Source: Streptomyces sp. Mut1 (lineage in GTDB: Bacteria > Actinomycetota > Actinomycetes > Streptomycetales > Streptomycetaceae). Taken from it: a stretch of DNA of 64,000 nucleotides. Where the stretch lies: NCBI RefSeq assembly GCF_030719295.1, contig NZ_CP120997.1:930001-994000 (forward strand), read 5' to 3'. The position numbers and the translations under genes were made by a program. The notes beneath the pieces were generated by a model that was given only the letters and a program-made list of their open reading frames with translations, searched no databases and was not told the origin of the DNA. Positions 1 through 64,000 of this stretch are shown here, piece after piece; the stretch's first letter is position 1; every line of letters begins with the position of its first letter.

Positions 1-1
1 G

Positions 2-133
2 GCCGCCGTCGAGGCGGCCGGCAAGTCGCCGGTGTGCCCGGTCGTGGCGCTGGAGGCGACCGCCGATTCCCTCGGCGCCGTCGTGGAGAGCGGCGAAGTG
101 GCGGCCGGCGACGCACTGTTCAGCTGGCAGTAA
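2..133 (+). CDS. crr: PTS glucose-type EIIA component, 3' end only
   Basis: This is the last 43 codons of a gene that begins left of the window. The visible C-terminus contains valine- and alanine-rich strands and ends in the residues LFSWQ before a TAA stop, as in the barrel-shaped EIIA(Glc)-like proteins of the phosphotransferase system. The protein passes phosphate from HPr to a sugar permease at the membrane. The active-site histidine lies outside the window, so the call rests on this tail and on ptsI starting about 80 bases downstream. The crr-ptsI pair is the known arrangement in Streptomyces. Confidence 0.75.
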   Translation, partial: AAVEAAGKSPVCPVVALEATADSLGAVVESGEVAAGDALFSWQ

Positions 134-212
134 CGCGATCGGCGCAGTGACAGCCGACTGGATATCCACCACCGCGGAGGCAACGGCCACCGCACGACCG
201 GAGACGGGTGAA

Positions 213-1883
213 ATGGAGACAACGCTGCGAGGCGTAGGCGTGAGCCACGGTGTGGCGATCGGCGAGGTACGGCACATGGGCACCGCGGTGCTCGAACCGC
301 CGGCCAAGCAGATCCCCGCCGAGGAGGCGGAGCGCGAGCAGGGCCGGGCCCGGCAGGCCGTGGAGGCTGTGGCCGCCGACCTCATCGCGCGCGGCAACCT
401 GGCCGGTGGTGAGGCCCAGCACGTGCTGGAGGCCCAGGCCATGATGGCCCAGGATCCCGAACTCATCGCCGATGTCGAACGGCGCATCGCCGTCGGGAGC
501 ACCGCCGAGCGCGGTGTGTACGACGCGTTCGCCTCGTACCGGGCGCTGCTGGCGGGCGCCGGCGAATATCTGGCCGGCCGGGTCGCCGACCTGGACGACG
601 TGCGCAACCGGATCGTGGCCCGTCTGCTCGGTGTGCCGATGCCCGGTGTGCCGGACAGCGACGAGCCGTACGTCCTCATCGCGCGTGACCTCGCGCCCGC
701 CGACACGGCGCTGCTGGACCCGGCGCTGGTACTCGGCTTCGTGACCGAGGAGGGCGGGCCGACCAGCCACAGCGCGATTCTGGCGCGGGCGCTCGGTGTG
801 CCCGCCGTGGTGGCGCTGCCCGGAGCCGGCGAGCTGGCCGAGGGCACGCTGATCGCCGTGGACGGCAGCACCGGCGAGATCTTCGTCGAGCCGAGCGCCG
901 CGAAGCGGGCGGAGATGGAGAGCGCCGCCGCCGCGCGCAAGGCCGCGCTGTCGGCGTCGACCGGTCCCGGCGCCACGTCGGACGGGCACAAGGTGCCGCT
1001 GCTCGCCAACGTCGGCGGTCCCGGTGACGTGCCGGCGGCCGTAGAGGCGGGTGCGGAGGGCGTGGGCCTGTTCCGTACCGAGTTCCTCTTCCTGGACGAC
1101 AGCACGCAGGCGCCGTCCGAGGAGAAGCAGATCGCCGCGTACCGCGCGGTGCTGGAGGCCTTCCCCGAGGGCCGGGTCGTGGTGCGGGTACTGGACGCCG
1201 GGGCGGACAAGCCGCTCGACTTCCTCACGCCGGCGGACGAGCCGAACCCGGCGCTCGGTGTGCGCGGGCTGCGCAGCCTCCTGGACCACCCGGACGTGCT
1301 GCGTACCCAGCTGACCGCGCTGTCCAAGGCGGCCGAGGGGCTTCCCGTCTACCTTGAGGTCATGGCTCCGATGGTCGCCGACCGTGCCGACGCCAAGGCC
1401 TTCGCCGACGCGTGCCGTGCGGCCGGGCTGAACGCGAAGTTCGGTGCGATGGTCGAGATCCCGTCCGCGGCGCTGCGGGCGCGCTCGGTGCTGCAGGAGG
1501 TCGAGTTCCTGTCGCTGGGCACCAACGACCTGGCGCAGTACACCTTCGCCGCCGACCGTCAGGTGGGTGCGGTGTCCCGGCTCCAGGACCCGTGGCAGCC
1601 CGCGCTGCTGGATCTGGTCGCGATGTCGGCCGAGGCGGCCAAGGCCGAGGGGAAGAGCTGCGGTGTGTGCGGTGAGGCGGCCTCCGATCCGCTGCTCGCC
1701 TGTGTGCTGACCGGTCTCGGTGTGACGTCGCTGTCGATGGGCGCGGCCTCCATTCCTTATGTGCGCACCACGCTGGCCAAGTACACGCTCGCCCAGTGCG
1801 AGCGGGCCGCGTCGGCCGCGCGTGCGACGGAATCCGCCGAGGAAGCGCGCCTCGCGGCGCAGGCGGTGCTGTCGGGCGAGTAG
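213..1883 (+). CDS. ptsI: Phosphoenolpyruvate-protein phosphotransferase (PTS Enzyme I)
   Basis: This cytoplasmic enzyme takes phosphate from phosphoenolpyruvate and hands it to HPr, the first step of PTS sugar uptake. At 556 residues it has the family's normal length. The phosphorylated histidine sits in GGPTSHSAILARALG. The PEP-binding TIM barrel follows, with FRTEFLF, VVRVLDAGADKP, LGVRGLR, MVEIPSA, GTNDLAQY and the catalytic cysteine in CGVCGEAASDP. The ATG at 213 was preferred to an in-frame GTG at 147 because METTLRGVG is the usual N-terminus and a GGTGA-like ribosome site precedes it. It is the second gene of crr-ptsI. A strong hairpin follows the stop. Confidence 0.95.
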   Translation: METTLRGVGVSHGVAIGEVRHMGTAVLEPPAKQIPAEEAEREQGRARQAVEAVAADLIARGNLAGGEAQHVLEAQAMMAQDPELIADVERRIAVGSTAERGVYDAFASYRALLAGAGEYLAGRVADLDDVRNRIVARLLGVPMPGVPDSDEPYVLIARDLAPADTALLDPALVLGFVTEEGGPTSHSAILARALGVPAVVALPGAGELAEGTLIAVDGSTGEIFVEPSAAKRAEMESAAAARKAALSASTGPGATSDGHKVPLLANVGGPGDVPAAVEAGAEGVGLFRTEFLFLDDSTQAPSEEKQIAAYRAVLEAFPEGRVVVRVLDAGADKPLDFLTPADEPNPALGVRGLRSLLDHPDVLRTQLTALSKAAEGLPVYLEVMAPMVADRADAKAFADACRAAGLNAKFGAMVEIPSAALRARSVLQEVEFLSLGTNDLAQYTFAADRQVGAVSRLQDPWQPALLDLVAMSAEAAKAEGKSCGVCGEAASDPLLACVLTGLGVTSLSMGAASIPYVRTTLAKYTLAQCERAASAARATESAEEARLAAQAVLSGE

Positions 1884-1922
1884 GTCCGCGCCGGCAGCAC
1901 GAGAGCCGGCGGAACGAGAGGG

Positions 1923-1960
1923 GAAGGGGCTTCCCGCCGGGAGAGGCGGGAAGCCCCTTC
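1923..1960. terminator. Bidirectional hairpin between ptsI and the converging gene
   Basis: A perfect 16-bp stem (1923-1938 with 1945-1960) closes a 6-base loop. It lies 40 bases after the ptsI stop and 7 bases before the stop of the opposing gene. The position between convergent genes indicates a shared terminator. There is no long T-tract, which is common in Streptomyces. Confidence 0.75.
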
Positions 1961-1966
1961 GCCGTG

Positions 1967-2884
1967 TCAGCGGTGCTGCTCCGGCTCGTCGGCACCGATG
2001 TCGAAGCCCGCGCAGTACTCCACGCCGGACTCCGGGGCGACCGGTTCACCGGTGTCGGCGTCGGTGCAGTAGGCGCTGAAGACCTCGCCGGCGGTCAGCG
2101 GGGCGAGGCATCCCCCGTCGAGCCGCCAGCCGTGCACCCGGTCCGGGGCGCCGGGCGCGCTGGTCCGCAGGACGACTCCGCCGTGGCTCTCCAAGGCGAT
2201 ACCGACGGCCAGCACGCTGACGAATTCGGCGCCCTCCGCGGAGTCGAGGCAGGCCGGTCCCGTGCCGTCCCGGTCGGTGTGCAGGGCGGCGAGCAGCTGC
2301 TCGTGCCGCGTGGGTGTGCTGCACACCAGGTGATGGGTGCCGGGACCGGCCGCCGCCAGGGTGCGCTCCAGGAGGTGGGAGGCGCGGTCGAAGGCCGCGC
2401 GCCCGATGTCCTGGCCGCAGTCGGCGCAGTCGCCGAGGCCGGCCAGCAGCATGGTGGCGTACTCCCAGGTGGCCCGGCGGACCGCCCGTCCGACGAGGGC
2501 CGGGATCAGGGCGTCCATCGGCTGGCCCGCGTAGGCGACGGTGGCTCCGCAGGCGGCGATCTCCGCGGTGAAGCGGCTGCGGCCGGCCGGAGTGTCGGGG
2601 GCGATTCCCGCCTCCGCGCAGTACTCCGCGTACTCCTGCGGGTCGAAGAGGGCGACCGTCGTGTGCACGCCCTGGGCGGTGAGGGTCCTGAGGAGGCCTT
2701 CCACCTGCTTCAGGTAGACGCCGTGGTCCTCGAAGGTGAAGGTGCGGTAGCGCCGCATCGCCGCGAAGTCCTGTTCATCGGTCAGCAGGCCGATGGTGGT
2801 CGGTGCTTCGCGGCGCAGCGTGCGTCGCATGGTGGTGCCGGTCCGTCCGTGGACGGTGGTCCGCTTGTTCCTGGTGTGCGCCAT
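1967..2884 (-). CDS. Conserved hypothetical protein (305 aa)
   Basis: I do not recognise a family. The product is soluble with no membrane segment. A basic N-terminus (MAHTRNKRTTVHGRTG) leads into an alpha/beta-looking region with LLTDEQDF, then a CADCG cysteine pair near the middle and several scattered cysteines that could bind metal. The ATG at 2884 was chosen because GGGGGAAG lies directly before it; an in-frame ATG at 2911 would add nine residues. The coding frame has normal Streptomyces third-position bias. It is transcribed toward ptsI and stands alone, so no pathway can be inferred from neighbours. Confidence 0.75.
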   Translation of the reverse strand: MAHTRNKRTTVHGRTGTTMRRTLRREAPTTIGLLTDEQDFAAMRRYRTFTFEDHGVYLKQVEGLLRTLTAQGVHTTVALFDPQEYAEYCAEAGIAPDTPAGRSRFTAEIAACGATVAYAGQPMDALIPALVGRAVRRATWEYATMLLAGLGDCADCGQDIGRAAFDRASHLLERTLAAAGPGTHHLVCSTPTRHEQLLAALHTDRDGTGPACLDSAEGAEFVSVLAVGIALESHGGVVLRTSAPGAPDRVHGWRLDGGCLAPLTAGEVFSAYCTDADTGEPVAPESGVEYCAGFDIGADEPEQHR

Positions 2885-2951
2885 GACTTCCCCCAGTGCG
2901 CTGTCGAACATTGCTCACTCAGAGTAGTCATGGGCACTGACAGTGGCGGGT

Positions 2952-4928
2952 TCAGCGGCGTTCGCGGGCGAGCTTCTCGTAGAAGTGGAGGAGCTCCAGG
3001 TTGTCGATCGAACCGGGGTTGACGGCCTTGTCCAGGGCCGTTCCCTGGAGCAGGCGTTTGACCGGAACCTCGATGCGTTTGCCGGTGAGGGTGTGCGGGA
3101 TGCCGGGGACCTCGATGACCTCGTCCGGGACGTGGCGCGGTGAGAGGTTCTCGCGGATGGTGCGCTTGATGCTGTCGCGCAGGTCGTCGTCGAGGGCGGC
3201 GCCCTCCGCGAGGTGGACGAAGAGCGGCATCCAGTAGCCGCCGTCGGGCTCCTCCAGGCCGATGACGAGGGATTCGCGGATCTCGGGGAGTCGTTCGACG
3301 GCTTCGTAGATGTCGGCGGAGCCCATGCGGACGCCCTGCCGGTTGAGGGTGGAGTCGGAGCGGCCGTGGATGACGACGGAGCCGCGGCCGGTGATGGTGA
3401 TCCAGTCGCCGTGGCGCCAGGCGCCGGGGTACACGTCGAAGTAGCTGTCGTGGTAGCGGCTGCCGTCGGGGTCGTTCCAGAAGCGGACTGGCATGGACGG
3501 CATGGGCTGGGTGACGACGAGTTCGCCGACCTCGCCGGTCAGCGGCCGCCCCGCCGGGTCCCAGGACTGGAGGTCCGTGCCGAGGCAGGCGGCCTGGAGT
3601 TCGCCGATGTGGACGGGGAGGGTGGGGACCGCTCCGGCGAAGCAGCTGCAGACGTCGGTGCCGCCGCTGACGGAGGCGATCCACAGGTCCTCGGCGACTT
3701 CGTCGTGGAGCCAGCGGAAGCCGTCGGGCGGGAGCGGGGAGCCGGTGGTGGCCACGCACTGGACGCGGGAGAGGTCGAGGTCGCGTCCCGGGTGGATGCC
3801 GGCCTTGCGGCAGGCCATGACGTAGGCGGCGGAGGTGCCGAACAGGGTGGCCCCGGTCTGTTCGGCGACGCGCCACTGGGCGCTGACGTCGGGGTAGCCG
3901 GGGCTGCCGTCGTACAGCACGAGGGTGGTGCCGGTGAGGAGGCCGGAGACGAGGAAGTTCCACATCATCCAGCCGGTGGAGGTGTACCAGAAGAACCGGT
4001 CCTCGGGGCCGAGGTCGCAGTGGAGGCCGATCTGCTTGAAGTGTTCGAGCAGGATGCCGCCCTGGGACTGGACGATGGCCTTGGGCAGGCCGGTCGTGCC
4101 CGAGGAGTAGAGGACCCAGAGCGGGTGGTCGAAGGGGACCTGCTCGAAGACCGGTTCGGTGTCGGCGGCGGTGAGCGCGGACCAGTCGAGGGTGCCTTCG
4201 GGGGCGTCGGTGCCGAGCAGCGGGATGTGTACGACGGCGCGCAGGGTGGGCAGTTCGCGGCGCAGTTCGGCGACGGTCTCCGTGCGGTCGTGTTCCTTGC
4301 CGCCGTAGCGGTAGCCGTCGACGGTGAACAGGACGACGGGTTCGACCTGCTGGAAGCGGTCGAGGACGCTGCGGGCGCCGAAGTCGGGGGCGCAGGAGGT
4401 CCAGACGCCGCCGACGGCTGCGGTGGCGAGGAAGGCGGTGATCGCCTGGGGGATGTTGGGGAGGTAGCCGCTGACCCGGTCCCCGGGGGTGACGCCGAGG
4501 GCGCGCAGTTCGGCGGCGAGTGAGCCGACCTGGCGGCGCAGCTCGGACCAGGAGGTGACGGCCTGGGTATGGCTCTCGTCCACGTGGAGCAGGGCGGGGG
4601 CTCCGGCGCGCAGCGGGTCCTCGGCGGTGCGCAGCGCGTGTTCGGCGTAGTTGAGGGTGGCGCCGGTGAACCAGGTGGCGCCCGGCATCGAGCGCTCGCC
4701 GATGACCTGCTCGTACGGGGTGGAGAAGCGCACGTCGAACCATTCGGCGACGGCTTTCCAGAAGGTGTCGAGGTGGTCGACGGACCAGCGGTGCAGACTG
4801 GCGTAGCCGCCCTCGGCCGGTGCGCCGTGGTGCTCGGCGGCCCAGCTCTGGAAGCGGGTGACGGCTGCGGCCGCGATGCGGTCGGGGCCGGGCTGCCACA
4901 GGGGGGCTTCGTCGGCTGCTGAGGTCAT
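2952..4928 (-). CDS. acsA: Acetoacetyl-CoA synthetase
   Basis: This adenylate-forming enzyme joins acetoacetate to CoA using ATP. The 658-residue length fits the acetoacetate-CoA ligase family. After an N-terminal acyl-CoA-synthetase cap, the AMP-binding motif LYSSGTTGLPK appears near the middle, followed by TGSPLPP, SGGTDVCS and the C-terminal lysine region DSIKRTIREN-LSPRHVPDE. The start at 4928 (MTSAADEAP) has AGGGAG upstream; the longer open frame to 5090 lacks a ribosome site and codes poorly. The divergent GH31 gene begins 250 bases away. It likely salvages ketone-body or polyhydroxybutyrate carbon. The gene symbol is a family convention and not proven here. Confidence 0.9.
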   Translation of the reverse strand: MTSAADEAPLWQPGPDRIAAAAVTRFQSWAAEHHGAPAEGGYASLHRWSVDHLDTFWKAVAEWFDVRFSTPYEQVIGERSMPGATWFTGATLNYAEHALRTAEDPLRAGAPALLHVDESHTQAVTSWSELRRQVGSLAAELRALGVTPGDRVSGYLPNIPQAITAFLATAAVGGVWTSCAPDFGARSVLDRFQQVEPVVLFTVDGYRYGGKEHDRTETVAELRRELPTLRAVVHIPLLGTDAPEGTLDWSALTAADTEPVFEQVPFDHPLWVLYSSGTTGLPKAIVQSQGGILLEHFKQIGLHCDLGPEDRFFWYTSTGWMMWNFLVSGLLTGTTLVLYDGSPGYPDVSAQWRVAEQTGATLFGTSAAYVMACRKAGIHPGRDLDLSRVQCVATTGSPLPPDGFRWLHDEVAEDLWIASVSGGTDVCSCFAGAVPTLPVHIGELQAACLGTDLQSWDPAGRPLTGEVGELVVTQPMPSMPVRFWNDPDGSRYHDSYFDVYPGAWRHGDWITITGRGSVVIHGRSDSTLNRQGVRMGSADIYEAVERLPEIRESLVIGLEEPDGGYWMPLFVHLAEGAALDDDLRDSIKRTIRENLSPRHVPDEVIEVPGIPHTLTGKRIEVPVKRLLQGTALDKAVNPGSIDNLELLHFYEKLARERR

Positions 4929-5179
4929 GGGGCGGCTCCCTGGCTGTAGCGGGTACGCGGTGTGTGCGCAGGTCGCGCGCACGGGCTGGGGTGTGCGCGT
5001 GAGGCGACGCCACGGACGATGCCATGTGATCGTCTCTCGCACCAGGGTTGCCCGTACATGCTCTCGTGTCCCGGTATGTGGTCCGGGCACGTACGGGCGC
5101 GGGTGCGCCGCGGACCGGCGCGGGTGAACGGAAGTTGAACGGGGCCTGTTCGCGCCCTCGCGGGTGGCAGGGTGACCGC

Positions 5180-7531
5180 ATGAACGGTCGTGACCTGGTG
5201 CGCTCGGTGAAGCTGGTCGGTTCGAAGCGGGGGCTGCGCACGGTGCGCTCGGCGTGGCGCCGGGTGCGTGCGGACGCGCGGGCGCTGCCCTCGCGCGGTC
5301 CCGAGCGGGCGCGGGTGCCGGGGCCCGTGACGGGGGCGGAGCCGGGGCCGGGAGGCGGTGTGGTGAGGTTCGCCCGTTCGGAGCTGCGGATCCGGGTGGC
5401 GGTGGGCGGTGCGGTGTTCTGGGGGTGGGACGGTGCGGAGCCGCTGCCGTCGTACGCGTTGCCGAGGGAGGCGCCCGGTGCCGATCCGAGGGCGGTGCTG
5501 GAGCCGGGTACGGACGGTGGCTGGCAGGTGGTGTCGGAGCGGCTGACGGTCGCGGTGTCCCGGCACGGGGCGGTGGAGCTGCGGACGCCGGGCGGGGTGG
5601 TGCTGCGCCGGGAGCTGCCGCCGAGGTGGTGGGAGCCGGTGGGCGGCGGGGACGCGCGGTGGGTGCAGCGCTCGGAGGTGCCGGCGGACGCGCGGTTCTT
5701 CGGGCTCGGCGGGCGGGCTTCGGGGCCGCGGCTGCGGGACGGGTCGTACGGGTTGTGGAACACGGATCCGGGCGGGCGGTTCGGGCCGGGTGACGATCCG
5801 CTGTATCTGACGATGCCGGTGCAGGTGGTCGTCTCGGACGCGGGAACTCATCTGGTGTTCCACGACAACTCCTGGTCGGGCCGGGTGTCGTTGCGGGAGG
5901 GGAAGGAGGGGGCGGGGTCCGGGCACGACCGGCCGGGGATGTCGGAGGTGCGGATGGACGGGGGGCCGCTGCGCTGCTGGGTGGTGGCGGGCACGCCGGC
6001 CCGGGTGCTGGCGGGCTGGTCGGCGCTGACGGGGGCGGCCGTGGTGCCGCCGTCCTGGGCGCTGGGTCCGCAGCACGCGCGGTGGGGGTTCGGGAGCGAG
6101 CGGGAGGTGCGGCGTGTCGCGGCGGGGTACCGGGAGCGGGGGCTCGCGCTGTCGGCGCTGCATCTGGACATCGACCACTTCGACGGGCACCGGGTGTTCA
6201 CGGTGGACCGGGAGCGGTTCCCCGATCTGCCCGGCCTGGCGAAGGAGTTGCGGGAGGACGGGGTGCGGCTGGTGTCGATCGTGGACCCGGCGGTCGCGGC
6301 GGTGGCGGGGGACGAGGTCCACGACTCGGGCCGGGCGGTGGGCGCCGCGGGCGCGTTCGTACGGGATGCCCGGGGGCGGGTGGTGCGCGGGGAGGTGTGG
6401 CCGGGGGCGTGCGTCTATCCGGACTTCACCGATCCGGACGTGCGCGCGTGGTGGGGCGGACTGTACGAGGAGCGTCTGGCGCGGGGTTTCTCCGGGGTGT
6501 GGCACGACATGAACGAGCCGGTGTCGTTCACGCCGTTCGGCGATCCGTCGCTCCCCCGCTCGGCGCGGCACGCGCTGGAGGGGCGCGGCGGGGATCACCG
6601 CGAGGCGCACAACGTGTACGGCCTGGCGATGGCGCGTGCCGGGTACGAGGGGCTGGCCCGGCTGCGGCCGGACGAGCGGCCGTTCCTGTTCTCGCGCTCC
6701 GGCTGGGCGGGGATGCAGCGCTACGGGGGCACCTGGTCCGGTGATGTGGCGACGGGCTGGCCGGGGCTGCGGGCGTCGCTGGCGCTGGTGCTGGGTCTCG
6801 GTCTGTGCGGGGTGCCGTACTCGGGTCCCGACGTGGGCGGGTTCGACGGGTCGCCGTCGCCCGAGCTGTATCTGCGGTGGTTCCAGCTGGGGGCGTACCT
6901 TCCGCTGTTCCGTACGCACGCGGCGATCGACGCGGGCCGCCGGGAGCCGTGGGAGTTCGGGCCCGTGGTGCTGGCCGGTGCGCGGGAGGTGCTGGAGGAG
7001 CGGGAGCGGCTGCGCCCGTACTGGGTGACGCTGGCCCGGCTGGCCCGGCTGACGGGGGCGCCGTACGTCCGTCCGCTGTGGTGGTCGACCCCCGGGGACC
7101 GGGCGCTGCGCGACTGCGAGGACGCGTATCTGCTGGGCGACGCGTTGCTGGTGGCTCCGGTGCTGGAGCCGGGGGTTTCCGAGCGGGCGGTGCGGCTGCC
7201 GCCGGGGCGCTGGTACGACACGGTGAGCGGGGCGGTGTACGAGGGGCCGGGGCAGGTGGTGGTCGAGGCGCCGCTGTCGCGGGTGCCGGTGCTCGCGCGG
7301 GCCGGGGCGGTGATTCCGGTGCGGGGCGCGGACGGCGGGGTGGAGCTGGAGGTGTGGGCCCCGGTCGTGGGGCGCGGCGGTGGCGGGACGGTGGTCGGGG
7401 ACGCGGGTGACGGCTGGGAGCCGGTGACGGTCGAGCGGTACACGACGCGGCTGGTGGACGGGCGGGTCGTGGTGGAGCGTGACGGTGAGGAGGGCCGTGT
7501 GGAACGGCCGGTGCGGGTGCGGGGGGTGTGA
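5180..7531 (+). CDS. Glycoside hydrolase family 31 (alpha-glucosidase-type)
   Basis: The 783-residue protein is a retaining alpha-glycosidase. An N-terminal beta-sandwich (about residues 30-280) precedes the (beta/alpha)8 barrel. The nucleophile is Asp443 in WHDMNEP, and the acid/base is Asp522 in TWSGDVATGW. A C-terminal beta domain follows from about residue 650. There is no signal peptide, so it probably works on imported oligosaccharides. The ATG at 5180 follows GGCAGGGTGACC. GC content is extreme, with long arginine-rich shadow frames on both strands. Substrate cannot be decided from sequence; alpha-glucosidase and alpha-xylosidase are both possible. It converges on the NUDIX gene with only six bases between stops. 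Confidence 0.88.
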   Translation: MNGRDLVRSVKLVGSKRGLRTVRSAWRRVRADARALPSRGPERARVPGPVTGAEPGPGGGVVRFARSELRIRVAVGGAVFWGWDGAEPLPSYALPREAPGADPRAVLEPGTDGGWQVVSERLTVAVSRHGAVELRTPGGVVLRRELPPRWWEPVGGGDARWVQRSEVPADARFFGLGGRASGPRLRDGSYGLWNTDPGGRFGPGDDPLYLTMPVQVVVSDAGTHLVFHDNSWSGRVSLREGKEGAGSGHDRPGMSEVRMDGGPLRCWVVAGTPARVLAGWSALTGAAVVPPSWALGPQHARWGFGSEREVRRVAAGYRERGLALSALHLDIDHFDGHRVFTVDRERFPDLPGLAKELREDGVRLVSIVDPAVAAVAGDEVHDSGRAVGAAGAFVRDARGRVVRGEVWPGACVYPDFTDPDVRAWWGGLYEERLARGFSGVWHDMNEPVSFTPFGDPSLPRSARHALEGRGGDHREAHNVYGLAMARAGYEGLARLRPDERPFLFSRSGWAGMQRYGGTWSGDVATGWPGLRASLALVLGLGLCGVPYSGPDVGGFDGSPSPELYLRWFQLGAYLPLFRTHAAIDAGRREPWEFGPVVLAGAREVLEERERLRPYWVTLARLARLTGAPYVRPLWWSTPGDRALRDCEDAYLLGDALLVAPVLEPGVSERAVRLPPGRWYDTVSGAVYEGPGQVVVEAPLSRVPVLARAGAVIPVRGADGGVELEVWAPVVGRGGGGTVVGDAGDGWEPVTVERYTTRLVDGRVVVERDGEEGRVERPVRVRGV

Positions 7532-7537
7532 GCGGGG

Positions 7538-8047
7538 TCAGTGGTAGCGGCCGGCGAACCAGGCGTCGGCGGCCTCGGTGTGGAGGGGGAAGGCGAGTGG
7601 GGCGGGGGCGCGCAGGAGAGTGTGGCCGGTCGTCTCGTCGGTCGGTGCGGACGGCGGGAGGGCGGCGGCCGGCCGTTCGGGGAGCAGTCCGAACAGGAGG
7701 AGGTGCCCGTCGGGTGAGCTGAGGGCGTCGGCGAGGCGGACGTCGTCGGGGCGGGCCTCGATGCCGGTCTCCTCGCGCAGTTCGCGTACGACCGCGTGTT
7801 TCCAGTCCTCGGTGTGGTCGATGAAGCCGCCGGGGAGCGCGAGGCCGCCGAGGGCGGGTTCGATGGTGCGGGTGATGACGACCAGGCCGGTGGTGTTCCC
7901 GTCGGTGACGGGGAGCAGGGCGACGGCGACCGGGAGCGGGTTGCGGTAGGCGGTGTCACCGCAGGCGGCGCAGGTGCGGGGCCAGTGGTCGGGGGACGCG
8001 AGGCCGGTGTACGGGGCTCCGCAGCCGCCGCAGTGGGAGTGCTTCAC
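7538..8047 (-). CDS. NUDIX hydrolase with N-terminal zinc ribbon
   Basis: This 169-residue protein probably hydrolyses a nucleoside diphosphate linked to another moiety. Two cysteine pairs (CGGCG near residue 6, CAACG near 26) form a zinc ribbon like that of NudC-type NADH pyrophosphatases. The NUDIX box follows at about residues 74-96, with the G-x5-E-x7-REL-x-EE-x-GI pattern complete in GGFIDHTEDW through REETGIEA. It is shorter than NudC and lacks the NudC C-terminal signature, so NADH is not a safe substrate call. The GTG start at 8047 has GGAGAA six bases before it. An open frame runs further upstream but codes for nothing recognisable. Confidence 0.9.
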   Translation of the reverse strand: MKHSHCGGCGAPYTGLASPDHWPRTCAACGDTAYRNPLPVAVALLPVTDGNTTGLVVITRTIEPALGGLALPGGFIDHTEDWKHAVVRELREETGIEARPDDVRLADALSSPDGHLLLFGLLPERPAAALPPSAPTDETTGHTLLRAPAPLAFPLHTEAADAWFAGRYH

Positions 8048-8206
8048 GGGATTCTCCGTTTCCTCGTGCCGGCCGGGCGCCCGCCGTACGCGCACCGGCC
8101 GGGTGTCTCCCGTAGTCGTGGTGGCCGGGCGCGGAGACGGTGGCGGACACGCGCGGACTGTACCGGATCGGCCTCCCGGCGGGACCGGCCGTTGGAGGAT
8201 GTGCTC

Positions 8207-9013
8207 ATGACAGGTATCGCGACCGTATTCCGTACCCTGGCAGCCGCTGCCGCCGCCCTGCTCGCCGTGACCGTCACCGCCCCGGCGGCGCAGGCGCGGC
8301 CCGAGCCGAAGGCGCCCGGGGAGTTCGTCCCGCTGCGTTCGGTGGACCCCACGATCATGCAGGAGATGCGCTACCCCACCGCCCACGACTTCATGGGCGA
8401 GCCCGTGGACGGCTACCGCCAGTCCCTCTGCATCCTGACCCGGCCGGCCGCCGAGGCCCTCCACCGCGCCCAGCTCCGGCTGCTGCGGCAGGGGTACTCG
8501 CTGAAGGTGTACGACTGCTACCGCCCGCAGCGGGCCGTCGACCACTTCGTGCGGTGGGCGAAGGACCTCGACGACCAGACGATGAAGGCCGAGTTCTATC
8601 CACGGGTCGACAAGACCCGGCTGTTCGCGGACGGCTACATCGCGGAGAAGTCCGGACACAGCCGGGGCAGCACGGTGGACCTGACCCTCGTCCGGCTGCC
8701 CGCGCTGCCGACCCGGCCGTACCGGCCGGGCGAGAGGCTCGCACCCTGTTACGCGCCGCGGGCCGAGCGCTTCCCCGACAACTCGGTCGACATGGGCACC
8801 GGCTTCGACTGCTTCGACACGCTCTCGCACACGGACGACCCGCGCGTCCAGGGTGTCCAGCGCGCCAACCGGCAGTTCCTCAAGGAGACCCTCACCGAAG
8901 CCGGTTTCGTGAACCTGGCCGAGGAATGGTGGCACTACACCTTCCAGCCCGAGCTGTTCCCCGACACCTATTTCGACTTCCCGGTGGCCCGGAGGTCCGT
9001 CGCCGGACACTGA
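8207..9013 (+). CDS. Secreted D-alanyl-D-alanine dipeptidase (M15D, VanX/DdpX family)
   Basis: This zinc enzyme cleaves the D-Ala-D-Ala dipeptide outside the membrane, either recycling wall peptides or supporting glycopeptide tolerance. The 268-residue product opens with a signal peptide (MTGIATVFRTL, an alanine-rich core, cleavage after AQA near residue 30). The metal site is intact: SGHSRGSTVDLTL carries the first His and Asp, and EEWWHY the catalytic Glu and last His. DCYRPQRAVDHF is the usual arginine-bearing motif. GGAGGA precedes the ATG at 8207. It diverges from the NUDIX gene and ends at a strong hairpin. No vanHA partner is nearby, so a housekeeping role is more likely than acquired resistance. 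Confidence 0.9.
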   Translation: MTGIATVFRTLAAAAAALLAVTVTAPAAQARPEPKAPGEFVPLRSVDPTIMQEMRYPTAHDFMGEPVDGYRQSLCILTRPAAEALHRAQLRLLRQGYSLKVYDCYRPQRAVDHFVRWAKDLDDQTMKAEFYPRVDKTRLFADGYIAEKSGHSRGSTVDLTLVRLPALPTRPYRPGERLAPCYAPRAERFPDNSVDMGTGFDCFDTLSHTDDPRVQGVQRANRQFLKETLTEAGFVNLAEEWWHYTFQPELFPDTYFDFPVARRSVAGH

Positions 9014-9034
9014 GGCGCCGGGGGCAGCGGAAAA

Positions 9035-9069
9035 GGCGGCCGGGACCACCCCCGTGGGTTCCGGCCGCC
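9035..9069. terminator. Hairpin terminator after the dipeptidase gene
   Basis: A 9-bp perfect GC stem (9035-9043 with 9061-9069) extends inward through wobble and further pairs. It is flanked by AAAA on the left and TTTCTTCCTTTC on the right. This is close to a textbook intrinsic terminator. Confidence 0.8.
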
Positions 9070-9133
9070 CTTTCTTCCTTTCGGACGCAGCCGGGCCGTT
9101 TCCGGTTGCCGGTCCAGCCATTACGGTTCCCGT

Positions 9134-9490
9134 ATGTCACAGCAGACGTTCGAGTCGTACGAAGAGTTCTGGCCGTACTACGTCGCGATGCACTCCCGGG
9201 CAGCGACCCGCTGGGTCCATCTCACCGGCACGCTGACCGGCCTCGCCGTCACCGCGTACGGGCTGGCGCGCGGCCGCAAGCGGTACGCGGCCGCGCTGCC
9301 GCTGATCGGCTACGGGACGGCCTGGCCCGCCCATTTCCTGATCGAGAAGAACAACCCGGCCACCTTCGGCCACCCCGCCTGGTCGCTGCGCGGCGATGTG
9401 CAGATGATCCGGATGATGCTCGCCGGACGCGACCACGAGCTGGCGCGGACCGCCGCGAAGTGGCTCGCCGAGAACGGCCGGGAAGCCTAG
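9134..9490 (+). CDS. Mpo1-like / DUF962 membrane protein
   Basis: The 118-residue protein contains the DUF962 signature: an early RWVHLTGTL segment, a hydrophobic stretch with LPLIGYG, then HFLIEKNNPATFGHPAW. The conserved histidines resemble the Fe-binding set of yeast Mpo1, a 2-hydroxy fatty acid dioxygenase. Bacterial members are uncharacterised, so the reaction is only suggested. Two membrane-embedded hairpins are likely. The ATG at 9134 follows the terminator of the previous gene, so it is probably transcribed on its own. Its stop lies 20 bases from the converging cvnD stop. Confidence 0.8.
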   Translation: MSQQTFESYEEFWPYYVAMHSRAATRWVHLTGTLTGLAVTAYGLARGRKRYAAALPLIGYGTAWPAHFLIEKNNPATFGHPAWSLRGDVQMIRMMLAGRDHELARTAAKWLAENGREA

Positions 9491-9493
9491 GCG

Positions 9494-9535
9494 GTCACGG
9501 AACCCGGGCCGTCACGGAACCCGGGCCGTCACGGG
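9494..9535. repeat. 17-bp tandem duplication at the cvnD 3' end
   Basis: GTCACGGAACCCGGGCC occurs at 9494-9510 and again at 9511-9527, followed by a third partial copy (GTCACGGG, 9528-9535). The unit contains the last codons and stop of cvnD, so a spare copy of the gene's end lies just beyond the functional stop. It looks like a recent slippage or duplication event. Confidence 0.85.
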
Positions 9536-10126
9536 CGCGCGCCCCCGGTCCGCGCGGGACAGCGCGTGCTCGACGACGGCCACCAGTACGTCCCGCGCCG
9601 ACGGGCGGTCCCGCGCGTCGCACGTGAGGAGCGGCACCTCCGGGTCCAGGTCGAGCGCCTCCCGTACCGTCGCCGGCGGGAAGCGGTCCGTGCCCTCGAA
9701 GCAGTTGACCGCGACCGCGAACGGGATCTTGCGCCGCTCGAAGTAGTCGATCGCCGCGAAGCAGTCCCCCAGGCGCCGGGTGTCCGCGAGGACGACCGCG
9801 CCCAGCGCACCCTGGGCCAGCTCGTCCCACAGGAACCAGAAGCGGTCCTGCCCCGGCGTGCCGAAGAGGTACAGCACCAGGTCCTCGCGGAGCGTGATCC
9901 GCCCGAAGTCCATGGCCACCGTCGTCGTGGTCTTCGCCTCGACGCCGTCCAGGTCGTCCACCGGACGCCCCGCCTCGGTCAGCCTCTCCTCCGTGCGCAG
10001 CGGCCTGATCTCACTGACCGCGCCCACCAGCGTCGTCTTGCCCACGCCGAAGCCGCCCGCCACCAGGATTTTGAGGGTGACGGGCTCCACGGACCGCCTG
10101 CTGCGGCTAGAGCGCCCGAAGGCCAT
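9512..10126 (-). CDS. cvnD: Conservon GTPase-like protein CvnD
   Basis: CvnD proteins are small Ras/MglA-like nucleotide-binding proteins that work with CvnA-C at the membrane, much like a heterotrimeric G-protein module. The P-loop GGFGVGKTT lies at about residues 24-32, DFGRI and the GTPGQDRFW switch-II motif follow, and VNCFEG occupies the place of the base-specificity motif. The length of 204 residues is normal. The start at 10126 overlaps the end of cvnC by 20 bases, implying coupled translation. The last codons lie in a 17-bp tandem repeat. Confidence 0.93.
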   Translation of the reverse strand: MAFGRSSRSRRSVEPVTLKILVAGGFGVGKTTLVGAVSEIRPLRTEERLTEAGRPVDDLDGVEAKTTTTVAMDFGRITLREDLVLYLFGTPGQDRFWFLWDELAQGALGAVVLADTRRLGDCFAAIDYFERRKIPFAVAVNCFEGTDRFPPATVREALDLDPEVPLLTCDARDRPSARDVLVAVVEHALSRADRGRAPVTARVP

Positions 10127-10529
10127 TGATCACCTCACGGAGAATGTTCACGTCCGGCAGCTCGGCCGGCGGAACGGGACGGGTCACATGCACCAGTTCG
10201 TCCTCGACGAGGTCCCCGATCAGGACCCGGACCACCCCCACGGGGAGGTCCAGGGCCGAGGCGAGTTCGGCGATCGACTGGGGCAGCTCACTGCAGAGTT
10301 CGACGATCTCCACATGCTCCGGGGAGAGCATCTGGTCCCTGCCCGGGTCGTCGGCCGCGGGTTCGGGCACGACGATCGCGATCAGGTCGAGACGGTGGCG
10401 GGACGCACTGCTGGTCCGCCCGCGGGTCATCGCGTAGGGGCGGACGACCGGCCCCGCGTCGGCGTCGTACCAGCGCGGGGCCCGCGGCCTTGCCGGGGTG
10501 TCCGGGGAGCCGGGCGATTCGGCGCTCAT
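10107..10529 (-). CDS. cvnC: Conservon protein CvnC (DUF742)
   Basis: This 140-residue protein of the DUF742 family has a winged-helix-like fold and a partner role in conservon complexes. The conserved features are RPYAMTRGRT near residue 31, LIAIVV, LSPEHVEIVELC, and the helical region with LDLPVGVVRVLIGDL. It starts 10 bases after the cvnB stop and overlaps cvnD. Exact molecular function is unknown for the family. Confidence 0.92.
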   Translation of the reverse strand: MSAESPGSPDTPARPRAPRWYDADAGPVVRPYAMTRGRTSSASRHRLDLIAIVVPEPAADDPGRDQMLSPEHVEIVELCSELPQSIAELASALDLPVGVVRVLIGDLVEDELVHVTRPVPPAELPDVNILREVINGLRAL

Positions 10530-10538
10530 GCCGTCCGC

Positions 10539-10982
10539 TCACCCCCCGGAGGGCTGACCGGTCGTCCGGGGCGCGTTGGCCAGGTGGGCGCCCACGCGCT
10601 TGACCATCAGCGTCATCTCGTACGCCACCTGCCCCACGTCCGACTCGGACTCGGCCAGCACGGCGAGACAGCTGCCGTCGCCGGCCGCCGTGACGAACAG
10701 GAACGCCTCGTCCAGTTCGACCACGGTCTGGCGGACCCGGCCCGCGTCGAAGTGCCGGCCCACGCCCTTGGCCAGGCTGTGGAAGCCCGAGGCCACGGCG
10801 GCCAGGTGCTCGCTGTCCTCGCGCGACAGGTCCTTGGACGCGCCGGTGGCCAGGCCGTCGCTGGAGAGCACCAGCGCCTTGCGGATGCTGGCGACGCGCT
10901 CGACGAGTTCGTCGAGGAGCCAGTTCAGTTCGCCGGACCCCTGGCGTGCGGAGTCGGGTGCTGCGGCGTTCGGTGCGGTCAT
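10539..10982 (-). CDS. cvnB: Conservon protein CvnB (Roadblock/LC7)
   Basis: This 147-residue Roadblock/LC7 protein is expected to regulate the nucleotide state of CvnD, as MglB does for MglA. NWLLDELVERV and ALVLSSDGLATGAS form the typical first helix and strand pair, followed by the central helix, LFVTAAGDGSCLAVL, and a C-terminal helix ending YEMTLMVKRVG. Its ATG (10982) overlaps the cvnA stop as ATGA, so the two are translationally coupled. Confidence 0.93.
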   Translation of the reverse strand: MTAPNAAAPDSARQGSGELNWLLDELVERVASIRKALVLSSDGLATGASKDLSREDSEHLAAVASGFHSLAKGVGRHFDAGRVRQTVVELDEAFLFVTAAGDGSCLAVLAESESDVGQVAYEMTLMVKRVGAHLANAPRTTGQPSGG

Positions 10983-13783
10983 GGACCGTCCCCTCCCGGA
11001 GTGGTTCCTTGTGCTGTGTCACCGTGGCCGGTCACGTCCTCGGCGTTCTGCTGGCGGCCTCGCTGCCAGCCGCGCTGGAGCGAGGCCATACGGCTGCGTA
11101 CCTCTTCCGCGTCCCGCTCGATGTCGTCGGGGGCCGCCACCGGGTCCGGTCCTGCCGTGCCGCCGTCCGGTCCCTCGCGCAGTTGCACGACGAGGCTGGC
11201 CTGCCGGACGCGGCGGGGCAGTCCGCCCACCGTGTCCGCGGCGGGCCGGGGCGAACGGGGTGCGGGCACCGCGGGTTCGGCGGGCTCCGCGCGTTCGCGG
11301 AAGCCGGTGGGCTGCCGGGGCTCGGTTGCGCGGCGCCGGTCCACGGGCGGAACCGGGCGGACCGCTTCGGGATCGTCGGCGCCGGGGTGCGCCCGGCCGG
11401 CCTCGTCGACCCGGCGGCCCCGGTCCGCGACCAGCGTCGGCGGCCTGCGGCGACGGGGCAGCGGCCGGATGCCCTCGGGACGCAGCGCCCGGACGCCGTC
11501 GGAGTCCGCGAGGTGGTCGGCTGCCTGCTGGTGCTGCTCGCGGTCGCCGTCGCGGCGCAGTTCGCGGGCGCGGAAGATGCCGCCGCGCTCGCTCTCGGTG
11601 TCCTCCAGGTCGGACACTCCGTCGAGTACGGGGTCGAGCCCGGGTCCGGCCACCGCTTCGAGGACCGGGTCGCGGGTGAAGTCCAGGGGCCCCTCGGGGC
11701 CTTCGAGCTCGACGGGCCCGTCCAGCACGGCCGGGTCGACCAGTCCTGTCGGGACCGGGGACAGTCCGCCGGGGCGGCCCGGCACGGGTCCGGGGCCGGG
11801 CTCGTGGAGCGCGGCATCGCCGCCCGGCCCGCCGGCGATGGCCTTCTCGGACCTGCGGTCCAGGCGGAAGCCGGTGCCGTGCGATTCGGGGGCGTCCGTG
11901 AGGAGTGCGGCGGGGATGAACACCACCGCGGTGGTGCCTCCGTACGGGGATGTCTGGAGGGAGACCCTGACGTTCTGGCGCTGGGCGAGCCGGCTGACCA
12001 CGAAGAGGCCGAGGCGGTCGGTGTCGGAGAGCTCGAACTCGGGGGTCTCGGCGAGCCGGAGGTTGGCGTCCAGGAGGACGTCGGGGGGCATGCCGAGCCC
12101 CCGGTCGTGGATCTCCAGGGTGAAGCCGTTGGCGACCCGCTCGCCGAGCACCTGGACGGCGGTGTGCGGGGGCGAGAACACCGTGGCGTTCTCCAGGAGT
12201 TCGGCGATCAGGTGGGTGAGGTCGGCGACGGCTGGGCCGCCCACCCCGATGCGGGGCAGCCGGCGGACCTCGATCCGTTCGTAGTCCTCGACCTCGGCGA
12301 CGGCGGCCCGCACCACGTCCATCAGCTGGATGGGCTTGCGCCACTGCCGGGACGGGGCCGCCCCGGAGAGGATCACCAGGCCCTCGGCGTGGCGGCGCAT
12401 GCGGGTGGTGAGGTGGTCGAGGCGGAAGAGGTCGGCGAGTTCCTCGGTGTCCTCCGTGCGCCGCTCCATCGTGTCCAGGAGCGTGAGCTGGCGGTGCAGC
12501 AGGACCTGGTTGCGCCGGGCGAGGTTGACGAAGACCTCCGAGACGCCCCGGCGCATGTCGGCCTGCTTGACCGCGGCTTCGACGGCGGCGCGTTGCAGGG
12601 TGTTGAGGGCCTGGCCGACCTGGCCGATCTCGTCGCGCTCGTACTGGAGGTGCGGGGACTCGGTCTCCACATCGACGTGCTCGCCCGCGGCGAGCCGGCG
12701 CATCACGCTCGGCAGGCGTACCCCGGAGACCTCGTGGGCGTCCTTGCGCAGCCGGGAGAGGTCGCGGACGAGTTCGCGGCCGATGCGTACGGAGACGAAG
12801 ACGGAGACGAGGAGGGCCAGGAAGCCGAGGACGCCGGCGATGCCCGCCTTGATCAGGACTCCGTAGCCGGCGGGTTTGCCGCGGTCCTGGAAGCGGTTGT
12901 TCATCTCGGTCGAGTCGTTGGCCAGCCGTTCCAGGGCGGGCGGGGCGACTTCCTGCCAGCGCGCGGCGTCGACGGCGCGCGGGCTGGTGGTGGGGCCCTG
13001 GCTGATGATCTTGTCCTCGGCGGAGCGCAGCGGCTCGCTGTCCGGGCCCTGCCAGTACTGCTGGACGCGCCGGCGTTCGGAGGCGGGGAGCAGGTCGAGG
13101 TTGATCTCGTTCAGCAGTTGGCGCTGGGCGACGAGGTCGGAGATCTGCCGGAGTTCGGGGGCGGTGAGGCGGCCCGCCAGCAGGCCCGAAGCGATCAGGG
13201 CGTCTTCCCTGGAAAGCATCTCGCGGGCGCGGGACAGTCCGGTCAGCGCCCGGACCTGCTGGTCCATGGTGACGTTCTCCATGGTGTGCAGGCCGGTCAG
13301 GAAGCGGTAGCAGGGGTCGATGAGGCGGTTGTAGTAGGCCATCGCCTTGAGCCGGCCGATGGTGCGTTCGTCGACGGAGTCGCGCAGGGCGTCCAGTCCC
13401 TCGACGGCGCCGAGTATCGAGGCGAGCTGGGTCTCGGCGCTCGGGCCGAGCGCGTCGCGGATGTCCTTCTGCTCGGCGCTGCGGCTGACCTCGGCGACGA
13501 CCCGGTCGGTGGCGGCGCGCCGGTTGCGCAGCACGGGCAGGGCGTCGGAGGCGCGCGGGTCGGCGAGGAAGACGAGGGTCTGGCGGCGCTCGCTCTGGAT
13601 GACCCGGACGGTGTCCTCCAGGGGGTGGCCCACCTTCTCCACGATGGCGCTCGCACTGAGCAGTTTCCCGGCCTCGCGCCCCGTGAGGTAAGTGGCGAAT
13701 CCCCACAGCGCGGTGAGGGAGACGAGCGGCACGAGCAGCAACGCCACGATCTTCCTGCGGATGGACTTTCCGCGAAAGCGCAT
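10979..13783 (-). CDS. cvnA: Conservon sensor histidine kinase-like protein CvnA
   Basis: The 934-residue membrane sensor begins with a transmembrane helix (about residues 12-31) and a large extracytoplasmic nitrate/nitrite-sensor-like helical domain. A second helix near 310-335 leads to a HAMP region and an atypical dimerisation helix (LLHRQLTLLDTMERR). The ATPase domain has ELLENATVFSPP, DRGLGMP and DRLGLFVVSRLA. The last 300 residues or so are proline/arginine-rich and probably disordered. No standard phospho-acceptor histidine motif was obvious, which is usual for CvnA. The start MRFRGKSIRR at 13783 was chosen because GGGGGAGG precedes it. It is the first gene of cvnABCD. Confidence 0.93.
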   Translation of the reverse strand: MRFRGKSIRRKIVALLLVPLVSLTALWGFATYLTGREAGKLLSASAIVEKVGHPLEDTVRVIQSERRQTLVFLADPRASDALPVLRNRRAATDRVVAEVSRSAEQKDIRDALGPSAETQLASILGAVEGLDALRDSVDERTIGRLKAMAYYNRLIDPCYRFLTGLHTMENVTMDQQVRALTGLSRAREMLSREDALIASGLLAGRLTAPELRQISDLVAQRQLLNEINLDLLPASERRRVQQYWQGPDSEPLRSAEDKIISQGPTTSPRAVDAARWQEVAPPALERLANDSTEMNNRFQDRGKPAGYGVLIKAGIAGVLGFLALLVSVFVSVRIGRELVRDLSRLRKDAHEVSGVRLPSVMRRLAAGEHVDVETESPHLQYERDEIGQVGQALNTLQRAAVEAAVKQADMRRGVSEVFVNLARRNQVLLHRQLTLLDTMERRTEDTEELADLFRLDHLTTRMRRHAEGLVILSGAAPSRQWRKPIQLMDVVRAAVAEVEDYERIEVRRLPRIGVGGPAVADLTHLIAELLENATVFSPPHTAVQVLGERVANGFTLEIHDRGLGMPPDVLLDANLRLAETPEFELSDTDRLGLFVVSRLAQRQNVRVSLQTSPYGGTTAVVFIPAALLTDAPESHGTGFRLDRRSEKAIAGGPGGDAALHEPGPGPVPGRPGGLSPVPTGLVDPAVLDGPVELEGPEGPLDFTRDPVLEAVAGPGLDPVLDGVSDLEDTESERGGIFRARELRRDGDREQHQQAADHLADSDGVRALRPEGIRPLPRRRRPPTLVADRGRRVDEAGRAHPGADDPEAVRPVPPVDRRRATEPRQPTGFRERAEPAEPAVPAPRSPRPAADTVGGLPRRVRQASLVVQLREGPDGGTAGPDPVAAPDDIERDAEEVRSRMASLQRGWQRGRQQNAEDVTGHGDTAQGTTPGGDGP

Positions 13784-14183
13784 GGCCTCCCCCAGCTCGC
13801 CCCCGCGGGGCGGGGATGGTGTTTCGTCAACAAACGGCGCGAGCCTACTACCGACACACAGACAACTCGAAGGCACGTCCGGACGATTTTCGGCCGCCTT
13901 ACCGGGAGTTGACCATGACTTGTCCTGGTATTCCTGGAGATGAAATTCACGGAAGAGACGGAAGAGGCCCGGGGGACCGGCACGTTCCTTCCCGTCCCGG
14001 TTGGCTGGAATTCTTCGTTTCGTGACGGCTGGGAGGAATCTTCACCGCGGGCCACTCGTCCATCAGTACGGGGGTAGGGGGACTGCGGGGGCACTCTCGG
14101 CAGGACGGGACGGACCGTCCGCGTAGAAAGGGTGTATGCCGGGCAGCAACCCTGAAGTCGGACAGCGGTGGGAGTGAAGGGCC
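13784..14183. other. Divergent intergenic region between cvnA and a membrane protein gene
   Basis: These 400 bases hold no convincing gene. They are less GC-rich than the flanks around 13,850-13,960 and must contain promoters for cvnABCD leftward and for the membrane protein rightward. I could not assign a -10/-35 pair with confidence. Confidence 0.5.
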
Positions 14184-14669
14184 TTGGACACACAGGAACG
14201 TCGTGACGCGGCGGAGCCGGCGGAGGCCGGGGCGGCGGAGGGCGTGGGCGAGTGGGAGTGGGAGTGGGCGGCTGTTCCGCGCCGGCCGCTCTGGGTCGAG
14301 GAGCCGGCGCTGCGGCGGCGGATGCCGGACCCGGTGCGCACGGCGGCGGTCCGGGCGGTGCTCATCATGTCGTTGACGGTGATTCTGGCGATGGTCGCCT
14401 TCCTGACCGCGCTGGCCGGGTCCTGGCTGTCCTTCCCGATGGTGCTGAGCGGGGTGGCGAGCACGGTGGTCGCGACCTGGTCGGTGCTGGACGTCTGGGT
14501 CACCCGCCAGGTGTGGAACCAGCGCAACGGCGTCGTCTCCATGCCCAGCAGCTCGGCCCGGCAGCTGCGCCGCGAACGCCGCTGGGCGCGCCGGGCGGCC
14601 CGTGCCGCGCAGCGGGAGGCCTCCCGGATACGCCGCGGGAGCGCCGACCGCCGTCTCTCCCGGGCCTGA
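14184..14669 (+). CDS. Small integral membrane protein, two helices
   Basis: This 161-residue protein of unknown function has a short acidic N-terminus with a WEWEWE stretch. Two transmembrane segments (about residues 57-80 and 84-106) form a hairpin, followed by a strongly basic C-terminal tail rich in arginine that should face the cytoplasm and could bind nucleic acid or phospholipid. The start is TTG at 14184 with GAAGGG upstream; no ATG or GTG is available in frame. It converges on the SMC-like gene with 21 bases between stops, in the place where a jetD gene would lie in a Wadjet locus, but it is on the opposite strand and not a nuclease. Confidence 0.75.
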   Translation: MDTQERRDAAEPAEAGAAEGVGEWEWEWAAVPRRPLWVEEPALRRRMPDPVRTAAVRAVLIMSLTVILAMVAFLTALAGSWLSFPMVLSGVASTVVATWSVLDVWVTRQVWNQRNGVVSMPSSSARQLRRERRWARRAARAAQREASRIRRGSADRRLSRA

Positions 14670-14690
14670 CGCTCCCCGCCGCCCCGGAGG

Positions 14691-17600
14691 CTACGGAGCC
14701 GTGCGGGTCTCCTCGGCGGGCTCGGAGGCGGCCTGCGCGGGCAGCGTCCGCGGGGCCGGAGCGCCGCGCTTGAACATGCGGGTGGCGGTGATTTCTCCGT
14801 GCACGGTCTCGCTGCCCGGGTCCTGCTGCGGCAGTCCGGGGCGCAGGTGCTCCTCGACGCTGATGTATTTCAGGCCCGCCCGCAGGTCCGCGTCATTGCG
14901 CAACCTGATCACGAGCGGGAATTCCGCGAGGGCCGTCGTATCGAACAGCCCGGTGGTGTACAGCAGTTGCACGCCCAGCGCGTCGGAAACCGCGCGCTGG
15001 AGCTCCAGCAGATAAGTGGCGTTGGCGCGGCCGATCGGATTGTCCAGGAAGAGCGTGCCCGCGTGGCGGTGCTGGGCGCGGTCGCGTCCCCGGTCGTTGC
15101 TGCGCAGGGCGGCCATCGTGCAGTACAGGGCGATGGCCGCGGTGAGGAGCTGGCCGCCGGAGAAGACGTCGCCCATCTGACCGACCGGTACGCGCTCGGC
15201 GCGCAGGACGGCGTCCGGCTTGAGGATCTCCACCGCGATGCCCCTGGGCTCCAGGGCCGCCCCGACACCGCGCAGGAGCAGGGACATCCCGTCCCGGCGC
15301 AGGTCGGAGTTCTTCTTGAGGGCCGCCTTCGTCGCCTCGTCGATGACCTCTCCGAGCCGTTCGGTCAGGGTGGCCTGGTCGGGTTCCTCGAAGCGGATGC
15401 GGAGGAATTCCTGCCCGGACCACTCCCCCAGGCCCTCGGGGAGCCGGGAGAGCCGCTGGGCGGAGCGGAGCGTGGTGAGCGCGGACTCCACGAGGCCGCG
15501 CAGCCGGTCGACGATGGAGTCGCGGTTGCGTTCCAGCTGGGCCAGCTCGTCGGTGAGGACCCGCAGCCGGGGTGCGAAGGCGGTGGCCCACTTCTCCGCG
15601 TGCTCGGGAAGCGCCGCCGCGGGCAGCTCGCGGATCTGCTGGCGGGCGGGGGTGCGGACCTGCTCGTAGCGGGTGGAGTTGGCGTGCCGTACGAGGACAT
15701 CGCTCGCCTCCCGTACGGCCGCTTCGGCGGCGGACAGGTCGGCGGCGCAGCCGCGCAGGGAGCGGCGGGCCTCGGCGGCGGACTGCCGGGCCTCCTCCAG
15801 GCTGCCGGGGTACGGCTCGGGGCTCTCCGGGTCGTCATCGGCGCCGTGGTCCCTGAGCAGGTCGCGCAGCAGGGCGGCGGTCTCCTCGAAGCCGCCCGCC
15901 GAGTCCTCGGCGGTGCGGTGGGAGTGGAGCAGCTCGGTGTGCGCGGCGCGGGCGGTGTCCAGTGCGGCGGTCGCGGAGGCCAGCTCGGCGGTGGCGGTGC
16001 GCAGGAGGGCCTGGGCCTGTTCGGCGTCGGCGGGCACCTGCTCGTCGGGCAGTTCGGTGTGCAGGCTCTCGCCGTCGGCGGGCGCCAGGCGTTCGGCTTC
16101 TCCGCGCAGCCGGCCGAGCTGCTCGCTGGCCGTGGAGGCACGGGTCTCCAGGAGCTGGACGAGGGACTCGGCGCGGGCGGCGGCGGCCTGCCGGGACGGG
16201 CCGTCGGCGCCGTCGGTGCCCTCCAGGAGCTGGGCGGCCCGGGTGCGGACCTTGTTGGTGAGCCGGTCCAGCTCGGCGAGCGCGGCGCTCTCGTCGCTCT
16301 CTGCGCGGGCCTGTTCGGCGCGCAGGTCGGCGCCGACGCCGACCTTCTCGTAGAGCTGGGAGGCCGCGCGGTAGGCCTCGCGCAGGGCGGGCAGGGCCTG
16401 CCGCGGGGCGTCGTCGCCGAGGTCCGGGATCGTCTCGGGAGCGCCGGCGATCTCGGCCCGTTCGGCGCGCAGGGCGCGGGCGGTGCGGCGGGCGTCGTCG
16501 GCGGCGCGCTGGGCGGCCCGGCGGTCCTCGTCGGCGATCCGGGCCCGCTCCAGGAACACGGTGGCGCGGGCCTCGGACTCCGCCGCCTCGTCGGTCAGTT
16601 CGCGCAGCTTGGCCTGCCAGCCCGCCCGTTCGCGGAGCCGGAAGGCGAGTCCGGCGAGCGCGTCGGCGGCCCGGCGGGCGCGCTGGGCGGCCTCCTGGCG
16701 CTCCTCGCGGACGCGGGCGGTGTCGGCGGCGGCCTCGTCGGCCTCGGCCCGGACCGTACGTGCCTCGGCGAGGGCGGCCTCGGCCGTCTCGGCTGCCGTG
16801 CGGGCGGATCCGGCGGCTTCGGCGAGCTCGGCGAGCATGCCGGGCGGGCAGTCGGCGCGCCAGGAGCCGATGCGGGCGGCGAGCGCGCGGTCGGCTCCGA
16901 GACGGGCGGCGAGCACCCGGATGTCCTCGTCGCGGGCGGCGGCCCGGCTCCGCAGGGCGTGGCGCTCCTCGTCGGCGGCGTGCTCGTCGTGCATGGCCGG
17001 GTTCGGCGGTACGAGGAAGACCCCGTCGCCGCCGGCGTAGGGGCCGGTGCCCGGGTCCGGCACCGGGGCGAGCAGGGCGGCCGCGGTGCCGACGGCGACG
17101 GCGGAGCGCGGCAGCAGAGCCGCGGCGCCGAGGACTTCGCGGGCGCGGGCGTGCGCGTCGGGGTCGGTGATGACGACGCCGTCGACGAGCTCGGGCCGGG
17201 CGGCGAGGACGGCCGCGTGGTCGGCGGGGTCGACGGCCTGGGCGAGGTAGCGCCAGCCGGGCAGGGCGGGGATGCCCTGCTCGCCGAGGTATTCCACGGT
17301 GGCGAGCACGTCGGGTCCCGGCGGCAGGAGGCCGCCGTCGCCGAGGGCGCCCAGGATGCGTGAGTCGTCGGCCGCCGCGGTGCGCAGTTCGAACAGGCGT
17401 CGTTCGGCGGCGCCGACGCCCTGGTCGAGCAGGTCGCGCAGCTCATCCGCGCCGCGGTCGAACTCGTCGGCGGTGAGGGCCTGTTCGGCGGTCCGTGCGG
17501 CGGTGGCTGCGGGCGCGCCGTGCGGGGCGGGTTCGGCTCCGTCCGGGGCGGCAGGTCCAAAGCCGGGGCCCTCGTCGTGCCGGTGCTGGTTGTCGGCGCT

Positions 17601-19502
17601 CTGCCCGGTCCCGGGGGCGGCGGCCTGCCGGGGCCTGGGCACCCCGCCGGTCCGGTCGGCGGGCAGCCCGAGCAGTTCGGCGAGGCGGGGCTCGGCGGCG
17701 ATCGACTCGGCGGCCCTCAGCTCGGCCTCGTAGGCCTGTTCGGCGGCTCGGGCGCCGTCGGCGGCGCGCGCCGCCGCCAGTTCGGCGCGGCTCTCGTCGG
17801 CGGTGGCCTGCCTGGCCAGGTCCGCGGCGGCGCCGGCGGCCTCGCGGGCGGTGTCCCAGGAGGCCACGGCGGCCTGTTCGGCGTCGTTGGCGGCGAGGGC
17901 GGCCCTGGCCGGGTCGGCGTGGGGTGCGGTGTCGTCCAGCCAGCCGGCCCGGACGGCCTCGGCGGTCTCCTGCTCCACCTCGGCCAGGCGCTGGCGCAGA
18001 TGGCCGGCCTCGCTGCGGGCACGCTGGGCCTCGGTGGCGGCGGTGGTGGCGTCGCGGTGGGCGGCCTCGCCGGCGCTCTGGAGGGTGTCGGAGCGCTCTT
18101 CCTCCTCGTTGGCCCGGTTCTCACCCGCTTCGGCGGCGGTGTGCAGGGCCCGTACGAGGTCGGCCGCCGCACTGGCGCGGGCGGCGAGCGCGGGGGCGGC
18201 GTCGCGCTCGGCCTCCCGGATCGCCACGGCGACGCGCGCGGAGCGGTCGGCGGCGGCGCGGTGGCGCAGGACGGCTTCGGCGGCCTGCCAGGCGGAGTGC
18301 AGGGTGCGGGCGTCGCCCAGCTCGCGGCGCCCGGCGGCGGCGCTCTTCTCGGCGGCGGTCAGGGCCAGCGACGCGTGCCGGTAGGCGAGTTCGGCGGCGA
18401 TCAGGGCGAGACGGCCGCGGGTCTCCTCGGCGCCCGTGACGGTGTGGGCGGCGGCGGTGACCTGCTGGGCGAGCTCGGCCGTCCGGCCGCGTTCCTCGCC
18501 GGCGCGGGCGGAGAGCCTGCGGGCCAGGGTGCGGGTGCGGCGCTCGGCGCCGGCGTGGATGTCGCGGGTGCGGGCACGGGTTCCGGCGGCCTCGACGATG
18601 CGGCCGAGCAGGTCGACGGAGCCGGCGGTGAAGTCGCGTTCCGCGGTGAGTTCGGCGCGGCGGCCCAGTTTGTTGCCGAAGCCGCTGACCAGGTCGGCGA
18701 GGCCGTCCGTGTCACGGGTGTCGGTGACGGCGCGCAGCAGCAGGTCGGTGAAGTCGGAGTCCTTCTTCACCGCGAAGAGGCCGGCCGCCTCGCCCTCGTC
18801 GGCGTTCATCTCGCGCTGGTACCGGAAAAGTTCGGGGTCCAGGCCCAGTTCGCCGAGGTGTTCGTTCCAGCGGTCGTGGATCTCTTCCCAGTGCACGTCG
18901 AGGTGCTGGTAGAACTTGCCGGCCTCGGTGAGCGCGTCCCGGAAGCCCTTCATGGTGCGGCGCCTGCCCCGGGCGCCGGAGACGCCCTCGGCGGGGCGGC
19001 CGACGGCGGTGGACTCCGCGACGGGCAGCGAGTCGAGGCCGAGCCCGGGTCCTGGCCGGAAGGAGTACCAGGCCTCGGCGAACTTCCGGGGGTCGTTGGA
19101 GACCTGGCGTCCGCGCCACTCGCTGACCTTGCCGACGACCACGCACTCGCCGGTCAGCGTGTGCTGCCACTCCAGCGCGACATGGCCGCAGTCGTCGGCG
19201 AGCAGGAATTTGCGCAGGACGCCGGAGCTGGCGCCGCCCAGGGTGTTGCGGTGGCCCGGCAGCATCACCGAGAAGATCAGCTTCAGCAGGACGGACTTGC
19301 CGCCGCCGTTCTCCAGGAAGAGCACGCCGGCCGGGGCGGGCCTGCGCGGCGGGCCGACCGGTTCCTCCTCGAAGAACTCCGCCTGCGCCGGGGCGGGGTG
19401 GGGCACGGGCTCGCCCACTCCGCGCAGGTCGAGCACGGTGTCGGCGTAGCGTGCGCCGGCAGGTCCGATGGAGTAGAGGCGGACCCGGGACAGCTCGTAC
19501 AT
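14691..19502 (-). CDS. SMC/MukB-like coiled-coil ATPase (MksB/JetC-like)
   Basis: The 1603-residue product has split ATPase halves around a very long Ala/Arg/Glu-rich coiled coil (about residues 200-1400). This architecture fits a chromosome- or plasmid-acting condensin. The N-terminal P-loop is LENGGGKS (residues 63-70). The C-terminal half has the ABC signature FSGGQ (1447-1451) and a Walker B region LFLDNP (Asp1487). Two departures from SMC consensus are visible: the first P-loop glycine is Leu, and the residue after the Walker B Asp is Asn instead of Glu. It is the last gene of a three-gene operon (22117 to 14691) and starts 70 bases after the MukE-like gene. DNA-loop extrusion or plasmid restriction is inferred from architecture only. 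Confidence 0.8.
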   Translation of the reverse strand: MYELSRVRLYSIGPAGARYADTVLDLRGVGEPVPHPAPAQAEFFEEEPVGPPRRPAPAGVLFLENGGGKSVLLKLIFSVMLPGHRNTLGGASSGVLRKFLLADDCGHVALEWQHTLTGECVVVGKVSEWRGRQVSNDPRKFAEAWYSFRPGPGLGLDSLPVAESTAVGRPAEGVSGARGRRRTMKGFRDALTEAGKFYQHLDVHWEEIHDRWNEHLGELGLDPELFRYQREMNADEGEAAGLFAVKKDSDFTDLLLRAVTDTRDTDGLADLVSGFGNKLGRRAELTAERDFTAGSVDLLGRIVEAAGTRARTRDIHAGAERRTRTLARRLSARAGEERGRTAELAQQVTAAAHTVTGAEETRGRLALIAAELAYRHASLALTAAEKSAAAGRRELGDARTLHSAWQAAEAVLRHRAAADRSARVAVAIREAERDAAPALAARASAAADLVRALHTAAEAGENRANEEEERSDTLQSAGEAAHRDATTAATEAQRARSEAGHLRQRLAEVEQETAEAVRAGWLDDTAPHADPARAALAANDAEQAAVASWDTAREAAGAAADLARQATADESRAELAAARAADGARAAEQAYEAELRAAESIAAEPRLAELLGLPADRTGGVPRPRQAAAPGTGQSADNQHRHDEGPGFGPAAPDGAEPAPHGAPAATAARTAEQALTADEFDRGADELRDLLDQGVGAAERRLFELRTAAADDSRILGALGDGGLLPPGPDVLATVEYLGEQGIPALPGWRYLAQAVDPADHAAVLAARPELVDGVVITDPDAHARAREVLGAAALLPRSAVAVGTAAALLAPVPDPGTGPYAGGDGVFLVPPNPAMHDEHAADEERHALRSRAAARDEDIRVLAARLGADRALAARIGSWRADCPPGMLAELAEAAGSARTAAETAEAALAEARTVRAEADEAAADTARVREERQEAAQRARRAADALAGLAFRLRERAGWQAKLRELTDEAAESEARATVFLERARIADEDRRAAQRAADDARRTARALRAERAEIAGAPETIPDLGDDAPRQALPALREAYRAASQLYEKVGVGADLRAEQARAESDESAALAELDRLTNKVRTRAAQLLEGTDGADGPSRQAAAARAESLVQLLETRASTASEQLGRLRGEAERLAPADGESLHTELPDEQVPADAEQAQALLRTATAELASATAALDTARAAHTELLHSHRTAEDSAGGFEETAALLRDLLRDHGADDDPESPEPYPGSLEEARQSAAEARRSLRGCAADLSAAEAAVREASDVLVRHANSTRYEQVRTPARQQIRELPAAALPEHAEKWATAFAPRLRVLTDELAQLERNRDSIVDRLRGLVESALTTLRSAQRLSRLPEGLGEWSGQEFLRIRFEEPDQATLTERLGEVIDEATKAALKKNSDLRRDGMSLLLRGVGAALEPRGIAVEILKPDAVLRAERVPVGQMGDVFSGGQLLTAAIALYCTMAALRSNDRGRDRAQHRHAGTLFLDNPIGRANATYLLELQRAVSDALGVQLLYTTGLFDTTALAEFPLVIRLRNDADLRAGLKYISVEEHLRPGLPQQDPGSETVHGEITATRMFKRGAPAPRTLPAQAASEPAEETRTAP

Positions 19503-19572
19503 GGCGGCGGACTCTCGTCGTTCGGGAAGCGGGGGGAAAGACGTCGGGGCGGGGCGGCCGGCCCGGCGGTGG

Positions 19573-20493
19573 TCAGCCGTGGAAGGGCAGGCCCGCGTCG
19601 GCCGCCAGTTCCAGGTCGTCGGGGTCCGGGGGCGGCAGCAGGGTGGCGCTGCCGTCGGTGACGGGGACGACGCCCAGCTCCAGGAGCTCGGCCATGGCGG
19701 CGCTGCCGGCCATGTCGCGGACCTGGAGCTGGTAGCGGGCGGTGGTGCGGTAGGTGCCTCCGGCGTCGTCTCCGGTGCGCTGGAGGAAGCCGGAGTCGGT
19801 GAGGAAGGCGACGGCCTTGCCGATGATGCCGGTGGTGGAACCGGCGAGCCGGCGGGCGTCCTTCGTCGCGCCGGTGGCGCTGCGCCGGGCGTAGACGCGC
19901 CAGCCGGCCTCCAGGCCCGGGGCCTCGCTGACCGGGTCGGTGTTGTCGCCCTGCTCCTCGGCGCGCTCCTCCAGGCGGTTGCACGCCTGGCGGACGAAGG
20001 CGTCGACGCCGTTGACCGTGATCCGGCCGATGTACGCGTCGTCGGCGAGGTCCTCGGGGCGCGGGAAGGCCATGGCGGCGACGGCGAGGTGGGCGAGGCC
20101 GTGCAGGAAGCGGTCCGCGGAGTCCGACGAGGCGCGGCGGGCGTAGTCGCCCATGCGGACGGCGAAGACCGAGTCCTCGCCCGCCGTGACGGCCATGCCG
20201 GCCCGGGGGGAGACCTCCAGGACGATGAGGCCGAGACCGGTGGCCACGGCGTCGGCGAGCCGGGCGAAGGCGGTGTCGTCCCGGTAGCGGCGCAGCAGTT
20301 CGGCGTACTCGGCGTCGCGGGCGGGCAGCAGCTTGGGCTGGAGGCCGAAGGCGACGAGCCGGGCGGCGTCGGCCGCGTCCGCCGGGGTGACGGCGGCCGG
20401 TGCGGGCGCGGCCCGGTCGGGCTCGTAGGCGGAGGCGGGCCGGTCGGCGGGCTCGCTCCACGCGTCGGTGTGCTCTGCGCGGTGGTCGCTCAC
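19573..20493 (-). CDS. MukE/MksE/JetB-like accessory protein
   Basis: This 306-residue acidic protein has no membrane segment. The N-terminal 40 residues look disordered. The core has AEYAELLRRY and LGLIVLEVSPRAG, then a winged-helix-like C-terminal half ending in strands (YRTTARYQLQVRDM). Size, position between the kleisin-like and SMC-like genes, and winged-helix character fit a MukE/JetB subunit, which binds the kleisin and DNA. I infer this from operon order; sequence motifs alone are not decisive. The GTG at 20493 has AAGGAG upstream. Confidence 0.6.
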   Translation of the reverse strand: MSDHRAEHTDAWSEPADRPASAYEPDRAAPAPAAVTPADAADAARLVAFGLQPKLLPARDAEYAELLRRYRDDTAFARLADAVATGLGLIVLEVSPRAGMAVTAGEDSVFAVRMGDYARRASSDSADRFLHGLAHLAVAAMAFPRPEDLADDAYIGRITVNGVDAFVRQACNRLEERAEEQGDNTDPVSEAPGLEAGWRVYARRSATGATKDARRLAGSTTGIIGKAVAFLTDSGFLQRTGDDAGGTYRTTARYQLQVRDMAGSAAMAELLELGVVPVTDGSATLLPPPDPDDLELAADAGLPFHG

Positions 20494-20590
20494 GACACTC
20501 GCTCCTTGCTGCGGAAAGTCCGGTGAAGAGTTCTGCGGAGGGGCCGGTGCGGGGCCCCGGAGCCACTCGTACGGAAAGGTGGGCGGGAGG

Positions 20591-22117
20591 TCATGACGCC
20601 TCCGAGCGGTCCGCCGCCATGCCGGCCGCGTCGAGCAGGGCGGTGCCCACGATCAGGTCGGCGCCGCCGAACTCGTCGTCGTCCAGCGGGGTGCCGTCGT
20701 CCACGGAGAAGAGCAGACGGCGCTCGCCCTGGCGGTAGGCGGTGCCGACCGGGGGGCTCGCGGCGTGCACCGCGAGCAGGGCGACCAGGTAGGGCAGGTC
20801 GGAATCGCTCCGCCGGGCGTCGGCCAGGAGCCCGGACAGGCGGCGCGGCGCGTCGTGCTCCAGATCGAGCAGTTCCATCGCGGCGGCCAGCTGCTCCTCA
20901 CTGAACCGGCTGTCGTCCGGGGTGGCGATGAGGTCCGGCTCGGGCATCTCGGCGCCGAGGTGTTCGCGGGCCGGCGGCGGGCTCAGGAGCAGGTCGACCA
21001 GGTCGCCCACCCGGACGGAGACCGGGGTGCGCAGGCCCGTGCCCCGGGCGAAGAAGGCGTCGGTGGCCCGGGTCGCCTGTTCGACGGGGAGCGGCAGCAG
21101 CGGGGCCAGGAGCTGTCCGTACAGATCGAGGCCGGTGCGGGCGGCGGGTGCGGCGAAGGCCTGCCGGTCCTGTTCGGCGCGGAAGAGGGGGCCGGCCTCC
21201 AGCAGCCGGGACTGGAGCTGGGTGTGGCGGCGGATGCAGTCCTTGACGATGTCGACCAGCTCGGCGGCGCGGCGCTTGTGCTCGGGATCCTCGGCCTCGT
21301 CGCGGGCCTTGCGGATGTTGGTGAGGATCGCGTTCTCGTGGCGGTAGCGGTCGGCTACGTGGTCGAGCGCCTCGGCGATCATGTCGGGCACGGTGTTGAG
21401 CCAGTCGACCGCGCGGACGTTGCGCCGGGTGGCGTCGAGCGTCTTGCGGAGGGTCTCCGCGTACTGCACGGTCCGGTAGCGGGCCTGCTCGGCGGCGAGC
21501 TGGGCGTCGGCCAGCCTGCCCCGGCTGATCAGGACCTCCAGCTTCACCTCGGCGGCGATCTGGGCGCTGGTGACGTCCGTGTCGAGGGCTCCGACCAGGA
21601 CGTTGACCGCTTCGTCGGTGGCCCTGAGGTAGACGCTGCCGCCGTGCCCGGGGACCTCCTCGATGAGCTTGAAGTCGTAGTCGCGGCGGACGTAGACGCC
21701 GTCGGGCCCGAACGTGCCGTAGACGGCGCGGAATCCACGGTCCACGCTGCCGACGTTGATCAGGTTCTCCAGGACCCAGCGGGCGACCCGTTCGTGCTCG
21801 GCGGCCGGGCGGCCGGGGGCCTGGGCGGCGACGCGCGGGAGGAGCCTGGTCACTATCTGGTCGTGGTCGGCGCCGGTGTCGAAGTCCATGTTGAGCGTGA
21901 CGTGGTCGATGGCCGCGAGGGCGACCTCGGCCATGGCGTAGCCGCTGTACTCACCGGCGAGGTTCGCCTTGCGGACGTCCAGGTCGTGCAGCGGCGCGGT
22001 GCAGGCGAGCGCGCGCAGCCGACGCGAGAGCCCCTCGTCGGCGGCCGGGCCCGGTGCGGGCCGGGGCCCCGCGCTGAGCTGGGGCGCAGCGTTGTCCGTG
22101 TAGGCAGGCGAAGTCAC
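20591..22117 (-). CDS. Kleisin-like (MukF/MksF/JetA-like) protein
   Basis: This 508-residue mostly helical protein carries an apparent winged helix near residues 80-170 (ARWVLENLINVG, VYVRRDYDFKL, VYLRATDEAVN). A long helical arm region and a C-terminal domain with strands (RLLFSVDDGTPL) follow. It is first in a kleisin-MukE-SMC order, the order seen in jetABC and mks operons. The GTG at 22117 was preferred over TTG at 22147. A TAATCT hexamer ends seven bases before the GTG, which would give a leaderless mRNA. Function as the bridging subunit of a condensin-like complex is inferred. Confidence 0.6.
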   Translation of the reverse strand: MTSPAYTDNAAPQLSAGPRPAPGPAADEGLSRRLRALACTAPLHDLDVRKANLAGEYSGYAMAEVALAAIDHVTLNMDFDTGADHDQIVTRLLPRVAAQAPGRPAAEHERVARWVLENLINVGSVDRGFRAVYGTFGPDGVYVRRDYDFKLIEEVPGHGGSVYLRATDEAVNVLVGALDTDVTSAQIAAEVKLEVLISRGRLADAQLAAEQARYRTVQYAETLRKTLDATRRNVRAVDWLNTVPDMIAEALDHVADRYRHENAILTNIRKARDEAEDPEHKRRAAELVDIVKDCIRRHTQLQSRLLEAGPLFRAEQDRQAFAAPAARTGLDLYGQLLAPLLPLPVEQATRATDAFFARGTGLRTPVSVRVGDLVDLLLSPPPAREHLGAEMPEPDLIATPDDSRFSEEQLAAAMELLDLEHDAPRRLSGLLADARRSDSDLPYLVALLAVHAASPPVGTAYRQGERRLLFSVDDGTPLDDDEFGGADLIVGTALLDAAGMAADRSEAS

Positions 22118-22124
22118 GCTGCAC

Positions 22125-22130
22125 AGATTA
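22125..22130 (-). promoter_or_regulatory. Candidate -10 box for leaderless transcription of the SMC operon
   Basis: On the minus strand TAATCT ends seven bases before the GTG start at 22117, the spacing seen for leaderless Streptomyces mRNAs. No ribosome-binding site is visible, in agreement. A good -35 box was not found. Confidence 0.35.
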
Positions 22131-22218
22131 GGTCCTCGGACTGACAACGGTCGAAACGGCGCAGAAGGGCCCGCCTGCCCCGGAGTCGGTCACGCCCCGC
22201 CGCCCGGCCGTCCGGCGC

Positions 22219-25200
22219 TCAGCCGCCCCCGGCGTCCTCGGCCGGCTCCCCGTATCCGCCGCCTCCGGGGGTGCGCAGGACGAGCACGTCCCCGGCGCCG
22301 GTGTCCGCGCTGTCGCAGCCCTTGAGCGGGGTGCGGCTGCCGTCGGGGTGTTCGATGTGCTGGCTGCCCAGTGCGCCGGGCGCGCCGCCCGCCATGCCGT
22401 ACGGCGGGACCCGCCGGTGTCCGGTGAGCAGGGCCACCGTGACCGGTTCGAGGAAGCGGATGCGGCGTTCCACCCCGCGGCCGCCGTGGTGGCGGCCCGC
22501 TCCCCCGCTGCCCTCCCGTACCCGGAAGCTCTCCAGCAGGACCGGGTAGCGCCACTCCAGGATCTCGGGGTCGGTGAGGCGGGAGTTGGTCATGTGGGTC
22601 TGTACGGCGTCGGTGCCGTCGAAGTCCTCGCCCGCGCCCGATCCGCTGGCCACCGTCTCGTAGTACTGCACCCGGTCGTTGCCGAAGGTGAGGTTGTTCA
22701 TGGTGCCGGAGCCCTCTGCCTGGACGCCGAGGGCGGCGTAGAGGGCACCGGTCACGGCCTGCGAGGTCTCGACGTTGCCGGCGACCGTGGCGGCGGGCGG
22801 GGCGGGCGCCAGCATGGAGCCCTCGGGGACCCTGATCTCCAGCGGGGTGAGGCAGCCGCTGTTGAGCGGGATGTCCTCGGCGACCAGGGTGCGGAAGACG
22901 TAGAGGACGGCGGCCATGACGACCGAGGTGGGGGCGTTGAAGTTGCCCGGCTGCTGCGGGGAGGTGCCGGTGAAGTCGATCACCGCGCTGCGCGCCTCGC
23001 GGTCGACGGTGAGCGTCACCTCGATCACGGCGCCGTTGTCGGTCTCGTACCGGTAGCGCCCGTCGTGCAGCCCGGCGATGATGCGGCGTACCGACTCCTC
23101 GGCGTTGTCCTGCACATGGCCCATGTAGGCGTCCACGGCTTCGGTGCCGAACTGCTCGACCATGGCGCGCAGTTCGGCGATGCCCTTCTCGTTGGCGGCG
23201 ATCTGGGCGCGCAGGTCGGCGAGGTTGGTCGCGGGGTCGCGGGAGGGGTACGCGGCGGTGGTGAGGAGTTGCCTGGTGGCGTCCTCGCGCAGGGTGCCGT
23301 CCCGCACCAGGAGCCAGTTGTCGAAGAGGACGCCCTCCTCCTCGACGGTGCGGCTGAAGGCGGGCATGGAGCCGGGGGTGATGCCGCCGATCTCGGCGTG
23401 GTGGCCGCGCGAGGCCACCAGGAACTTCAGCACCGGCGTGCTGCCGGACTCGTCGAACACGGGCGTCACGACGGTGACATCGGGCAGGTGGGTCCCACCG
23501 TGGTACGGGTCGTTGATGGCGTACACGTCGCCGGGGCGCATGGTTTCGGCGTTGCGGTGGAGCACCTCCTTGATGGACTCCCCCATGGAGCCGAGGTGCA
23601 CCGGGATGTGCGGGGCGTTGGCGATCAGGTTGCCGTGCGCGTCGAACAGCGCGCAGGAGAAGTCGAGCCGTTCCTTGATGTTGACGGAGCGGGCCGTGTT
23701 CTCCAGGGTCACGCCCATCTGCTCGGCGATCGACATGAAGAGGTTGTTGAAGACCTCCAGCATGACCGGGTCGACGCGGGTGCCGACGGCCTGCCGGGCG
23801 GGGCGCGGGCGGGCCCGGGTGAGGACCAGGTGTCCGGTGGCGGCGAGTTCGGCCTGCCAGCCCGGGTCCACGACGGTGGTGGCGTCGGCCTCGGCGATGA
23901 CGGCGGGGCCGGTGACGGTGTCGGTGGCCCTGAGGCCGGTCCTGAGGTGGAGCGGGGCCTCCTGCCACCGGCCGTCCGCGAACATCCGCGCGGTGTCGTG
24001 CGGGCGGGGCGTGGTGGGGGCGTCCTCGTCCCGCTCGGCCGGCCGGATCTCGGCGTGCGCGCCGGCCGTTCCGGTGGCCTCGACGGAGACCGTCTCCACG
24101 ATGAGCCGCCGGTCCGCCGTGAAGCCGTAGCGGGAGCGGTGCTCGTGGGTGAACGCCTCGGTCATGGCCGCCGCCGTGTCCAAGGCGACGGGGAGGCTCG
24201 CGTCGGTGCCCTCGTACCGCAGCAGGACCCGGGCCCGGGTGCTGATCGCTTCGTCGGGGACTCCGTCGGCGCGCAGGTCGGCCCGGGTGCGGGCGGCGAG
24301 CTCGTCGCAGAGTTCCCGTACCCGGGTCACCGCCCCGCCTTCCAGGGCGGCTTCGAAGGACTGCTCGCGCATGGCGGTGGCGTCGGCGAGGCCGATGCCG
24401 TACGCGGACAGCACACCGGCCAGCGGGGGTACGAGGACCGTGTCGACGCCGAGCGCGTCGGCGACGGCGCAGACGTGCTGGCCGCCGGCCCCGCCGAAGC
24501 CCGTGAGGGCGTAGCGGGTGATGTCGTGTCCGCGCTGCACGGAGATCTTCTTGACCGCGCCCGCCATGGCGAGCACGGCGATCTCCAGGAACCCGGCGGC
24601 GGTCTCGGCCGCGGTGCGCTTGGTGCCGGTGGCCCGCGCGACGTCCTCGGCGAGTTCCTCGAAGCGTTCGCGCACGATGTCCGCGTCGAGGGGCTGGTCG
24701 CCGTCCGGCCCGAAGACGGCGGGGAAATGCGCGGGCCGGATGCGGCCCAGCATGACCTGGGCGTCGGTGACGGTCAGCGGCCCGCCCCTGCGGTAGCAGG
24801 CGGGACCCGGGACCGCCCCGGCCGAGTCGGGGCCGACCCGGTAGCGCCGGCCGTCGAAGTGCAGGACCGAGCCGCCGCCGGCCGCGACGGTGTGGATGTT
24901 CATCATGGGGACGCGCATCCGCGCGCCCGCGACCTCGGTGCCCAGTTCGCGTTCGAACTCGCCCGCGAAGTGCGAGACGTCGGTGGAGGTGCCGCCCATG
25001 TCGAAACCGATGACCCGGTCGTGGCCGGCCTGCGCCGAGGTGCGGACCATGCCGACGACCCCGCCCGCGGGTCCGGAGAGCACCGCGTCCTTGCCCCGGA
25101 AGTGCGCTGCCTCGCGCAGGCCGCCGTTGGACTGCATGAACATCAGCCGGATGCCGGGCAGTTCGGCGGCGACCGAGTCGACGTACCGGCGCAGGATCGG

Positions 25201-25848
25201 TGAGAGATAGGCGTCCACGACGGTGGTGTCCCCGCGCGGGACGAGCTTGATCAGCGGGCTGACCTCGTGGGAGCAGCTGATCTGGGTGAATCCGGCGGCC
25301 CTGGCCTCGGCGGCGACGGCCTGCTCGTGGGCCGGGTGGCGGTAGCCGTGCATCAGGACGACGGCCGCACTGCTCAGCCCGTCCTCCCGGGCGGCGCGCA
25401 ACCGCCCGGCCACGGCCTCCCGGTCCAGCGGCACGACGGTCCGGCCGTGGGCGTCGATGCGCTCGGGGACCTCGATGACCCGGTCGTACACGGCTTCCGG
25501 GAGCAGGATGCGGCGGTCGAAGAGGCGGGGGCGGTTCTGGTACGCGATGCGCAGGGCGTCCCGGAAGCCTTCGGTGATGACCAGGACGGTCGGTTCGCCG
25601 CGCCGCTCCAGCAGGGCGTTGGTGGCGACGGTGGTGCCCATCTTCACGGCGGCGACCCGGTCGGCGGGGACCGGTTCGCCCGCTCCGAGCCCCAGCATGA
25701 GCCGGATTCCGGCCACGGCGGCGTCCCGGTAGCGGTCCGGGTCGTGCGAGAGGAGCTTGCGGGTGACGAGTTGCCCGTCGGGGCGCCGTCCCACCACATC
25801 GGTGAACGTGCCGCCACGGTCGATCCAGAATTCCCAGCGCCCGGTCAT
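22219..25848 (-). CDS. ATP-dependent 5-oxoprolinase / hydantoinase A-B fusion
   Basis: The 1209-residue protein fuses the HyuA and HyuB subunits seen separately in hydantoinases, the layout of 5-oxoprolinase (5-oxoproline + ATP + water to glutamate). The N-terminal hydantoinase/oxoprolinase domain has [13 protein letters not shown]. The ATPase-like middle has [13 protein letters not shown] and GGGSV. The HyuB part begins near residue 680 and includes [18 protein letters not shown] and [13 protein letters not shown]. The C-terminus has glycine-rich strands. It stands as a single gene, 101 bases from the kleisin-like gene. Substrate (5-oxoproline versus a hydantoin) cannot be told apart by eye; the fused form favours oxoprolinase. 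Confidence 0.88.
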
Positions 25849-25948
25849 GCCCCCATCTTGGCCCGCTGCCGGGTGATCACGGAACAGGCCACGGCGCCGG
25901 TCGCGAAATGTGCGCCGGCGCCCGTCCCGCGCAGCGGCTCGCGGCGCT

Positions 25949-27370
25949 TCAGAGCGCCGGGGCGTCCGGGCCGATCCTGCTGCGTACCGCCGACTGGACC
26001 TCGGCCTCCTCGGCGGGGTCGGCGGCCAGTCTGCGCAGCCGCTCGGCCACTCTCAGGTCGCCGGTCTCGGCGTGCAGCGCGGCGACCTCGCGGGTCGTCT
26101 CCTCGCAGTCCCACAGGCACTCGACGGCGAATCCGGTGGCGAAGGACGGGTCGGTGGCGGCCAGTGCCCGAGCGGCCCTGCCGCGCAGCTGGGAGGAGGA
26201 CGTCTCGCGGTAGACGTGGCGCAGTACGGGGGCGGCGCAGGCGATGCCGAGGCGGCCGGCGCCGTCGACCAGGGCCCACAGCCGGGGCGCGTCCGGTCCG
26301 TCGCCGCGTACGGCGGACCGCAGGGCGCCGAGCACCGAGGGGGCGTCCTGCGGTCCGCCGCGGCCGGCGAGCACACCGGCCGCGGAGGCGCCGAGCGCGT
26401 CGGGCCTGCGGGCCCAGCGCCGGGCGCGGTCCACGGCCTGCTCGCCGCACATCCGCTCGAAGGCGGCGACGGCGGCATCGGCGACGGGGCCCCGGGGGCC
26501 GGCTGCGGCGGCCTCGATCAGGTCGAGGACGACGGGGTCGCGGACCTCGGCGGCGAGATAGTGGAGCGAGGCGCAGCGGGCGGCTTCCGGGCCGCTGCGG
26601 GCGGCCTCGACGATCACGGGCCGGTCCTCGGCGCCCGCGACGGCGGCGAGGCAGCGGGCGGCCGGCACATGCAGGGCACTGCCCCGGTCGAGCCCTTGCC
26701 CGGCCCAGTCGAAGACGGCCTGGACGCTCCACCCGGGGCGGGGGCCGCCGGGGCGCATCTGGCGCTGCCAGCGGTCGAAGGAGCCCTGTTCGGAGGCGGC
26801 CCGGACCCGGGCGCCGACCGCTTCGCGCGGGTCTTCGGCCCACAGGCGCCAGGGCCGGGGCTCGTAGGCGTCGCGCACGGTCGCGGCCAGCTCGGCGCGG
26901 CCGCCGGCGTCGTCGGGGAAACGGGCGAGCACGGGCACGGCGAGGGAGCGGAGCCCCGCGTCGTCGTCGCGCAGGGCCAGTTCGTCGAGTGCCCAGGCCC
27001 AGTTGGAGCCGGTCGCGGCGTAGCGGCGCAGGAGGACGAGGGCGTCGTCCCGTCCGTAGGAGGCGAGGTGGCCGAGGACGGCCAGGGCCAGGCCGGTACG
27101 CGAGTCGTCCGTGTCGAGGTGGTCCTCGGGGTCGGACAGGTGCCGCTCGATCTCCTCAATGCCGCCGTCGAGATCGAGATAGAGGCGCGCGTAGTACAGG
27201 GAGCGGTTCTCCACCTGCCAGTCGTGGCGGGGGTCACTGAGTACGCAGTGGTTGAGAGCCGCCAGGGCCTCGGAGCGCGGTGCGGCGAGCGCGTGGAGCG
27301 TGCCGTCGCCGCGACCTCTCTGCAGCAGGCCGAGCAGGGTGCCGCTCGGCGCTATGAACGGATCAAACAT
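25949..27370 (-). CDS. HEAT-repeat protein (473 aa)
   Basis: This soluble helical-repeat protein probably serves as a protein-interaction scaffold. From about residue 70 onward, degenerate 30-40-residue alpha-alpha units recur with motifs such as [30 protein letters not shown] and [13 protein letters not shown]. No catalytic motif is visible. The ATG at 27370 follows a TGAGGC site, and that site overlaps the end of a possible 63-residue ORF. With the upstream ankyrin gene it makes a small unit of repeat-scaffold proteins on one strand. Confidence 0.8.
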
Positions 27371-27379
27371 GGGAAAGCC

Positions 27380-27571
27380 TCACATCAAGCTGTCGACGCA
27401 ACCGGGACTGTGCAGTTCCACGTGCTGGGTGAGCACTAGGCCGCGCAGCAACAGGATTCGCCGACCGCCGTCTTCTGCCTGGTGTAGAGCATCTTCCTCT
27501 GCCTCTCGTCGGGTGGCCCGAATCGGACCCGCGACGTCATGATGACCCAGCCATTTCGCCACCGCGACCAC
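27380..27571 (-). CDS. Possible small protein (63 aa) between ankyrin and HEAT genes
   Basis: An open frame starting GTG at 27571 encodes 63 residues with a plausible helix (ATRREAEEDALHQAEDGGRR) and ends CVDSLM nine bases before the HEAT start. Third-position GC is only around 60 percent and rare CTA and TTG codons occur, so it is unlike neighbouring genes. No strong ribosome site is visible. It fills the gap exactly on the same strand, suggesting either a real small gene or decayed DNA. I recognise no family. Confidence 0.35.
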   Translation of the reverse strand: MVAVAKWLGHHDVAGPIRATRREAEEDALHQAEDGGRRILLLRGLVLTQHVELHSPGCVDSLM

Positions 27572-27588
27572 ATTTATGGCGATCCCGT

Positions 27589-27981
27589 TCAGCGGGCGCC
27601 GAAGAGTTCCAGCAGGTCGGCCTTGCCGAACATGCGTGCGGTGTCCAGTGCGGAGGGTGTTCCGGCGGCCGGATCTGCGCCGGCGTCGAGCAGGGCCCGG
27701 ACCACGGTTTCCTCGCCCTTGAAGACGGCTCCGGCGAGCGGGGTCTGGCCCCGGTCGTTCGCCCGGTCCGGGTCGGCGCCGCGGGCGGCGAGGGCCGTGA
27801 CGGCCGCGGCGTGCCCGTGGTAGGCGGCGAGCATCAGCAGGGTGTCGCCCCGGTCGTTGGTGAGGTTGGCGGGCACCCCGGCGTCCACATAGGCCGCCAG
27901 CGCGTCCGCGTCGCCGCCGCGCGCCAGGTCGAAGACCTTGGTCGCCAGCTCCACCACCTCGGGATCGGGGGTTTCGCTCAT
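27589..27981 (-). CDS. Ankyrin-repeat protein (130 aa)
   Basis: This short cytoplasmic protein is made almost entirely of ankyrin repeats. The units include NDRGDTLLMLAAYHGHAAAV followed by a GADPDRAND turn, then NDRGQTPLAGAVFKGEETV and a second GADP turn. Such proteins bind other proteins and have no enzymatic role. The start MSETPDPEV at 27981 was chosen because the upstream extension is low-complexity. It is likely the first gene of the ankyrin to HEAT unit. Confidence 0.85.
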   Translation of the reverse strand: MSETPDPEVVELATKVFDLARGGDADALAAYVDAGVPANLTNDRGDTLLMLAAYHGHAAAVTALAARGADPDRANDRGQTPLAGAVFKGEETVVRALLDAGADPAAGTPSALDTARMFGKADLLELFGAR

Positions 27982-28292
27982 CGGGTGGACCGCCTTCCAT
28001 AACCGTTCGTGCCGCTGCCGGCCTGCCGGGACACACACGGCGGGGGCCGTGCGAGTGAACCGACAGGGTACTGCCGCTGACGGGCCCGTGGCCCTCCTCG
28101 CCGGGGGCGGGGAATCACGCCGGGTGGCGCCGGACCGATACGGCCCCGGGACCCTCGCCCACCCACCCCTCTTGTCCGCTGTTCAAGTGAATAATCCGCC
28201 TTTTCACCCGATTACGCCTTTTATCCTATGGATACTTGGGGTGAGCCTGGAAGGACTCATGGTGACTGTCCCCCCGACCAGGAGAACCACTC

Positions 28293-28487
28293 ATGATCCT
28301 TTCCATGTCAGGCGTCGTCATCCTCGGCATCATCGTCTTCCTGTTCTTCAGGAAGGACGGCCTCAAGGCGTCGCACGCCCTCGTCACCGCCCTGTTCGGC
28401 TTCTACCTGGCCGGCACCGCCATCGCACCGAGCATCACCGCGGGCGGAGCGAGCCTGGCCGGACTCCTGGGCGGGATCAAGTTCTGA
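28293..28487 (+). CDS. smeA: Small sporulation membrane protein SmeA
   Basis: The 64-residue protein has two hydrophobic segments (about 6-19 and 29-60) around FFRKDGLKASHALV. In Streptomyces coelicolor, SmeA is a small membrane protein that localises to sporulation septa and recruits the SpoIIIE/FtsK-like protein SffA. The identification rests on size, sequence character and the adjacent sffA. AGGAG lies eight bases before the ATG at 28293. The preceding 100 bases are unusually AT-rich for this genome and should hold the developmental promoter. sffA starts 35 bases downstream in the same operon. Confidence 0.85.
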   Translation: MILSMSGVVILGIIVFLFFRKDGLKASHALVTALFGFYLAGTAIAPSITAGGASLAGLLGGIKF

Positions 28488-28522
28488 CCCTCCGCCCCCG
28501 CACCGACCTTCAGGAGACAGAC

Positions 28523-30118
28523 GTGGCCCGGCGACCACTCCCCCGCATTCTGAGCAGCGGCAGCGCTTCGATCACTCGCAGTCGCGAGATCGCGCGCACG
28601 GCCGCCGACAGCGCCACCGACGTGCTCCATCCGCTGATCACGCTCACGCGCGGTCTGCGGCTGCTGGCCGGCGCAGGACGGCACAAGTGGGCCGCGACGC
28701 CCAAGGACCGGCGTGGTCCCACGCTGTTCCTCGTCGCGGCCTGCGTACTCGTGGTCGCGCTCATCCCGTACGGGCCGCTGCTGGCCCTCGTCGCGGTGAT
28801 GGGCGCAGCCGCATGGAAGGGACGGGGCCGCACCCCCGTCAGGACCGGCCCCGACGAGGCGGAGACCGCCCGCCTGCGGGCCCTGTACGAGGCCCTCGTC
28901 CCCTACTTCTCCGCGGCCGAGGACCCCGGCCCGCTGTTCACCCACGGCGGCGAGTGGGACCAGGTCTTCAGCGGTTACGAGTTCGACGGCGACGGCCGCG
29001 TCTCACGGCTCCACATCAGCTACCCCGCGTACTTCACCGACTCCGAGCCCGAGTCCCGGGCCCGGATCGAACAGCTGCTGCACGCCAAGTCGGGCCGCGG
29101 GCGGGAGTACCACTTCGCCTGGGACGAGGAGGGCAACCGCCTCGTGATGAGCGTGCTCGACTCCCTGCCCACCTCCTTGACCGCGCAGCGCTTCGTCACC
29201 GCCCCCGGCGAGACCGTCCTCGGCTTCACGGACGAGGACGCGGTGCGGCGCACGGTGCCGGTGAACGACGGCACCACCACGCGTGACGCCCCCGGCGTCG
29301 TCTGGCGCACGGGCGCCCGCTCCACCGAGCCGCACCTGCTCGTCGCGGGACAGCCCGGCAGCGGCACCACCTCACTGCTGCGGTCCATCGCCCTCCAGGC
29401 GCTCCAGCAGGGCGACATCCTGGTCATCGAAGGCAGCGGCACCGGCGAGTACGCGTGCTTCACCGGGCGCGAAGGCGTCCTGGCCGTGGAGTGCGGACCG
29501 GCCGGCGCGCTGTCCACCCTGGAGTGGGCGGCCAACGAGACGGAACGCCGGCTGATCGAGGCGAACCGGGCCCGGCAGGCCGGCGACCCCGTCCCCGAGG
29601 ACGTGACGCGACCGCTCTGGATTCTGCTGGACCGCCCGAGCGCGCTGCGCCGGCCTCCCGGCGACAGCGGACCGGGCCCGCAGGAGCTGCTCCAGGTGCC
29701 TCTGCGGCACGGCAGGGCCGCCAACGTGATCGTGGTGCTCGCGGAGGTGTTCGACAGCCTGGACGGCCTCGGCGAGACCGTCCGCACCCACACCCGGGCC
29801 CGGGTGGTGCTCGGCCAGTGCTCCGCCGGCCAGATCGAGTCCGTGCTCGGCACGGGGCCGCACACCACCCCGCCCCCGGACGTCCCGCCCGGCCGCGGCT
29901 ACGCCCGGTTCGGCACCGGCCCGGTCCTGCGCATCCAGGTGCCGGCCACCCCCGACCCCTACGACGACGCCACCAGCGAGGCGCAGCGCAGGGCGGTGCT
30001 CGGCCTGCTGCCGGAGCGGCGCCAGGCGGTCGAGGCGGGTGTGCCGGAGCCGGTGGAGATGCCGGTGGAGAGTATGGCCGTCTCCGCCGGGGTGGAGAGC
30101 ATCGCCGTCGGCGACTGA
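28523..30118 (+). CDS. sffA: SpoIIIE/FtsK-like septum protein SffA
   Basis: This 531-residue protein is targeted to sporulation septa by SmeA and takes part in DNA segregation into spores. Two transmembrane helices (about residues 66-100) are followed by a cytoplasmic domain and a RecA-like motor fold. The P-loop position reads GQPGSGTTSLLR (from residue 276), with Thr where FtsK has the catalytic Lys. A Walker B-like PLWILLDRP follows near 363. There is no gamma DNA-reading domain, so it is shorter than FtsK. The GTG at 28523 has CAGGAGA five bases upstream. The missing lysine questions ATP hydrolysis. Confidence 0.88.
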   Translation: MARRPLPRILSSGSASITRSREIARTAADSATDVLHPLITLTRGLRLLAGAGRHKWAATPKDRRGPTLFLVAACVLVVALIPYGPLLALVAVMGAAAWKGRGRTPVRTGPDEAETARLRALYEALVPYFSAAEDPGPLFTHGGEWDQVFSGYEFDGDGRVSRLHISYPAYFTDSEPESRARIEQLLHAKSGRGREYHFAWDEEGNRLVMSVLDSLPTSLTAQRFVTAPGETVLGFTDEDAVRRTVPVNDGTTTRDAPGVVWRTGARSTEPHLLVAGQPGSGTTSLLRSIALQALQQGDILVIEGSGTGEYACFTGREGVLAVECGPAGALSTLEWAANETERRLIEANRARQAGDPVPEDVTRPLWILLDRPSALRRPPGDSGPGPQELLQVPLRHGRAANVIVVLAEVFDSLDGLGETVRTHTRARVVLGQCSAGQIESVLGTGPHTTPPPDVPPGRGYARFGTGPVLRIQVPATPDPYDDATSEAQRRAVLGLLPERRQAVEAGVPEPVEMPVESMAVSAGVESIAVGD

Positions 30119-30132
30119 GGCGTGCGACCGAT

Positions 30133-30167
30133 GAAGGAGGGCCCGGCCGTGGAGCGGGCCCTCCTTC
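30133..30167. terminator. Hairpin between sffA and the MocR gene
   Basis: A 13-bp perfect stem (30133-30145 with 30155-30167) sits in the 54-base gap between convergent stops and probably ends both transcripts. Confidence 0.75.
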
Positions 30168-30172
30168 GCCGT

Positions 30173-31672
30173 TCAGGCCACGAAGGTACGCGGGGCCTCG
30201 GCGCCGGCGCCCGCACCCGCGCCGACCAGCCGGGCGGCCGCCGCGAGCCGCTGGGCCGCCTCGTCCGCCACCGGCCCGCCGACCGTGAACGGCAGCCGCA
30301 CGTACCCCTCGAAGGCGCCGTCGACCCCGAACCTGGGCCCGGACGGCACCCGTACACCGACCCCTTCGCCGGCCACCGCGAGCCGGGAGCCGGACAGGCC
30401 GCCGGTGCGCACCCAGAGGGTGAGCCCGCCGCCCGGTACGGAGAACTCCCACCCCGGCAGCTCGCGGCGCACGGCCGCGACGAGCGCGTCGCGATTGTCC
30501 CGGGCCTGCTCCCGGCGCAGCAGCACGGCCTCCTCCCAGCCCCCGGTGCGCATCAGCCAGTTGATCGCCAGCTGTTCGAGGACCGGGGTCCCCATGTCGG
30601 CGTAGGCGCGGGCGGCGACCAGGCTGCGGATGACGTCCGGCGCGGCCCGCACCCAGCCGATCCGCATACCTGCCCAGAACGCCTTGCTGGCCGATCCGAC
30701 GGTCAGGACGGTGCTGCCGGCCGGGTCGAACGCGCAGACCGGGCGCGGCATCCGCACGTCGTCGTCGAGGTGCAGCTCCCTCATCGTCTCGTCGACGACC
30801 AGGACCGTGCCGGCCGAGCGGGCTGCGTCCACCAGCGCCCGGCGCCGGTCCTCGCCGGCCAGCGCCCCGGTGGGGTTGTGGAAGTCCGCGACGACGTACG
30901 CGAGCCGGGGCGCCGCGTCCCGCAGGACCTGGCGCCACCGGTTCAGGTCCCAGCCGCCGAGCCCCTCCTCCATGGCCACCGGCACCAGCCGGGCGCCCGC
31001 CTCCCGCATCAGCTGGAGGATGTTGGCGTAGCTCGGGGATTCCACCGCGATCCGCTCGCCGCGGCCGGCGAAGAGGTGGCAGATGGCGTCGATCGCGCCC
31101 ATCGCGCCGGTGGTGACCATGATCTGTTCGGGCATGGTCGGGATGCCGTCGCCGGTGTACCGGTCGGCGATCATCTGCCGCAGGGCGGGCAGCCCGGCCG
31201 GGTAGTCGCCGTGCGTGTGCGCGTACGGGGGCAGTTCCTCCAGCGCGCCCTGGACGGCCCGGGTCAGCCAGGGCTCGGGGGCGGGCAGCGAGGCGCATCC
31301 CAGGTCGATCATGGAGCCCAGCGCCTCGGGCGGCAGCGGCTCCAGGCCGCGGGCCGGGAGCGGGTTGCCCGCGGGCACCGCCGTCCAGCTGCCGGCCCCG
31401 CGCCGGGACTCCAGGAAGCCCTCGGCCCGCAGCGCCTCGTAGGCGGCGGCGACCGTGGTGCGGCTGACGGAGAGGGCGAGGGCCAGCTCCCGTTCGGCCG
31501 GGAGCCGGGCCGCGACGGCGACCCTGCCCTCCAGGACGAGCAGCCGGATGCCGTCGGCGAGTGCGCGGTAGGCCGGCGGCCTGCGGCTGCCGGGGCCGGC
31601 CGGGCGGGTCTGCTGGGCGTGGAGCTGGCGGGCCAGCTGGGCCGCCCCGACCGCCGAAGTCCACTGCGCCAT
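30173..31672 (-). CDS. MocR/GntR-family regulator with aminotransferase domain
   Basis: The 499-residue protein joins an N-terminal GntR winged helix (about residues 30-95: AYRALADGIRLLVLEG, LSVSRTTVAAAYEAL) to a class I aminotransferase-like domain. That domain binds pyridoxal phosphate through a lysine in TVGSASKAFWAGMRIGW; FHNPTGALA is the typical cofactor-pocket motif. MocR proteins usually control a divergent neighbour in response to PLP or an amino compound. Here the neighbour is a YczE-like membrane protein, a known MocR pairing. A perfect palindrome lies between them. The ATG at 31672 has AAGGTGG upstream. Confidence 0.9.
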   Translation of the reverse strand: MAQWTSAVGAAQLARQLHAQQTRPAGPGSRRPPAYRALADGIRLLVLEGRVAVAARLPAERELALALSVSRTTVAAAYEALRAEGFLESRRGAGSWTAVPAGNPLPARGLEPLPPEALGSMIDLGCASLPAPEPWLTRAVQGALEELPPYAHTHGDYPAGLPALRQMIADRYTGDGIPTMPEQIMVTTGAMGAIDAICHLFAGRGERIAVESPSYANILQLMREAGARLVPVAMEEGLGGWDLNRWRQVLRDAAPRLAYVVADFHNPTGALAGEDRRRALVDAARSAGTVLVVDETMRELHLDDDVRMPRPVCAFDPAGSTVLTVGSASKAFWAGMRIGWVRAAPDVIRSLVAARAYADMGTPVLEQLAINWLMRTGGWEEAVLLRREQARDNRDALVAAVRRELPGWEFSVPGGGLTLWVRTGGLSGSRLAVAGEGVGVRVPSGPRFGVDGAFEGYVRLPFTVGGPVADEAAQRLAAAARLVGAGAGAGAEAPRTFVA

Positions 31673-31693
31673 GAGAATCAGTCCACCTTCCTC

Positions 31694-31720
31694 GGATTGG
31701 CCATGGTTGGCGGCCAATCC
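31694..31720. promoter_or_regulatory. Perfect 9-bp inverted repeat, candidate MocR operator
   Basis: GGATTGGCC (31694-31702) and GGCCAATCC (31712-31720) flank a 9-base spacer. The site lies 22 bases upstream of the mocR start and 53 bases upstream of the divergent membrane-protein start, so one bound regulator could control both. Confidence 0.6.
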
Positions 31721-31772
31721 CCTGCCACAGAGTGACACGAAGCAGCCACACCACCACATCAGGGGGCACCAC

Positions 31773-32435
31773 TTGTCCATCACCCCGGTCCCGCAAGGGG
31801 CGCACCTCACCCGTCGGCTGGTCCAGCTGTACGCGGGGCTCGCGCTGTACGGGGCGAGTTCGGCGCTGCTGGTCGCCGCCGGGCTCGGCCTGGAGCCGTG
31901 GGGTGTGCTGCACCAGGGGCTCGCCGAGCGCACCGGGATCAGCATCGGCGTGGTCTCGATCATCATCGGCGCGATCGTGCTGCTGCTGTGGATCCCGCTG
32001 CGGCAGCGGCCGGGGCTCGGCACGGTCTCGAATGTGTTCGTGGTGGGGCTGGCGATGGACGGCACGCTCGCGTTCGTCCCCGAGGTGCACGGGCTGGTGG
32101 CCCGGTCCGGGGTGATGGCCGCCGGGATCGTGCTCAACGGTGTGGCGACGGGTCTCTACATCACCGCCCGGTTCGGGCCCGGCCCCCGGGACGGTCTGAT
32201 GACCGGGCTGCACCGGCGGTCCGGCCGCTCGATCCGGCTGGTGCGCACGGCGATCGAGGTCGCGGTCGTGGTCACCGGGTTCCTGCTCGGCGGCTCCCTC
32301 GGCGTGGGCACGGTCCTGTACGCCCTGGCCATCGGTCCGCTCGCCCAGGTCTTCCTGCGCGTCTTCGCGCTGCCGGGCGGCGAGGGCACCTCGGCCGACG
32401 CACCGGCGCCCCGGCGGTCCATACTGCGGCGGTGA
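31773..32435 (+). CDS. YczE-like integral membrane protein
   Basis: The 220-residue polytopic membrane protein has about six transmembrane helices and conserved LEPWGVLHQGLAERTGISIG and RFGPGPRDGLMTGLHRRSG segments typical of the YczE/YitT-related group. Transported substrate is unknown. The TTG start at 31773 is supported by AGGGGG six bases upstream; an in-frame extension to 31671 would read through the operator. It is divergent from its likely regulator and overlaps the next gene by four bases (GTGA). Confidence 0.8.
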   Translation: MSITPVPQGAHLTRRLVQLYAGLALYGASSALLVAAGLGLEPWGVLHQGLAERTGISIGVVSIIIGAIVLLLWIPLRQRPGLGTVSNVFVVGLAMDGTLAFVPEVHGLVARSGVMAAGIVLNGVATGLYITARFGPGPRDGLMTGLHRRSGRSIRLVRTAIEVAVVVTGFLLGGSLGVGTVLYALAIGPLAQVFLRVFALPGGEGTSADAPAPRRSILRR

Positions 32436-33211
32436 CTTCCGAACGCCACCCCTATCTGGACCATCCCGGCCCGCTCGCCTTCGCCCACCGGGGCGGCGCC
32501 GCGGACGGGATCGAGAACACCGCTGCCGCCTTCCGCCGGGCCGCCGACGCCGGTTACCGCTACTTCGAGACCGATGTGCACGCCTCGGCGGACGGCCGCC
32601 TGGTGGCCTTCCACGACGCCACGCTGGACCGGGTGACGGACGCGGCGGGCCGGCTGGCGGAGCTGCCGTGGAGCGAGATAGGCCGGGCCCGGGTCGCCGG
32701 GCGCGAGCCGTTGCCGCTGTTCGAGGAGTTGCTGGAGGCGTTCCCCGAGGCCCGGTGGAACGTGGACATCAAGGCGGAGGCCGCACTGGAGCCGCTCATG
32801 GAGCTGATCCGCGCGACGGACGCCTACGACCGGGTGTGCGTGGGTTCGTTCTCCGAGGCACGGGTCGCCAGGGCACACCGCCTGGGCGGCCCGCGCCTCG
32901 CCACGTCGTACGGCGTGCGCGGCGTCCTGGGGCTGCGGCTGCGTTCGTACGGCATCCCGGCGGCGCTGCGGGCGGGCGCGGTGTGCGCGCAGGTCCCCGA
33001 GCGCCAGGGCCGCGTCCGCGTCGTCGACCGGCGCTTCGTGCGCGAGGCGCACGCGCGCGGGCTCCAGGTGCACGTCTGGACGGTGAACGAACCGGAGCGG
33101 ATGGCCGCGCTCCTGGACCTGGGTGTGGATGGCATCATGACCGATCACATCGAGACGCTGCGCACGGTGCTGAGCGACCGGGGGGCCTGGGCCCGGCCGC
33201 CGGCCGGGTGA
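32432..33211 (+). CDS. Glycerophosphodiester phosphodiesterase
   Basis: This enzyme hydrolyses glycerophosphodiesters to glycerol-3-phosphate and an alcohol. The 259-residue cytoplasmic protein has AHRGGAADGIENT with the catalytic His and metal-binding Glu, FETDVHASADGRLVAFHD with the second histidine, and VHVWTVNEPERM with DGIMTDH at the C-terminal end of the barrel. There is no signal peptide. Its GTG overlaps the previous stop, so translation is coupled to the membrane protein. The MFS transporter gene follows after 31 bases. Confidence 0.92.
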   Translation: MTSERHPYLDHPGPLAFAHRGGAADGIENTAAAFRRAADAGYRYFETDVHASADGRLVAFHDATLDRVTDAAGRLAELPWSEIGRARVAGREPLPLFEELLEAFPEARWNVDIKAEAALEPLMELIRATDAYDRVCVGSFSEARVARAHRLGGPRLATSYGVRGVLGLRLRSYGIPAALRAGAVCAQVPERQGRVRVVDRRFVREAHARGLQVHVWTVNEPERMAALLDLGVDGIMTDHIETLRTVLSDRGAWARPPAG

Positions 33212-33242
33212 CGTCTCCACGGGGAGATTTCGAGGGGGCGCC

Positions 33243-34616
33243 ATGACCGCCGAGACCGCAGACACCGCCGAACCGGCGGGCGGCGCGACGGGCCCGGACG
33301 GCCCGGCCGAGCGGCGCCGGGAGCAGCGCGGCTGGTACTTCTACGACTTCGCCTGCTCCGTCTACTCCACGAGCGTCATCACGGTCTTCCTCGGGCCGTA
33401 TCTGACGTCGGTCGCCAAGGCGGCGGCCGACGCCGACGGCTTCGTCCACCCGCTCGGCATCCCGGTGCGCGCCGGATCGCTGTTCGCGTACTCGGTCTCG
33501 GCCTCGCTGGTTCTCGCGGTCGTCCTGATGCCGATCGTGGGCGCCGCGGCCGACCGTACGGGCCGCAAGAAGCCGCTGCTCGCGGCCGCGGCCTACACCG
33601 GGGCGGCCGCGACGACCGCGATGTTCTTCCTGGACGGCCACCGCTATCTGCTCGGCGCCTTCCTGCTCATCGTGGCGAACGCGGCGACGGCGATCGCGAT
33701 GATGCTGTACAACGCCTTTCTGCCGCAGATCGCGGAGCCCGACGAGCGGGACGCGGTCTCCTCCCGGGGCTGGGCGTTCGGCTACACCTCCGGGGCGCTG
33801 GTCCTCGTCCTCAACCTGATCCTTTACTCGGGCCACGACTCCTTCGGCCTCTCCGAGTCCGAGGCCGTGCGGATCTGCCTGGCGTCGGCGGGCGTGTGGT
33901 GGGGCGTCTTCACCGTCGTACCGCTGCTCCGGCTGCGCGACCGGGGGGTGCCGAGGGCCGGCCGGGGGGCGACGGGCTCCGGCTGGCGGCAGCTGAGGGC
34001 GACCCTGTCCGACATGCGGCGCCACCCGCTGACCCTGTCCTTCCTCCTCGCCTACCTCGTCTACAACGACGGCGTGCAGACGGTGATCTCGCAGGCTTCG
34101 GTGTACGGCTCCGAGGAACTGGGCCTCGGCCAGACGACGCTGATCACGGCGGTGCTGCTGGTGCAGGTGCTGGCGGTCGCGGGGGCGCTGGCGATGGGGC
34201 GGATGGCCCGGGTGTACGGCGCGAAGCGCACGATTCTCGGCTCGCTGGTGATCTGGACGCTGATCCTGGTCGCCGGTTACTTCCTGCCCGCCGGTTCGCC
34301 CGTCTTCTTCTACCTGCTGGCCGCAGCGATCGGCCTGGTGCTCGGCGGCAGCCAGGCGCTGTCGCGCTCCCTGTTCTCGCATCTGGTGCCGCGCGGCAAG
34401 GAGGCCGAGTACTTCTCGGCGTACGAGATGAGCGACCGCGGGCTGAGCTGGCTGGGGCCCCTGGTGTTCGGCCTCGCGTACCAGCTGACCGGCAGCTACC
34501 GGGACGCGATCGGCTCGTTGGTGATCTTCTTCGTCATCGGTTCGGTGCTGCTCGCGCGGGTGCCGGTGAGGCAGGCGGTGGCGGCTGCGGGAAACCCCGT
34601 ACCCGAGCGGATTTAG
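33243..34616 (+). CDS. MFS transporter, UMF1/Atg22-like
   Basis: This 457-residue major facilitator protein has about 12 transmembrane helices. The N-terminus RGWYFYDFACSVYSTSVI and the segment MMLYNAFLPQIAEPDERD are characteristic of the UMF1 (vacuolar effluxer Atg22-like) group. The loop between helices 2 and 3 carries the DRTGRKKPLL motif. Substrate is not predictable; amino acid efflux is the eukaryotic precedent. GAGGGGG precedes the ATG. It is the last gene of the YczE-like/phosphodiesterase/transporter run. Confidence 0.85.
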   Translation: MTAETADTAEPAGGATGPDGPAERRREQRGWYFYDFACSVYSTSVITVFLGPYLTSVAKAAADADGFVHPLGIPVRAGSLFAYSVSASLVLAVVLMPIVGAAADRTGRKKPLLAAAAYTGAAATTAMFFLDGHRYLLGAFLLIVANAATAIAMMLYNAFLPQIAEPDERDAVSSRGWAFGYTSGALVLVLNLILYSGHDSFGLSESEAVRICLASAGVWWGVFTVVPLLRLRDRGVPRAGRGATGSGWRQLRATLSDMRRHPLTLSFLLAYLVYNDGVQTVISQASVYGSEELGLGQTTLITAVLLVQVLAVAGALAMGRMARVYGAKRTILGSLVIWTLILVAGYFLPAGSPVFFYLLAAAIGLVLGGSQALSRSLFSHLVPRGKEAEYFSAYEMSDRGLSWLGPLVFGLAYQLTGSYRDAIGSLVIFFVIGSVLLARVPVRQAVAAAGNPVPERI

Positions 34617-34802
34617 ACGTTGAAGTAAAAGGGCGGTAGTGTACGCCTTTGGCCTGCCCCGGGCGACCGTTACTACGAGTGGAAGTCTCCGCACCGTTGG
34701 GTGACAACTTCCGCCAAAGGTGACAAACCGGGTATGGGTGGGTACCTGAACCCTGGGAAACCTGAAAATCAGCGGCACGACGGGCGACGCATGACCGGCA
34801 AC

Positions 34803-34829
34803 GGGAATCTTTGCCATCGACCGGACGTT
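34803..34829 (+). promoter_or_regulatory. SigR-type promoter of rbpA
   Basis: GGGAAT (34803-34808), an 18-base spacer, and GTT (34827-34829) match the GGAAT-N18-GTT consensus of the thiol-stress sigma factor SigR. It lies about 60 bases upstream of rbpA, a known SigR target in Streptomyces coelicolor. Confidence 0.75.
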
Positions 34830-34891
34830 GACCGATTGACGACGACAGCGACACCTTGTCCTGTGGGCGACAAGCCCGGGAGGCACGATTC

Positions 34892-35266
34892 ATGAGTGAG
34901 CGAGCTCTCCGCGGCACGCGACTCGTGGTTACCAGCTACGAGACGGACCGCGGCATCGATCTGGCCCCGCGCCAGGCGGTGGAGTACGCATGCCAGAACG
35001 GACATCGATTCGAGATGCCGTTCTCGGTAGAGGCGGAAATTCCGCCGGAGTGGGAGTGCAAGGCGTGTGGCGCCCAGGCACTCCTGGTGGACGGGGATGG
35101 CCCCGAGGAGAAGAAGGGCAAGCCTGCGCGTACGCACTGGGACATGCTCATGGAGCGGCGCACGCGTGAGGAACTGGAAGAGGTCCTGGCCGAGCGGCTG
35201 GCGGTCCTGCGCTCCGGAGCGATGAACATCGCCGTGCATCCCCGGGACAGCAGGAAGTCTGCCTGA
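34892..35266 (+). CDS. rbpA: RNA polymerase-binding protein RbpA
   Basis: RbpA binds the principal sigma factor and core polymerase and stabilises the open complex. The 124-residue length is exact for Streptomyces. The zinc site is visible in EYACQNGH and ECKACG. The core domain is followed by the sigma-interacting C-terminal helix (THWDMLMERRTREELEEVL). The ATG at 34892 has GGGAGG eight bases upstream. A SigR-type promoter precedes it. The 275-base gap from the transporter gene also contains a GGTA/TACC inverted repeat near 34,730-34,745 with no assigned role. Confidence 0.96.
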   Translation: MSERALRGTRLVVTSYETDRGIDLAPRQAVEYACQNGHRFEMPFSVEAEIPPEWECKACGAQALLVDGDGPEEKKGKPARTHWDMLMERRTREELEEVLAERLAVLRSGAMNIAVHPRDSRKSA

Positions 35267-35282
35267 CCCGGTAGCACCGCGC

Positions 35283-35339
35283 CGACAAAGAGCCGCGGGC
35301 CGCGACACCTCGTGTGTCGCGGCCCGCGGCTCTTTGTCG
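35283..35339. terminator. 26-bp perfect hairpin between rbpA and fxsA
   Basis: Arms 35283-35308 and 35314-35339 are perfectly complementary around a 5-base loop. It lies between convergent genes and is one of the strongest terminators in the window. A 15-base direct repeat (35336-35350, 35351-35365) overlaps its right edge. Confidence 0.85.
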
Positions 35340-35369
35340 TGGGACGGGCCGTCGTGGGACGGCCCGGGA

Positions 35370-35960
35370 TCACGGCGTCAGCGGCGGGCGGGGCTCGTCG
35401 TCCGGGCGGGCGTCCTGCGGCGAGGGTTCGTCGCGGATGACCTCGCCCTGGACGACCTTGCCGTCCGGGCGGTGGATACGGGCCTGCTGGAAGGCGTCCG
35501 AGAAGCCGCCGGGGGCCGCCACACGCATGCGCCGTTCCAGTGACTTCTCCGCGTACCGGCTGAGCGCCGAGCGGACGGGCGGGACGAGCAGCAGCAGCCC
35601 GGCCACGTCCGAGACCATGCCCGGAATCATGATCAGCAGTCCGCCGAGCATCAGGAAGCCGTTGCCCCGGCCGCTCGGGGGGACGGGAGAGGAGGAGCCG
35701 TCGGCGCCCGGCTGCCCCGGCATCTGCTGGAGCGTCTCGGTGAGATTGCGGAAGGCGCGGCGGCCGGCCCGCTTGATCACGGCGGCGCCGAGGACGATCC
35801 CGGCGGCCAGCAGGATCACGACGGTCAGCCCGCCCGCGACGTCCGCCACCAGGATGAGCAGCCAGATCTCCAGCACCGCCCAGGCGGCGACGGCGAGGGG
35901 TACGAGGGTCCGGGCGCGGGGGCGCCTGCGGGCGGTCGGGGGCGGTGTGCCGGTCGTCAT
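35370..35960 (-). CDS. fxsA: FxsA-family membrane protein
   Basis: This 196-residue inner-membrane protein is related to FxsA/YtzA, which in Escherichia coli relieves phage exclusion when overproduced. The hydrophobic hairpin LAVAAWAVLEIWLLILVADV, the RRAFRNLTETL cytoplasmic loop and the GGLLIMIPGMVSDVAGLLLL segment are the family hallmarks. A hydrophilic tail with GKVVQGEVI ends the protein. Cellular role in Streptomyces is unknown. Confidence 0.85.
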   Translation of the reverse strand: MTTGTPPPTARRRPRARTLVPLAVAAWAVLEIWLLILVADVAGGLTVVILLAAGIVLGAAVIKRAGRRAFRNLTETLQQMPGQPGADGSSSPVPPSGRGNGFLMLGGLLIMIPGMVSDVAGLLLLVPPVRSALSRYAEKSLERRMRVAAPGGFSDAFQQARIHRPDGKVVQGEVIRDEPSPQDARPDDEPRPPLTP

Positions 35961-36032
35961 GCCCCCAGTGTGCCTGGCCGCGCGTCCGTACGCCGTAAGG
36001 GGGCCGGACGCGGGACGGGTGGGCGGGGGGGG

Positions 36033-36800
36033 TCAGGGTGTGCGGCGGCCGAGAGCCCGGTTGGTGCGGCTGGTGACGCCCCACGCCGTCACGCGCCAGA
36101 GCGCCTCGACGAGGATGTCCCGGCTCATCTTGGAGTCGCCGACCTCGCGGTCCACGAAGGTGATCGGCACCTCGACCACATGGAAGCCGGCCTCGACCGC
36201 GCGGCGGGCCAGGTCGACCTGGAAGCAGTAGCCCTGCGAGGCGACCTCGTCCAGGCCGATGCCCTTGAGGGTCCCGGTGCGGAAGGCCCGGTAGCCGCCG
36301 GTGACGTCCCGCGTGCGCAGCCCCAGCATCAGCCGGGAGTAGGTGCTGCCGCCGCGGGAGATGATCTCTCGGGACTTGGGCCAGTTGACCACCCGGCCGC
36401 CGGGCACCCAGCGGGAGCCGAGGACCAGGTCCGCGCCCTTGAGCGCGGTGAGCAGCCGGGGCAGTTCCTCGGGCTGGTGGGAGCCGTCCGCGTCCATCTC
36501 GACCAGGACGCCGTACTCGTGTTCCATGCCCCACCGGAAGCCGGCGAGGTAGGCCGCGCCGAGCCCTTCCTTGCCCTTGCGGTGCAGGACGTGGACCTGG
36601 TCGTCGGAGGCGGCCAGCTCGTCGGCGAGCTTGCCGGTGCCGTCGGGGCTGTTGTCGTCGGCGACCAGGATGTCGGCCTCCGGCACGGCCGCGCGCACCC
36701 GGCTGACGATCGGCTTGATGTTCTCGGCCTCGTTGTAGGTCGGAATGATCACCAAGACACTGCCGAGCGGGCCGAATTGCCGCTGACCGCCGTCGTTCAC
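36033..36800 (-). CDS. ppm1: Polyprenol monophosphomannose synthase
   Basis: This GT2-family enzyme transfers mannose from GDP-mannose to polyprenyl phosphate, supplying the sugar donor for protein O-mannosylation and membrane mannans. The 255-residue protein has VIIPTYNEAENI, ADDNSPDGT and the metal-binding EMDADGS; DVTGGYRAFR and QGYCFQVDL are DPM1-type motifs. It has no fused acyltransferase or membrane domain, unlike the mycobacterial form. The GTG at 36800 has GAGGGG upstream. The gene is followed by fxsA on the same strand after a 72-base gap. Confidence 0.9.
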   Translation of the reverse strand: MNDGGQRQFGPLGSVLVIIPTYNEAENIKPIVSRVRAAVPEADILVADDNSPDGTGKLADELAASDDQVHVLHRKGKEGLGAAYLAGFRWGMEHEYGVLVEMDADGSHQPEELPRLLTALKGADLVLGSRWVPGGRVVNWPKSREIISRGGSTYSRLMLGLRTRDVTGGYRAFRTGTLKGIGLDEVASQGYCFQVDLARRAVEAGFHVVEVPITFVDREVGDSKMSRDILVEALWRVTAWGVTSRTNRALGRRTP

Positions 36801-37327
36801 TTACTGCCCCTCACGTCCGTACACAGGTGCACACCATATCGAGCGCGGCGGCCCGGATCGCCGACCCGGTCGGGGTGGCGTGGGAGTCGTGGCGGACAGA
36901 AGAGCGGAAGTAGGGACAGAAGTGCGGATCGGGGCCCGGTGTCCTTCGGGCCGACCTGGGACCCGCTGGCTGCGGGTCGACCTAGAGCCGTTGTCTACTG
37001 AACGTCCGGGCCCCACCCGGGTCGCACCCTCCGTCCGGCTGAAACCTTCCCTCGCCCCCGAGGCGCGGGCGCTGAACCTGGCTGTCAGTGGTGGTGCGCC
37101 GGTGCGGCACACCACCCCGTGACCCAGCGGCGTTCGACGACTGCGTGGAGGTTTAACCGGTCGGACGTCCTGTGGTGGACTCGGCCGAACCTACCGGCCG
37201 ATGGCCGCATTCTGTCAATAGTTGCCTGACCTGCGTCGTTTACCGAACTTGCCTGGTCAGTCCTGAAGATCCCCAGGTAGCGGGAGAGCTGAGCCACCTT
37301 CGATCGGCGGTACGAAATGTCCGCACG
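36801..37327. other. Intergenic region upstream of ppm1
   Basis: The 527 bases contain no supported gene; open frames here are arginine/proline-rich shadows. On the minus strand TTGACA (37213-37218) and TAGGTT (37188-37193) are separated by 19 bases and could be a promoter for ppm1 with a leader of nearly 400 bases. The stretch around 37,200-37,330 is less GC-rich than elsewhere. Confidence 0.35.
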
Positions 37328-38968
37328 TCACTCGTTCGGCCTTACGTAGACAGTTTGTCCGAACACCACCGTGCGCAGGCACACCGGGAGGTCGGCCCCG
37401 GGGCTCAGGTCCGGCAGCCCCGGCGTCCCCGACCTGGGATCCGTCGACCAGCGCGCGACCCGGTCGTCCGGCGCCTGGACCACCAGCTCGTCGGTGCGCC
37501 AGACCGCGTAGTCGGCCGGGGCGCCGGGCACCAGGGTCCCCGCGTCGTCGCGGCCGACGGCCCGCCAGCCGCCCCGGGTGTGGGCGGTGAACCCGGCCCG
37601 CACGGAGACGCGGTGTTCGAGGGTGCGGTGGAAGGCGGCCGCCCGCACGGTCCCCCACGGGTCCAGCGGGGTCACCGGGCTGTCGGAGCCGAAGGCGAGG
37701 GGCACACCAGCCCGCAGGAGGGCCGCGTACGGGTTCAGGGTGCCGGCCCGCCCGGCGCCCAGCCGCTGGGCGTACATGCCCTCCTCACCGCCCCAGGCGG
37801 CGTCGAAGGCGGGCTGGACGGAGGCGGTCAGCCCCAGTTCCGCGAAGGCGGCGACGGTCTCGGGGGTCAGCATCTCCGCGTGTTCGACGCGGTGCCGGGC
37901 GGCCCGCACCCGGCCGAGGCCCATCTGCTCGGCGGCGGCCCTGACGCCGGCGACGACCGCCGAGAGCGCCGCGTCCCCGATGGCGTGGAAACCCGCCTGG
38001 AGTCCCGCCTCGGTGCAGGCGGCGACGTGGGCGGCGATCTGCGCGGCGTCCAGGTGGGCGGTGCCGCGGTGCGGGGCGTCGGCGTACGGCTCGTGCAGGC
38101 AGGCGGTGTGCGAGCCGAGCGACCCGTCCACGAAGAGATCGCCGGCCGCCCCGACCGCGCCCAGCTCGCGGACGCGCAGGGCGTCCTTCTCGTTGCCCAC
38201 CTGCTCGGCCCAGTAGCCGAAGACGCGGGGCCCCGGCTGCCCGGCGGCGAGCTTCAGCAGCCCGGTGAAGTCGTCCTCGTCGGAGATGTCCGGGCCGCCG
38301 CACTCGTGGACCGTGCCGATACCGAGGGACGCGGCGCGGCGCAGCGCGGCACGCTGGGCGTCGGCGCGCTGCCGCGGCGACACGGCGGCGTGGGCGGCCG
38401 CGCGCACCGCGTGGTGGGCGGCTGCGGTCAGCGGGCCTTCGGGGTGGTATCCGGCCATCGCGGTGACGCCGGGGACGAGGTCGAGCAGTGCGGTGGTGAC
38501 GGCCGCGGAGTGCACGTCGACGCGGGGCAGGTAGACGGGCCGGCCGCCTGCCGCCTCGTCCAGTTCGGCGCGCGAGGGCGGGCGCCCCTCGGGCCAGCGG
38601 GTGGCGTCCCAGCCGTGCCCCAGGACGACCCGGTCGGCGGGGTGCGAGCCGATGTGGGCGCGGACCAGGGCGAGGGCCTCGCCGAGAGTGCGGGCGCCGG
38701 AGAGGTCGAGGCCGGTGAGGGCCAGTCCGGTGGATGTGGTGTGGACGTGGGCGTCGGTGAACGCGGGAGTGACCAGGGCCCCTTCGAGGTCGATCACTTC
38801 GTCGACGCCGCTCGCGAAGGCGTCGGCCGCCCCCTCCGAGCCGACCCAGGCGACATGGCCCCGTTCGACCACCATGGCGGTGGCGAAGGGGTCGGCGGGG
38901 CTGTGGACGTCTCCACCGCGCAGCAGCACGGTGCGGTGTTCGCTCTGGGGGGCGGTGCTCTCGGTCAT
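37328..38968 (-). CDS. Amidohydrolase (YtcJ-like)
   Basis: This 546-residue metal-dependent hydrolase belongs to the amidohydrolase superfamily. VTPAFTDAHVHTT carries the first metal histidines. HAIGDAALSAVV, RHRVEHAEML and FGSDSPVTPLDPW supply the remaining His and Asp ligands. The family acts on C-N bonds of unknown amides in most bacteria. There is no signal peptide. It stands alone, followed by the long ppm1 upstream region. Substrate cannot be inferred. Confidence 0.9.
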   Translation of the reverse strand: MTESTAPQSEHRTVLLRGGDVHSPADPFATAMVVERGHVAWVGSEGAADAFASGVDEVIDLEGALVTPAFTDAHVHTTSTGLALTGLDLSGARTLGEALALVRAHIGSHPADRVVLGHGWDATRWPEGRPPSRAELDEAAGGRPVYLPRVDVHSAAVTTALLDLVPGVTAMAGYHPEGPLTAAAHHAVRAAAHAAVSPRQRADAQRAALRRAASLGIGTVHECGGPDISDEDDFTGLLKLAAGQPGPRVFGYWAEQVGNEKDALRVRELGAVGAAGDLFVDGSLGSHTACLHEPYADAPHRGTAHLDAAQIAAHVAACTEAGLQAGFHAIGDAALSAVVAGVRAAAEQMGLGRVRAARHRVEHAEMLTPETVAAFAELGLTASVQPAFDAAWGGEEGMYAQRLGAGRAGTLNPYAALLRAGVPLAFGSDSPVTPLDPWGTVRAAAFHRTLEHRVSVRAGFTAHTRGGWRAVGRDDAGTLVPGAPADYAVWRTDELVVQAPDDRVARWSTDPRSGTPGLPDLSPGADLPVCLRTVVFGQTVYVRPNE

Positions 38969-39041
38969 GGGGACCAGTCTCCCGCCTGCCGGGGCCGGCC
39001 CTGTGCGCGACCCCCTGAAGGGGGTGTCCGGCGCATCCCGT

Positions 39042-39482
39042 TCAGATCTGCGGCGGGCGTGCCTCGTAGGGGGTCGAGAGGACGACCGTGGTGCGGGTGG
39101 AGACCCCGGCGAGCGAGCGGATGCGCGTCAGCAGGTTCTCCAGCTCCAGCGGGGTCGCGACCCGGACCTTGAGGATGTAGTTCTCGTCACCCGCGACGCT
39201 GTGGCACGCCTCCAGCTCGGGGACGCCGGCGAGCCGTTCGGCGATGTCGTCCGGTGCGCTCGGGTCGAAGGGCTTGACCGAGATGAACGCGGTCAGGGGC
39301 AGGCCGACCGCCTCGGGGTCGACGACCGCGGCGTAGCCCCGGATCACCCCGCGCTGCTCCAGCCTGCGGACGCGCTGATGAACCGCCGAGGTGGACAGGC
39401 CGGTGGCCTTGCCCAGGTCGGTGTAGCTCATCCGCCCGTCCTTGACGAGCAACTCCACGATGTGACGGTCCAGCTCCTCCAT
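39042..39482 (-). CDS. Lrp/AsnC-family regulator
   Basis: The 146-residue regulator has an N-terminal HTH (DLGKATGLSTSAVHQRVRRL) and a C-terminal RAM domain (AFISVKPF, LEACHSVAGDENYILKVRV) that binds an amino acid and forms octamers. The ATG at 39482 (MEELDRHIV) has no ribosome site. TAGATT ends seven bases before it, suggesting leaderless transcription. An inverted repeat CCAGGA-N5-TCCTGG at 39499-39515 just upstream is a candidate autoregulatory site. Target genes are unknown. Confidence 0.9.
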   Translation of the reverse strand: MEELDRHIVELLVKDGRMSYTDLGKATGLSTSAVHQRVRRLEQRGVIRGYAAVVDPEAVGLPLTAFISVKPFDPSAPDDIAERLAGVPELEACHSVAGDENYILKVRVATPLELENLLTRIRSLAGVSTRTTVVLSTPYEARPPQI

Positions 39483-39498
39483 ATGGATCAATCTATGG

Positions 39499-39515
39499 CC
39501 AGGAGTCCTTCCTGG
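39499..39515. promoter_or_regulatory. Inverted repeat upstream of the Lrp gene
   Basis: CCAGGA (39499-39504) and TCCTGG (39510-39515) flank five bases. The site lies within the expected -35 region of the leaderless lrp promoter, so it may be the regulator's own operator. Confidence 0.4.
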
Positions 39516-39684
39516 CACAGCTGCCCAGCCCTTGGGACGGCACCTGCGCCGGGCATGTGACCAACGCCACAGGTTTACGGACCGGTAGTCGGACACGGAA
39601 TGGTTACGGCCGATCGGCGGCGGGAAGTGCTTGCTGTGGCCGAGGCCACGGCGCCATGTCGGCCCACCCGAGGGGGGATTTCCC

Positions 39685-40086
39685 ATGCACAGCCTGAAGC
39701 TCACCGGACGTATCGAACCGGAGCCCGTCGATCCGTTCGAGGACGCCGCCGCCGACACGTACGACACATTCGAGATGTACCGGGTCCTCTGCCCGGACTG
39801 CGCGCAGCCCATCGCGCTGCTGGCCGATGAGGACGTGCTGCCGGAGCACGCGCTGTGCCCGTCTCCGTGGAATCCGTTCGGGCTCACCGTGTGCGCCGGT
39901 ACGGGGCGTTCGGCGGCCGGGGCGCGGCCCGCGGACGAGACGGCCGGGTCCCAGGAGCAGGAGACGGCCCTGCTGTTGACGCTCCCCCAGGGGCTGGACT
40001 GGAGGATGCAGCCGTTCTCGCACGCCGGTGGTGCCGGCTCCCGCCCGATCAGGGTGCCGGCGCAGCCGCGGCGCGAGGCCGCCTGA
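39685..40086 (+). CDS. Conserved hypothetical protein with CxxC pair
   Basis: This 133-residue soluble protein of unknown function has an acidic first half with EMYRVLCPDCAQPIALL. The CPDC pair and a second cysteine-bearing segment (HALCPSPW) could bind zinc. The last 60 residues are low-complexity. GAGGGGGGATT lies before the ATG at 39685; the longer frame from 39631 lacks a site. It is divergent from the Lrp gene, 202 bases away, so it may be under Lrp control. Confidence 0.7.
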   Translation: MHSLKLTGRIEPEPVDPFEDAAADTYDTFEMYRVLCPDCAQPIALLADEDVLPEHALCPSPWNPFGLTVCAGTGRSAAGARPADETAGSQEQETALLLTLPQGLDWRMQPFSHAGGAGSRPIRVPAQPRREAA

Positions 40087-40203
40087 GCCGCCGCCCGTCC
40101 GGCCGGGGTGCGCGAGCGGCCCGGCCACCGCGGAGAACCGGGTGAACACGCGCCCGAATCGAACAGCCAGTGACCCGGCCGCCTCCCGCGGCGTTGGCCC
40201 GGT

Positions 40204-40515
40204 ATGACCCCGCTGCATTCCACGGCCGGCCCCGGTCGCCGTCGTCTCTCCGTTCCGGCCCCCGAAGAATCGGTTCCGCAATCCGGTTCCGTACCGGCGT
40301 CGCGGTCCGAGCCGCCCCGTTCCGCGCCGCGCCCGGTGCCCCAGTCGAGCGATCCGCCGATCTACCGGGCACTGCTGCGGCACTGGGAGAGCACCGGGCG
40401 GACCCTGCCGGGCCGTCATGACCAGGACTGGAACCGGATCATGACGACGCCCGTGTGGGCGGAGCGGCCGCTCGGGGTCAGCGGGACTCAGGGCCCGCCA
40501 GGTGGCGGGCGATGA
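40204..40515 (+). CDS. Hypothetical protein (103 aa), overlaps acyl-CoA dehydrogenase end
   Basis: The first half is Pro/Ser/Arg-rich. The second half (IYRALLRHWESTGRTLPG, then DQDWNRIMTTPVW) looks like a folded domain and has normal Streptomyces codon bias. I recognise no family. The start ATG has no clear ribosome site. Its 3' end overlaps the converging acyl-CoA dehydrogenase gene by 38 bases, which is unusual but occurs. Confidence 0.5.
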   Translation: MTPLHSTAGPGRRRLSVPAPEESVPQSGSVPASRSEPPRSAPRPVPQSSDPPIYRALLRHWESTGRTLPGRHDQDWNRIMTTPVWAERPLGVSGTQGPPGGGR

Positions 40516-41650
40516 CCATCCGCTGGATCTGATTGGTGCCCTCGACGATCTGGAGCACCTTGGCCTCGCGCATGAGGCGTTCGACGGGGAAGTCCTGCGT
40601 GTAGCCGTACCCGCCGAGCACCTGGACGGCGTCGACGGTCACCTGCATCGCGGCGTCCGTACAGAAGAGCTTGGCCATGGCGGCCTGGCGGGAGAAGGGG
40701 CGGCCCGCGTCCCGCAGCCGGGCGGCCTCCAGATAGAGCGCCCGGCCCGCCTCGATCCGGGTGGCCATGTCGGCCAGCATGAACCGCAGCCCCTGGAAGT
40801 CGGCGATGGGGCGGCCGAACTGTTCGCGCCCGGTGGCGTAGCCGAGGGCCTCGTTCAGCGCGGCCTGGGCCACGCCGATGGCACAGGCGGCGATGCCGAG
40901 CCGGCCGGAGTCGAGGGCGGACAGGGCGATCGCGAAGCCCTGGCCCTCCTCACCGATCCGGTTCACGTCCGGGACGCGCACCCCGTCGAAGTGGAGCTGG
41001 GCGGTGGGCGAGCCCTTCATGCCCATCTTCTTCTCGGGGACGGCGGCGCTCAGTCCGGCGGCGTCGCCGGGGACGAGGAAGGCGGTGATGCCGCGCGGGC
41101 CCTCGACGCCGGTACGGGCCAGCACGGTGTAGAAGTCCGCGACGCCGCCGTGCGTGATCCACGCCTTGGTACCGGTGATGACCCAGTCGTCGCCGTCCCG
41201 TACGGCCTTGGTGCGCAACGAGGCGGCGTCGGAGCCGGAGGCGGGCTCGGAGAGGCAGTAGGCGCCCAGCAGGCCGCCGGAGAGCATCGCGGGGAGGTGT
41301 TCGGCCTGCTGGTCCTTGGTGCCGTAGCCGGCGAGGGCGTGACAGGCCAGGGAGTGGACGCTGACGCCGAGGCCGACGGTGAGCCGGGCGGCGCTGAGCT
41401 CTTCGAGGACCTGGAGGTAGACCTCGTAGGGCTGGTCGCCGCCGCCGTGGGCGGAGTCGTAGGGCAGGCCGAGCAGCCCGGACTCGGAGAGCAGGGTGAA
41501 GACCTCGCGGGGGAAGCGGCCCGCTTCCTCCTCCTCGGCGGCCCGCGGCATGATCTCCCGCTGGACGATGTCGCGGACGAGTGCGACGAGCTGGCTGGAC
41601 TCCTCGGTGGGCAGACGGCGTTCGACCCACTGCGGGGCACGGTCGGACAT
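40478..41650 (-). CDS. acd: Acyl-CoA dehydrogenase
   Basis: This FAD enzyme introduces a trans-2 double bond into acyl-CoA. The 390-residue protein has the three-domain family layout, with YCLSEPASGSDAASL and WITHGGVADFY at the flavin site. The catalytic glutamate is in VEGTNQIQR near the C-terminus, the position used by short- and branched-chain enzymes. GREQFGRPIADFQ is also diagnostic. GGAGGAGAG precedes the ATG at 41650. Chain-length preference is not readable. It is divergent from chiD. Confidence 0.92.
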   Translation of the reverse strand: MSDRAPQWVERRLPTEESSQLVALVRDIVQREIMPRAAEEEEAGRFPREVFTLLSESGLLGLPYDSAHGGGDQPYEVYLQVLEELSAARLTVGLGVSVHSLACHALAGYGTKDQQAEHLPAMLSGGLLGAYCLSEPASGSDAASLRTKAVRDGDDWVITGTKAWITHGGVADFYTVLARTGVEGPRGITAFLVPGDAAGLSAAVPEKKMGMKGSPTAQLHFDGVRVPDVNRIGEEGQGFAIALSALDSGRLGIAACAIGVAQAALNEALGYATGREQFGRPIADFQGLRFMLADMATRIEAGRALYLEAARLRDAGRPFSRQAAMAKLFCTDAAMQVTVDAVQVLGGYGYTQDFPVERLMREAKVLQIVEGTNQIQRMVIARHLAGPESR

Positions 41651-41892
41651 GACGGCGCTCTCCTCCCTGTCGGGCGTTGCGGCGGTCGCGCGCGCGGGGT
41701 GTGAGCGGCGCCGCCGGGGGATCTCCGGGCGATGCCCGAAATCACTGTTCCCCAGCCGATGTTGCCCTCCCGGATTACGAGAGGTGCAGGCAGGCGGCTG
41801 TGGCGGGTCGAGTATGCCCGATCGGACGGCATCCGTCACCGGTTGACCGCACGTGCGGATCAACACCTGCGGACAGCCCGACGATCACGGAG

Positions 41893-41936
41893 ATTGGTCC
41901 GAACCATTGACCCGACTGGTCTAGTCCATCTACGGT
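41893..41936 (+). promoter_or_regulatory. chiD promoter with two DasR-type boxes
   Basis: The -35 box TTGACC (41907-41912) and -10 box TACGGT (41931-41936) are 18 bases apart. A DasR box ACTGGTCTAGTCCATC (41915-41930) fills the spacer, one mismatch from the TGGTCTAGACCA core. A second related element ATTGGTCCGAACCATT (41893-41908) overlaps the -35 box. Their centres are 22 bases apart, on the same helical face. This resembles the paired direct repeats of known Streptomyces chitinase promoters and predicts induction by N-acetylglucosamine or chitin. Confidence 0.75.
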
Positions 41937-42033
41937 TCCCAGCGAACCGGCTTTCCGCGTTCATGCCAAGTATGTGCGAGCGCCGAAAGCCGGTCGTCCA
42001 CCGGCACGTCCCCTCCCCCACGAGGAGCAACCA

Positions 42034-43308
<1,275 letters not shown>

Positions 43309-43328
43309 CGCCGACGCACGGATCACAA

Positions 43329-43359
43329 GGGGCGGGGAGCCGGGCGGGCTCCTCGCCCC
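43329..43359. terminator. Hairpin after chiD
   Basis: A 13-bp stem with one wobble pair (43329-43341 with 43347-43359) lies 20 bases after the chiD stop and before the converging small gene. Confidence 0.65.
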
Positions 43360-43380
43360 CTGTCGTGTCCCGGCGGGGCA

Positions 43381-43530
43381 CTAGAGCAGATGGAGCTGGG
43401 TGATGAGCATCGCGACGACGACCACGAGCGTCCAGCCCATGACGTGCTCAAGCAGCTTGGGGCCGTCGTCGGGGCCGCCCGTCCGGTTGCGGCGGCGGGC
43501 GGCGGTGAGGTTGGCGGCAGTCGCGCTCAT
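43381..43530 (-). CDS. Small single-pass membrane protein (49 aa)
   Basis: This short protein starts MSATAANLTAARRRNRTGG, a basic cytoplasmic segment, and ends in one transmembrane helix (GWTLVVVVAMLITQL) followed by HLL. The frame has good codon bias up to this start and little upstream, so the ATG at 43530 with ACGAGA before it is preferred. It resembles small conserved actinobacterial membrane proteins, but I cannot name a function. Confidence 0.65.
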   Translation of the reverse strand: MSATAANLTAARRRNRTGGPDDGPKLLEHVMGWTLVVVVAMLITQLHLL

Positions 43531-43785
43531 GGCATCTCGTTCGGTCGGCCGGCAGTAGACGTACCCGGCACCCTGCCGGGACCCGACCACAGTGCCAGCC
43601 CGAACGGCCTCCGGGGTAGAGACGCCGGTCACTCCCCCCGGGGCCGTACGGCAGCTCCGGCAGTCGCCCGAGCCCGCGCTGAGCTGGGGCGGAGCGCACG
43701 GGCGGCACGGATCGCGGGGCGCCGTCTGTGCCGCAGACCACAGTGCCGCTCCCTCGCCTCGGAACGCCCGGTGCACGCGGCCGCG

Positions 43786-45057
43786 TCACCCGAGAATGCG
43801 GGCGATGAGGGAGAACTGGGACAGGATTCCGACGAGCACCATCAGCGCCGCCCGCACCGGTACCGGCGGCCGCTCCTTCTGTGTCCGGGCGGCAGTGGCC
43901 GGGGCGTGCGGGTCCGGGCGCGGCAGCTTCGGCCACCGCACTCCGGTTTCTCCGGCGGCCGATGACAGAAGCCGCAGGCCGGGTTCTCCGGCCCGCGGAG
44001 GGTCGTCCTCCTCCGGGCCGAGGGCTGCCAGGCGTTCTCCGAGCGCGGGGTGCGAGAACGTACGCCGGCCCATGATCCGGTGCGACGGATGACCCGTGCG
44101 TGCGGGCAGCGCGTCGCCCAGGGACCGGTAGATCCCGCCCCAGCCGCTCCGGGCCGTCCTCGGGATCGTCCCCCGGAACGCCTCCCACGCCACCGCCGTC
44201 TCAGCGGCTCGCAACAGCGCGCGTCGCATCGAGGCCCGGCCCACGTACAGCGCGGCGATCCGGTCGGCTTCCAGCTCCTGCCGGTGGCGGGCGGACCGGC
44301 TGAGGCGGTCATGCAGCTTCCGGTACCTGCCGAACAGCGCGATCAGCAAGCGGGTGTTCCGCTTCAGCAGCCAATTGCACCAGCCCACGTCCGTCGTGAC
44401 CGTCATCGCCTCGGGCAGCTTCCGGCCCACGTCGCGCAGGATTCTGGAGGTGCGGATGGCCAGGGCGCCGCATCCGTGATGCCGTCCGGCGCAGTGGGCG
44501 AGCTCATGGCACAGGACCGCGCGCAGTTCCTCGCGGTCGACCCCCGCCAGCAGCGGCGCACCGAGGTAGAGGGTCTTGCTCCGGGGCCGGCCCAGCAGCG
44601 GCCGGACCCCCATCTCGGCATTCACGCAGGCCGTGAGCCAGATCCTGGTGTCCCCGGGGGTGCCGAGGAGCAGGTCGAGATCGGCGACCAGGCGCCACAG
44701 TTCCGGAGCGTCCGTCCGCTCGAGCGGCACCGCACCCGGTGGGCGGGGCTCTTCTTCCTCACGGACGATACGGACCACGCCGATGAGTGGGACAACGACG
44801 GGCCCCACCATGGCCGCCGTGGCAACGGACACGTACAGCATCAGCTTCAGGCAGTGGGTGACCGCGGTCGTCAAGCCCGCGCCGGCGGGCCCCGAGGCCT
44901 CGACGCACAACACCATCAGTCCGGCCCAGGCCAGTATGTAGCCCAGCAGGAGACAGGGGCCGGTCGCATGCAGGCAGAGAAGCGCCAGACGGGCGGCCGC
45001 CCTGCGCAGGGCGCTCGTCAGCCGGTACTTCCGCAGCCGCGGCGGCGCCGAGGTCAT
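43786..45057 (-). CDS. M48-family membrane metalloprotease
   Basis: The 423-residue HtpX/BlaR-like zinc protease has two N-terminal transmembrane segments (about residues 25-55 and 70-98) and a C-terminal one (near 405-423). The zinc site is VLCHELAHCAGRHHG (His184, Glu185, His188), with the third ligand in RHRQELEADRIAALYVG. Such proteases cleave membrane or secreted regulators. Its ATG overlaps the stop of the ECF sigma gene (ATGA), so the two are made together. This suggests the protease acts in the same signalling circuit. GGAGGGGG precedes the start. Confidence 0.85.
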   Translation of the reverse strand: MTSAPPRLRKYRLTSALRRAAARLALLCLHATGPCLLLGYILAWAGLMVLCVEASGPAGAGLTTAVTHCLKLMLYVSVATAAMVGPVVVPLIGVVRIVREEEEPRPPGAVPLERTDAPELWRLVADLDLLLGTPGDTRIWLTACVNAEMGVRPLLGRPRSKTLYLGAPLLAGVDREELRAVLCHELAHCAGRHHGCGALAIRTSRILRDVGRKLPEAMTVTTDVGWCNWLLKRNTRLLIALFGRYRKLHDRLSRSARHRQELEADRIAALYVGRASMRRALLRAAETAVAWEAFRGTIPRTARSGWGGIYRSLGDALPARTGHPSHRIMGRRTFSHPALGERLAALGPEEDDPPRAGEPGLRLLSSAAGETGVRWPKLPRPDPHAPATAARTQKERPPVPVRAALMVLVGILSQFSLIARILG

Positions 45058-45794
45058 GCCGCCCCCTCCACGGACCACGACTGCCGGACCGCGACTTCCC
45101 GCAGGGCGGCCAGAATCCGGCTCCTGGTGGCACGGTCCGCCTCGAAGTGGCGGAGCAGTTCTTCCTCGGCACGGCGGACAGCGGCCACCGCCTCCTCCTC
45201 CTCACCCTCGTCCAGGTTCAGCGGCAGAACACCGAGGGCCGGGCCGACGGCTGTGGGCAGGAGGCCGGGACGACCCTCCCGCTCCTCCGTCTGCCCGCAG
45301 ATCTCTCTGAGGCTCGCTCGCGCCTTGAACAGGTGGACCCTCACCGTCTTGACGGAGATACCCAGCTTGTCCGCGATCTCCTGCGCCGAGAACTCATCCA
45401 CGTGCAGGTCGACAACGGTGCGCTGACGGAGCGGCAGTTCCCGCAGCGCCCAGAGCACTTCACGGGTCTCGACGCTGAGCTGCGGGTCGGGACGAGGGCA
45501 GGGCCGGGGGACATCCGCGATGCGTTTGAGCCAACGCGTGTGCCTTCGCCGCAACTTCCAGACCCGCTGGCACATGGCGCGGTGTACGACGGCCTCGGGC
45601 GTCTCGTACCTGCTGTACCGCTCCCACTGGGGCAGAATGGCCGCGAACGCCTCCTGCACCACGTCCTCGGCGTCCTGCATGTTCCCGCACAGCCCGTAGG
45701 CGCGGGCGACGAGCTTCGGGGACATGCGCTCGAAGAACTCCTCGAAGTCCCGCATCAACTCGTGCGGCGGCCGCACCTCGTCACCGGTCCCCAT
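45054..45794 (-). CDS. ECF-type sigma factor with acidic C-terminal extension
   Basis: This 246-residue group 4 sigma factor has region 2 at about residues 28-90 (YGLCGNMQDAEDVVQEAFAA, HRAMCQRVWKLRRRH) and region 4 at about 118-165 (LPLRQRTVVDLHV, SAQEIADKLGISVKTVRVHL). The last 75 residues are an additional helical, glutamate-rich tail (LDEGEEEEAVAAVRRAEEEL) not found in minimal ECF factors; it may replace an anti-sigma factor. It overlaps the small ORF upstream by TGATG and the protease downstream by ATGA. No separate anti-sigma gene is visible. Confidence 0.88.
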   Translation of the reverse strand: MGTGDEVRPPHELMRDFEEFFERMSPKLVARAYGLCGNMQDAEDVVQEAFAAILPQWERYSRYETPEAVVHRAMCQRVWKLRRRHTRWLKRIADVPRPCPRPDPQLSVETREVLWALRELPLRQRTVVDLHVDEFSAQEIADKLGISVKTVRVHLFKARASLREICGQTEEREGRPGLLPTAVGPALGVLPLNLDEGEEEEAVAAVRRAEEELLRHFEADRATRSRILAALREVAVRQSWSVEGAA

Positions 45795-45952
45795 CACTTC
45801 TTTCCCTCCCCGCCACGCGGCTCCCGGTCCACGAGGACCATCACCGTGACCGGGGTCGGCACGGTACGGGCGGAGCGCAGCAGACGCAGCACCTCGATGA
45901 TGACGGGGAACCACGCCGACAGGACAGCCGGCTCTTCGAACAGGGGCAGCAC
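45794..45952 (-). CDS. Small leader protein (52 aa) coupled to the sigma gene
   Basis: A GTG start at 45952 has a near-perfect GGGAGG six bases upstream and opens a 52-residue frame with strong Streptomyces third-position bias. The product begins MLPLFEEPAVLSAWFPVIIE, has a hydrophobic/amphipathic core and ends in a charged tail (DREPRGGEGKK). Its TGA overlaps the sigma ATG. It is too short for routine gene calling. I recognise no family; a regulator of the sigma factor or a membrane-associated sensor is possible. Confidence 0.6.
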   Translation of the reverse strand: MLPLFEEPAVLSAWFPVIIEVLRLLRSARTVPTPVTVMVLVDREPRGGEGKK

Positions 45953-46340
45953 TGGTAGCCTCCCGGGTCGCTTTCACGGACACCTGAGGACAGCCCCGAG
46001 ACGTCGATACGTTTACGTCCGGCCGGCGATCGACCGGCGCGCGGCTCCGGCAGATCCCACCCGCCTCGGCCGGGCGGCGCATCGTCGCGGCAGCCCGAGC
46101 ACCCTCGGAACCCGGCGCCGGGCCCGATAGAGTGCTTCACCCGGGAAGCGCCTCGGACCATGGCCGGAACAAGGGCCTCGATAGTCCCTGTTCCTGCTGG
46201 TCAAGGCACTTTCTGCTTTTCTGCCCGACTGCCGGACAGCCCGCTTCGTGAAAGCCCGGGGCTGGTGTGAGTCGGCAGAGCCGCATTCCCATCCTCTTCG
46301 GGGAGGTTTCACCATACTTCGAACAGGTTTATGCCCAAGA

Positions 46341-48194
46341 GTGCTCATTGTCGGATCGGGCCTGGCCGGCGCCGCCACCGCTATGCGACTGCTCCGTTTC
46401 GCGCGCGACCCCCTGGAAGTCATTCTGCTGGAGCGGCGTTCCGACTACCGGTGCGCGGGTGTCGCCTACCACCGCGACGGCAACCCCTGGGGTCATGTGT
46501 TCAACATCCAGGCGGGCCGGATGTCGGCCTTCCGTGAGGACGTCCACGACTTCATCCGCTGGGCCAACTCGGAGGCCGACCGCGGGGACTGGCCGGCCCC
46601 CTGGGCCGGGATGACATTCGCCGAGGAGGGACCGGCACCCCGGCGGATCTTCCAGGACTACCTGGTCGACCGGCTGGCCGAGGCCAGGCGGGAAGCCTGT
46701 CCCGGTGTCGTGCTCGTCGAGGCGGACGGCGAGGCGGTCGACCTGGAGGTCCGTCCGACCGGCGTCGATGTGACGGTGCGCCACTTCTCCCCGGACGGCG
46801 CGGGGAAGGGTTCCGGAGGCGGGCAGGACCGGGAGACGACGGTGCTCTTCGCCGACCGCGTCATCCTCGCGACCGGCCTGGAGCTCAGGGAGCCGCCGTT
46901 CGCCGCGGAGGTGCTCGATCACGAGTCCTTCGTGCGCAACCCGTACTCCGCGGCCGGCGTCCGGAAACTGACGACGCTCCCGCCCGGGGCGACCGTGGCG
47001 ATCGTCGGGTCCGTGCTGAGCGCGTACGACTCGGCGGGCCTGCTGTTGCGCCAGGGCCACACGGGGAGGATCCATCTGGTCTCCAGGACCGGGACGGTGT
47101 TCCGTACGTACCCCGCGGGCCATGAACACGAAGTGGTGCGGCTGCCCTGCCCGAAGACACTGCTGGAGCCGTATGCCCATCGTGAGGAGTTCCTGGCCCG
47201 GGTCCGGAGCGAGTGGGAAGCCGCGTGCTCGACGGTCCTCCGCGAGCACCCCGGCATCCACCCGACCGTGGTCGCGGAGCGGGTGGCCAAGGCGTGGGAG
47301 CCGCATCTGCCCAAGGCCATCGAGCTGATTCCCTCCGCGGAACTACGGGGGCTGCTCGATGAGTTCGGCACCGCGATCGCCGCCTTCCGGGTGGGCGCGG
47401 TGGAGTACACGATGGAGATCATCGAGCGCGCGATGCACCCGGCGGACGGGACCGTGCGACTGGTGGTCGGCAAGGTGGCCGGGATCAAGCCGACGGAGTC
47501 CGGGCGACTGGCCGTCTCCGTCGACGCCAGGAACGGGACCCGGTCCATCGAGGCCGACCTGGTGATTTCCAACTTCAGCAGGGAGTCGGACTACGCCAGG
47601 GTCGGCCGGCCGCTCTGGAGGAACCTCCTGCGCCGGGGGACGGCGGTCCCCCACGAGCGCACCGGGCGCGGTCTGGAGGTCGACGAACGGGGGGCGCTGC
47701 TGGGGCCCGGCGGGGAGGCGGCCGGGCCCGTCTTCGCGGTCGGTGTGCTCAGGGAAGGCGACGAGATGGTCCGGAACGGCCGGACCGGTGCGTTCACCTT
47801 CAATCTCGCGGCCATCAAGAACCACTCGATCGCGGTTGCCGCACATGTCATCGGGCGGCTGGAACCGAGCGACGACGTTTTGGCCGAGAGCTTGGCCAAA
47901 TACTATGCCCGTTCCAGCAATATCAAGGAAGTGGACCGGGCCGAATTCGAGGAAGCTGTGACTCTGGAGGTGAGGAGGCTGGCCACACGTACTCGAAGTG
48001 AGCGGGAACTCATCGATTCCCGTTTGGATTCCTGTATTCGGGCCGTGGCGGAACCGCCTGGCCTTTCGGTGGATGCCTCCCGGCGCGACCGCCTGATGAG
48101 GGTTGTCGTCAACCGGGCAGCCGTCGAACGGCTCACGGACATCTCAGTTACGCCGAAGGAACTGCGCAGACAACTCGGGATAGCGAACTCCTAG
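46341..48194 (+). CDS. FAD/NAD(P)-binding oxidoreductase-like protein
   Basis: The roughly 618-residue flavoprotein has the dinucleotide motif VLIVGSGLAGAATA at its very N-terminus, then FNIQAGRMSAF and RVILATGLELREPPF. A second Rossmann-like site is degenerate (VAIVGSVLSAYDSA, lacking the later glycines). The C-terminal 130 residues are an added helical region. It resembles the NAD_binding_9/YdhS-type group, with no known substrate. The start is uncertain. The GTG at 46341 is conventional. A strong GGGGAGG site instead fits an in-frame ATA at 46314, and an in-frame GTG at 46248 has no site. The Enzyme I-like gene follows after 15 bases. Confidence 0.75.
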   Translation: MLIVGSGLAGAATAMRLLRFARDPLEVILLERRSDYRCAGVAYHRDGNPWGHVFNIQAGRMSAFREDVHDFIRWANSEADRGDWPAPWAGMTFAEEGPAPRRIFQDYLVDRLAEARREACPGVVLVEADGEAVDLEVRPTGVDVTVRHFSPDGAGKGSGGGQDRETTVLFADRVILATGLELREPPFAAEVLDHESFVRNPYSAAGVRKLTTLPPGATVAIVGSVLSAYDSAGLLLRQGHTGRIHLVSRTGTVFRTYPAGHEHEVVRLPCPKTLLEPYAHREEFLARVRSEWEAACSTVLREHPGIHPTVVAERVAKAWEPHLPKAIELIPSAELRGLLDEFGTAIAAFRVGAVEYTMEIIERAMHPADGTVRLVVGKVAGIKPTESGRLAVSVDARNGTRSIEADLVISNFSRESDYARVGRPLWRNLLRRGTAVPHERTGRGLEVDERGALLGPGGEAAGPVFAVGVLREGDEMVRNGRTGAFTFNLAAIKNHSIAVAAHVIGRLEPSDDVLAESLAKYYARSSNIKEVDRAEFEEAVTLEVRRLATRTRSERELIDSRLDSCIRAVAEPPGLSVDASRRDRLMRVVVNRAAVERLTDISVTPKELRRQLGIANS

Positions 48195-48209
48195 GACGCG
48201 GAGGACCAG

Positions 48210-49424
48210 TTGAGCGGGCGACGAATTCAAGGGTTCCTGTTGAGCGACGGAACAGAGAAGGTGCTGCGCGGCACTTGTAACCGCACAAGGAGTCCACTTC
48301 AGGGATCGATCCTCGTCGCCAGTTCCCTCGAAGCGGGCCTTTACGACGCAATGGTGGCGTCACGTGCGGTCGTCTGCGGCGCGGGCGGGCTGACCGGGCA
48401 CATGCAGTCCATCTGCCGCGGCAGGGGGATACCCGTGCTCCGTGTCGACGAGAGCGACCTCGCCGGCGTCACCGGCGAGGTGACGCTGCATCTGGAGAGC
48501 CAGTCGATCGTTGTGGAGTCCGGCACGGTTTCCCGGGCCGCGAGCCCGGCGGCGGACCCCTCACTGGACGATCTGGGCTCGGCCTGCGCGGTCATCGCGG
48601 ATCTCCAGGACATCGCCACGATCAACGCCTGCGGTCCGGACGCGAAGCGGGTCGACTCCTTCTTCATCCGGGAGGAGTTCCTCTGCCTGGCGGCGGGCCT
48701 GCGTCCGCTGGACGCGGTGGGCGGCAGCCCGGCCGACATCACGGCGTACGGGCAGGCCGTCGCGGACCGGCTGTGCAGGTTCGTGGAGGCTCTCCTGCCC
48801 GAGCAACGGCTCGTCCTGCGGCTGCTCGACCTCCGCTCCGACCACGCTGCCCGGGTCACCGAGCTGGCTCAGGTCGCGGTCGAACCCAACCCCGAACTGG
48901 GCCTGCACGGCGCCCGCTGGCTGCTGGGTTCGGACGCCTACCGGGACGCGCTGCACGCGGTGCTCGGATCCCTGCGCAAGCGGCTCGGTGACGAGGTGGG
49001 CCGGGTGCACCTCTCGATTCCCTTCGTCAACGACGCGGAGGAGTTCGCCACGCTGAGCAGGCACCTGGAACTGCCGGCCGACATGCCGGTGTCCGCGTTC
49101 ATCGAGACGCCCGCGGCGGTGCACGCCACCGCGGAGATCTGTGCCTCGGGGGCCAGCGAGCTGTTCGTCGGCACGAAGGACCTGGTGCAGTTCTACCTCG
49201 CGGCGGACCGGGGCAACCACCTGGTCGCCGGGTCCTATCAGACCCGGCACCCGGCCGTCATCGACGGCATACGGAGGGTGGTGGAGTCCGGGCGCGCGGC
49301 GGGCACCCCGGTGAGGGTGTTCGCGCTGGGGGCGGACCTCGGCCACTACCTGGAGCAGCTGCCGACCCCGGACGGCTACATGATGTGCACGGCCGAGCTC
49401 CAGCAGGTGATCCTCAGGTCGTGA
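48210..49424 (+). CDS. Enzyme I-like PEP-utilising protein lacking catalytic Cys
   Basis: This 404-residue protein aligns by eye with PtsI in the same window. It keeps the swivelling phosphohistidine motif (GGLTGHMQSICRGRGIP, His64) and barrel landmarks (FFIREEFLCL, VLRLLDLRSD, EPNPELGLHGAR, FIETPAA, AADRGN). It starts directly at the swivel domain, so the HPr-binding helical domain is absent. The GTND motif is GTKD, and the catalytic CGE region is FALGADLGH, without cysteine. It cannot serve the PTS; a different PEP- or phosphate-transfer role is likely. The TTG at 48210 has GGAGGA upstream. It is co-transcribed with the flavoprotein. Confidence 0.8.
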   Translation: MSGRRIQGFLLSDGTEKVLRGTCNRTRSPLQGSILVASSLEAGLYDAMVASRAVVCGAGGLTGHMQSICRGRGIPVLRVDESDLAGVTGEVTLHLESQSIVVESGTVSRAASPAADPSLDDLGSACAVIADLQDIATINACGPDAKRVDSFFIREEFLCLAAGLRPLDAVGGSPADITAYGQAVADRLCRFVEALLPEQRLVLRLLDLRSDHAARVTELAQVAVEPNPELGLHGARWLLGSDAYRDALHAVLGSLRKRLGDEVGRVHLSIPFVNDAEEFATLSRHLELPADMPVSAFIETPAAVHATAEICASGASELFVGTKDLVQFYLAADRGNHLVAGSYQTRHPAVIDGIRRVVESGRAAGTPVRVFALGADLGHYLEQLPTPDGYMMCTAELQQVILRS

Positions 49425-49435
49425 CTCTCGACGTG

Positions 49436-49480
49436 CCGGCCCCGGACCCTCGTACTGGGCGTACTCGGGTCCGGGGCCGG
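49436..49480. terminator. Hairpin after the Enzyme I-like gene
   Basis: A 14-bp perfect stem (49436-49449 with 49467-49480) closes a 17-base loop between the convergent Enzyme I-like and AraC-type genes. There is no T-tract. Confidence 0.7.
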
Positions 49481-49536
49481 TGCGGCGAGAGGGCGCGCAT
49501 GGCGTCGGCCGGCAGACGGGAATGTGCCGACAGGGC

Positions 49537-50415
49537 CTAGGGTGACACCTCCGGCACGGCCCTCAGCCGATGCGCTCCGGCCCGGCCCCACGGATCCGCC
49601 TGGCAGTCGCCCGCACAGGGAGCCCTCCCGAACCCGCTGTCGGCGAACCCTGCCTCACCGGACGGGACGGCGTGCAGCGGCCGGTGGTACGGGCCGTCCA
49701 GTTCCGGAAGGGCCAGCAGGATCGGCAGGTCGAGCTGGGTGGCCGCCCGTAATTGCACATCGGCGTTGTACATACGTCCGCCGCGGGCCCGGACCGCCCA
49801 CCCCGAGCCGATCAGCCTGGGCAGGCGGACCTGCGGGCCCGGCGCGCCGTCGTGCAGCATCACGGCCGCCGCCCGGATGAACCACAGCCCGTCGGGGACG
49901 TTCAGGCGGAACGGACGGCACTCGTCAAGAATGTCGCAGGAGCGCGGCAGTCCCTCCATGATCGGGGTGCTGAAAGCACCCACATAGACCCGGACCGGGC
50001 CGACGTCGGCCGGGAAGTGCAGCCTTCCGGCCACGGTGGACAACCCGTGGCCGGCCTGGGCGGCCGGCAGGGTGAGCGGGGGCATGCCGCAGCGGGCCAG
50101 GAAGCGGTACCTGGTCGGCGCGATGCCGACGCTGCGGGTGAAGCGGCTGGTGAACGTGCCCAGGCTGTTGTATCCCACTCGGTAGGTGATGTCCGAGACG
50201 CTGGCAGCGGTCTCCAGCAGGTGCCGCTTGGCCATGAACAGTCTGATCGCGGCGAGGAACCGGCCCGGCGACGTCCCGGTCACCTCGTTGAACATCCGCG
50301 AATAGTGGAACTTGCTGTAAAAGGCAGTGTCCGCCAGTTGTCCCAGGGAGAGCGGGTCGGCGTGGTGATTCCACATAGCTTTTATACTGCGCTCGATCGC
50401 TGCCTCTGTGGCCAT
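49537..50415 (-). CDS. AraC-family regulator
   Basis: The 292-residue regulator carries its AraC DNA-binding domain at the N-terminus (about residues 5-105: LSLGQLADTAFYSKFHYSRM, then VSDITYRVGYNSLGTFTSRF). An effector domain of unknown ligand follows, with VYVGAFSTPIMEG and two cysteines. This order is reversed relative to AraC itself but common in actinobacteria. The ATG at 50415 follows GGGGGAT. It converges on the flavoprotein/Enzyme I-like operon, a plausible target, although operators were not identified. Confidence 0.88.
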   Translation of the reverse strand: MATEAAIERSIKAMWNHHADPLSLGQLADTAFYSKFHYSRMFNEVTGTSPGRFLAAIRLFMAKRHLLETAASVSDITYRVGYNSLGTFTSRFTRSVGIAPTRYRFLARCGMPPLTLPAAQAGHGLSTVAGRLHFPADVGPVRVYVGAFSTPIMEGLPRSCDILDECRPFRLNVPDGLWFIRAAAVMLHDGAPGPQVRLPRLIGSGWAVRARGGRMYNADVQLRAATQLDLPILLALPELDGPYHRPLHAVPSGEAGFADSGFGRAPCAGDCQADPWGRAGAHRLRAVPEVSP

Positions 50416-51576
50416 CCGTATCCCCCGGCTTTGGATGCTGAGAATGCATTTGCATGTGCACGGAAGTACCAATTGCCTGTCGGGAACTTCGGGATCCCCG
50501 ATCAGAATTGTTCCGGTGAGCGGTCGCAGCGCGGCCCGGCCCACCGGCGCGTTCGTTACAGCGAGTTACCCTGCGGGTTGGCGGGTCCGTCTTGGGTTGC
50601 CTGATCGTTCTGTACCGGTCGTGCGGTGGCTCCCTCATGTGGCGGTACACCTTCCCCGAACGTGTCGAACTCGGCCGATGCCGTGGCGGCCGAGTCTGGC
50701 GGAGGAATATCGTTTAACTGTTCGAAACCGTTCGCATCTTCAAAATTGCGGTTTGAGCAGGACGTTGAGAGAAGATGGCCGAAAATCGCGTTTACGGTAC
50801 CGCGTCCGTTGAAGGCGTTCAGTGCGATGCGGATTAAATCTCTGCCCCGGAACGGGTTTCATCTGCTTCACCCGCTGGTGGAGCTGGGGGACCCGAAGCG
50901 GTGTTCGAGGCAGCCCGGCGCAACCGGGACACGTCGGCGCGTCCCCGACTCCAAGCACCACCTCGTCGTCGTGGCCGTGATGAAGTAGTTCCTCAAGTCT
51001 GGGGTTCCTACCGAACTTGGGGACCGGAGGTCCCGCCGGCACCGGGACGTCACGGTGCGGTGGCCTGTCTCCGCCGCTGTTCGACACAGCCATTTCGGCG
51101 CTCCGCCCGACGCCACGCTCATCGAGCACGGCTTCGTGGCGCTTGGGCACGGCTCTCGCGACGACGCCGAGAATATGCGGCACGAAGATCACTGAAGTGC
51201 TCAAGCCATCAGGGCCGCTGATTTCACGGGCCAGGACCCGGACCGCGCCCGTGAGTGAGCCATTCGCAGCGGCCACCGACGGGGACGAAGGCGCCGTTGG
51301 CGCAACGCATGAGGCGCCCGTGCGTCGAGGAGACATTCGAAGTCTCAACTCGTCGGCACGGGCGCCTCATTGGCTCCCCGTCGTGCTCATCGTCACCCGC
51401 GAGGACGGCCGCGGGTGGAATGGTGTTCCCGAAGTACGCGCTCGGCTCCCAGGGGCGGACTCCCGTCGAGGAGCGCGGCTACCCGGGCCGGGCCGAATCG
51501 CGCCGCGAAGGGCTCGGCAATGAACAGGCCCGGTCACACGCTCCGCGCGATGACCGGGCCAGGGAGCCGATGTCCC
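50416..51576. other. About 1.2 kb with no recognisable gene
   Basis: GC is lower and codon bias is lost here. Open frames occur on both strands (for example 50740-51348 minus), but none shows domain motifs or a ribosome site. The stretch contains a 15-bp inverted repeat at 51309-51370. It looks like decayed or recently rearranged DNA. The left part (50,420-50,800) probably also holds the AraC gene's promoter. Confidence 0.5.
51309..51370. repeat. 15-bp perfect inverted repeat
   Basis: ATGAGGCGCCCGTGC (51309-51323) is exactly complementary to GCACGGGCGCCTCAT (51356-51370). The 32 bases between also pair partly. No T-tract follows, and the nearest gene end is 200 bases away, so a terminator role is doubtful; a remnant of a small mobile element is possible. 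Confidence 0.7.
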
Positions 51577-52350
51577 TCAGTGGCGCCCCAGAGGTTCGAG
51601 TGCGCTCGCGGAGCCCTCCTCGGAGCCGGCCGGGGCAGCCGCGACTTCCACGTCCCCCAGGAGACCGAAACTCTCCCTGACCGCCCGCTTCTCCTTCCAG
51701 AGGTGGTAGACGGCGATACCGAGGATGACCGTGCCCACCGCGTTGGCCACAAAGTGCCACCAGACCCGGTACGTCGCCAGTGCCGGGCCCGGTTCGATGG
51801 CTCCGAACCAGGTGGACAGTCCGATGGCCCGGCTCGCGCCCAGCGCCACGGAAGCCGTCAGCACGATGTGCTCGATGCCGTGGATGCCCTGCATCCAGAC
51901 GCCCATCCTGGCCCACTTGCGCGCCTTCAGCTGTCCGGCGACCCGGTGCGTGATCTGCACGATGCCGACCAGTCCGGCGAGGAAGATGAAGTTGCCCACC
52001 AGGTGCAGGATCTCCATCCCGAGGGCGGGCTTGCCGGCGTCGACCTGACCCATCCCACGGGCAAAGCTGTCGGCCCACGGAGTCATCCACGCGGGAGCGT
52101 AGGGATGGGCGATCCAGTAGCCGGCCTGCGTGACATGTTCCTGGAAGTGGCCGATCTGGCCCACCACGCCAACGCCTACGAGCCCCACGGCGACTTTGTA
52201 CAGCCACGGCCTCACCTCCCTCCGGTTCCCGACCGCGAGCACGGCGACGGCGGCCCACATCGCGACGGCCCAGCCGATGAAGAGAACAGCGCCCACGGTG
52301 TCCACCGTCGAAACGGTGGGTGCCATCCCAGGCATGCCGGAGTGATCCAT
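51577..52350 (-). CDS. Histidine-rich polytopic membrane protein (DUF6008-like)
   Basis: This 257-residue protein has about six transmembrane helices. Histidines recur inside or next to the helices (MDHSGMPGM at the N-terminus, GHFQEHVTQ, EILHLVGNF, GIHGIEHIVL, WWHFVAN), a pattern suggesting bound copper, haem or other metal. The DUF6008 label is from memory and should be treated as tentative. GGGAGGAA precedes the ATG at 52350. The C-terminus is a soluble Ala/Glu tail. It is divergent from the hydratase/lyase operon and separated by nearly 500 bases. Confidence 0.7.
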   Translation of the reverse strand: MDHSGMPGMAPTVSTVDTVGAVLFIGWAVAMWAAVAVLAVGNRREVRPWLYKVAVGLVGVGVVGQIGHFQEHVTQAGYWIAHPYAPAWMTPWADSFARGMGQVDAGKPALGMEILHLVGNFIFLAGLVGIVQITHRVAGQLKARKWARMGVWMQGIHGIEHIVLTASVALGASRAIGLSTWFGAIEPGPALATYRVWWHFVANAVGTVILGIAVYHLWKEKRAVRESFGLLGDVEVAAAPAGSEEGSASALEPLGRH

Positions 52351-52767
52351 ACGAAGTTCCTCCCTGGTTGTCTCTCAACTGTGCGGAAAGATCGCAGAAA
52401 CAGCTGCCGGAGTGCGGCACCCCCTGAGGTGGTTACCGAATTCCGAGACCAGCGAGTAAGCACATCCCTGGGTTCCCCCGGCACGAGCGGAACCAGCACC
52501 CTCCCGCTGCTCACGATGGCGAACTGGCCTGCCTACGTGCCTCCCGCACAACAGACTGCCCCCGGTTCGCCGGGTTCGCCTCTTCCAAATTGCTCTCTTC
52601 GGATCCCGGCGTGGTGGGACCGGACCTCGCCGGCGGCAAGGCCCTTGACCGCGTGCGACCCCGGACAGGTGCACCCGCCGCCGGCACCGCCGCGGACCGC
52701 TCCGGACCGATTCCCGGCAAAGCACATTGGGAGAAGCCGACCCGATACAGCCGATGTGATGCTCATA

Positions 52768-52787
52768 TCCGTGGCCGGAGCCACGGA
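52768..52787. promoter_or_regulatory. Perfect 20-bp palindrome upstream of the hydratase/lyase operon
   Basis: TCCGTGGC (52768-52775) and GCCACGGA (52780-52787) flank CGGA. It lies 60 bases upstream of the start at 52847 and is a good candidate operator for a MarR-, PadR- or TetR-type regulator of phenolic acid metabolism. No such regulator gene is adjacent. Confidence 0.5.
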
Positions 52788-52846
52788 CGGTGGATTGGTG
52801 AATTGCTGTGCGCGTGCGCACTTCGTCTGGAGAAGAGGCCAAAAAA

Positions 52847-53671
52847 ATGATCACGCTGGACACGGTGAACGTCGAGATCGACGGACCGAAGGCCACGATT
52901 TACCTGAACCGGCCGGGCAAGAAGAACGCGATGAATCCGCAGATGCACCTGGATATGAACGAGGCCCTGGACGCGATCGAGGCGGCCGGAACCGTAAAGG
53001 CGGTCGTCGTGACCGGCTCCGGTGACAGTTTCAGCTCCGGGATGGACCTCGAAGAGTGCTTCCTGCGGCCTTTCGACGACCCGCAGTTGTTCTACCGGAC
53101 CAATCTGGTGGCGCTCAATTGGTTCAAGCGGCTGAAGGCCTTCCCCGCGGTGACCATCGCCAAGGTGAACGGGTACGCCTTCGGCGGTGGGTTCCTGGTG
53201 GCGGGGATCTGCGATCTGGCCATCACGTCGGAGACCGCGAAGTTCGGACTCTCCGAAATCAACTTCGGCATCTTCCCGGCGGGTGGAGCCACCTGGGCGG
53301 CCACCCACAACCTGCCGCGCAAGCAGGCGCTGTACTACATCCTCACCGGCGACACGCTCACCGGGCGGCAGGCGGAGACGTACGGGCTGGTGAACAAGGC
53401 CGTCCCGGCGGATCAACTGGACGCGGAGACCGACCGGATCGTCGGCAGGATCGTCAACAAGAACCCGATCACCCTGGAACTGGCGAAGCAGGTCTATGAG
53501 CGCACCACGACCATGGACCTCCCGGCGTCGATCGACTACGACCAGGCGAAGCTCTGGGAGCTCTCCCGTCTGAGCGGCAACGAGTGGATCAACGTGGCGC
53601 TCAAGCAGTTCGAAAAGCGCGACTACCAGCCCGGCCTCAGCACGTACAGCCGGGTGGACGCCGCGTCATGA
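52847..53671 (+). CDS. ech: Hydroxycinnamoyl-CoA hydratase/lyase (feruloyl-CoA type)
   Basis: This crotonase-fold enzyme is predicted to hydrate feruloyl- or p-coumaroyl-CoA and split off acetyl-CoA, giving vanillin or 4-hydroxybenzaldehyde. The 274-residue length matches HCHL. Diagnostic segments are NRPGKKNAMNP, the oxyanion-hole GMDLEE and FGGGF, the catalytic glutamate in KFGLSEINFGIFP (Glu137), QALYYILTGDT, and a tyrosine in IDYDQAKL that matches the substrate-phenol-binding Tyr239 of the Pseudomonas enzyme. GGAGAAGAGG precedes the ATG. Its stop overlaps the CoA-ligase start (ATGA). A simple enoyl-CoA hydratase role is the alternative. Confidence 0.82.
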   Translation: MITLDTVNVEIDGPKATIYLNRPGKKNAMNPQMHLDMNEALDAIEAAGTVKAVVVTGSGDSFSSGMDLEECFLRPFDDPQLFYRTNLVALNWFKRLKAFPAVTIAKVNGYAFGGGFLVAGICDLAITSETAKFGLSEINFGIFPAGGATWAATHNLPRKQALYYILTGDTLTGRQAETYGLVNKAVPADQLDAETDRIVGRIVNKNPITLELAKQVYERTTTMDLPASIDYDQAKLWELSRLSGNEWINVALKQFEKRDYQPGLSTYSRVDAAS

Positions 53672-55218
53672 TATTCACCGGCCCACGTCCGCGCGTCCAC
53701 GTTCCCGAGACCACGTTCACCTCCTTCATCCTGCGGCAGGCGGAGCAGTACCCGGACCGGCTGGCGACGGTCGACGTGGACGGGGAGAACGGTCACACGT
53801 ACGGGCAGCTCGCATCGGCGGTGCGCCGCGCCGCCACCGGACTCCATGCCCGCGGCTTCGGCAAGGGCGACGTGCTGGCCCTCCTCGCCCCGAACGTGCC
53901 CGCCTACCCGGTCGCGTACCACGCCGCCGCCCTGGCGGGCGGCACGGTGGTGGTGCTCAATCCCCTCGACACGGCGGACGATCTCACCGCCCACCTGAAC
54001 GACACCGGCGCGCGCCTGCTGGTGACCGTGCCGTCCGAGGTGGCCAAGGCCACGGCGGTGACCGCGCGGACGAAGGTCGAGGAGATCATCGTGTTCGGTG
54101 AGGCGGAGGGCGCTACGTCGTTCTCCGCACTGCTCGCCGACGGAGCGCCGCCCGAGCCGGCCATCGACCCGGCGCGGGACGTGGTGACCGTGCTCCACTC
54201 CAGCGGCAGCACCGGTTATCCCAAGGGGGTGCTGCTGACCCATCGGAACATGATCGCCAACGTGCTCCAGACCAGCCTGGTCGCGCCCCTGGACGAGGCC
54301 GAGACGGTGCTCGCCGTCCCGCCCTTCCACCACGCCTTCGGCCTGATCATGACGATGAACGCCAGTCTGCTCCAGGGCGCGACACTCGTGACGATGCCGC
54401 GCTTCGACCCCGAGGCCTACCTCAAGGCGATCCAGGAGCACCGCGTCACGCGCCTCTACGTCGTACCGACCATCGCCGTCCTCCTCGCGAAGAGCCCGCT
54501 GGTGGACCGGTACGACCTCTCCTCGCTCCGCTCGATCGTCTCCGGCGGCGCCGCGCTCGACCCCGGTACCGCCGAGCTCTGCCGGCGGCGCCTGGGGGTG
54601 AGCATCGGCCAGGGATACGGCCTCACCGAGGCACTGGTCTCGTTCATGCAGCTCGCCGACCCGGTGGCCCCGGGGTCGGTCGGCCCCACCTCCCCCAACA
54701 TCGAATGCAAGATCCTCGACATCACCACCGGCGAGGAACTCGGGCACAACCAGGACGGCGAGGTCCTGATCCGCGGCCCGCACGTGATGAAGGGCTACCT
54801 CAACGCCCCGGAGGCCACCGCCAAGGTGCTCGAACCGGACGGTTTCCTGCACACCGGCGACCTCGGCCATGTGGACGAGAACGGAGAACTCTTCCTCGTC
54901 GACCGCATCAAGGAACTCATCAAGTACAAGGGCCAGCAGGTGTCCCCGGTCGAACTCGAAGCGGTCCTGATGTCGCACCCGAACGTCACCGACGCGGCGG
55001 TCATAGGCGTGCCGGACGAGGAGGCCAGCGAGATCCCCAAGGGATTCGTGGTGACCGGCGAGCCGGTCACGCCGGAGGAAATCATGGCTTTCGTCGCCGA
55101 ACGGGTCGCCCCCTACAAGAAGATCCGGCGGATCGAGTTCATCGATCAGATCCCCCGCACACCGGTCGGCAAGATCGAGCGCCGCAGTCTTCTGGCCCGC
55201 GAAAAGACCGGCCGGTAA
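53668..55218 (+). CDS. 4-coumarate/feruloyl-CoA ligase
   Basis: This 516-residue adenylate-forming ligase probably activates hydroxycinnamic acids for the upstream hydratase/lyase. The P-loop-like VLHSSGSTGYPKGVLLTHRN, the GQGYGLTEA motif, the FLHTGDLGHVDENGELFLVDR hinge and the catalytic lysine in RTPVGKIERRSLL are complete. The adenylation pocket cannot be read reliably for substrate choice. Coupled translation with the lyase makes a two-step unit: acid to CoA ester to aldehyde plus acetyl-CoA. A strong terminator lies only after the next gene, so DUF899 may share the transcript. Confidence 0.88.
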   Translation: MIFTGPRPRVHVPETTFTSFILRQAEQYPDRLATVDVDGENGHTYGQLASAVRRAATGLHARGFGKGDVLALLAPNVPAYPVAYHAAALAGGTVVVLNPLDTADDLTAHLNDTGARLLVTVPSEVAKATAVTARTKVEEIIVFGEAEGATSFSALLADGAPPEPAIDPARDVVTVLHSSGSTGYPKGVLLTHRNMIANVLQTSLVAPLDEAETVLAVPPFHHAFGLIMTMNASLLQGATLVTMPRFDPEAYLKAIQEHRVTRLYVVPTIAVLLAKSPLVDRYDLSSLRSIVSGGAALDPGTAELCRRRLGVSIGQGYGLTEALVSFMQLADPVAPGSVGPTSPNIECKILDITTGEELGHNQDGEVLIRGPHVMKGYLNAPEATAKVLEPDGFLHTGDLGHVDENGELFLVDRIKELIKYKGQQVSPVELEAVLMSHPNVTDAAVIGVPDEEASEIPKGFVVTGEPVTPEEIMAFVAERVAPYKKIRRIEFIDQIPRTPVGKIERRSLLAREKTGR

Positions 55219-55254
55219 TCGCAACTCCGAAGCAGACCACCCAGGGAGAACCCG

Positions 55255-55953
55255 ATGAACCTTCCGAAGATAGTTTCCCGGTCGGAGTGGCTGGAGGCCC
55301 GCAGGGCGCTCCTGGAGAAGGAGAAGGAGGTCACCAACGCCCGCGACATGATTGCCGCGGAGCGCCGGAAGCTGCCGATGGTCAAGGCGGAGAAGGAGTA
55401 CCTCTTCGAAGGGCCGGACGGCACAGCGACGCTGCTCGACCTGTTCGAGGGCCGCCGCCAGCTCATCGTCCGGCACTTCATGTTCGGCCCGGACGACGAA
55501 GAGGGCTGCATCGGCTGCTCCATGCAGACGGACAGCGTCGGCGAACTCGCCCACATGTGGGCCCGCGACACCAGCTTCGCCCTGGTCTCCCGGGCACCGC
55601 TGGCGAAGCTCGAACCCTTCAAGGCCCGGATGGGCTGGAAGTACCCCTGGTACTCGTCGTTCGGCAGCGACTTCAACTACGACTACGAGGCCGCCACCGA
55701 GATGGGCGAGTCGCCCGGGGTGAGCTCGTTCATCCGTGACGGCGACGACGTCTTCCACACCTACTCGGTCTTCGACCGGGGCGGGGACATCTTCAAGAAC
55801 TTCTACAACTACCTGGACATCACCGCCCTGGGCCGGCAGGAGGACGAGCTCGAACACCCGTGGGACTGGTGGCGCTACAAGGACAGCTACGACAGCAAGG
55901 ACGCGGCCGCGCCCGGCAACAACTGGTGGAATGGCACACGCTTCAAGTCGTAG
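55255..55953 (+). CDS. DUF899 thioredoxin-like protein
   Basis: The 232-residue protein of the DUF899 family has a thioredoxin-like fold. The family signature is clear: MFGPDDEEGCIGCS with a CxxC pair, WYSSFGSDFNYDY and a C-terminal WDWWRYKDSY tail. Some family members reduce or handle thiols, but no reaction is established. GGGAGAACCCG lies before the ATG. It follows the CoA ligase after 36 bases and ends at a hairpin, so it is probably the third gene of that operon. Confidence 0.85.
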   Translation: MNLPKIVSRSEWLEARRALLEKEKEVTNARDMIAAERRKLPMVKAEKEYLFEGPDGTATLLDLFEGRRQLIVRHFMFGPDDEEGCIGCSMQTDSVGELAHMWARDTSFALVSRAPLAKLEPFKARMGWKYPWYSSFGSDFNYDYEAATEMGESPGVSSFIRDGDDVFHTYSVFDRGGDIFKNFYNYLDITALGRQEDELEHPWDWWRYKDSYDSKDAAAPGNNWWNGTRFKS

Positions 55954-55996
55954 CGAGTTGCCCTCCCCGCCCTCCGGCGACAGCCGGGGGCCCGTG

Positions 55997-56048
55997 ACTC
56001 CGGCTCCGGGACCTGCTGCCTCCCCGCGACAGGTCCCGGGGCCGGAGT
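55997..56048. terminator. Hairpin after DUF899 gene
   Basis: A 19-bp stem with a wobble and a mismatch (55997-56015 with 56030-56048) lies 44 bases after the stop. Confidence 0.6.
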
Positions 56049-56093
56049 TCTTGACCGTCCGCGACCGGACACGCCCGTTACCTGGAGGACATC

Positions 56094-56840
56094 ATGAGCG
56101 ACCTGTCCGGCAAGACCACCATCGTCGTCGGCGCGAGCCGCGGCCTGGGCCATGGGATCGCCACGGCCTTCGCCGGGGCCGGTTCCCGGGTGGTCGCCGT
56201 CTCGCGCACCGCGGCGCCGTTCCCCGAGCCGGCCGGCGGCGCCGGCAGCACCGTGCCCGAACTCGCCGACGCCGGCGACCCGACAGTGGCGGGCAGCCTC
56301 CTCGACCGGTACCGGCCCGAGGTCGTCGTCCTGGCGGCGGGCGCGAGCCCGCACATGCGTCCGCTGCAACACCAGACCTGGGAGACCTTCTCGGTCAACT
56401 GGCAGACCGATGTCAGGATCGCGTTCCACTGGCTGCGGGAGGCGCTGCTCACTCCGCTGCGGCCCGGCAGCAGGGTGATCGTGGTCAGCAGCGGTGCCGC
56501 GATGGCGGGTTCGCCGCTCTCCGGGGGCTACGCCGGCGCCAAGGCCACCCAGCGCTTCATCACCGGATACGCCCAGGACGAGGCGAATCGCGCCGGACTG
56601 GACATCACGTTCTCCGCGGTGCTGCCCCGGATCACTCCGCTGACCGAGCTGGGCCGGTCGGCGGCCCGCGCGTACGCGGCCCGCGACGGCCGGTCCGAGG
56701 AGGAGTACCTGAAGCAGATGGGGCCGCTGCTCACCCCGGAGATCGCCGGCTCGGCGATGGTCGAGCTGGTCCGGGCGGAGGCGGCCTCGGTCGCGCCGGG
56801 CTACCTCCTGACCGGGGCCGGGCTGAAGAAGCTGCCCTGA
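56094..56840 (+). CDS. Short-chain dehydrogenase/reductase
   Basis: This 248-residue NAD(P)-dependent oxidoreductase has the cofactor motif VVGASRGLGHG, LAAGASPH in place of the usual NNAG, the catalytic serine in VVSSGAAMAG, and Tyr/Lys in YAGAKAT. Arg after GAS favours NADPH. Substrate is unknown. GGAGGAC precedes the ATG at 56094. Hairpins on both sides make it a single-gene transcript within the redox cluster. Confidence 0.88.
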   Translation: MSDLSGKTTIVVGASRGLGHGIATAFAGAGSRVVAVSRTAAPFPEPAGGAGSTVPELADAGDPTVAGSLLDRYRPEVVVLAAGASPHMRPLQHQTWETFSVNWQTDVRIAFHWLREALLTPLRPGSRVIVVSSGAAMAGSPLSGGYAGAKATQRFITGYAQDEANRAGLDITFSAVLPRITPLTELGRSAARAYAARDGRSEEEYLKQMGPLLTPEIAGSAMVELVRAEAASVAPGYLLTGAGLKKLP

Positions 56841-56857
56841 CACGGTCCACGTCATGA

Positions 56858-56894
56858 GTACGGGGCAGGGCCGCTGGCCGGCGCTGCCCCGTAC
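56858..56894. terminator. Hairpin after the SDR gene
   Basis: An 11-bp stem (56858-56868 with 56884-56894) with further internal GGCC pairing begins 18 bases after the stop. Confidence 0.7.
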
Positions 56895-57119
56895 GTCGTC
56901 GCGACTCCCGGACACGGCTTGGCAGGCGGTGGGAACCGGCCCGCCGAGCCGTCGCGCACGCATGCCCCGGAGCCGGCGTCCGCCCCGCCCGGGAAAGCGG
57001 GAGGGCACGTAGGAAGAGGCCGGTGGGATTTCCATCTTCGATGATGGCTGAGCAGCACCGAGCCCGTGGGCCGGTCCTTCGCATACCTGTTTCGGCCACG
57101 ACCACGAGGAGTGGGAACA

Positions 57120-58067
57120 GTGACGACGAACAGCAGCCGTACGAACACACCGGACGCCGGCGGGGAAGCCCCGGGCGTCCCGACCGATGCCGAACTCGCG
57201 AACTCCCTGGACGGCGGCTTCCGCAGCGAATACGCCACCGTGAACGGTCTCCGCCTCCACTACGTCGCAGGCGGGGAGGGCACTCCGCTGGTCCTGCTGC
57301 CCGGCTGGCCGGAGACCTGGTGGGAGTTCCACAAGGTGATGCCCGCCCTCGCCGCGGCCGGCCGCAGGGTCATCGCGCTCGACCTCCCCGGCATGGGCGG
57401 CTCGGACAAGCCCGCCACCGGGTACGACAAGAAGACGATGGCCGGGGTCGTCCACGGGTTCGTCCGCTCACTCGGCTACGACCAGGTGGACATCGCCGGC
57501 CACGACGTCGGCGCCCAGGTCGCGTTCAGCTTCGCGGTCAACCACCCGGAGGCCACCCGCAGGGTCGCCCTGCTCGACGTGCTCCACCCGGACGCCTCGA
57601 TGTACCAGATCCCCGTGCTGCCGGCCCCGGGCCTGCCCTTCTTCCCGTGGTGGTTCGCCTTCAACCAGGTCGTCGGCCTGCCCGAACAACTGCTGGCCGG
57701 ACGCGCCCACTTCCTCATCGACTGGGTCTTCGACAACTTCCTGCTGGACCAGGGCGCGGTGACCCCGGCGGACCGGGCCGTCTACACCCGGGCGTACGAC
57801 ACGGCGGACGGGATCCGCGGCGGGAACGGCTGGTACCAGACGTTCGGCCAGGACATCGCCGACCTCGGAACCTACGGGCAGGTGACCGCGCCCATGCTCG
57901 GCCTGGTCTCCAATCTCGGCGACGGCATGTTCGCCAAGCAGATGGAGGCGACGCTGCCCACCCAGGGGAGCGACGTGCGGGTCGTGCTGGTGCCCGACGC
58001 GGGCCACTACTTCGTCGAGGAGGCGCCGCAGGCCGTCATCGACGCGTTCAACGCGTTCTTCGTCTGA
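57120..58067 (+). CDS. Alpha/beta hydrolase (epoxide hydrolase-like)
   Basis: This 315-residue hydrolase has the oxyanion motif LLPGWPETWWEFH, a nucleophile elbow GHDVGAQVAF with aspartate instead of serine, and the catalytic histidine in VPDAGHYFVEEAP. An Asp nucleophile points to epoxide hydrolase or haloalkane dehalogenase chemistry. The two lid tyrosines of epoxide hydrolases were not verified. The GTG at 57120 with GAGGAGTGGG upstream was chosen over 57066. It begins a run of closely spaced genes with the flavin monooxygenase (33 bases) and the F420-type reductase. Confidence 0.85.
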   Translation: MTTNSSRTNTPDAGGEAPGVPTDAELANSLDGGFRSEYATVNGLRLHYVAGGEGTPLVLLPGWPETWWEFHKVMPALAAAGRRVIALDLPGMGGSDKPATGYDKKTMAGVVHGFVRSLGYDQVDIAGHDVGAQVAFSFAVNHPEATRRVALLDVLHPDASMYQIPVLPAPGLPFFPWWFAFNQVVGLPEQLLAGRAHFLIDWVFDNFLLDQGAVTPADRAVYTRAYDTADGIRGGNGWYQTFGQDIADLGTYGQVTAPMLGLVSNLGDGMFAKQMEATLPTQGSDVRVVLVPDAGHYFVEEAPQAVIDAFNAFFV

Positions 58068-58100
58068 CCCCTGATCCCACAAGTCCGTTGAGGAGAAGTC

Positions 58101-59285
58101 ATGTCAACGTTCGTCATCCCGACCCGGGAACAGCTGGTGCGGCAGGTGTCCGCGATCGCGCCCGTGCTGCGGGCCAACACCGCGTGGTCGACGGAGAACC
58201 GCCGGCTGCACCCGGACTCGGTGGAGGCCCTGCGCGACGCGGGCGTCTTCCGGATGCGGATCCCGCTGCGCTACGGCGGGTACGAGAGCGACGCGCAGAC
58301 CATGGTGGCGGTGGCCGAGGAGATAGCCAAGGCCGACGGGTCCGCCGCCTGGGTGGTGGCCAGCTCCTGGGTCGCCGGCTGGGGCGTGGGCCTGTACCCG
58401 GACGAGGTCCAGGACGAGGTGTTCGCGGAGGCCGGCACAGGGCTCTGCGCCACCATCGGGGCCGGGACCGCGACGGCCGTCCCCGTTCCCGGCGGCGTCC
58501 TGGTCAACGGCTCGTGGCCGTTCATCAGCGGCGCCCTGAGCAGCACCTGGCAGCAGGTGGCGGCGATCTTCCTCGACCCGGACGGGCAGCCGTACCCGGT
58601 GATGGGCCCGGTCCCGGTGTCGGAGCTGGAGATCGTCGACGACTGGCACACCGGCGGCCTGCGCGGAACCGGGAGCGTCACCACGACCGCGAAGGACCTG
58701 TTCATCCCGCAGGAACGCATCCTGCCGGCGCCCATGGTCCTCGGTGGCCAGTCGGTCTCCAAGCTGAACGCCGACTCGCCGATGTACCGGGCTCCGCTCA
58801 TCGTCGTGGGCGCGGCGTCCACGGTCGGGGTCGCCGTCGGCATGGGCAAGGCGGTGCGGGACCTCTTCTTCGAGCGGCTCCCCGGCCGCAAGATCACCTA
58901 CACCGAGTACCCGAGCCAGAGCGAGGCCCCGGTGACCCATCTGCGGGTCGCCGAAGCGGTGATGAAGATCGACGAGGCGGAGTTCCACGCGACCCGGCTG
59001 GCCGCCCAGCTGGACGCCAAGTGCGCCTCGGCCGAGCCCTGGGAGATGGCGGAACGCGGCCGCAGCCGCGCGGACGAGGGCTCGGCCGTGCGGCTGACCC
59101 GGGAGGCGGTGGAGATCCTCGCCTCGTCCAGCGGCGGCTCCGCGGCCTACACCAAGGTGCCGGTCCAGCAGATAGCCAACGACCTCCAGACCTTCGGCCT
59201 GCACGCGATGATGAATCCGGATGTCAACGCCGAGACCTACGGCCGGATCCTCTGCGGCCTGGAGCCCAACACCTACTACATCTGA
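58101..59285 (+). CDS. Group D flavin-dependent monooxygenase (acyl-CoA dehydrogenase fold)
   Basis: The 394-residue protein has the acyl-CoA dehydrogenase fold but lacks the catalytic glutamate motif. It carries the IPLRYGGYESD, DGSAAWVVASS and DDWHTGGLRGTGS segments seen in HsaA/HpaB-type two-component monooxygenases that hydroxylate phenols using reduced flavin. TNEYPS-like sequence (YTEYPSQSEAP) and a C-terminal helical bundle follow. A separate flavin reductase is expected; none is certain here, though the PPOX-like protein downstream is a candidate. GAGGAG precedes the ATG. It fits oxidation of an aromatic or polyketide substrate. Confidence 0.82.
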   Translation: MSTFVIPTREQLVRQVSAIAPVLRANTAWSTENRRLHPDSVEALRDAGVFRMRIPLRYGGYESDAQTMVAVAEEIAKADGSAAWVVASSWVAGWGVGLYPDEVQDEVFAEAGTGLCATIGAGTATAVPVPGGVLVNGSWPFISGALSSTWQQVAAIFLDPDGQPYPVMGPVPVSELEIVDDWHTGGLRGTGSVTTTAKDLFIPQERILPAPMVLGGQSVSKLNADSPMYRAPLIVVGAASTVGVAVGMGKAVRDLFFERLPGRKITYTEYPSQSEAPVTHLRVAEAVMKIDEAEFHATRLAAQLDAKCASAEPWEMAERGRSRADEGSAVRLTREAVEILASSSGGSAAYTKVPVQQIANDLQTFGLHAMMNPDVNAETYGRILCGLEPNTYYI

Positions 59286-59343
59286 CCGGTGCCGAGCCGT
59301 CCCCGGCACGAGAGAGTCCACCAAAAAATCCTGAGGAGTCGTC

Positions 59344-60060
59344 ATGTCCACCCTTGGAATCATCGGCAGCGGAGTCATGGGCACCGTGATCGCGCGGCTC
59401 GCCGTCGGGAACGGCATTCCGGTCGTGATGTCCAACTCCCGCGGCCCCGAGAGCCTCGCCGGCCTCGTCGCGGACCTGGGCCCGCTGGCCACGGCCGGCA
59501 CCGTCGAACAGGCCTCCCGGGCCGGCGAGTTCGTCGTGATGGCCCTGCCGGTCACCGACTACCGGTCCGTCCCGGCGGCGCCGCTGCGGGGCCGGACCCT
59601 GCTGGACACCAGCAACTACTACCCGATCCGCGACGGCCGCATCGAGGAGCTGGACTCGGAGAAGCTGACCACCAGCGAGCTGATCCAGCAGCACTTCGAC
59701 GGGGTCCACCTGGTCAAGGCGTTCAGCGGCATCCTGGCCCACCACATCACCCAGCTCGCCCGGCCCTCCGGCCATCCGGAGCGCAGCGCCGTGGGCATCG
59801 CCGGCAACGACGCCTCCGCGAAGACCGGGGCGTCGGCGCTGATCAACACGATCGGCTTCGACACCGTCGACGTGGGATCACTGGCGGACAGCTGGCGCAT
59901 CGAGCCGGAGACCTCCGCCTACACCTGGCTCTACATGGCCGACCAGGACACCGCCTTCGAGGACCGGACGGAAGCCCTCGGGGCTCCCCTGCCGGCCGCC
60001 GCGCTGCGAGCGGCGCTGGTGGACGTCGAGAGGGTACGGGTGGCGGACCGCACCTTCTGA
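59344..60060 (+). CDS. F420/NADP-type dinucleotide-binding reductase
   Basis: This 238-residue protein has one N-terminal Rossmann domain (LGIIGSGVMGTVIARL) and an SNSRGPESL loop fitting NADP binding, as in the coenzyme F420-dependent NADP oxidoreductase family. Later segments include VKAFSGILAHH and VGIAGNDASAK. It could reduce F420 with NADPH or be an unrelated member of the same fold. CTGAGGAG precedes the ATG. It ends the hydrolase/monooxygenase/reductase run with a hairpin. Confidence 0.8.
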   Translation: MSTLGIIGSGVMGTVIARLAVGNGIPVVMSNSRGPESLAGLVADLGPLATAGTVEQASRAGEFVVMALPVTDYRSVPAAPLRGRTLLDTSNYYPIRDGRIEELDSEKLTTSELIQQHFDGVHLVKAFSGILAHHITQLARPSGHPERSAVGIAGNDASAKTGASALINTIGFDTVDVGSLADSWRIEPETSAYTWLYMADQDTAFEDRTEALGAPLPAAALRAALVDVERVRVADRTF

Positions 60061-60084
60061 CGCCTGCCCGATGCCCTCGGGAAA

Positions 60085-60118
60085 CGGGGAAGCCCGCCGG
60101 CGACAGCGGGCTTCCCCG
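60085..60118. terminator. Hairpin after the F420-type gene
   Basis: A 13-bp perfect stem (60085-60097 with 60106-60118) lies 25 bases after the stop. Confidence 0.7.
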
Positions 60119-60158
60119 CGGGGCACAACCGACGGACCGAGAGCCTGGGGACACCACG

Positions 60159-60566
60159 ATGAGCGAGATGGACCAGCAGCGGACCCTTACCGGCGGCTGC
60201 CTGTGCGGGAAGATCCGGTACAGCGCGAGCAGCCGGCCGTTCTACCCCCATGTGTGCAGCTGCCCGCACTGCCGGAAGCTCTCCGGCGGCCCGATGATGG
60301 CTTTTGTCGGCTTCCCCCTGTCCGGCTTCGCCTGGGACGGTCCGGGCGGCGAGCCGGCCTGGTACGCGACCTCGCCGGGCGCCGGGCGCGGGTTCTGCGG
60401 CGACTGCGGCTCCCGGGTGTGCGCGCTCGACGAAGGCTCGGACGCCGTGTTCGTGACGATCATGAGCCTGGACGACGACCGTGTGTTCGTCCCTCGGAAC
60501 CAGCACTTCCGCGACGACGCCGTGTCCTGGCTCCCGCAGGTGCCGGAGCCCAAGGCCGCCGTGTGA
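60159..60566 (+). CDS. GFA-domain zinc protein
   Basis: This 135-residue protein of the glutathione-dependent formaldehyde-activating (Gfa/CENP-V) family has the zinc cysteines intact in GGCLCGKIRY, CSCPHCRKLSGG and GFCGDCGSRV. Streptomyces lack glutathione, so a different thiol or aldehyde adduct is likely. A role in handling an aldehyde such as the product of the upstream lyase is attractive but unproven. The ATG at 60159 follows GGGGAC. Confidence 0.85.
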   Translation: MSEMDQQRTLTGGCLCGKIRYSASSRPFYPHVCSCPHCRKLSGGPMMAFVGFPLSGFAWDGPGGEPAWYATSPGAGRGFCGDCGSRVCALDEGSDAVFVTIMSLDDDRVFVPRNQHFRDDAVSWLPQVPEPKAAV

Positions 60567-60672
60567 CCGCGGCCCCGCACCCCCTGCGGCCAGGCACGAC
60601 GAGAGAAGCGGGCGTCCACGACGCCCAAGAGACCGGACCAAGAGTTCCGCCCGGCGAGAAGGAGCGGTATCC

Positions 60673-61176
60673 ATGAACTACGCCGAGATCCTGCACCTGA
60701 TGGAGACGGACCCGGTGATCCGGACGCTGATCGAGGCACCGATCCCGATGCGGCTCGGATACGTGGGGCTGGACGGCCACCCACGCGCGGTGCCGGTCTC
60801 CTACATGTGGAACGGCAAGGCCTTCGTCTTCGCCACCCCGACCGGAGCGTACAAGGTCAAGGCGCTCACGGCGCACCCGCAGGTCGCCTTCACGGTCGAC
60901 ACCACCACCTACACACCGCTGATCATGAACGTACGCGGAACGGCCTCGATCGAGATCCGGCAGGGTATCCCCCAGGAACACATCGACGCGTCCCGCCGGA
61001 ACATCGGCGACGAGGCGCAGATGGAGGAGTGGATGCGGGTGAAGCGGGAGAGCACCAGCGAGATGGCCGTGATCACCATCGTCCCCACCCATGTCGTCGT
61101 GTGCGACTTCGTCACCCGCTTCCCGCCACCGCGGGCCGTGAACTACGCCCAGGCCTACGGCGCGGAGCGGGACTGA
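60673..61176 (+). CDS. Pyridoxamine 5'-phosphate oxidase-like FMN protein
   Basis: This 167-residue split-barrel protein has RLGYVGLDGHPRAVPVSYMW near the N-terminus, then VFATPTGAYKVKAL and VAFTVDTTTY. These proteins bind FMN, F420 or haem and carry out reductions. It could act as the flavin reductase partner of the group D monooxygenase, or be an F420 enzyme. AAGGAG lies before the ATG at 60673. It ends at a large hairpin facing the VOC gene. Confidence 0.83.
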   Translation: MNYAEILHLMETDPVIRTLIEAPIPMRLGYVGLDGHPRAVPVSYMWNGKAFVFATPTGAYKVKALTAHPQVAFTVDTTTYTPLIMNVRGTASIEIRQGIPQEHIDASRRNIGDEAQMEEWMRVKRESTSEMAVITIVPTHVVVCDFVTRFPPPRAVNYAQAYGAERD

Positions 61177-61231
61177 GGCCGGCCGGAAAGCGAACGCCCT
61201 CGGCGGCCTCCACCGCTGTCGGCACGAACGG

Positions 61232-61274
61232 GCAGCCCCTCTTCCGGTCCGCATCGGACCGGAAGAGGGGCTGC
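61232..61274. terminator. 19-bp perfect hairpin between convergent genes
   Basis: Arms 61232-61250 and 61256-61274 pair perfectly around GCATC. The site lies between the PPOX and VOC stops and should end both transcripts. Confidence 0.85.
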
Positions 61275-61297
61275 GAGAACGCCCGGCCTCAGGCGTC

Positions 61298-61639
61298 CTA
61301 CTTCCACTGGATGATCTGGAGGTAGTTCCCGTCGGGGTCGGAGAACGTGCCGAACTTGCCCGGCTCGCGGTCCTCGATCGAGATCCACTCCGCGCCGGCC
61401 GCGCTCAGCTGGGCCTCCACCGCGTCGAAGTCGTCGACATGGAAGTTGACGATCGAGCGACCCGGCTGGTCGTTCTTCGCGTCGATGTCGTCGCGCTCGC
61501 AGACGACCAGGTGGAAGCCGCCCAGGTCGATCGGGCCATCGCCGGTGAACTCCGGGGCCAGCGCCTTGATGTACCAGGCCTTCAGCTCCTCGGGACGGGT
61601 CGAGCCGACCAGCATGCTTCCGGGCTTCAGTGTCGCCAT
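61298..61639 (-). CDS. VOC-family (glyoxalase-like) protein
   Basis: This 113-residue single VOC domain has SIVNFHVDDFDAVEAQL as the central strand-helix and FGTFSDPDGNYLQIIQW at the C-terminus with the metal-site glutamine/glutamate positions. Members are dioxygenases, glyoxalases or resistance-type binding proteins; substrate is unknown. AAGGAG precedes the ATG. It is divergent from SRPBCC-ArsR across a 470-base region bearing repeated operators. Confidence 0.87.
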   Translation of the reverse strand: MATLKPGSMLVGSTRPEELKAWYIKALAPEFTGDGPIDLGGFHLVVCERDDIDAKNDQPGRSIVNFHVDDFDAVEAQLSAAGAEWISIEDREPGKFGTFSDPDGNYLQIIQWK

Positions 61640-61888
61640 GTCGAATCTCCTTGATGTGTGATCTCAGGTCGCGGCAGCGGCTGTCGCCACGCCACGCCTC
61701 TCGGTGCTGTGTGAAGTCATCCGCCTCGGCGGCGCGCTCGACGACCACCGCCCGGTGGCACCGGCCGGCCGCGGAGACCTCCACCGTAAGGTGCCGTCCG
61801 GTCAGGAGGCCGGAGGTTGCCTCACCGCGCGCCCGACCCGGTTGCCGAGGACCAGCCGACCTGCCCGGCGGCCGGTCCATCGGATTCC

Positions 61889-62083
61889 GCAACCAAAGTG
61901 TTGCACGTCACTCAACCCTCACGCAACCCAAACCTTGCGCGATACCCTGACGCCTCCGGAAACGCGGCAACACGCGTACACGGATCCCACACGAAAGCCG
62001 CCCCCCGCGGCAGTACCGCCCGTCCCCGCTGAACGCAACCTTTCGATTGCGCCTGACGACCCGATGTGCAACCATCGGGTTGC
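61889..62083. promoter_or_regulatory. Four copies of a 16-bp GCAA-N8-TTGC palindrome
   Basis: Copies are GCAACCAAAGTGTTGC (61889-61904), GCAACCCAAACCTTGC (61923-61938), GCAACCTTTCGATTGC (62035-62050) and GCAACCATCGGGTTGC (62068-62083). They form two pairs spaced 34 and 33 bases start to start, about three helical turns. The right pair ends 30 bases before the SRPBCC start. Two GGTTGC half-sites (61815-61820, 61850-61855) lie further left, also 35 apart. The likely binder is the ArsR-type protein encoded by the second gene of the operon. Confidence 0.7.
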
Positions 62084-62112
62084 TGGCAAGAGCACCAATG
62101 AAGGAGTCCCTC

Positions 62113-62559
62113 ATGAGCGAACGGCTGATCGAACGCGAAACCCTGATCGCAGCCCCCGTGGACCGGGTGTGGTCGCTGGTGACCGAGCCGGGGTTCTGGG
62201 TGGCCGACCCGTCCAGCCCGTCCGGCACCGCGGCCGTCGAGGGCGAATCGACGGTGGCCAAGAACGCCGAGTACGGCAGCTTCCCCGTGCGGGTGGAGAA
62301 GGTGCGGCCGCAGACCTATGTGGCGTACCGCTGGGCCAGCGCGTTCCCCGGTGAGGAGCTGAGCGAGAACAACAGCACCCTGGTGGAGTTCACTCTGACC
62401 GCCGAGGGTGACAAGACGCGGCTGCGCGTCGTCGAGAGCGGGTTCGCGGCGCTGGCCGGGTCCGAGGATCTGCGCGCCAAGGCGCACAGCGACAACGCCG
62501 ACGGCTGGCCCCAGGTGCTCGACGCGGTCAAGACGCGCGTCGAGGCGTCGTCCGTGTGA
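62113..62559 (+). CDS. SRPBCC/AHSA1-type ligand-binding protein
   Basis: This 148-residue START-like domain begins with ERLIERETLIAAPVDRVWSL and contains YVAYRWASAFPGEEL and TLVEFTLTAEGDKTRLRVVESGF. Such proteins bind hydrophobic or aromatic ligands and are often paired with an ArsR regulator. AAGGAG lies before the ATG at 62113. Its stop overlaps the ArsR GTG by four bases. Operator repeats lie immediately upstream. Confidence 0.88.
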   Translation: MSERLIERETLIAAPVDRVWSLVTEPGFWVADPSSPSGTAAVEGESTVAKNAEYGSFPVRVEKVRPQTYVAYRWASAFPGEELSENNSTLVEFTLTAEGDKTRLRVVESGFAALAGSEDLRAKAHSDNADGWPQVLDAVKTRVEASSV

Positions 62560-62912
62560 CGGACGAACGCCAGGGCTCCGTCGGGGTGGTCGACAGCGTG
62601 CTGGTCGCGCTGGCCGACAACACGCGACGTGAGCTGTTGCAACTGCTCGCCGCGCAGGGCGAGGCCACGGCGACGACGCTTGCCGAGAGTCTTCCGATAT
62701 CACGACAGGCGGTGGCCAAACACCTCGCCGTCCTGGACGCCGCCGGACTGGTCTCCGGCAGCCGGGTCGGACGCGAGGTCCGCTACGCGGTGAAGCCGGC
62801 GACCCTCGACGCGACGGCGCGTTGGATGACCATGCTCGCGGCCGACTGGGATCGGCGTCTGGCGAAGATCAAGCACATCGCCGAGGCAGCGGAACGGCAC
62901 GACACCCCTTAG
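62556..62912 (+). CDS. ArsR-family transcriptional regulator
   Basis: The 118-residue winged-helix repressor begins with a helix (VLVALADNTRRELLQLLAAQ), and the recognition helix lies in LPISRQAVAKHLAVLDAAGLV. The wing is SGSRVGREVRYAV. It has no obvious metal-binding cysteine pair, so it probably senses an organic ligand, as ArsR proteins paired with AHSA1 domains do. The GTG start overlaps the SRPBCC stop, so both are made together. It probably binds the GCAA-N8-TTGC array upstream. Confidence 0.9.
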   Translation: MTDERQGSVGVVDSVLVALADNTRRELLQLLAAQGEATATTLAESLPISRQAVAKHLAVLDAAGLVSGSRVGREVRYAVKPATLDATARWMTMLAADWDRRLAKIKHIAEAAERHDTP

Positions 62913-63143
62913 ACCCTGTCGTCCCATTCCCCTCCGTCGCACGGCCCGCCCTCCGGGCGAACGACGGGAATGGGGCGGCAGCCCCCAGCACTCCCCCAGC
63001 TCCAGGTCACCCCGGCAGGGGAACCGGACCGACGGCCGGTCAGGCGTCGGCCCGGCGTCCGGTGACGCGTGCCGCCGGGCGGCACGGTCCGCCGACGCGG
63101 TGACCGTTCACGAAATCGGACTCTCGATCGAGGGAACCATCTC

Positions 63144-64000
63144 ATGACGACCGACGCAGGTAAGAGCGAAGCGAGCTCAGCTCCACGTTTCACCAGCAGG
63201 GAACGGATGATCCTTTTCCTCCTGCTCGGGTCCGGATTCATGTTGTCCGTCGACTTCTCGATTCTGAACGTCGCGCTGCCCGAGGTCGGCGCGGGCGTCG
63301 GGCTGGGGCTGTCCGGGCTGCCCTGGATCACCTCGGCCTACGCCCTCCCGGCGGCGGGCTTCGCCCTCCTCTTCGGACGGATGGGCGACCTGTTCGGCCG
63401 TCGCCGGCTCTTCATCACGGGGCTGGCACTGCTCGCCGCAGCCTCGCTGCTCGGCGGATTCGCCCAGAATCCCGAGGTACTGCTGGCCGCCCGCGCACTG
63501 CAGGGATTCGCCACCGCGATGGCGATCCCCGCGTCCCTGTCCCTGCTCACCAGCACCTTCGCGGAAGGCGCGCAGCGGGACCGGGTCCTCGGCCTCAACG
63601 GCGCGCTGCTCTCCGGCGGCTTCACGGTCGGCGCACTGGTCGGCGGAGTCCTGGTCAGCCTGCTCAGCTGGCGCGCCGCGTTCTTCATCAACGTCCCGGT
63701 GGCGGTGGTCATCCTGGCGTTCACCCCCTCGCTGATCAGGGAGAGCAGCGTCCCCGACCGGGTGAAGCTGGACGTGCCCGGGGCGGTGACCGCGGCCGGC
63801 GGTCTGCTGGCCGTCATCTACGCGATCATCGAGACGAACATCTACTCGGCCATCATCGGCGTGGTTCTGCTGGCCTCGTTCTGGATGATCGAGCTGCGTT
63901 CGCCCGCGCCGCTCGCCCCGGTGCGCATCCTCAAGCGGCCGACGGTGAAGTGGGGCAACTACGGGGGCCTCGTGACGTTCTCCATGGGGACCGCCATGAT
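63144..64000 (+). CDS. MFS transporter, DHA2/EmrB-type, 5' part
   Basis: At least 285 residues of a drug:H+ antiporter are visible before the window ends. FLLLGSGFMLSVDFSILNVA matches helix 1, with the family Asp. GRMGDLFGRRRLF is the conserved loop 2-3 motif. LLAARALQGFATAMAIPASL and GALLSGGFTVGALVGGVLV (motif C-like) follow, which is typical of 14-helix exporters. The start ATG at 63144 has GAGGGAA upstream. It follows the ArsR operon by 231 bases and may export the compound sensed there. Confidence 0.88.
   Translation, partial: MTTDAGKSEASSAPRFTSRERMILFLLLGSGFMLSVDFSILNVALPEVGAGVGLGLSGLPWITSAYALPAAGFALLFGRMGDLFGRRRLFITGLALLAAASLLGGFAQNPEVLLAARALQGFATAMAIPASLSLLTSTFAEGAQRDRVLGLNGALLSGGFTVGALVGGVLVSLLSWRAAFFINVPVAVVILAFTPSLIRESSVPDRVKLDVPGAVTAAGGLLAVIYAIIETNIYSAIIGVVLLASFWMIELRSPAPLAPVRILKRPTVKWGNYGGLVTFSMGTAM

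Follow-up and report, generated by a model that had tools for sequence, protein, structure and literature searches.

A JetD-less operon of Wadjet type III descent with a putative DNA-damage promoter in the core genome of Streptomycetaceae

The window analyzed here, a 64-kb stretch of the Streptomyces sp. Mut1 genome, carries in its open reading frame (ORF) listing three adjoining minus-strand genes in the order jetA-jetB-jetC (Table 1). JetA matches the PADLOC JetA3 profile with 631.7 bits (E 2.7e-190), and JetC matches the JetC3 profile with 1408.8 bits. JetB gave no direct match in the PADLOC profile scan; it is homologous to the JetB proteins of nine JetD-bearing loci (32-51% identity), and ten relatives (nine JetD-bearing, one from Frankiaceae) matched the JetB3 profile weakly (best E 0.0008) or, in four cases, not at all. 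These profiles assign JetA and JetC to Wadjet type III; the assignment of JetB follows from homology and its place in the operon. A first-pass annotation had proposed three same-strand kleisin-like, MukE-like and SMC-like genes in a Wadjet-like order, the SMC-like protein having 1603 residues, and the ORFs and PADLOC profiles bear this out. Kleisin, KITE and SMC genes thus adjoin without a nuclease gene, the KITE assignment resting on homology and position. The longest jetA ORF (20591-22147, minus strand) encodes 518 aa, and the GTG at 22117, the coordinate already used in the first-pass annotation, is the likelier start since the 518-aa start falls within the promoter element described below. 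Many JetA relatives among the matches listed are 508-514 aa long. The annotated names of the listed JetA and JetB relatives are mostly "hypothetical protein" or "uncharacterized protein", and occasionally "membrane protein" or "DUF3375 domain-containing protein".

Table 1 Features of the jetABC locus in the 64-kb window
Feature	Coordinates	Strand	Basis or remark
Small membrane-protein gene, converging, 161 aa	14184..14669	+	Frequent syntenic neighbour, outside the complex
jetC, JetC3-like SMC ATPase, 1603 aa	14691..19502	-	PADLOC PDLC00588
Walker B LFLDNPIGRA, JetC residues 1484-1493	15024..15053	-	JetC alignment
ABC signature VFSGGQLLTAA, JetC residues 1446-1456	15135..15167	-	JetC alignment
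Walker A FLENGGGKS, JetC residues 62-70	19293..19319	-	Identical in 33/33 core JetC
jetB, KITE/MukE-like, 306 aa	19573..20493	-	Position between jetA and jetC; homology to JetB of JetD-bearing loci
jetA, JetA3-like kleisin, 508 aa from GTG 22117	20591..22117	-	PADLOC PDLC00567
Putative RecA-NDp/PafBC-type element TTGTCAGTC-N8-TAATCT	22125..22147	-	Ends 7 nt before the jetA GTG

PDB sequence searches found no credible relative. When the AlphaFold model of JetA (pLDDT 57) was compared by Foldseek, chains from MukE-MukF entries took the first four places (E 0.02-0.22); we take them from their length to be MukF, and a MukE-MukF chain ranked seventh by VIA-align. For the JetB model (pLDDT 46), 3euh_C, presumably MukE judging from its chain length, ranked sixth, with the highest probability among the matches listed (0.84) but E 0.53. 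The models only weakly support a kleisin fold (two winged-helix domains and a helical neck) for JetA and a KITE fold for JetB. The fold check that the first-pass annotation had called for is thus weakly answered, model confidence being low for both proteins. We also considered the N-terminal tail of core JetB as the site of a lost JetD-docking motif, which in type I JetB is described as IFDR (PMC10586767). This comparison, from which JetB ORFs of at least 520 aa were excluded, was uninformative because JetD-bearing type III JetB, inspected by eye, likewise lack IFDR.

The ATPase motifs LENGGGKS and LFLDNP are present in JetC as first described. Their description as unusual is not supported, since among the 12 commonest variants counted per group, JetD-bearing type III JetC have LDNP in every one and a P-loop without the first glycine in 11. 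D1487, N1488 and P1489 each exceed 90% in every JetC group, JetD-bearing loci included. Judged from these alignments, the ATPase motifs of JetC are intact. Among JetC positions that might separate JetD-bearing from core proteins, only L100 met the cut-offs, and the Frankiaceae proteins have the JetD-bearing letter there. The alignments were drawn from 72 loci; for want of an ORF longer than the length cut, JetB of three loci and JetC of 11 are missing from them.

No TOPRIM nuclease gene (jetD/mksG) had been seen next to the operon, and profile searches of genome and window agree. The Pfam JetD_C and DUF3322 profiles and the PADLOC JetD3 profile gave no match in the whole Streptomyces sp. Mut1 genome, and a JetD profile built in this analysis found nothing in the window. 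JetD was not found in the fetched core loci and is absent from all 59 assessable named loci; another 21 of the 80 went unjudged, with jetC or its downstream stretch incomplete. The first-pass annotation had also suggested searching related genomes for a distant partner. For 84 of the 101 Streptomyces genomes sampled, PF09983 and the PADLOC profile PDLC00594 exclude such a partner within the limits of their sensitivity, and 81 genomes combine a core JetA with no JetD detectable genome-wide by these two profiles. Nine genomes of this genus sample contain a second, divergent jetABC, each with an adjacent JetD3 whose gene abuts or overlaps jetC. Since JetD3 is divergent and Pfam overlooked four of the nine genomes detected by PADLOC, an even more divergent protein could escape detection, and the operon could then be a full Wadjet served in trans by an unlinked or unrecognized nuclease. 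The lack of JetD by both profiles in those 84 genomes and the tight jetC-jetD linkage in the nine second copies make this improbable.

The first-pass annotation had also raised the possibility of a divergent form of defence that relies on another effector, for instance the membrane protein encoded by the converging gene. The converging ORF is present, and visual inspection of its product shows two hydrophobic stretches plus a basic tail. Of the 60 named loci that could be judged, 32 have this gene no more than 500 bp downstream, which speaks for such a partnership, but 20 lack it and in eight it is 1-3.3 kb away. Searching the Frankiaceae loci, several of which are incomplete, did not reveal it. 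Together with its convergent orientation, these counts make an effector role very improbable. No neighbour gene is common to Streptomycetaceae and Frankiaceae among 24 divergent loci. A hyuAB-like upstream gene, close to jetA in the window, adjoins jetA in only a minority of loci.

JetA was found in 98 of 101 Streptomyces genomes, and a core copy in 119 of 121 Streptomycetaceae genomes (120 by any match), with the family sample assigned by relatives' names and the core group delimited by sequence identity together with synteny. The named loci partly share their source genomes with other sampled loci (e.g. L098 and L060). Four candidates per genome were scored, so that distantly related JetA of other families could have escaped the search. 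Ten comparisons per gene gave dN/dS of 0.10-0.32 for jetA, jetB and jetC, so by this measure all three are under purifying selection. The conservation of jetABC, with JetA in nearly every genome of the genus and selection on all three genes, is far beyond chance. Five plasmid records matched, all below 60% identity, and no phages did. From these sequence patterns, we conclude that jetABC is a core chromosomal operon of Streptomycetaceae and that the core copy is not mobile. The complex is dispensable in one genome (L042), because jetA is truncated and jetB and jetC are absent nearby. That genome and the loss of JetD are what a decaying Wadjet relic would leave behind, yet purifying selection on all three genes and the invariant Walker A of core JetC contradict decay, and we give this account hardly any weight.

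The feature that goes beyond the first-pass annotation is a leaderless jetA promoter, predicted from its match to the RecA-NDp/PafBC DNA-damage motif. The element is placed in leaderless geometry and is the only strict motif match in the window. The consensus letters used for matching are those that we take RecA-NDp to have, and they reportedly come from Gamulin 2004. PafBC is described as acting at RecA-NDp (PMC8223512, PMC6789036). The strict motif lies upstream of jetA in 37 of 105 Streptomycetaceae loci; one further locus of the 106 was excluded for short upstream sequence. A relaxed form, loosened after inspection of loci failing the strict one, is present in 96 of these 105 loci, which are relatives and hence not independent, against 0.06 expected from shuffles preserving single-base composition only; nine loci lack even this form. 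It occurs in only 2 of 18 Frankiaceae loci. The motif is also found in 7 of 20 JetD-bearing loci, so the promoter alone is no mark of a chromosomal job.

Across the Streptomyces sp. Mut1 genome, the strict pattern occurs 27 times and a reversed control not once. In the scan of 20 downstream ORFs besides jetA, with six sites left unscanned, it precedes recA, ruvC, uvrB, ung, rarA/mgsA, dnaX, xseA and a UvrD-like gene. The genome also encodes PafB and PafC: two WYL proteins in tandem, of which one carries HTH_PafC, lie between a Pup-ligase (PafA) and TatC. Our literature search found no paper placing jetABC or an SMC-like operon in the RecA-NDp/PafBC regulon. Speaking against such regulation, a 2022 study reports that in S. 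venezuelae an initial search did not show conservation of the PafBC motif known from M. smegmatis; it leaves open whether Streptomyces has a PafBC-type response (PMC9380542). Other regulatory sites fared poorly upstream of jetA: an SOS box (GAAC-N4-GTTC) occurs in 0 of 94 loci, and WhiA-type sites in 7 (GACAC) and 5 (GTGTC) of 94.

A related JetD-less jetABC form exists in Frankiaceae. This group was set after JetD content had been seen, so the absence of JetD from it is partly built into its definition; three further jetABC copies from Frankiaceae (L063, L068 and L069) do have JetD. In the JetA tree, the Streptomycetaceae core rows form one clade (97/99) and the JetD-less rows group together (82/44). 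Trees of JetA, JetB and JetC combined place Frankiaceae with JetD-bearing rows, both in a quick version (22 rows, SH-aLRT 93) and in a careful one (21 rows, 97/98). An AU test on the quick tree did not reject a single JetD-less clade (p 0.114). The Frankiaceae conversion may have been independent of that in Streptomycetaceae.

Together, a damage-type promoter and a missing nuclease suggest a defence machine turned genome caretaker. The earlier proposal that the complex organizes chromosomes rather than cuts plasmids gains backing from family-wide conservation and from this promoter, and the role itself is still read indirectly from them. We lean slightly toward a Wadjet-derived, nuclease-free SMC complex that would serve as a DNA-damage-inducible chromosome-maintenance condensin, in parallel to Pseudomonas MksBEF. 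We hold as likely as not the fuller account, in which Streptomycetaceae, and perhaps independently Frankiaceae, converted an anti-plasmid type III Wadjet to a second condensin through loss of its nuclease, with the Streptomycetaceae core DNA-damage-inducible within the PafBC regulon and some JetD-bearing Wadjets damage-induced too. An unlikely but not negligible alternative is defence without cutting, in which JetABC would sense small circular DNA and compact or silence it, being induced as mobile elements are set free by damage. The systems related to it act against plasmids, and some JetD-bearing Wadjet loci share the promoter type; against this, the core operon is near-universal in the family while JetD-bearing copies are patchy, and the 24 divergent loci compared share no effector gene beside jetABC.

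We then propose a model for the condensin reading. A Wadjet type III complex would have lost JetD and become fixed as a core operon of Streptomycetaceae. Upon DNA damage, PafBC would switch on jetABC via a leaderless transcript, and JetABC would load on DNA and use ATP to extrude or bridge loops, an activity proposed for the cores of Wadjet and MukBEF. With JetD gone, extrusion would end not in cutting but in compacting or tethering chromosomes that are damaged or replicating. JetABC would thereby aid recombination and segregation in multi-genomic hyphae, working beside the standard Smc-ScpAB.

If so, the PafBC repair regulon of Streptomycetaceae has in jetABC a core member that is not annotated as such, and a second chromosome motor may have gone unnoticed in the best-studied antibiotic producers. 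Nature may here provide a clean example of how a defence machine becomes a housekeeper, the defence and nuclease-free forms occurring in the same genomes. Two ideas become testable: that the actinobacterial response to DNA damage includes an SMC motor, and that a PafBC-type response operates in Streptomyces.

Among known systems, the operon shares with Wadjet type III (JetABCD) its gene order, the JetA3 and JetC3 profiles, Walker A, signature and Walker B. It differs in that the core locus lacks jetD, is near-universal in one family rather than patchy, and has a damage-type promoter that is conserved but not exclusive, some JetD-bearing loci having it as well. The jetA promoter has motif, spacing and leaderless placement in common with the RecA-NDp/PafBC regulon, represented in Streptomyces sp. 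Mut1 by recA, uvrB and dnaX. Like MukBEF of enterobacteria, JetABC would be a three-subunit condensin of kleisin, KITE and SMC, and MukE-MukF chains best match the low-confidence JetA model; unlike for MukBEF, no credible sequence relative turned up in the PDB, and JetABC does not replace Smc-ScpAB, because ScpA is present in the Streptomyces sp. Mut1 genome. In Pseudomonas aeruginosa, MksBEF coexists with Smc-ScpAB. MksBEF, as described in PMC10586767, is the precedent for our reading, whereas the Streptomyces lineage is a type III system of Actinomycetota with a damage-type promoter and a putative function.

Pfam and NCBIfam profiles gave no useful match to the jetA, jetB or jetC products. 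With the PADLOC profiles, the window JetA matched JetA3 (631.7 bits), the window JetC matched JetC3 (1408.8 bits) and the window JetB had no match; JetB shares 32-51% identity with its homologues, the middle genes of nine type III loci that carry the Wadjet nuclease JetD. The first-pass annotation had regarded the ATPase motifs of JetC as unusual. The Walker A motif FLENGGGKS is invariant in 33/33 JetC proteins of the core copy, the jetABC of Streptomycetaceae, and LFLDNP occurs in all core variants listed. Among 18 JetD-bearing JetC rows, the Walker B residues D, N and P are each conserved in over 90%; LDNP is present in all of the 12 commonest variants listed, and 11 of the 12 commonest P-loop variants listed have a residue other than glycine at the first position. 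Since the core motifs are common to JetD-bearing rows, the motif argument falls, and the JetC ATPase motifs are, as judged by sequence, ordinary for type III.

A second, divergent JetA (26-53% identity) is found in nine genomes of the genus sample. At all nine second-copy loci a JetD-sized ORF abuts or overlaps the jetC end, and all nine ORFs matched PADLOC PDLC00594 (JetD3, the type III form); in the genus-wide search, strong JetD3 matches (>150 bits) came from all nine of these genomes and from no others. JetD was detected in 13/101 genus genomes by PF09983, in 16/101 by PDLC00594 and in 17 by the two combined, leaving 84 genomes without JetD, 81 of which carry core JetA. When a profile was built from the nine second-copy JetD sequences and applied to 11 further second-copy loci, it identified JetD in 10; the eleventh (L087) ends within jetC. 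The profile detected no JetD at any core locus fetched. Nor did it detect JetD in the Frankiaceae JetD-less group (17 loci), which was defined after JetD status was known and in which several contigs stop too early to judge; JetD is present in three other Frankiaceae-genome copies (L063, L068 and L069). Among the named genomes, JetD was absent from 59/59 assessable loci, and the lone weak match (locus L133, E 0.08) is a short opposite-strand stretch upstream of jetA. Together, our results indicate that JetD is missing from the core Streptomycetaceae jetABC lineage.

Wadjet is reported to be enriched in Actinobacteria and sited towards chromosome ends in Streptomyces, and the main text of that paper makes no mention of JetD (PMC10482375). 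In one genome, second-copy JetA lies near both chromosome ends (G090:C1:8873-10297 and 9228837-9230261) in opposite orientation with equal scores, as expected of terminal inverted repeats; the two JetD3 matches there are unequal in length.

JetA is carried by 98/101 genus genomes, with 82-95% identity outside the own genome once second copies are set aside; two of the other three are just 78-82% complete, and the third is a 1140-contig assembly. Across the family, 120/121 genomes and 17/17 genera have a JetA match. Because the sole copy in one of them (G447) is divergent and JetD-bearing, core JetA amounts to 119/121 genomes and 16/17 genera. At class level, 51/345 genomes matched, 33 from the genus and 18 from a single other family, Frankiaceae, in which loci L060 and L098 both represent Frankia sp. 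QA3. Plasmid records held no core JetA at 60% identity or above, and phages yielded zero JetA matches. All three genes were matched at 23/24 core loci fetched in the genus, and dN/dS in ten comparisons per gene was 0.10-0.16 for JetA, 0.12-0.32 for JetB and 0.12-0.30 for JetC. At L042 (genome G012), core jetA is truncated near residue 474-477 and the fetched stretch has no jetB or jetC, a loss in one sampled genome; at L082 (G449), core jetB and jetC matched as several overlapping frame-shifted pieces, reflecting decay or sequencing error.

The JetA tree recovers the core rows of Streptomycetaceae as a clade (97/99), as it does the Frankiaceae JetD-less rows (100/100), and joins the two weakly (82/44). 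The combined JetA, JetB and JetC tree groups Frankiaceae with JetD-bearing rows (97/98; 93 in the quick tree), and a single JetD-less clade was compatible with the AU test (p 0.114). JetD was thus lost at least once, because JetD-bearing lineages fall outside both JetD-less clades, and perhaps twice, separately in Streptomycetaceae and Frankiaceae.

The surroundings of jetABC vary (table). For the converging membrane gene, 60 named loci were assessable: 32 have it within 500 bp, 8 have it 1-3.3 kb away and 20 lack it. The hydantoinase/oxoprolinase-like ORF adjoins jetA in just a minority of relatives, and the sensor-kinase-like gene is often syntenic with core jetABC; we presume that it and the GTPase-like gene resemble a Streptomyces conservon. 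At 24 divergent loci, the 14 largest clusters listed included no neighbour cluster common to Streptomycetaceae and Frankiaceae. These loci show no constant fourth gene beside jetABC.

Features of the jetABC region in the window
Feature	Position	Strand	Remark
jetA, jetB, jetC (in this order)		minus	ORF calling
Promoter block TTGTCAGTC-N8-TAATCT	ends 7 nt before GTG 22117 of jetA		upstream comparison
Large fused hydantoinase/oxoprolinase-like ORF	22219-25848	minus	directly upstream of jetA ORF; named by eye
Sensor-kinase-like gene and small GTPase-like gene	9512-13876	minus	near jetABC

Comparison of the upstream sequences at 94 loci revealed a shared block directly before the jetA start. In the window it fits what we take to be the consensus of RecA-NDp, a DNA-damage promoter motif tied to the PafBC regulator, a consensus reportedly given by Gamulin 2004. 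The strict RecA-NDp pattern has 27 sites in the ~8 Mb own genome (L178-L204) and none in the reversed control; one is that of jetA, and downstream ORFs were scanned at 20 of the other 26. By Pfam, 11 of the 20 are replication/repair genes (ung, rarA/mgsA, ruvC, RecD2-type HHH protein, uvrB, DnaN-type clamp, dnaX, xseA, UvrD-like helicase, recA and DinG-like DEAD-box helicase; names read from domains), and 6 of these 11 have the 6-7 nt leaderless spacing seen at jetA, with starts picked mechanically. Strict sites also precede unexpected genes: DUF2797 (L192), SWIM zinc finger (L196), HAD hydrolase (L189), a sigma factor with SnoaL domain (L197) and PrsW protease (L194). Upstream of jetA, the strict motif occurs at 37/105 Streptomycetaceae loci and the relaxed motif, loosened once strict-motif failures had been inspected, at 96/105 versus 0.06 expected from single-base shuffles, counts that are not independent as the loci are relatives.

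PafB and PafC genes are present in the own genome beside PafA and TatC. The PafBC-binding motif closely resembles RecA-NDp, a promoter that reaches beyond mycobacteria (PMC8223512) and precedes the UV-inducible SCO6735 of S. coelicolor (PMC5087735). In an initial search, the M. smegmatis PafBC motif was apparently not conserved in S. venezuelae, for which a PafBC-type response was left open (PMC9380542). Our results argue for a close variant of this motif in Streptomyces sp. Mut1.

The relaxed, RecA-NDp-like motif was also found upstream of jetA at 2/18 Frankiaceae loci and at 7/20 JetD-bearing, second-copy loci (L046, L047, L049, L086, L087, L090 and L091; JetD is confirmed in six, and L087 is cut off before the JetD position). 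Damage-inducible Wadjet defence is thus possible at these seven. The same promoter type at JetD-bearing loci also lends some weight to the alternative that the core JetABC may silence circular mobile DNA with no cutting.

We then propose a model in which a Wadjet-type motor without JetD would be produced upon DNA damage. In the accessible literature on Wadjet, MksBEF and PafBC/RecA-NDp, which mostly excludes subscription papers and preprints, we found no description of a Streptomyces JetD-less complex. According to the total-extrusion model proposed for Wadjet, the core extrudes DNA and JetD cuts once extrusion of a small circle is complete (PMC10586767). The JetD-less JetABC may compact or tether chromosomes and could aid repair and segregation, acting beside Smc-ScpAB, of which ScpA was found in the own genome.
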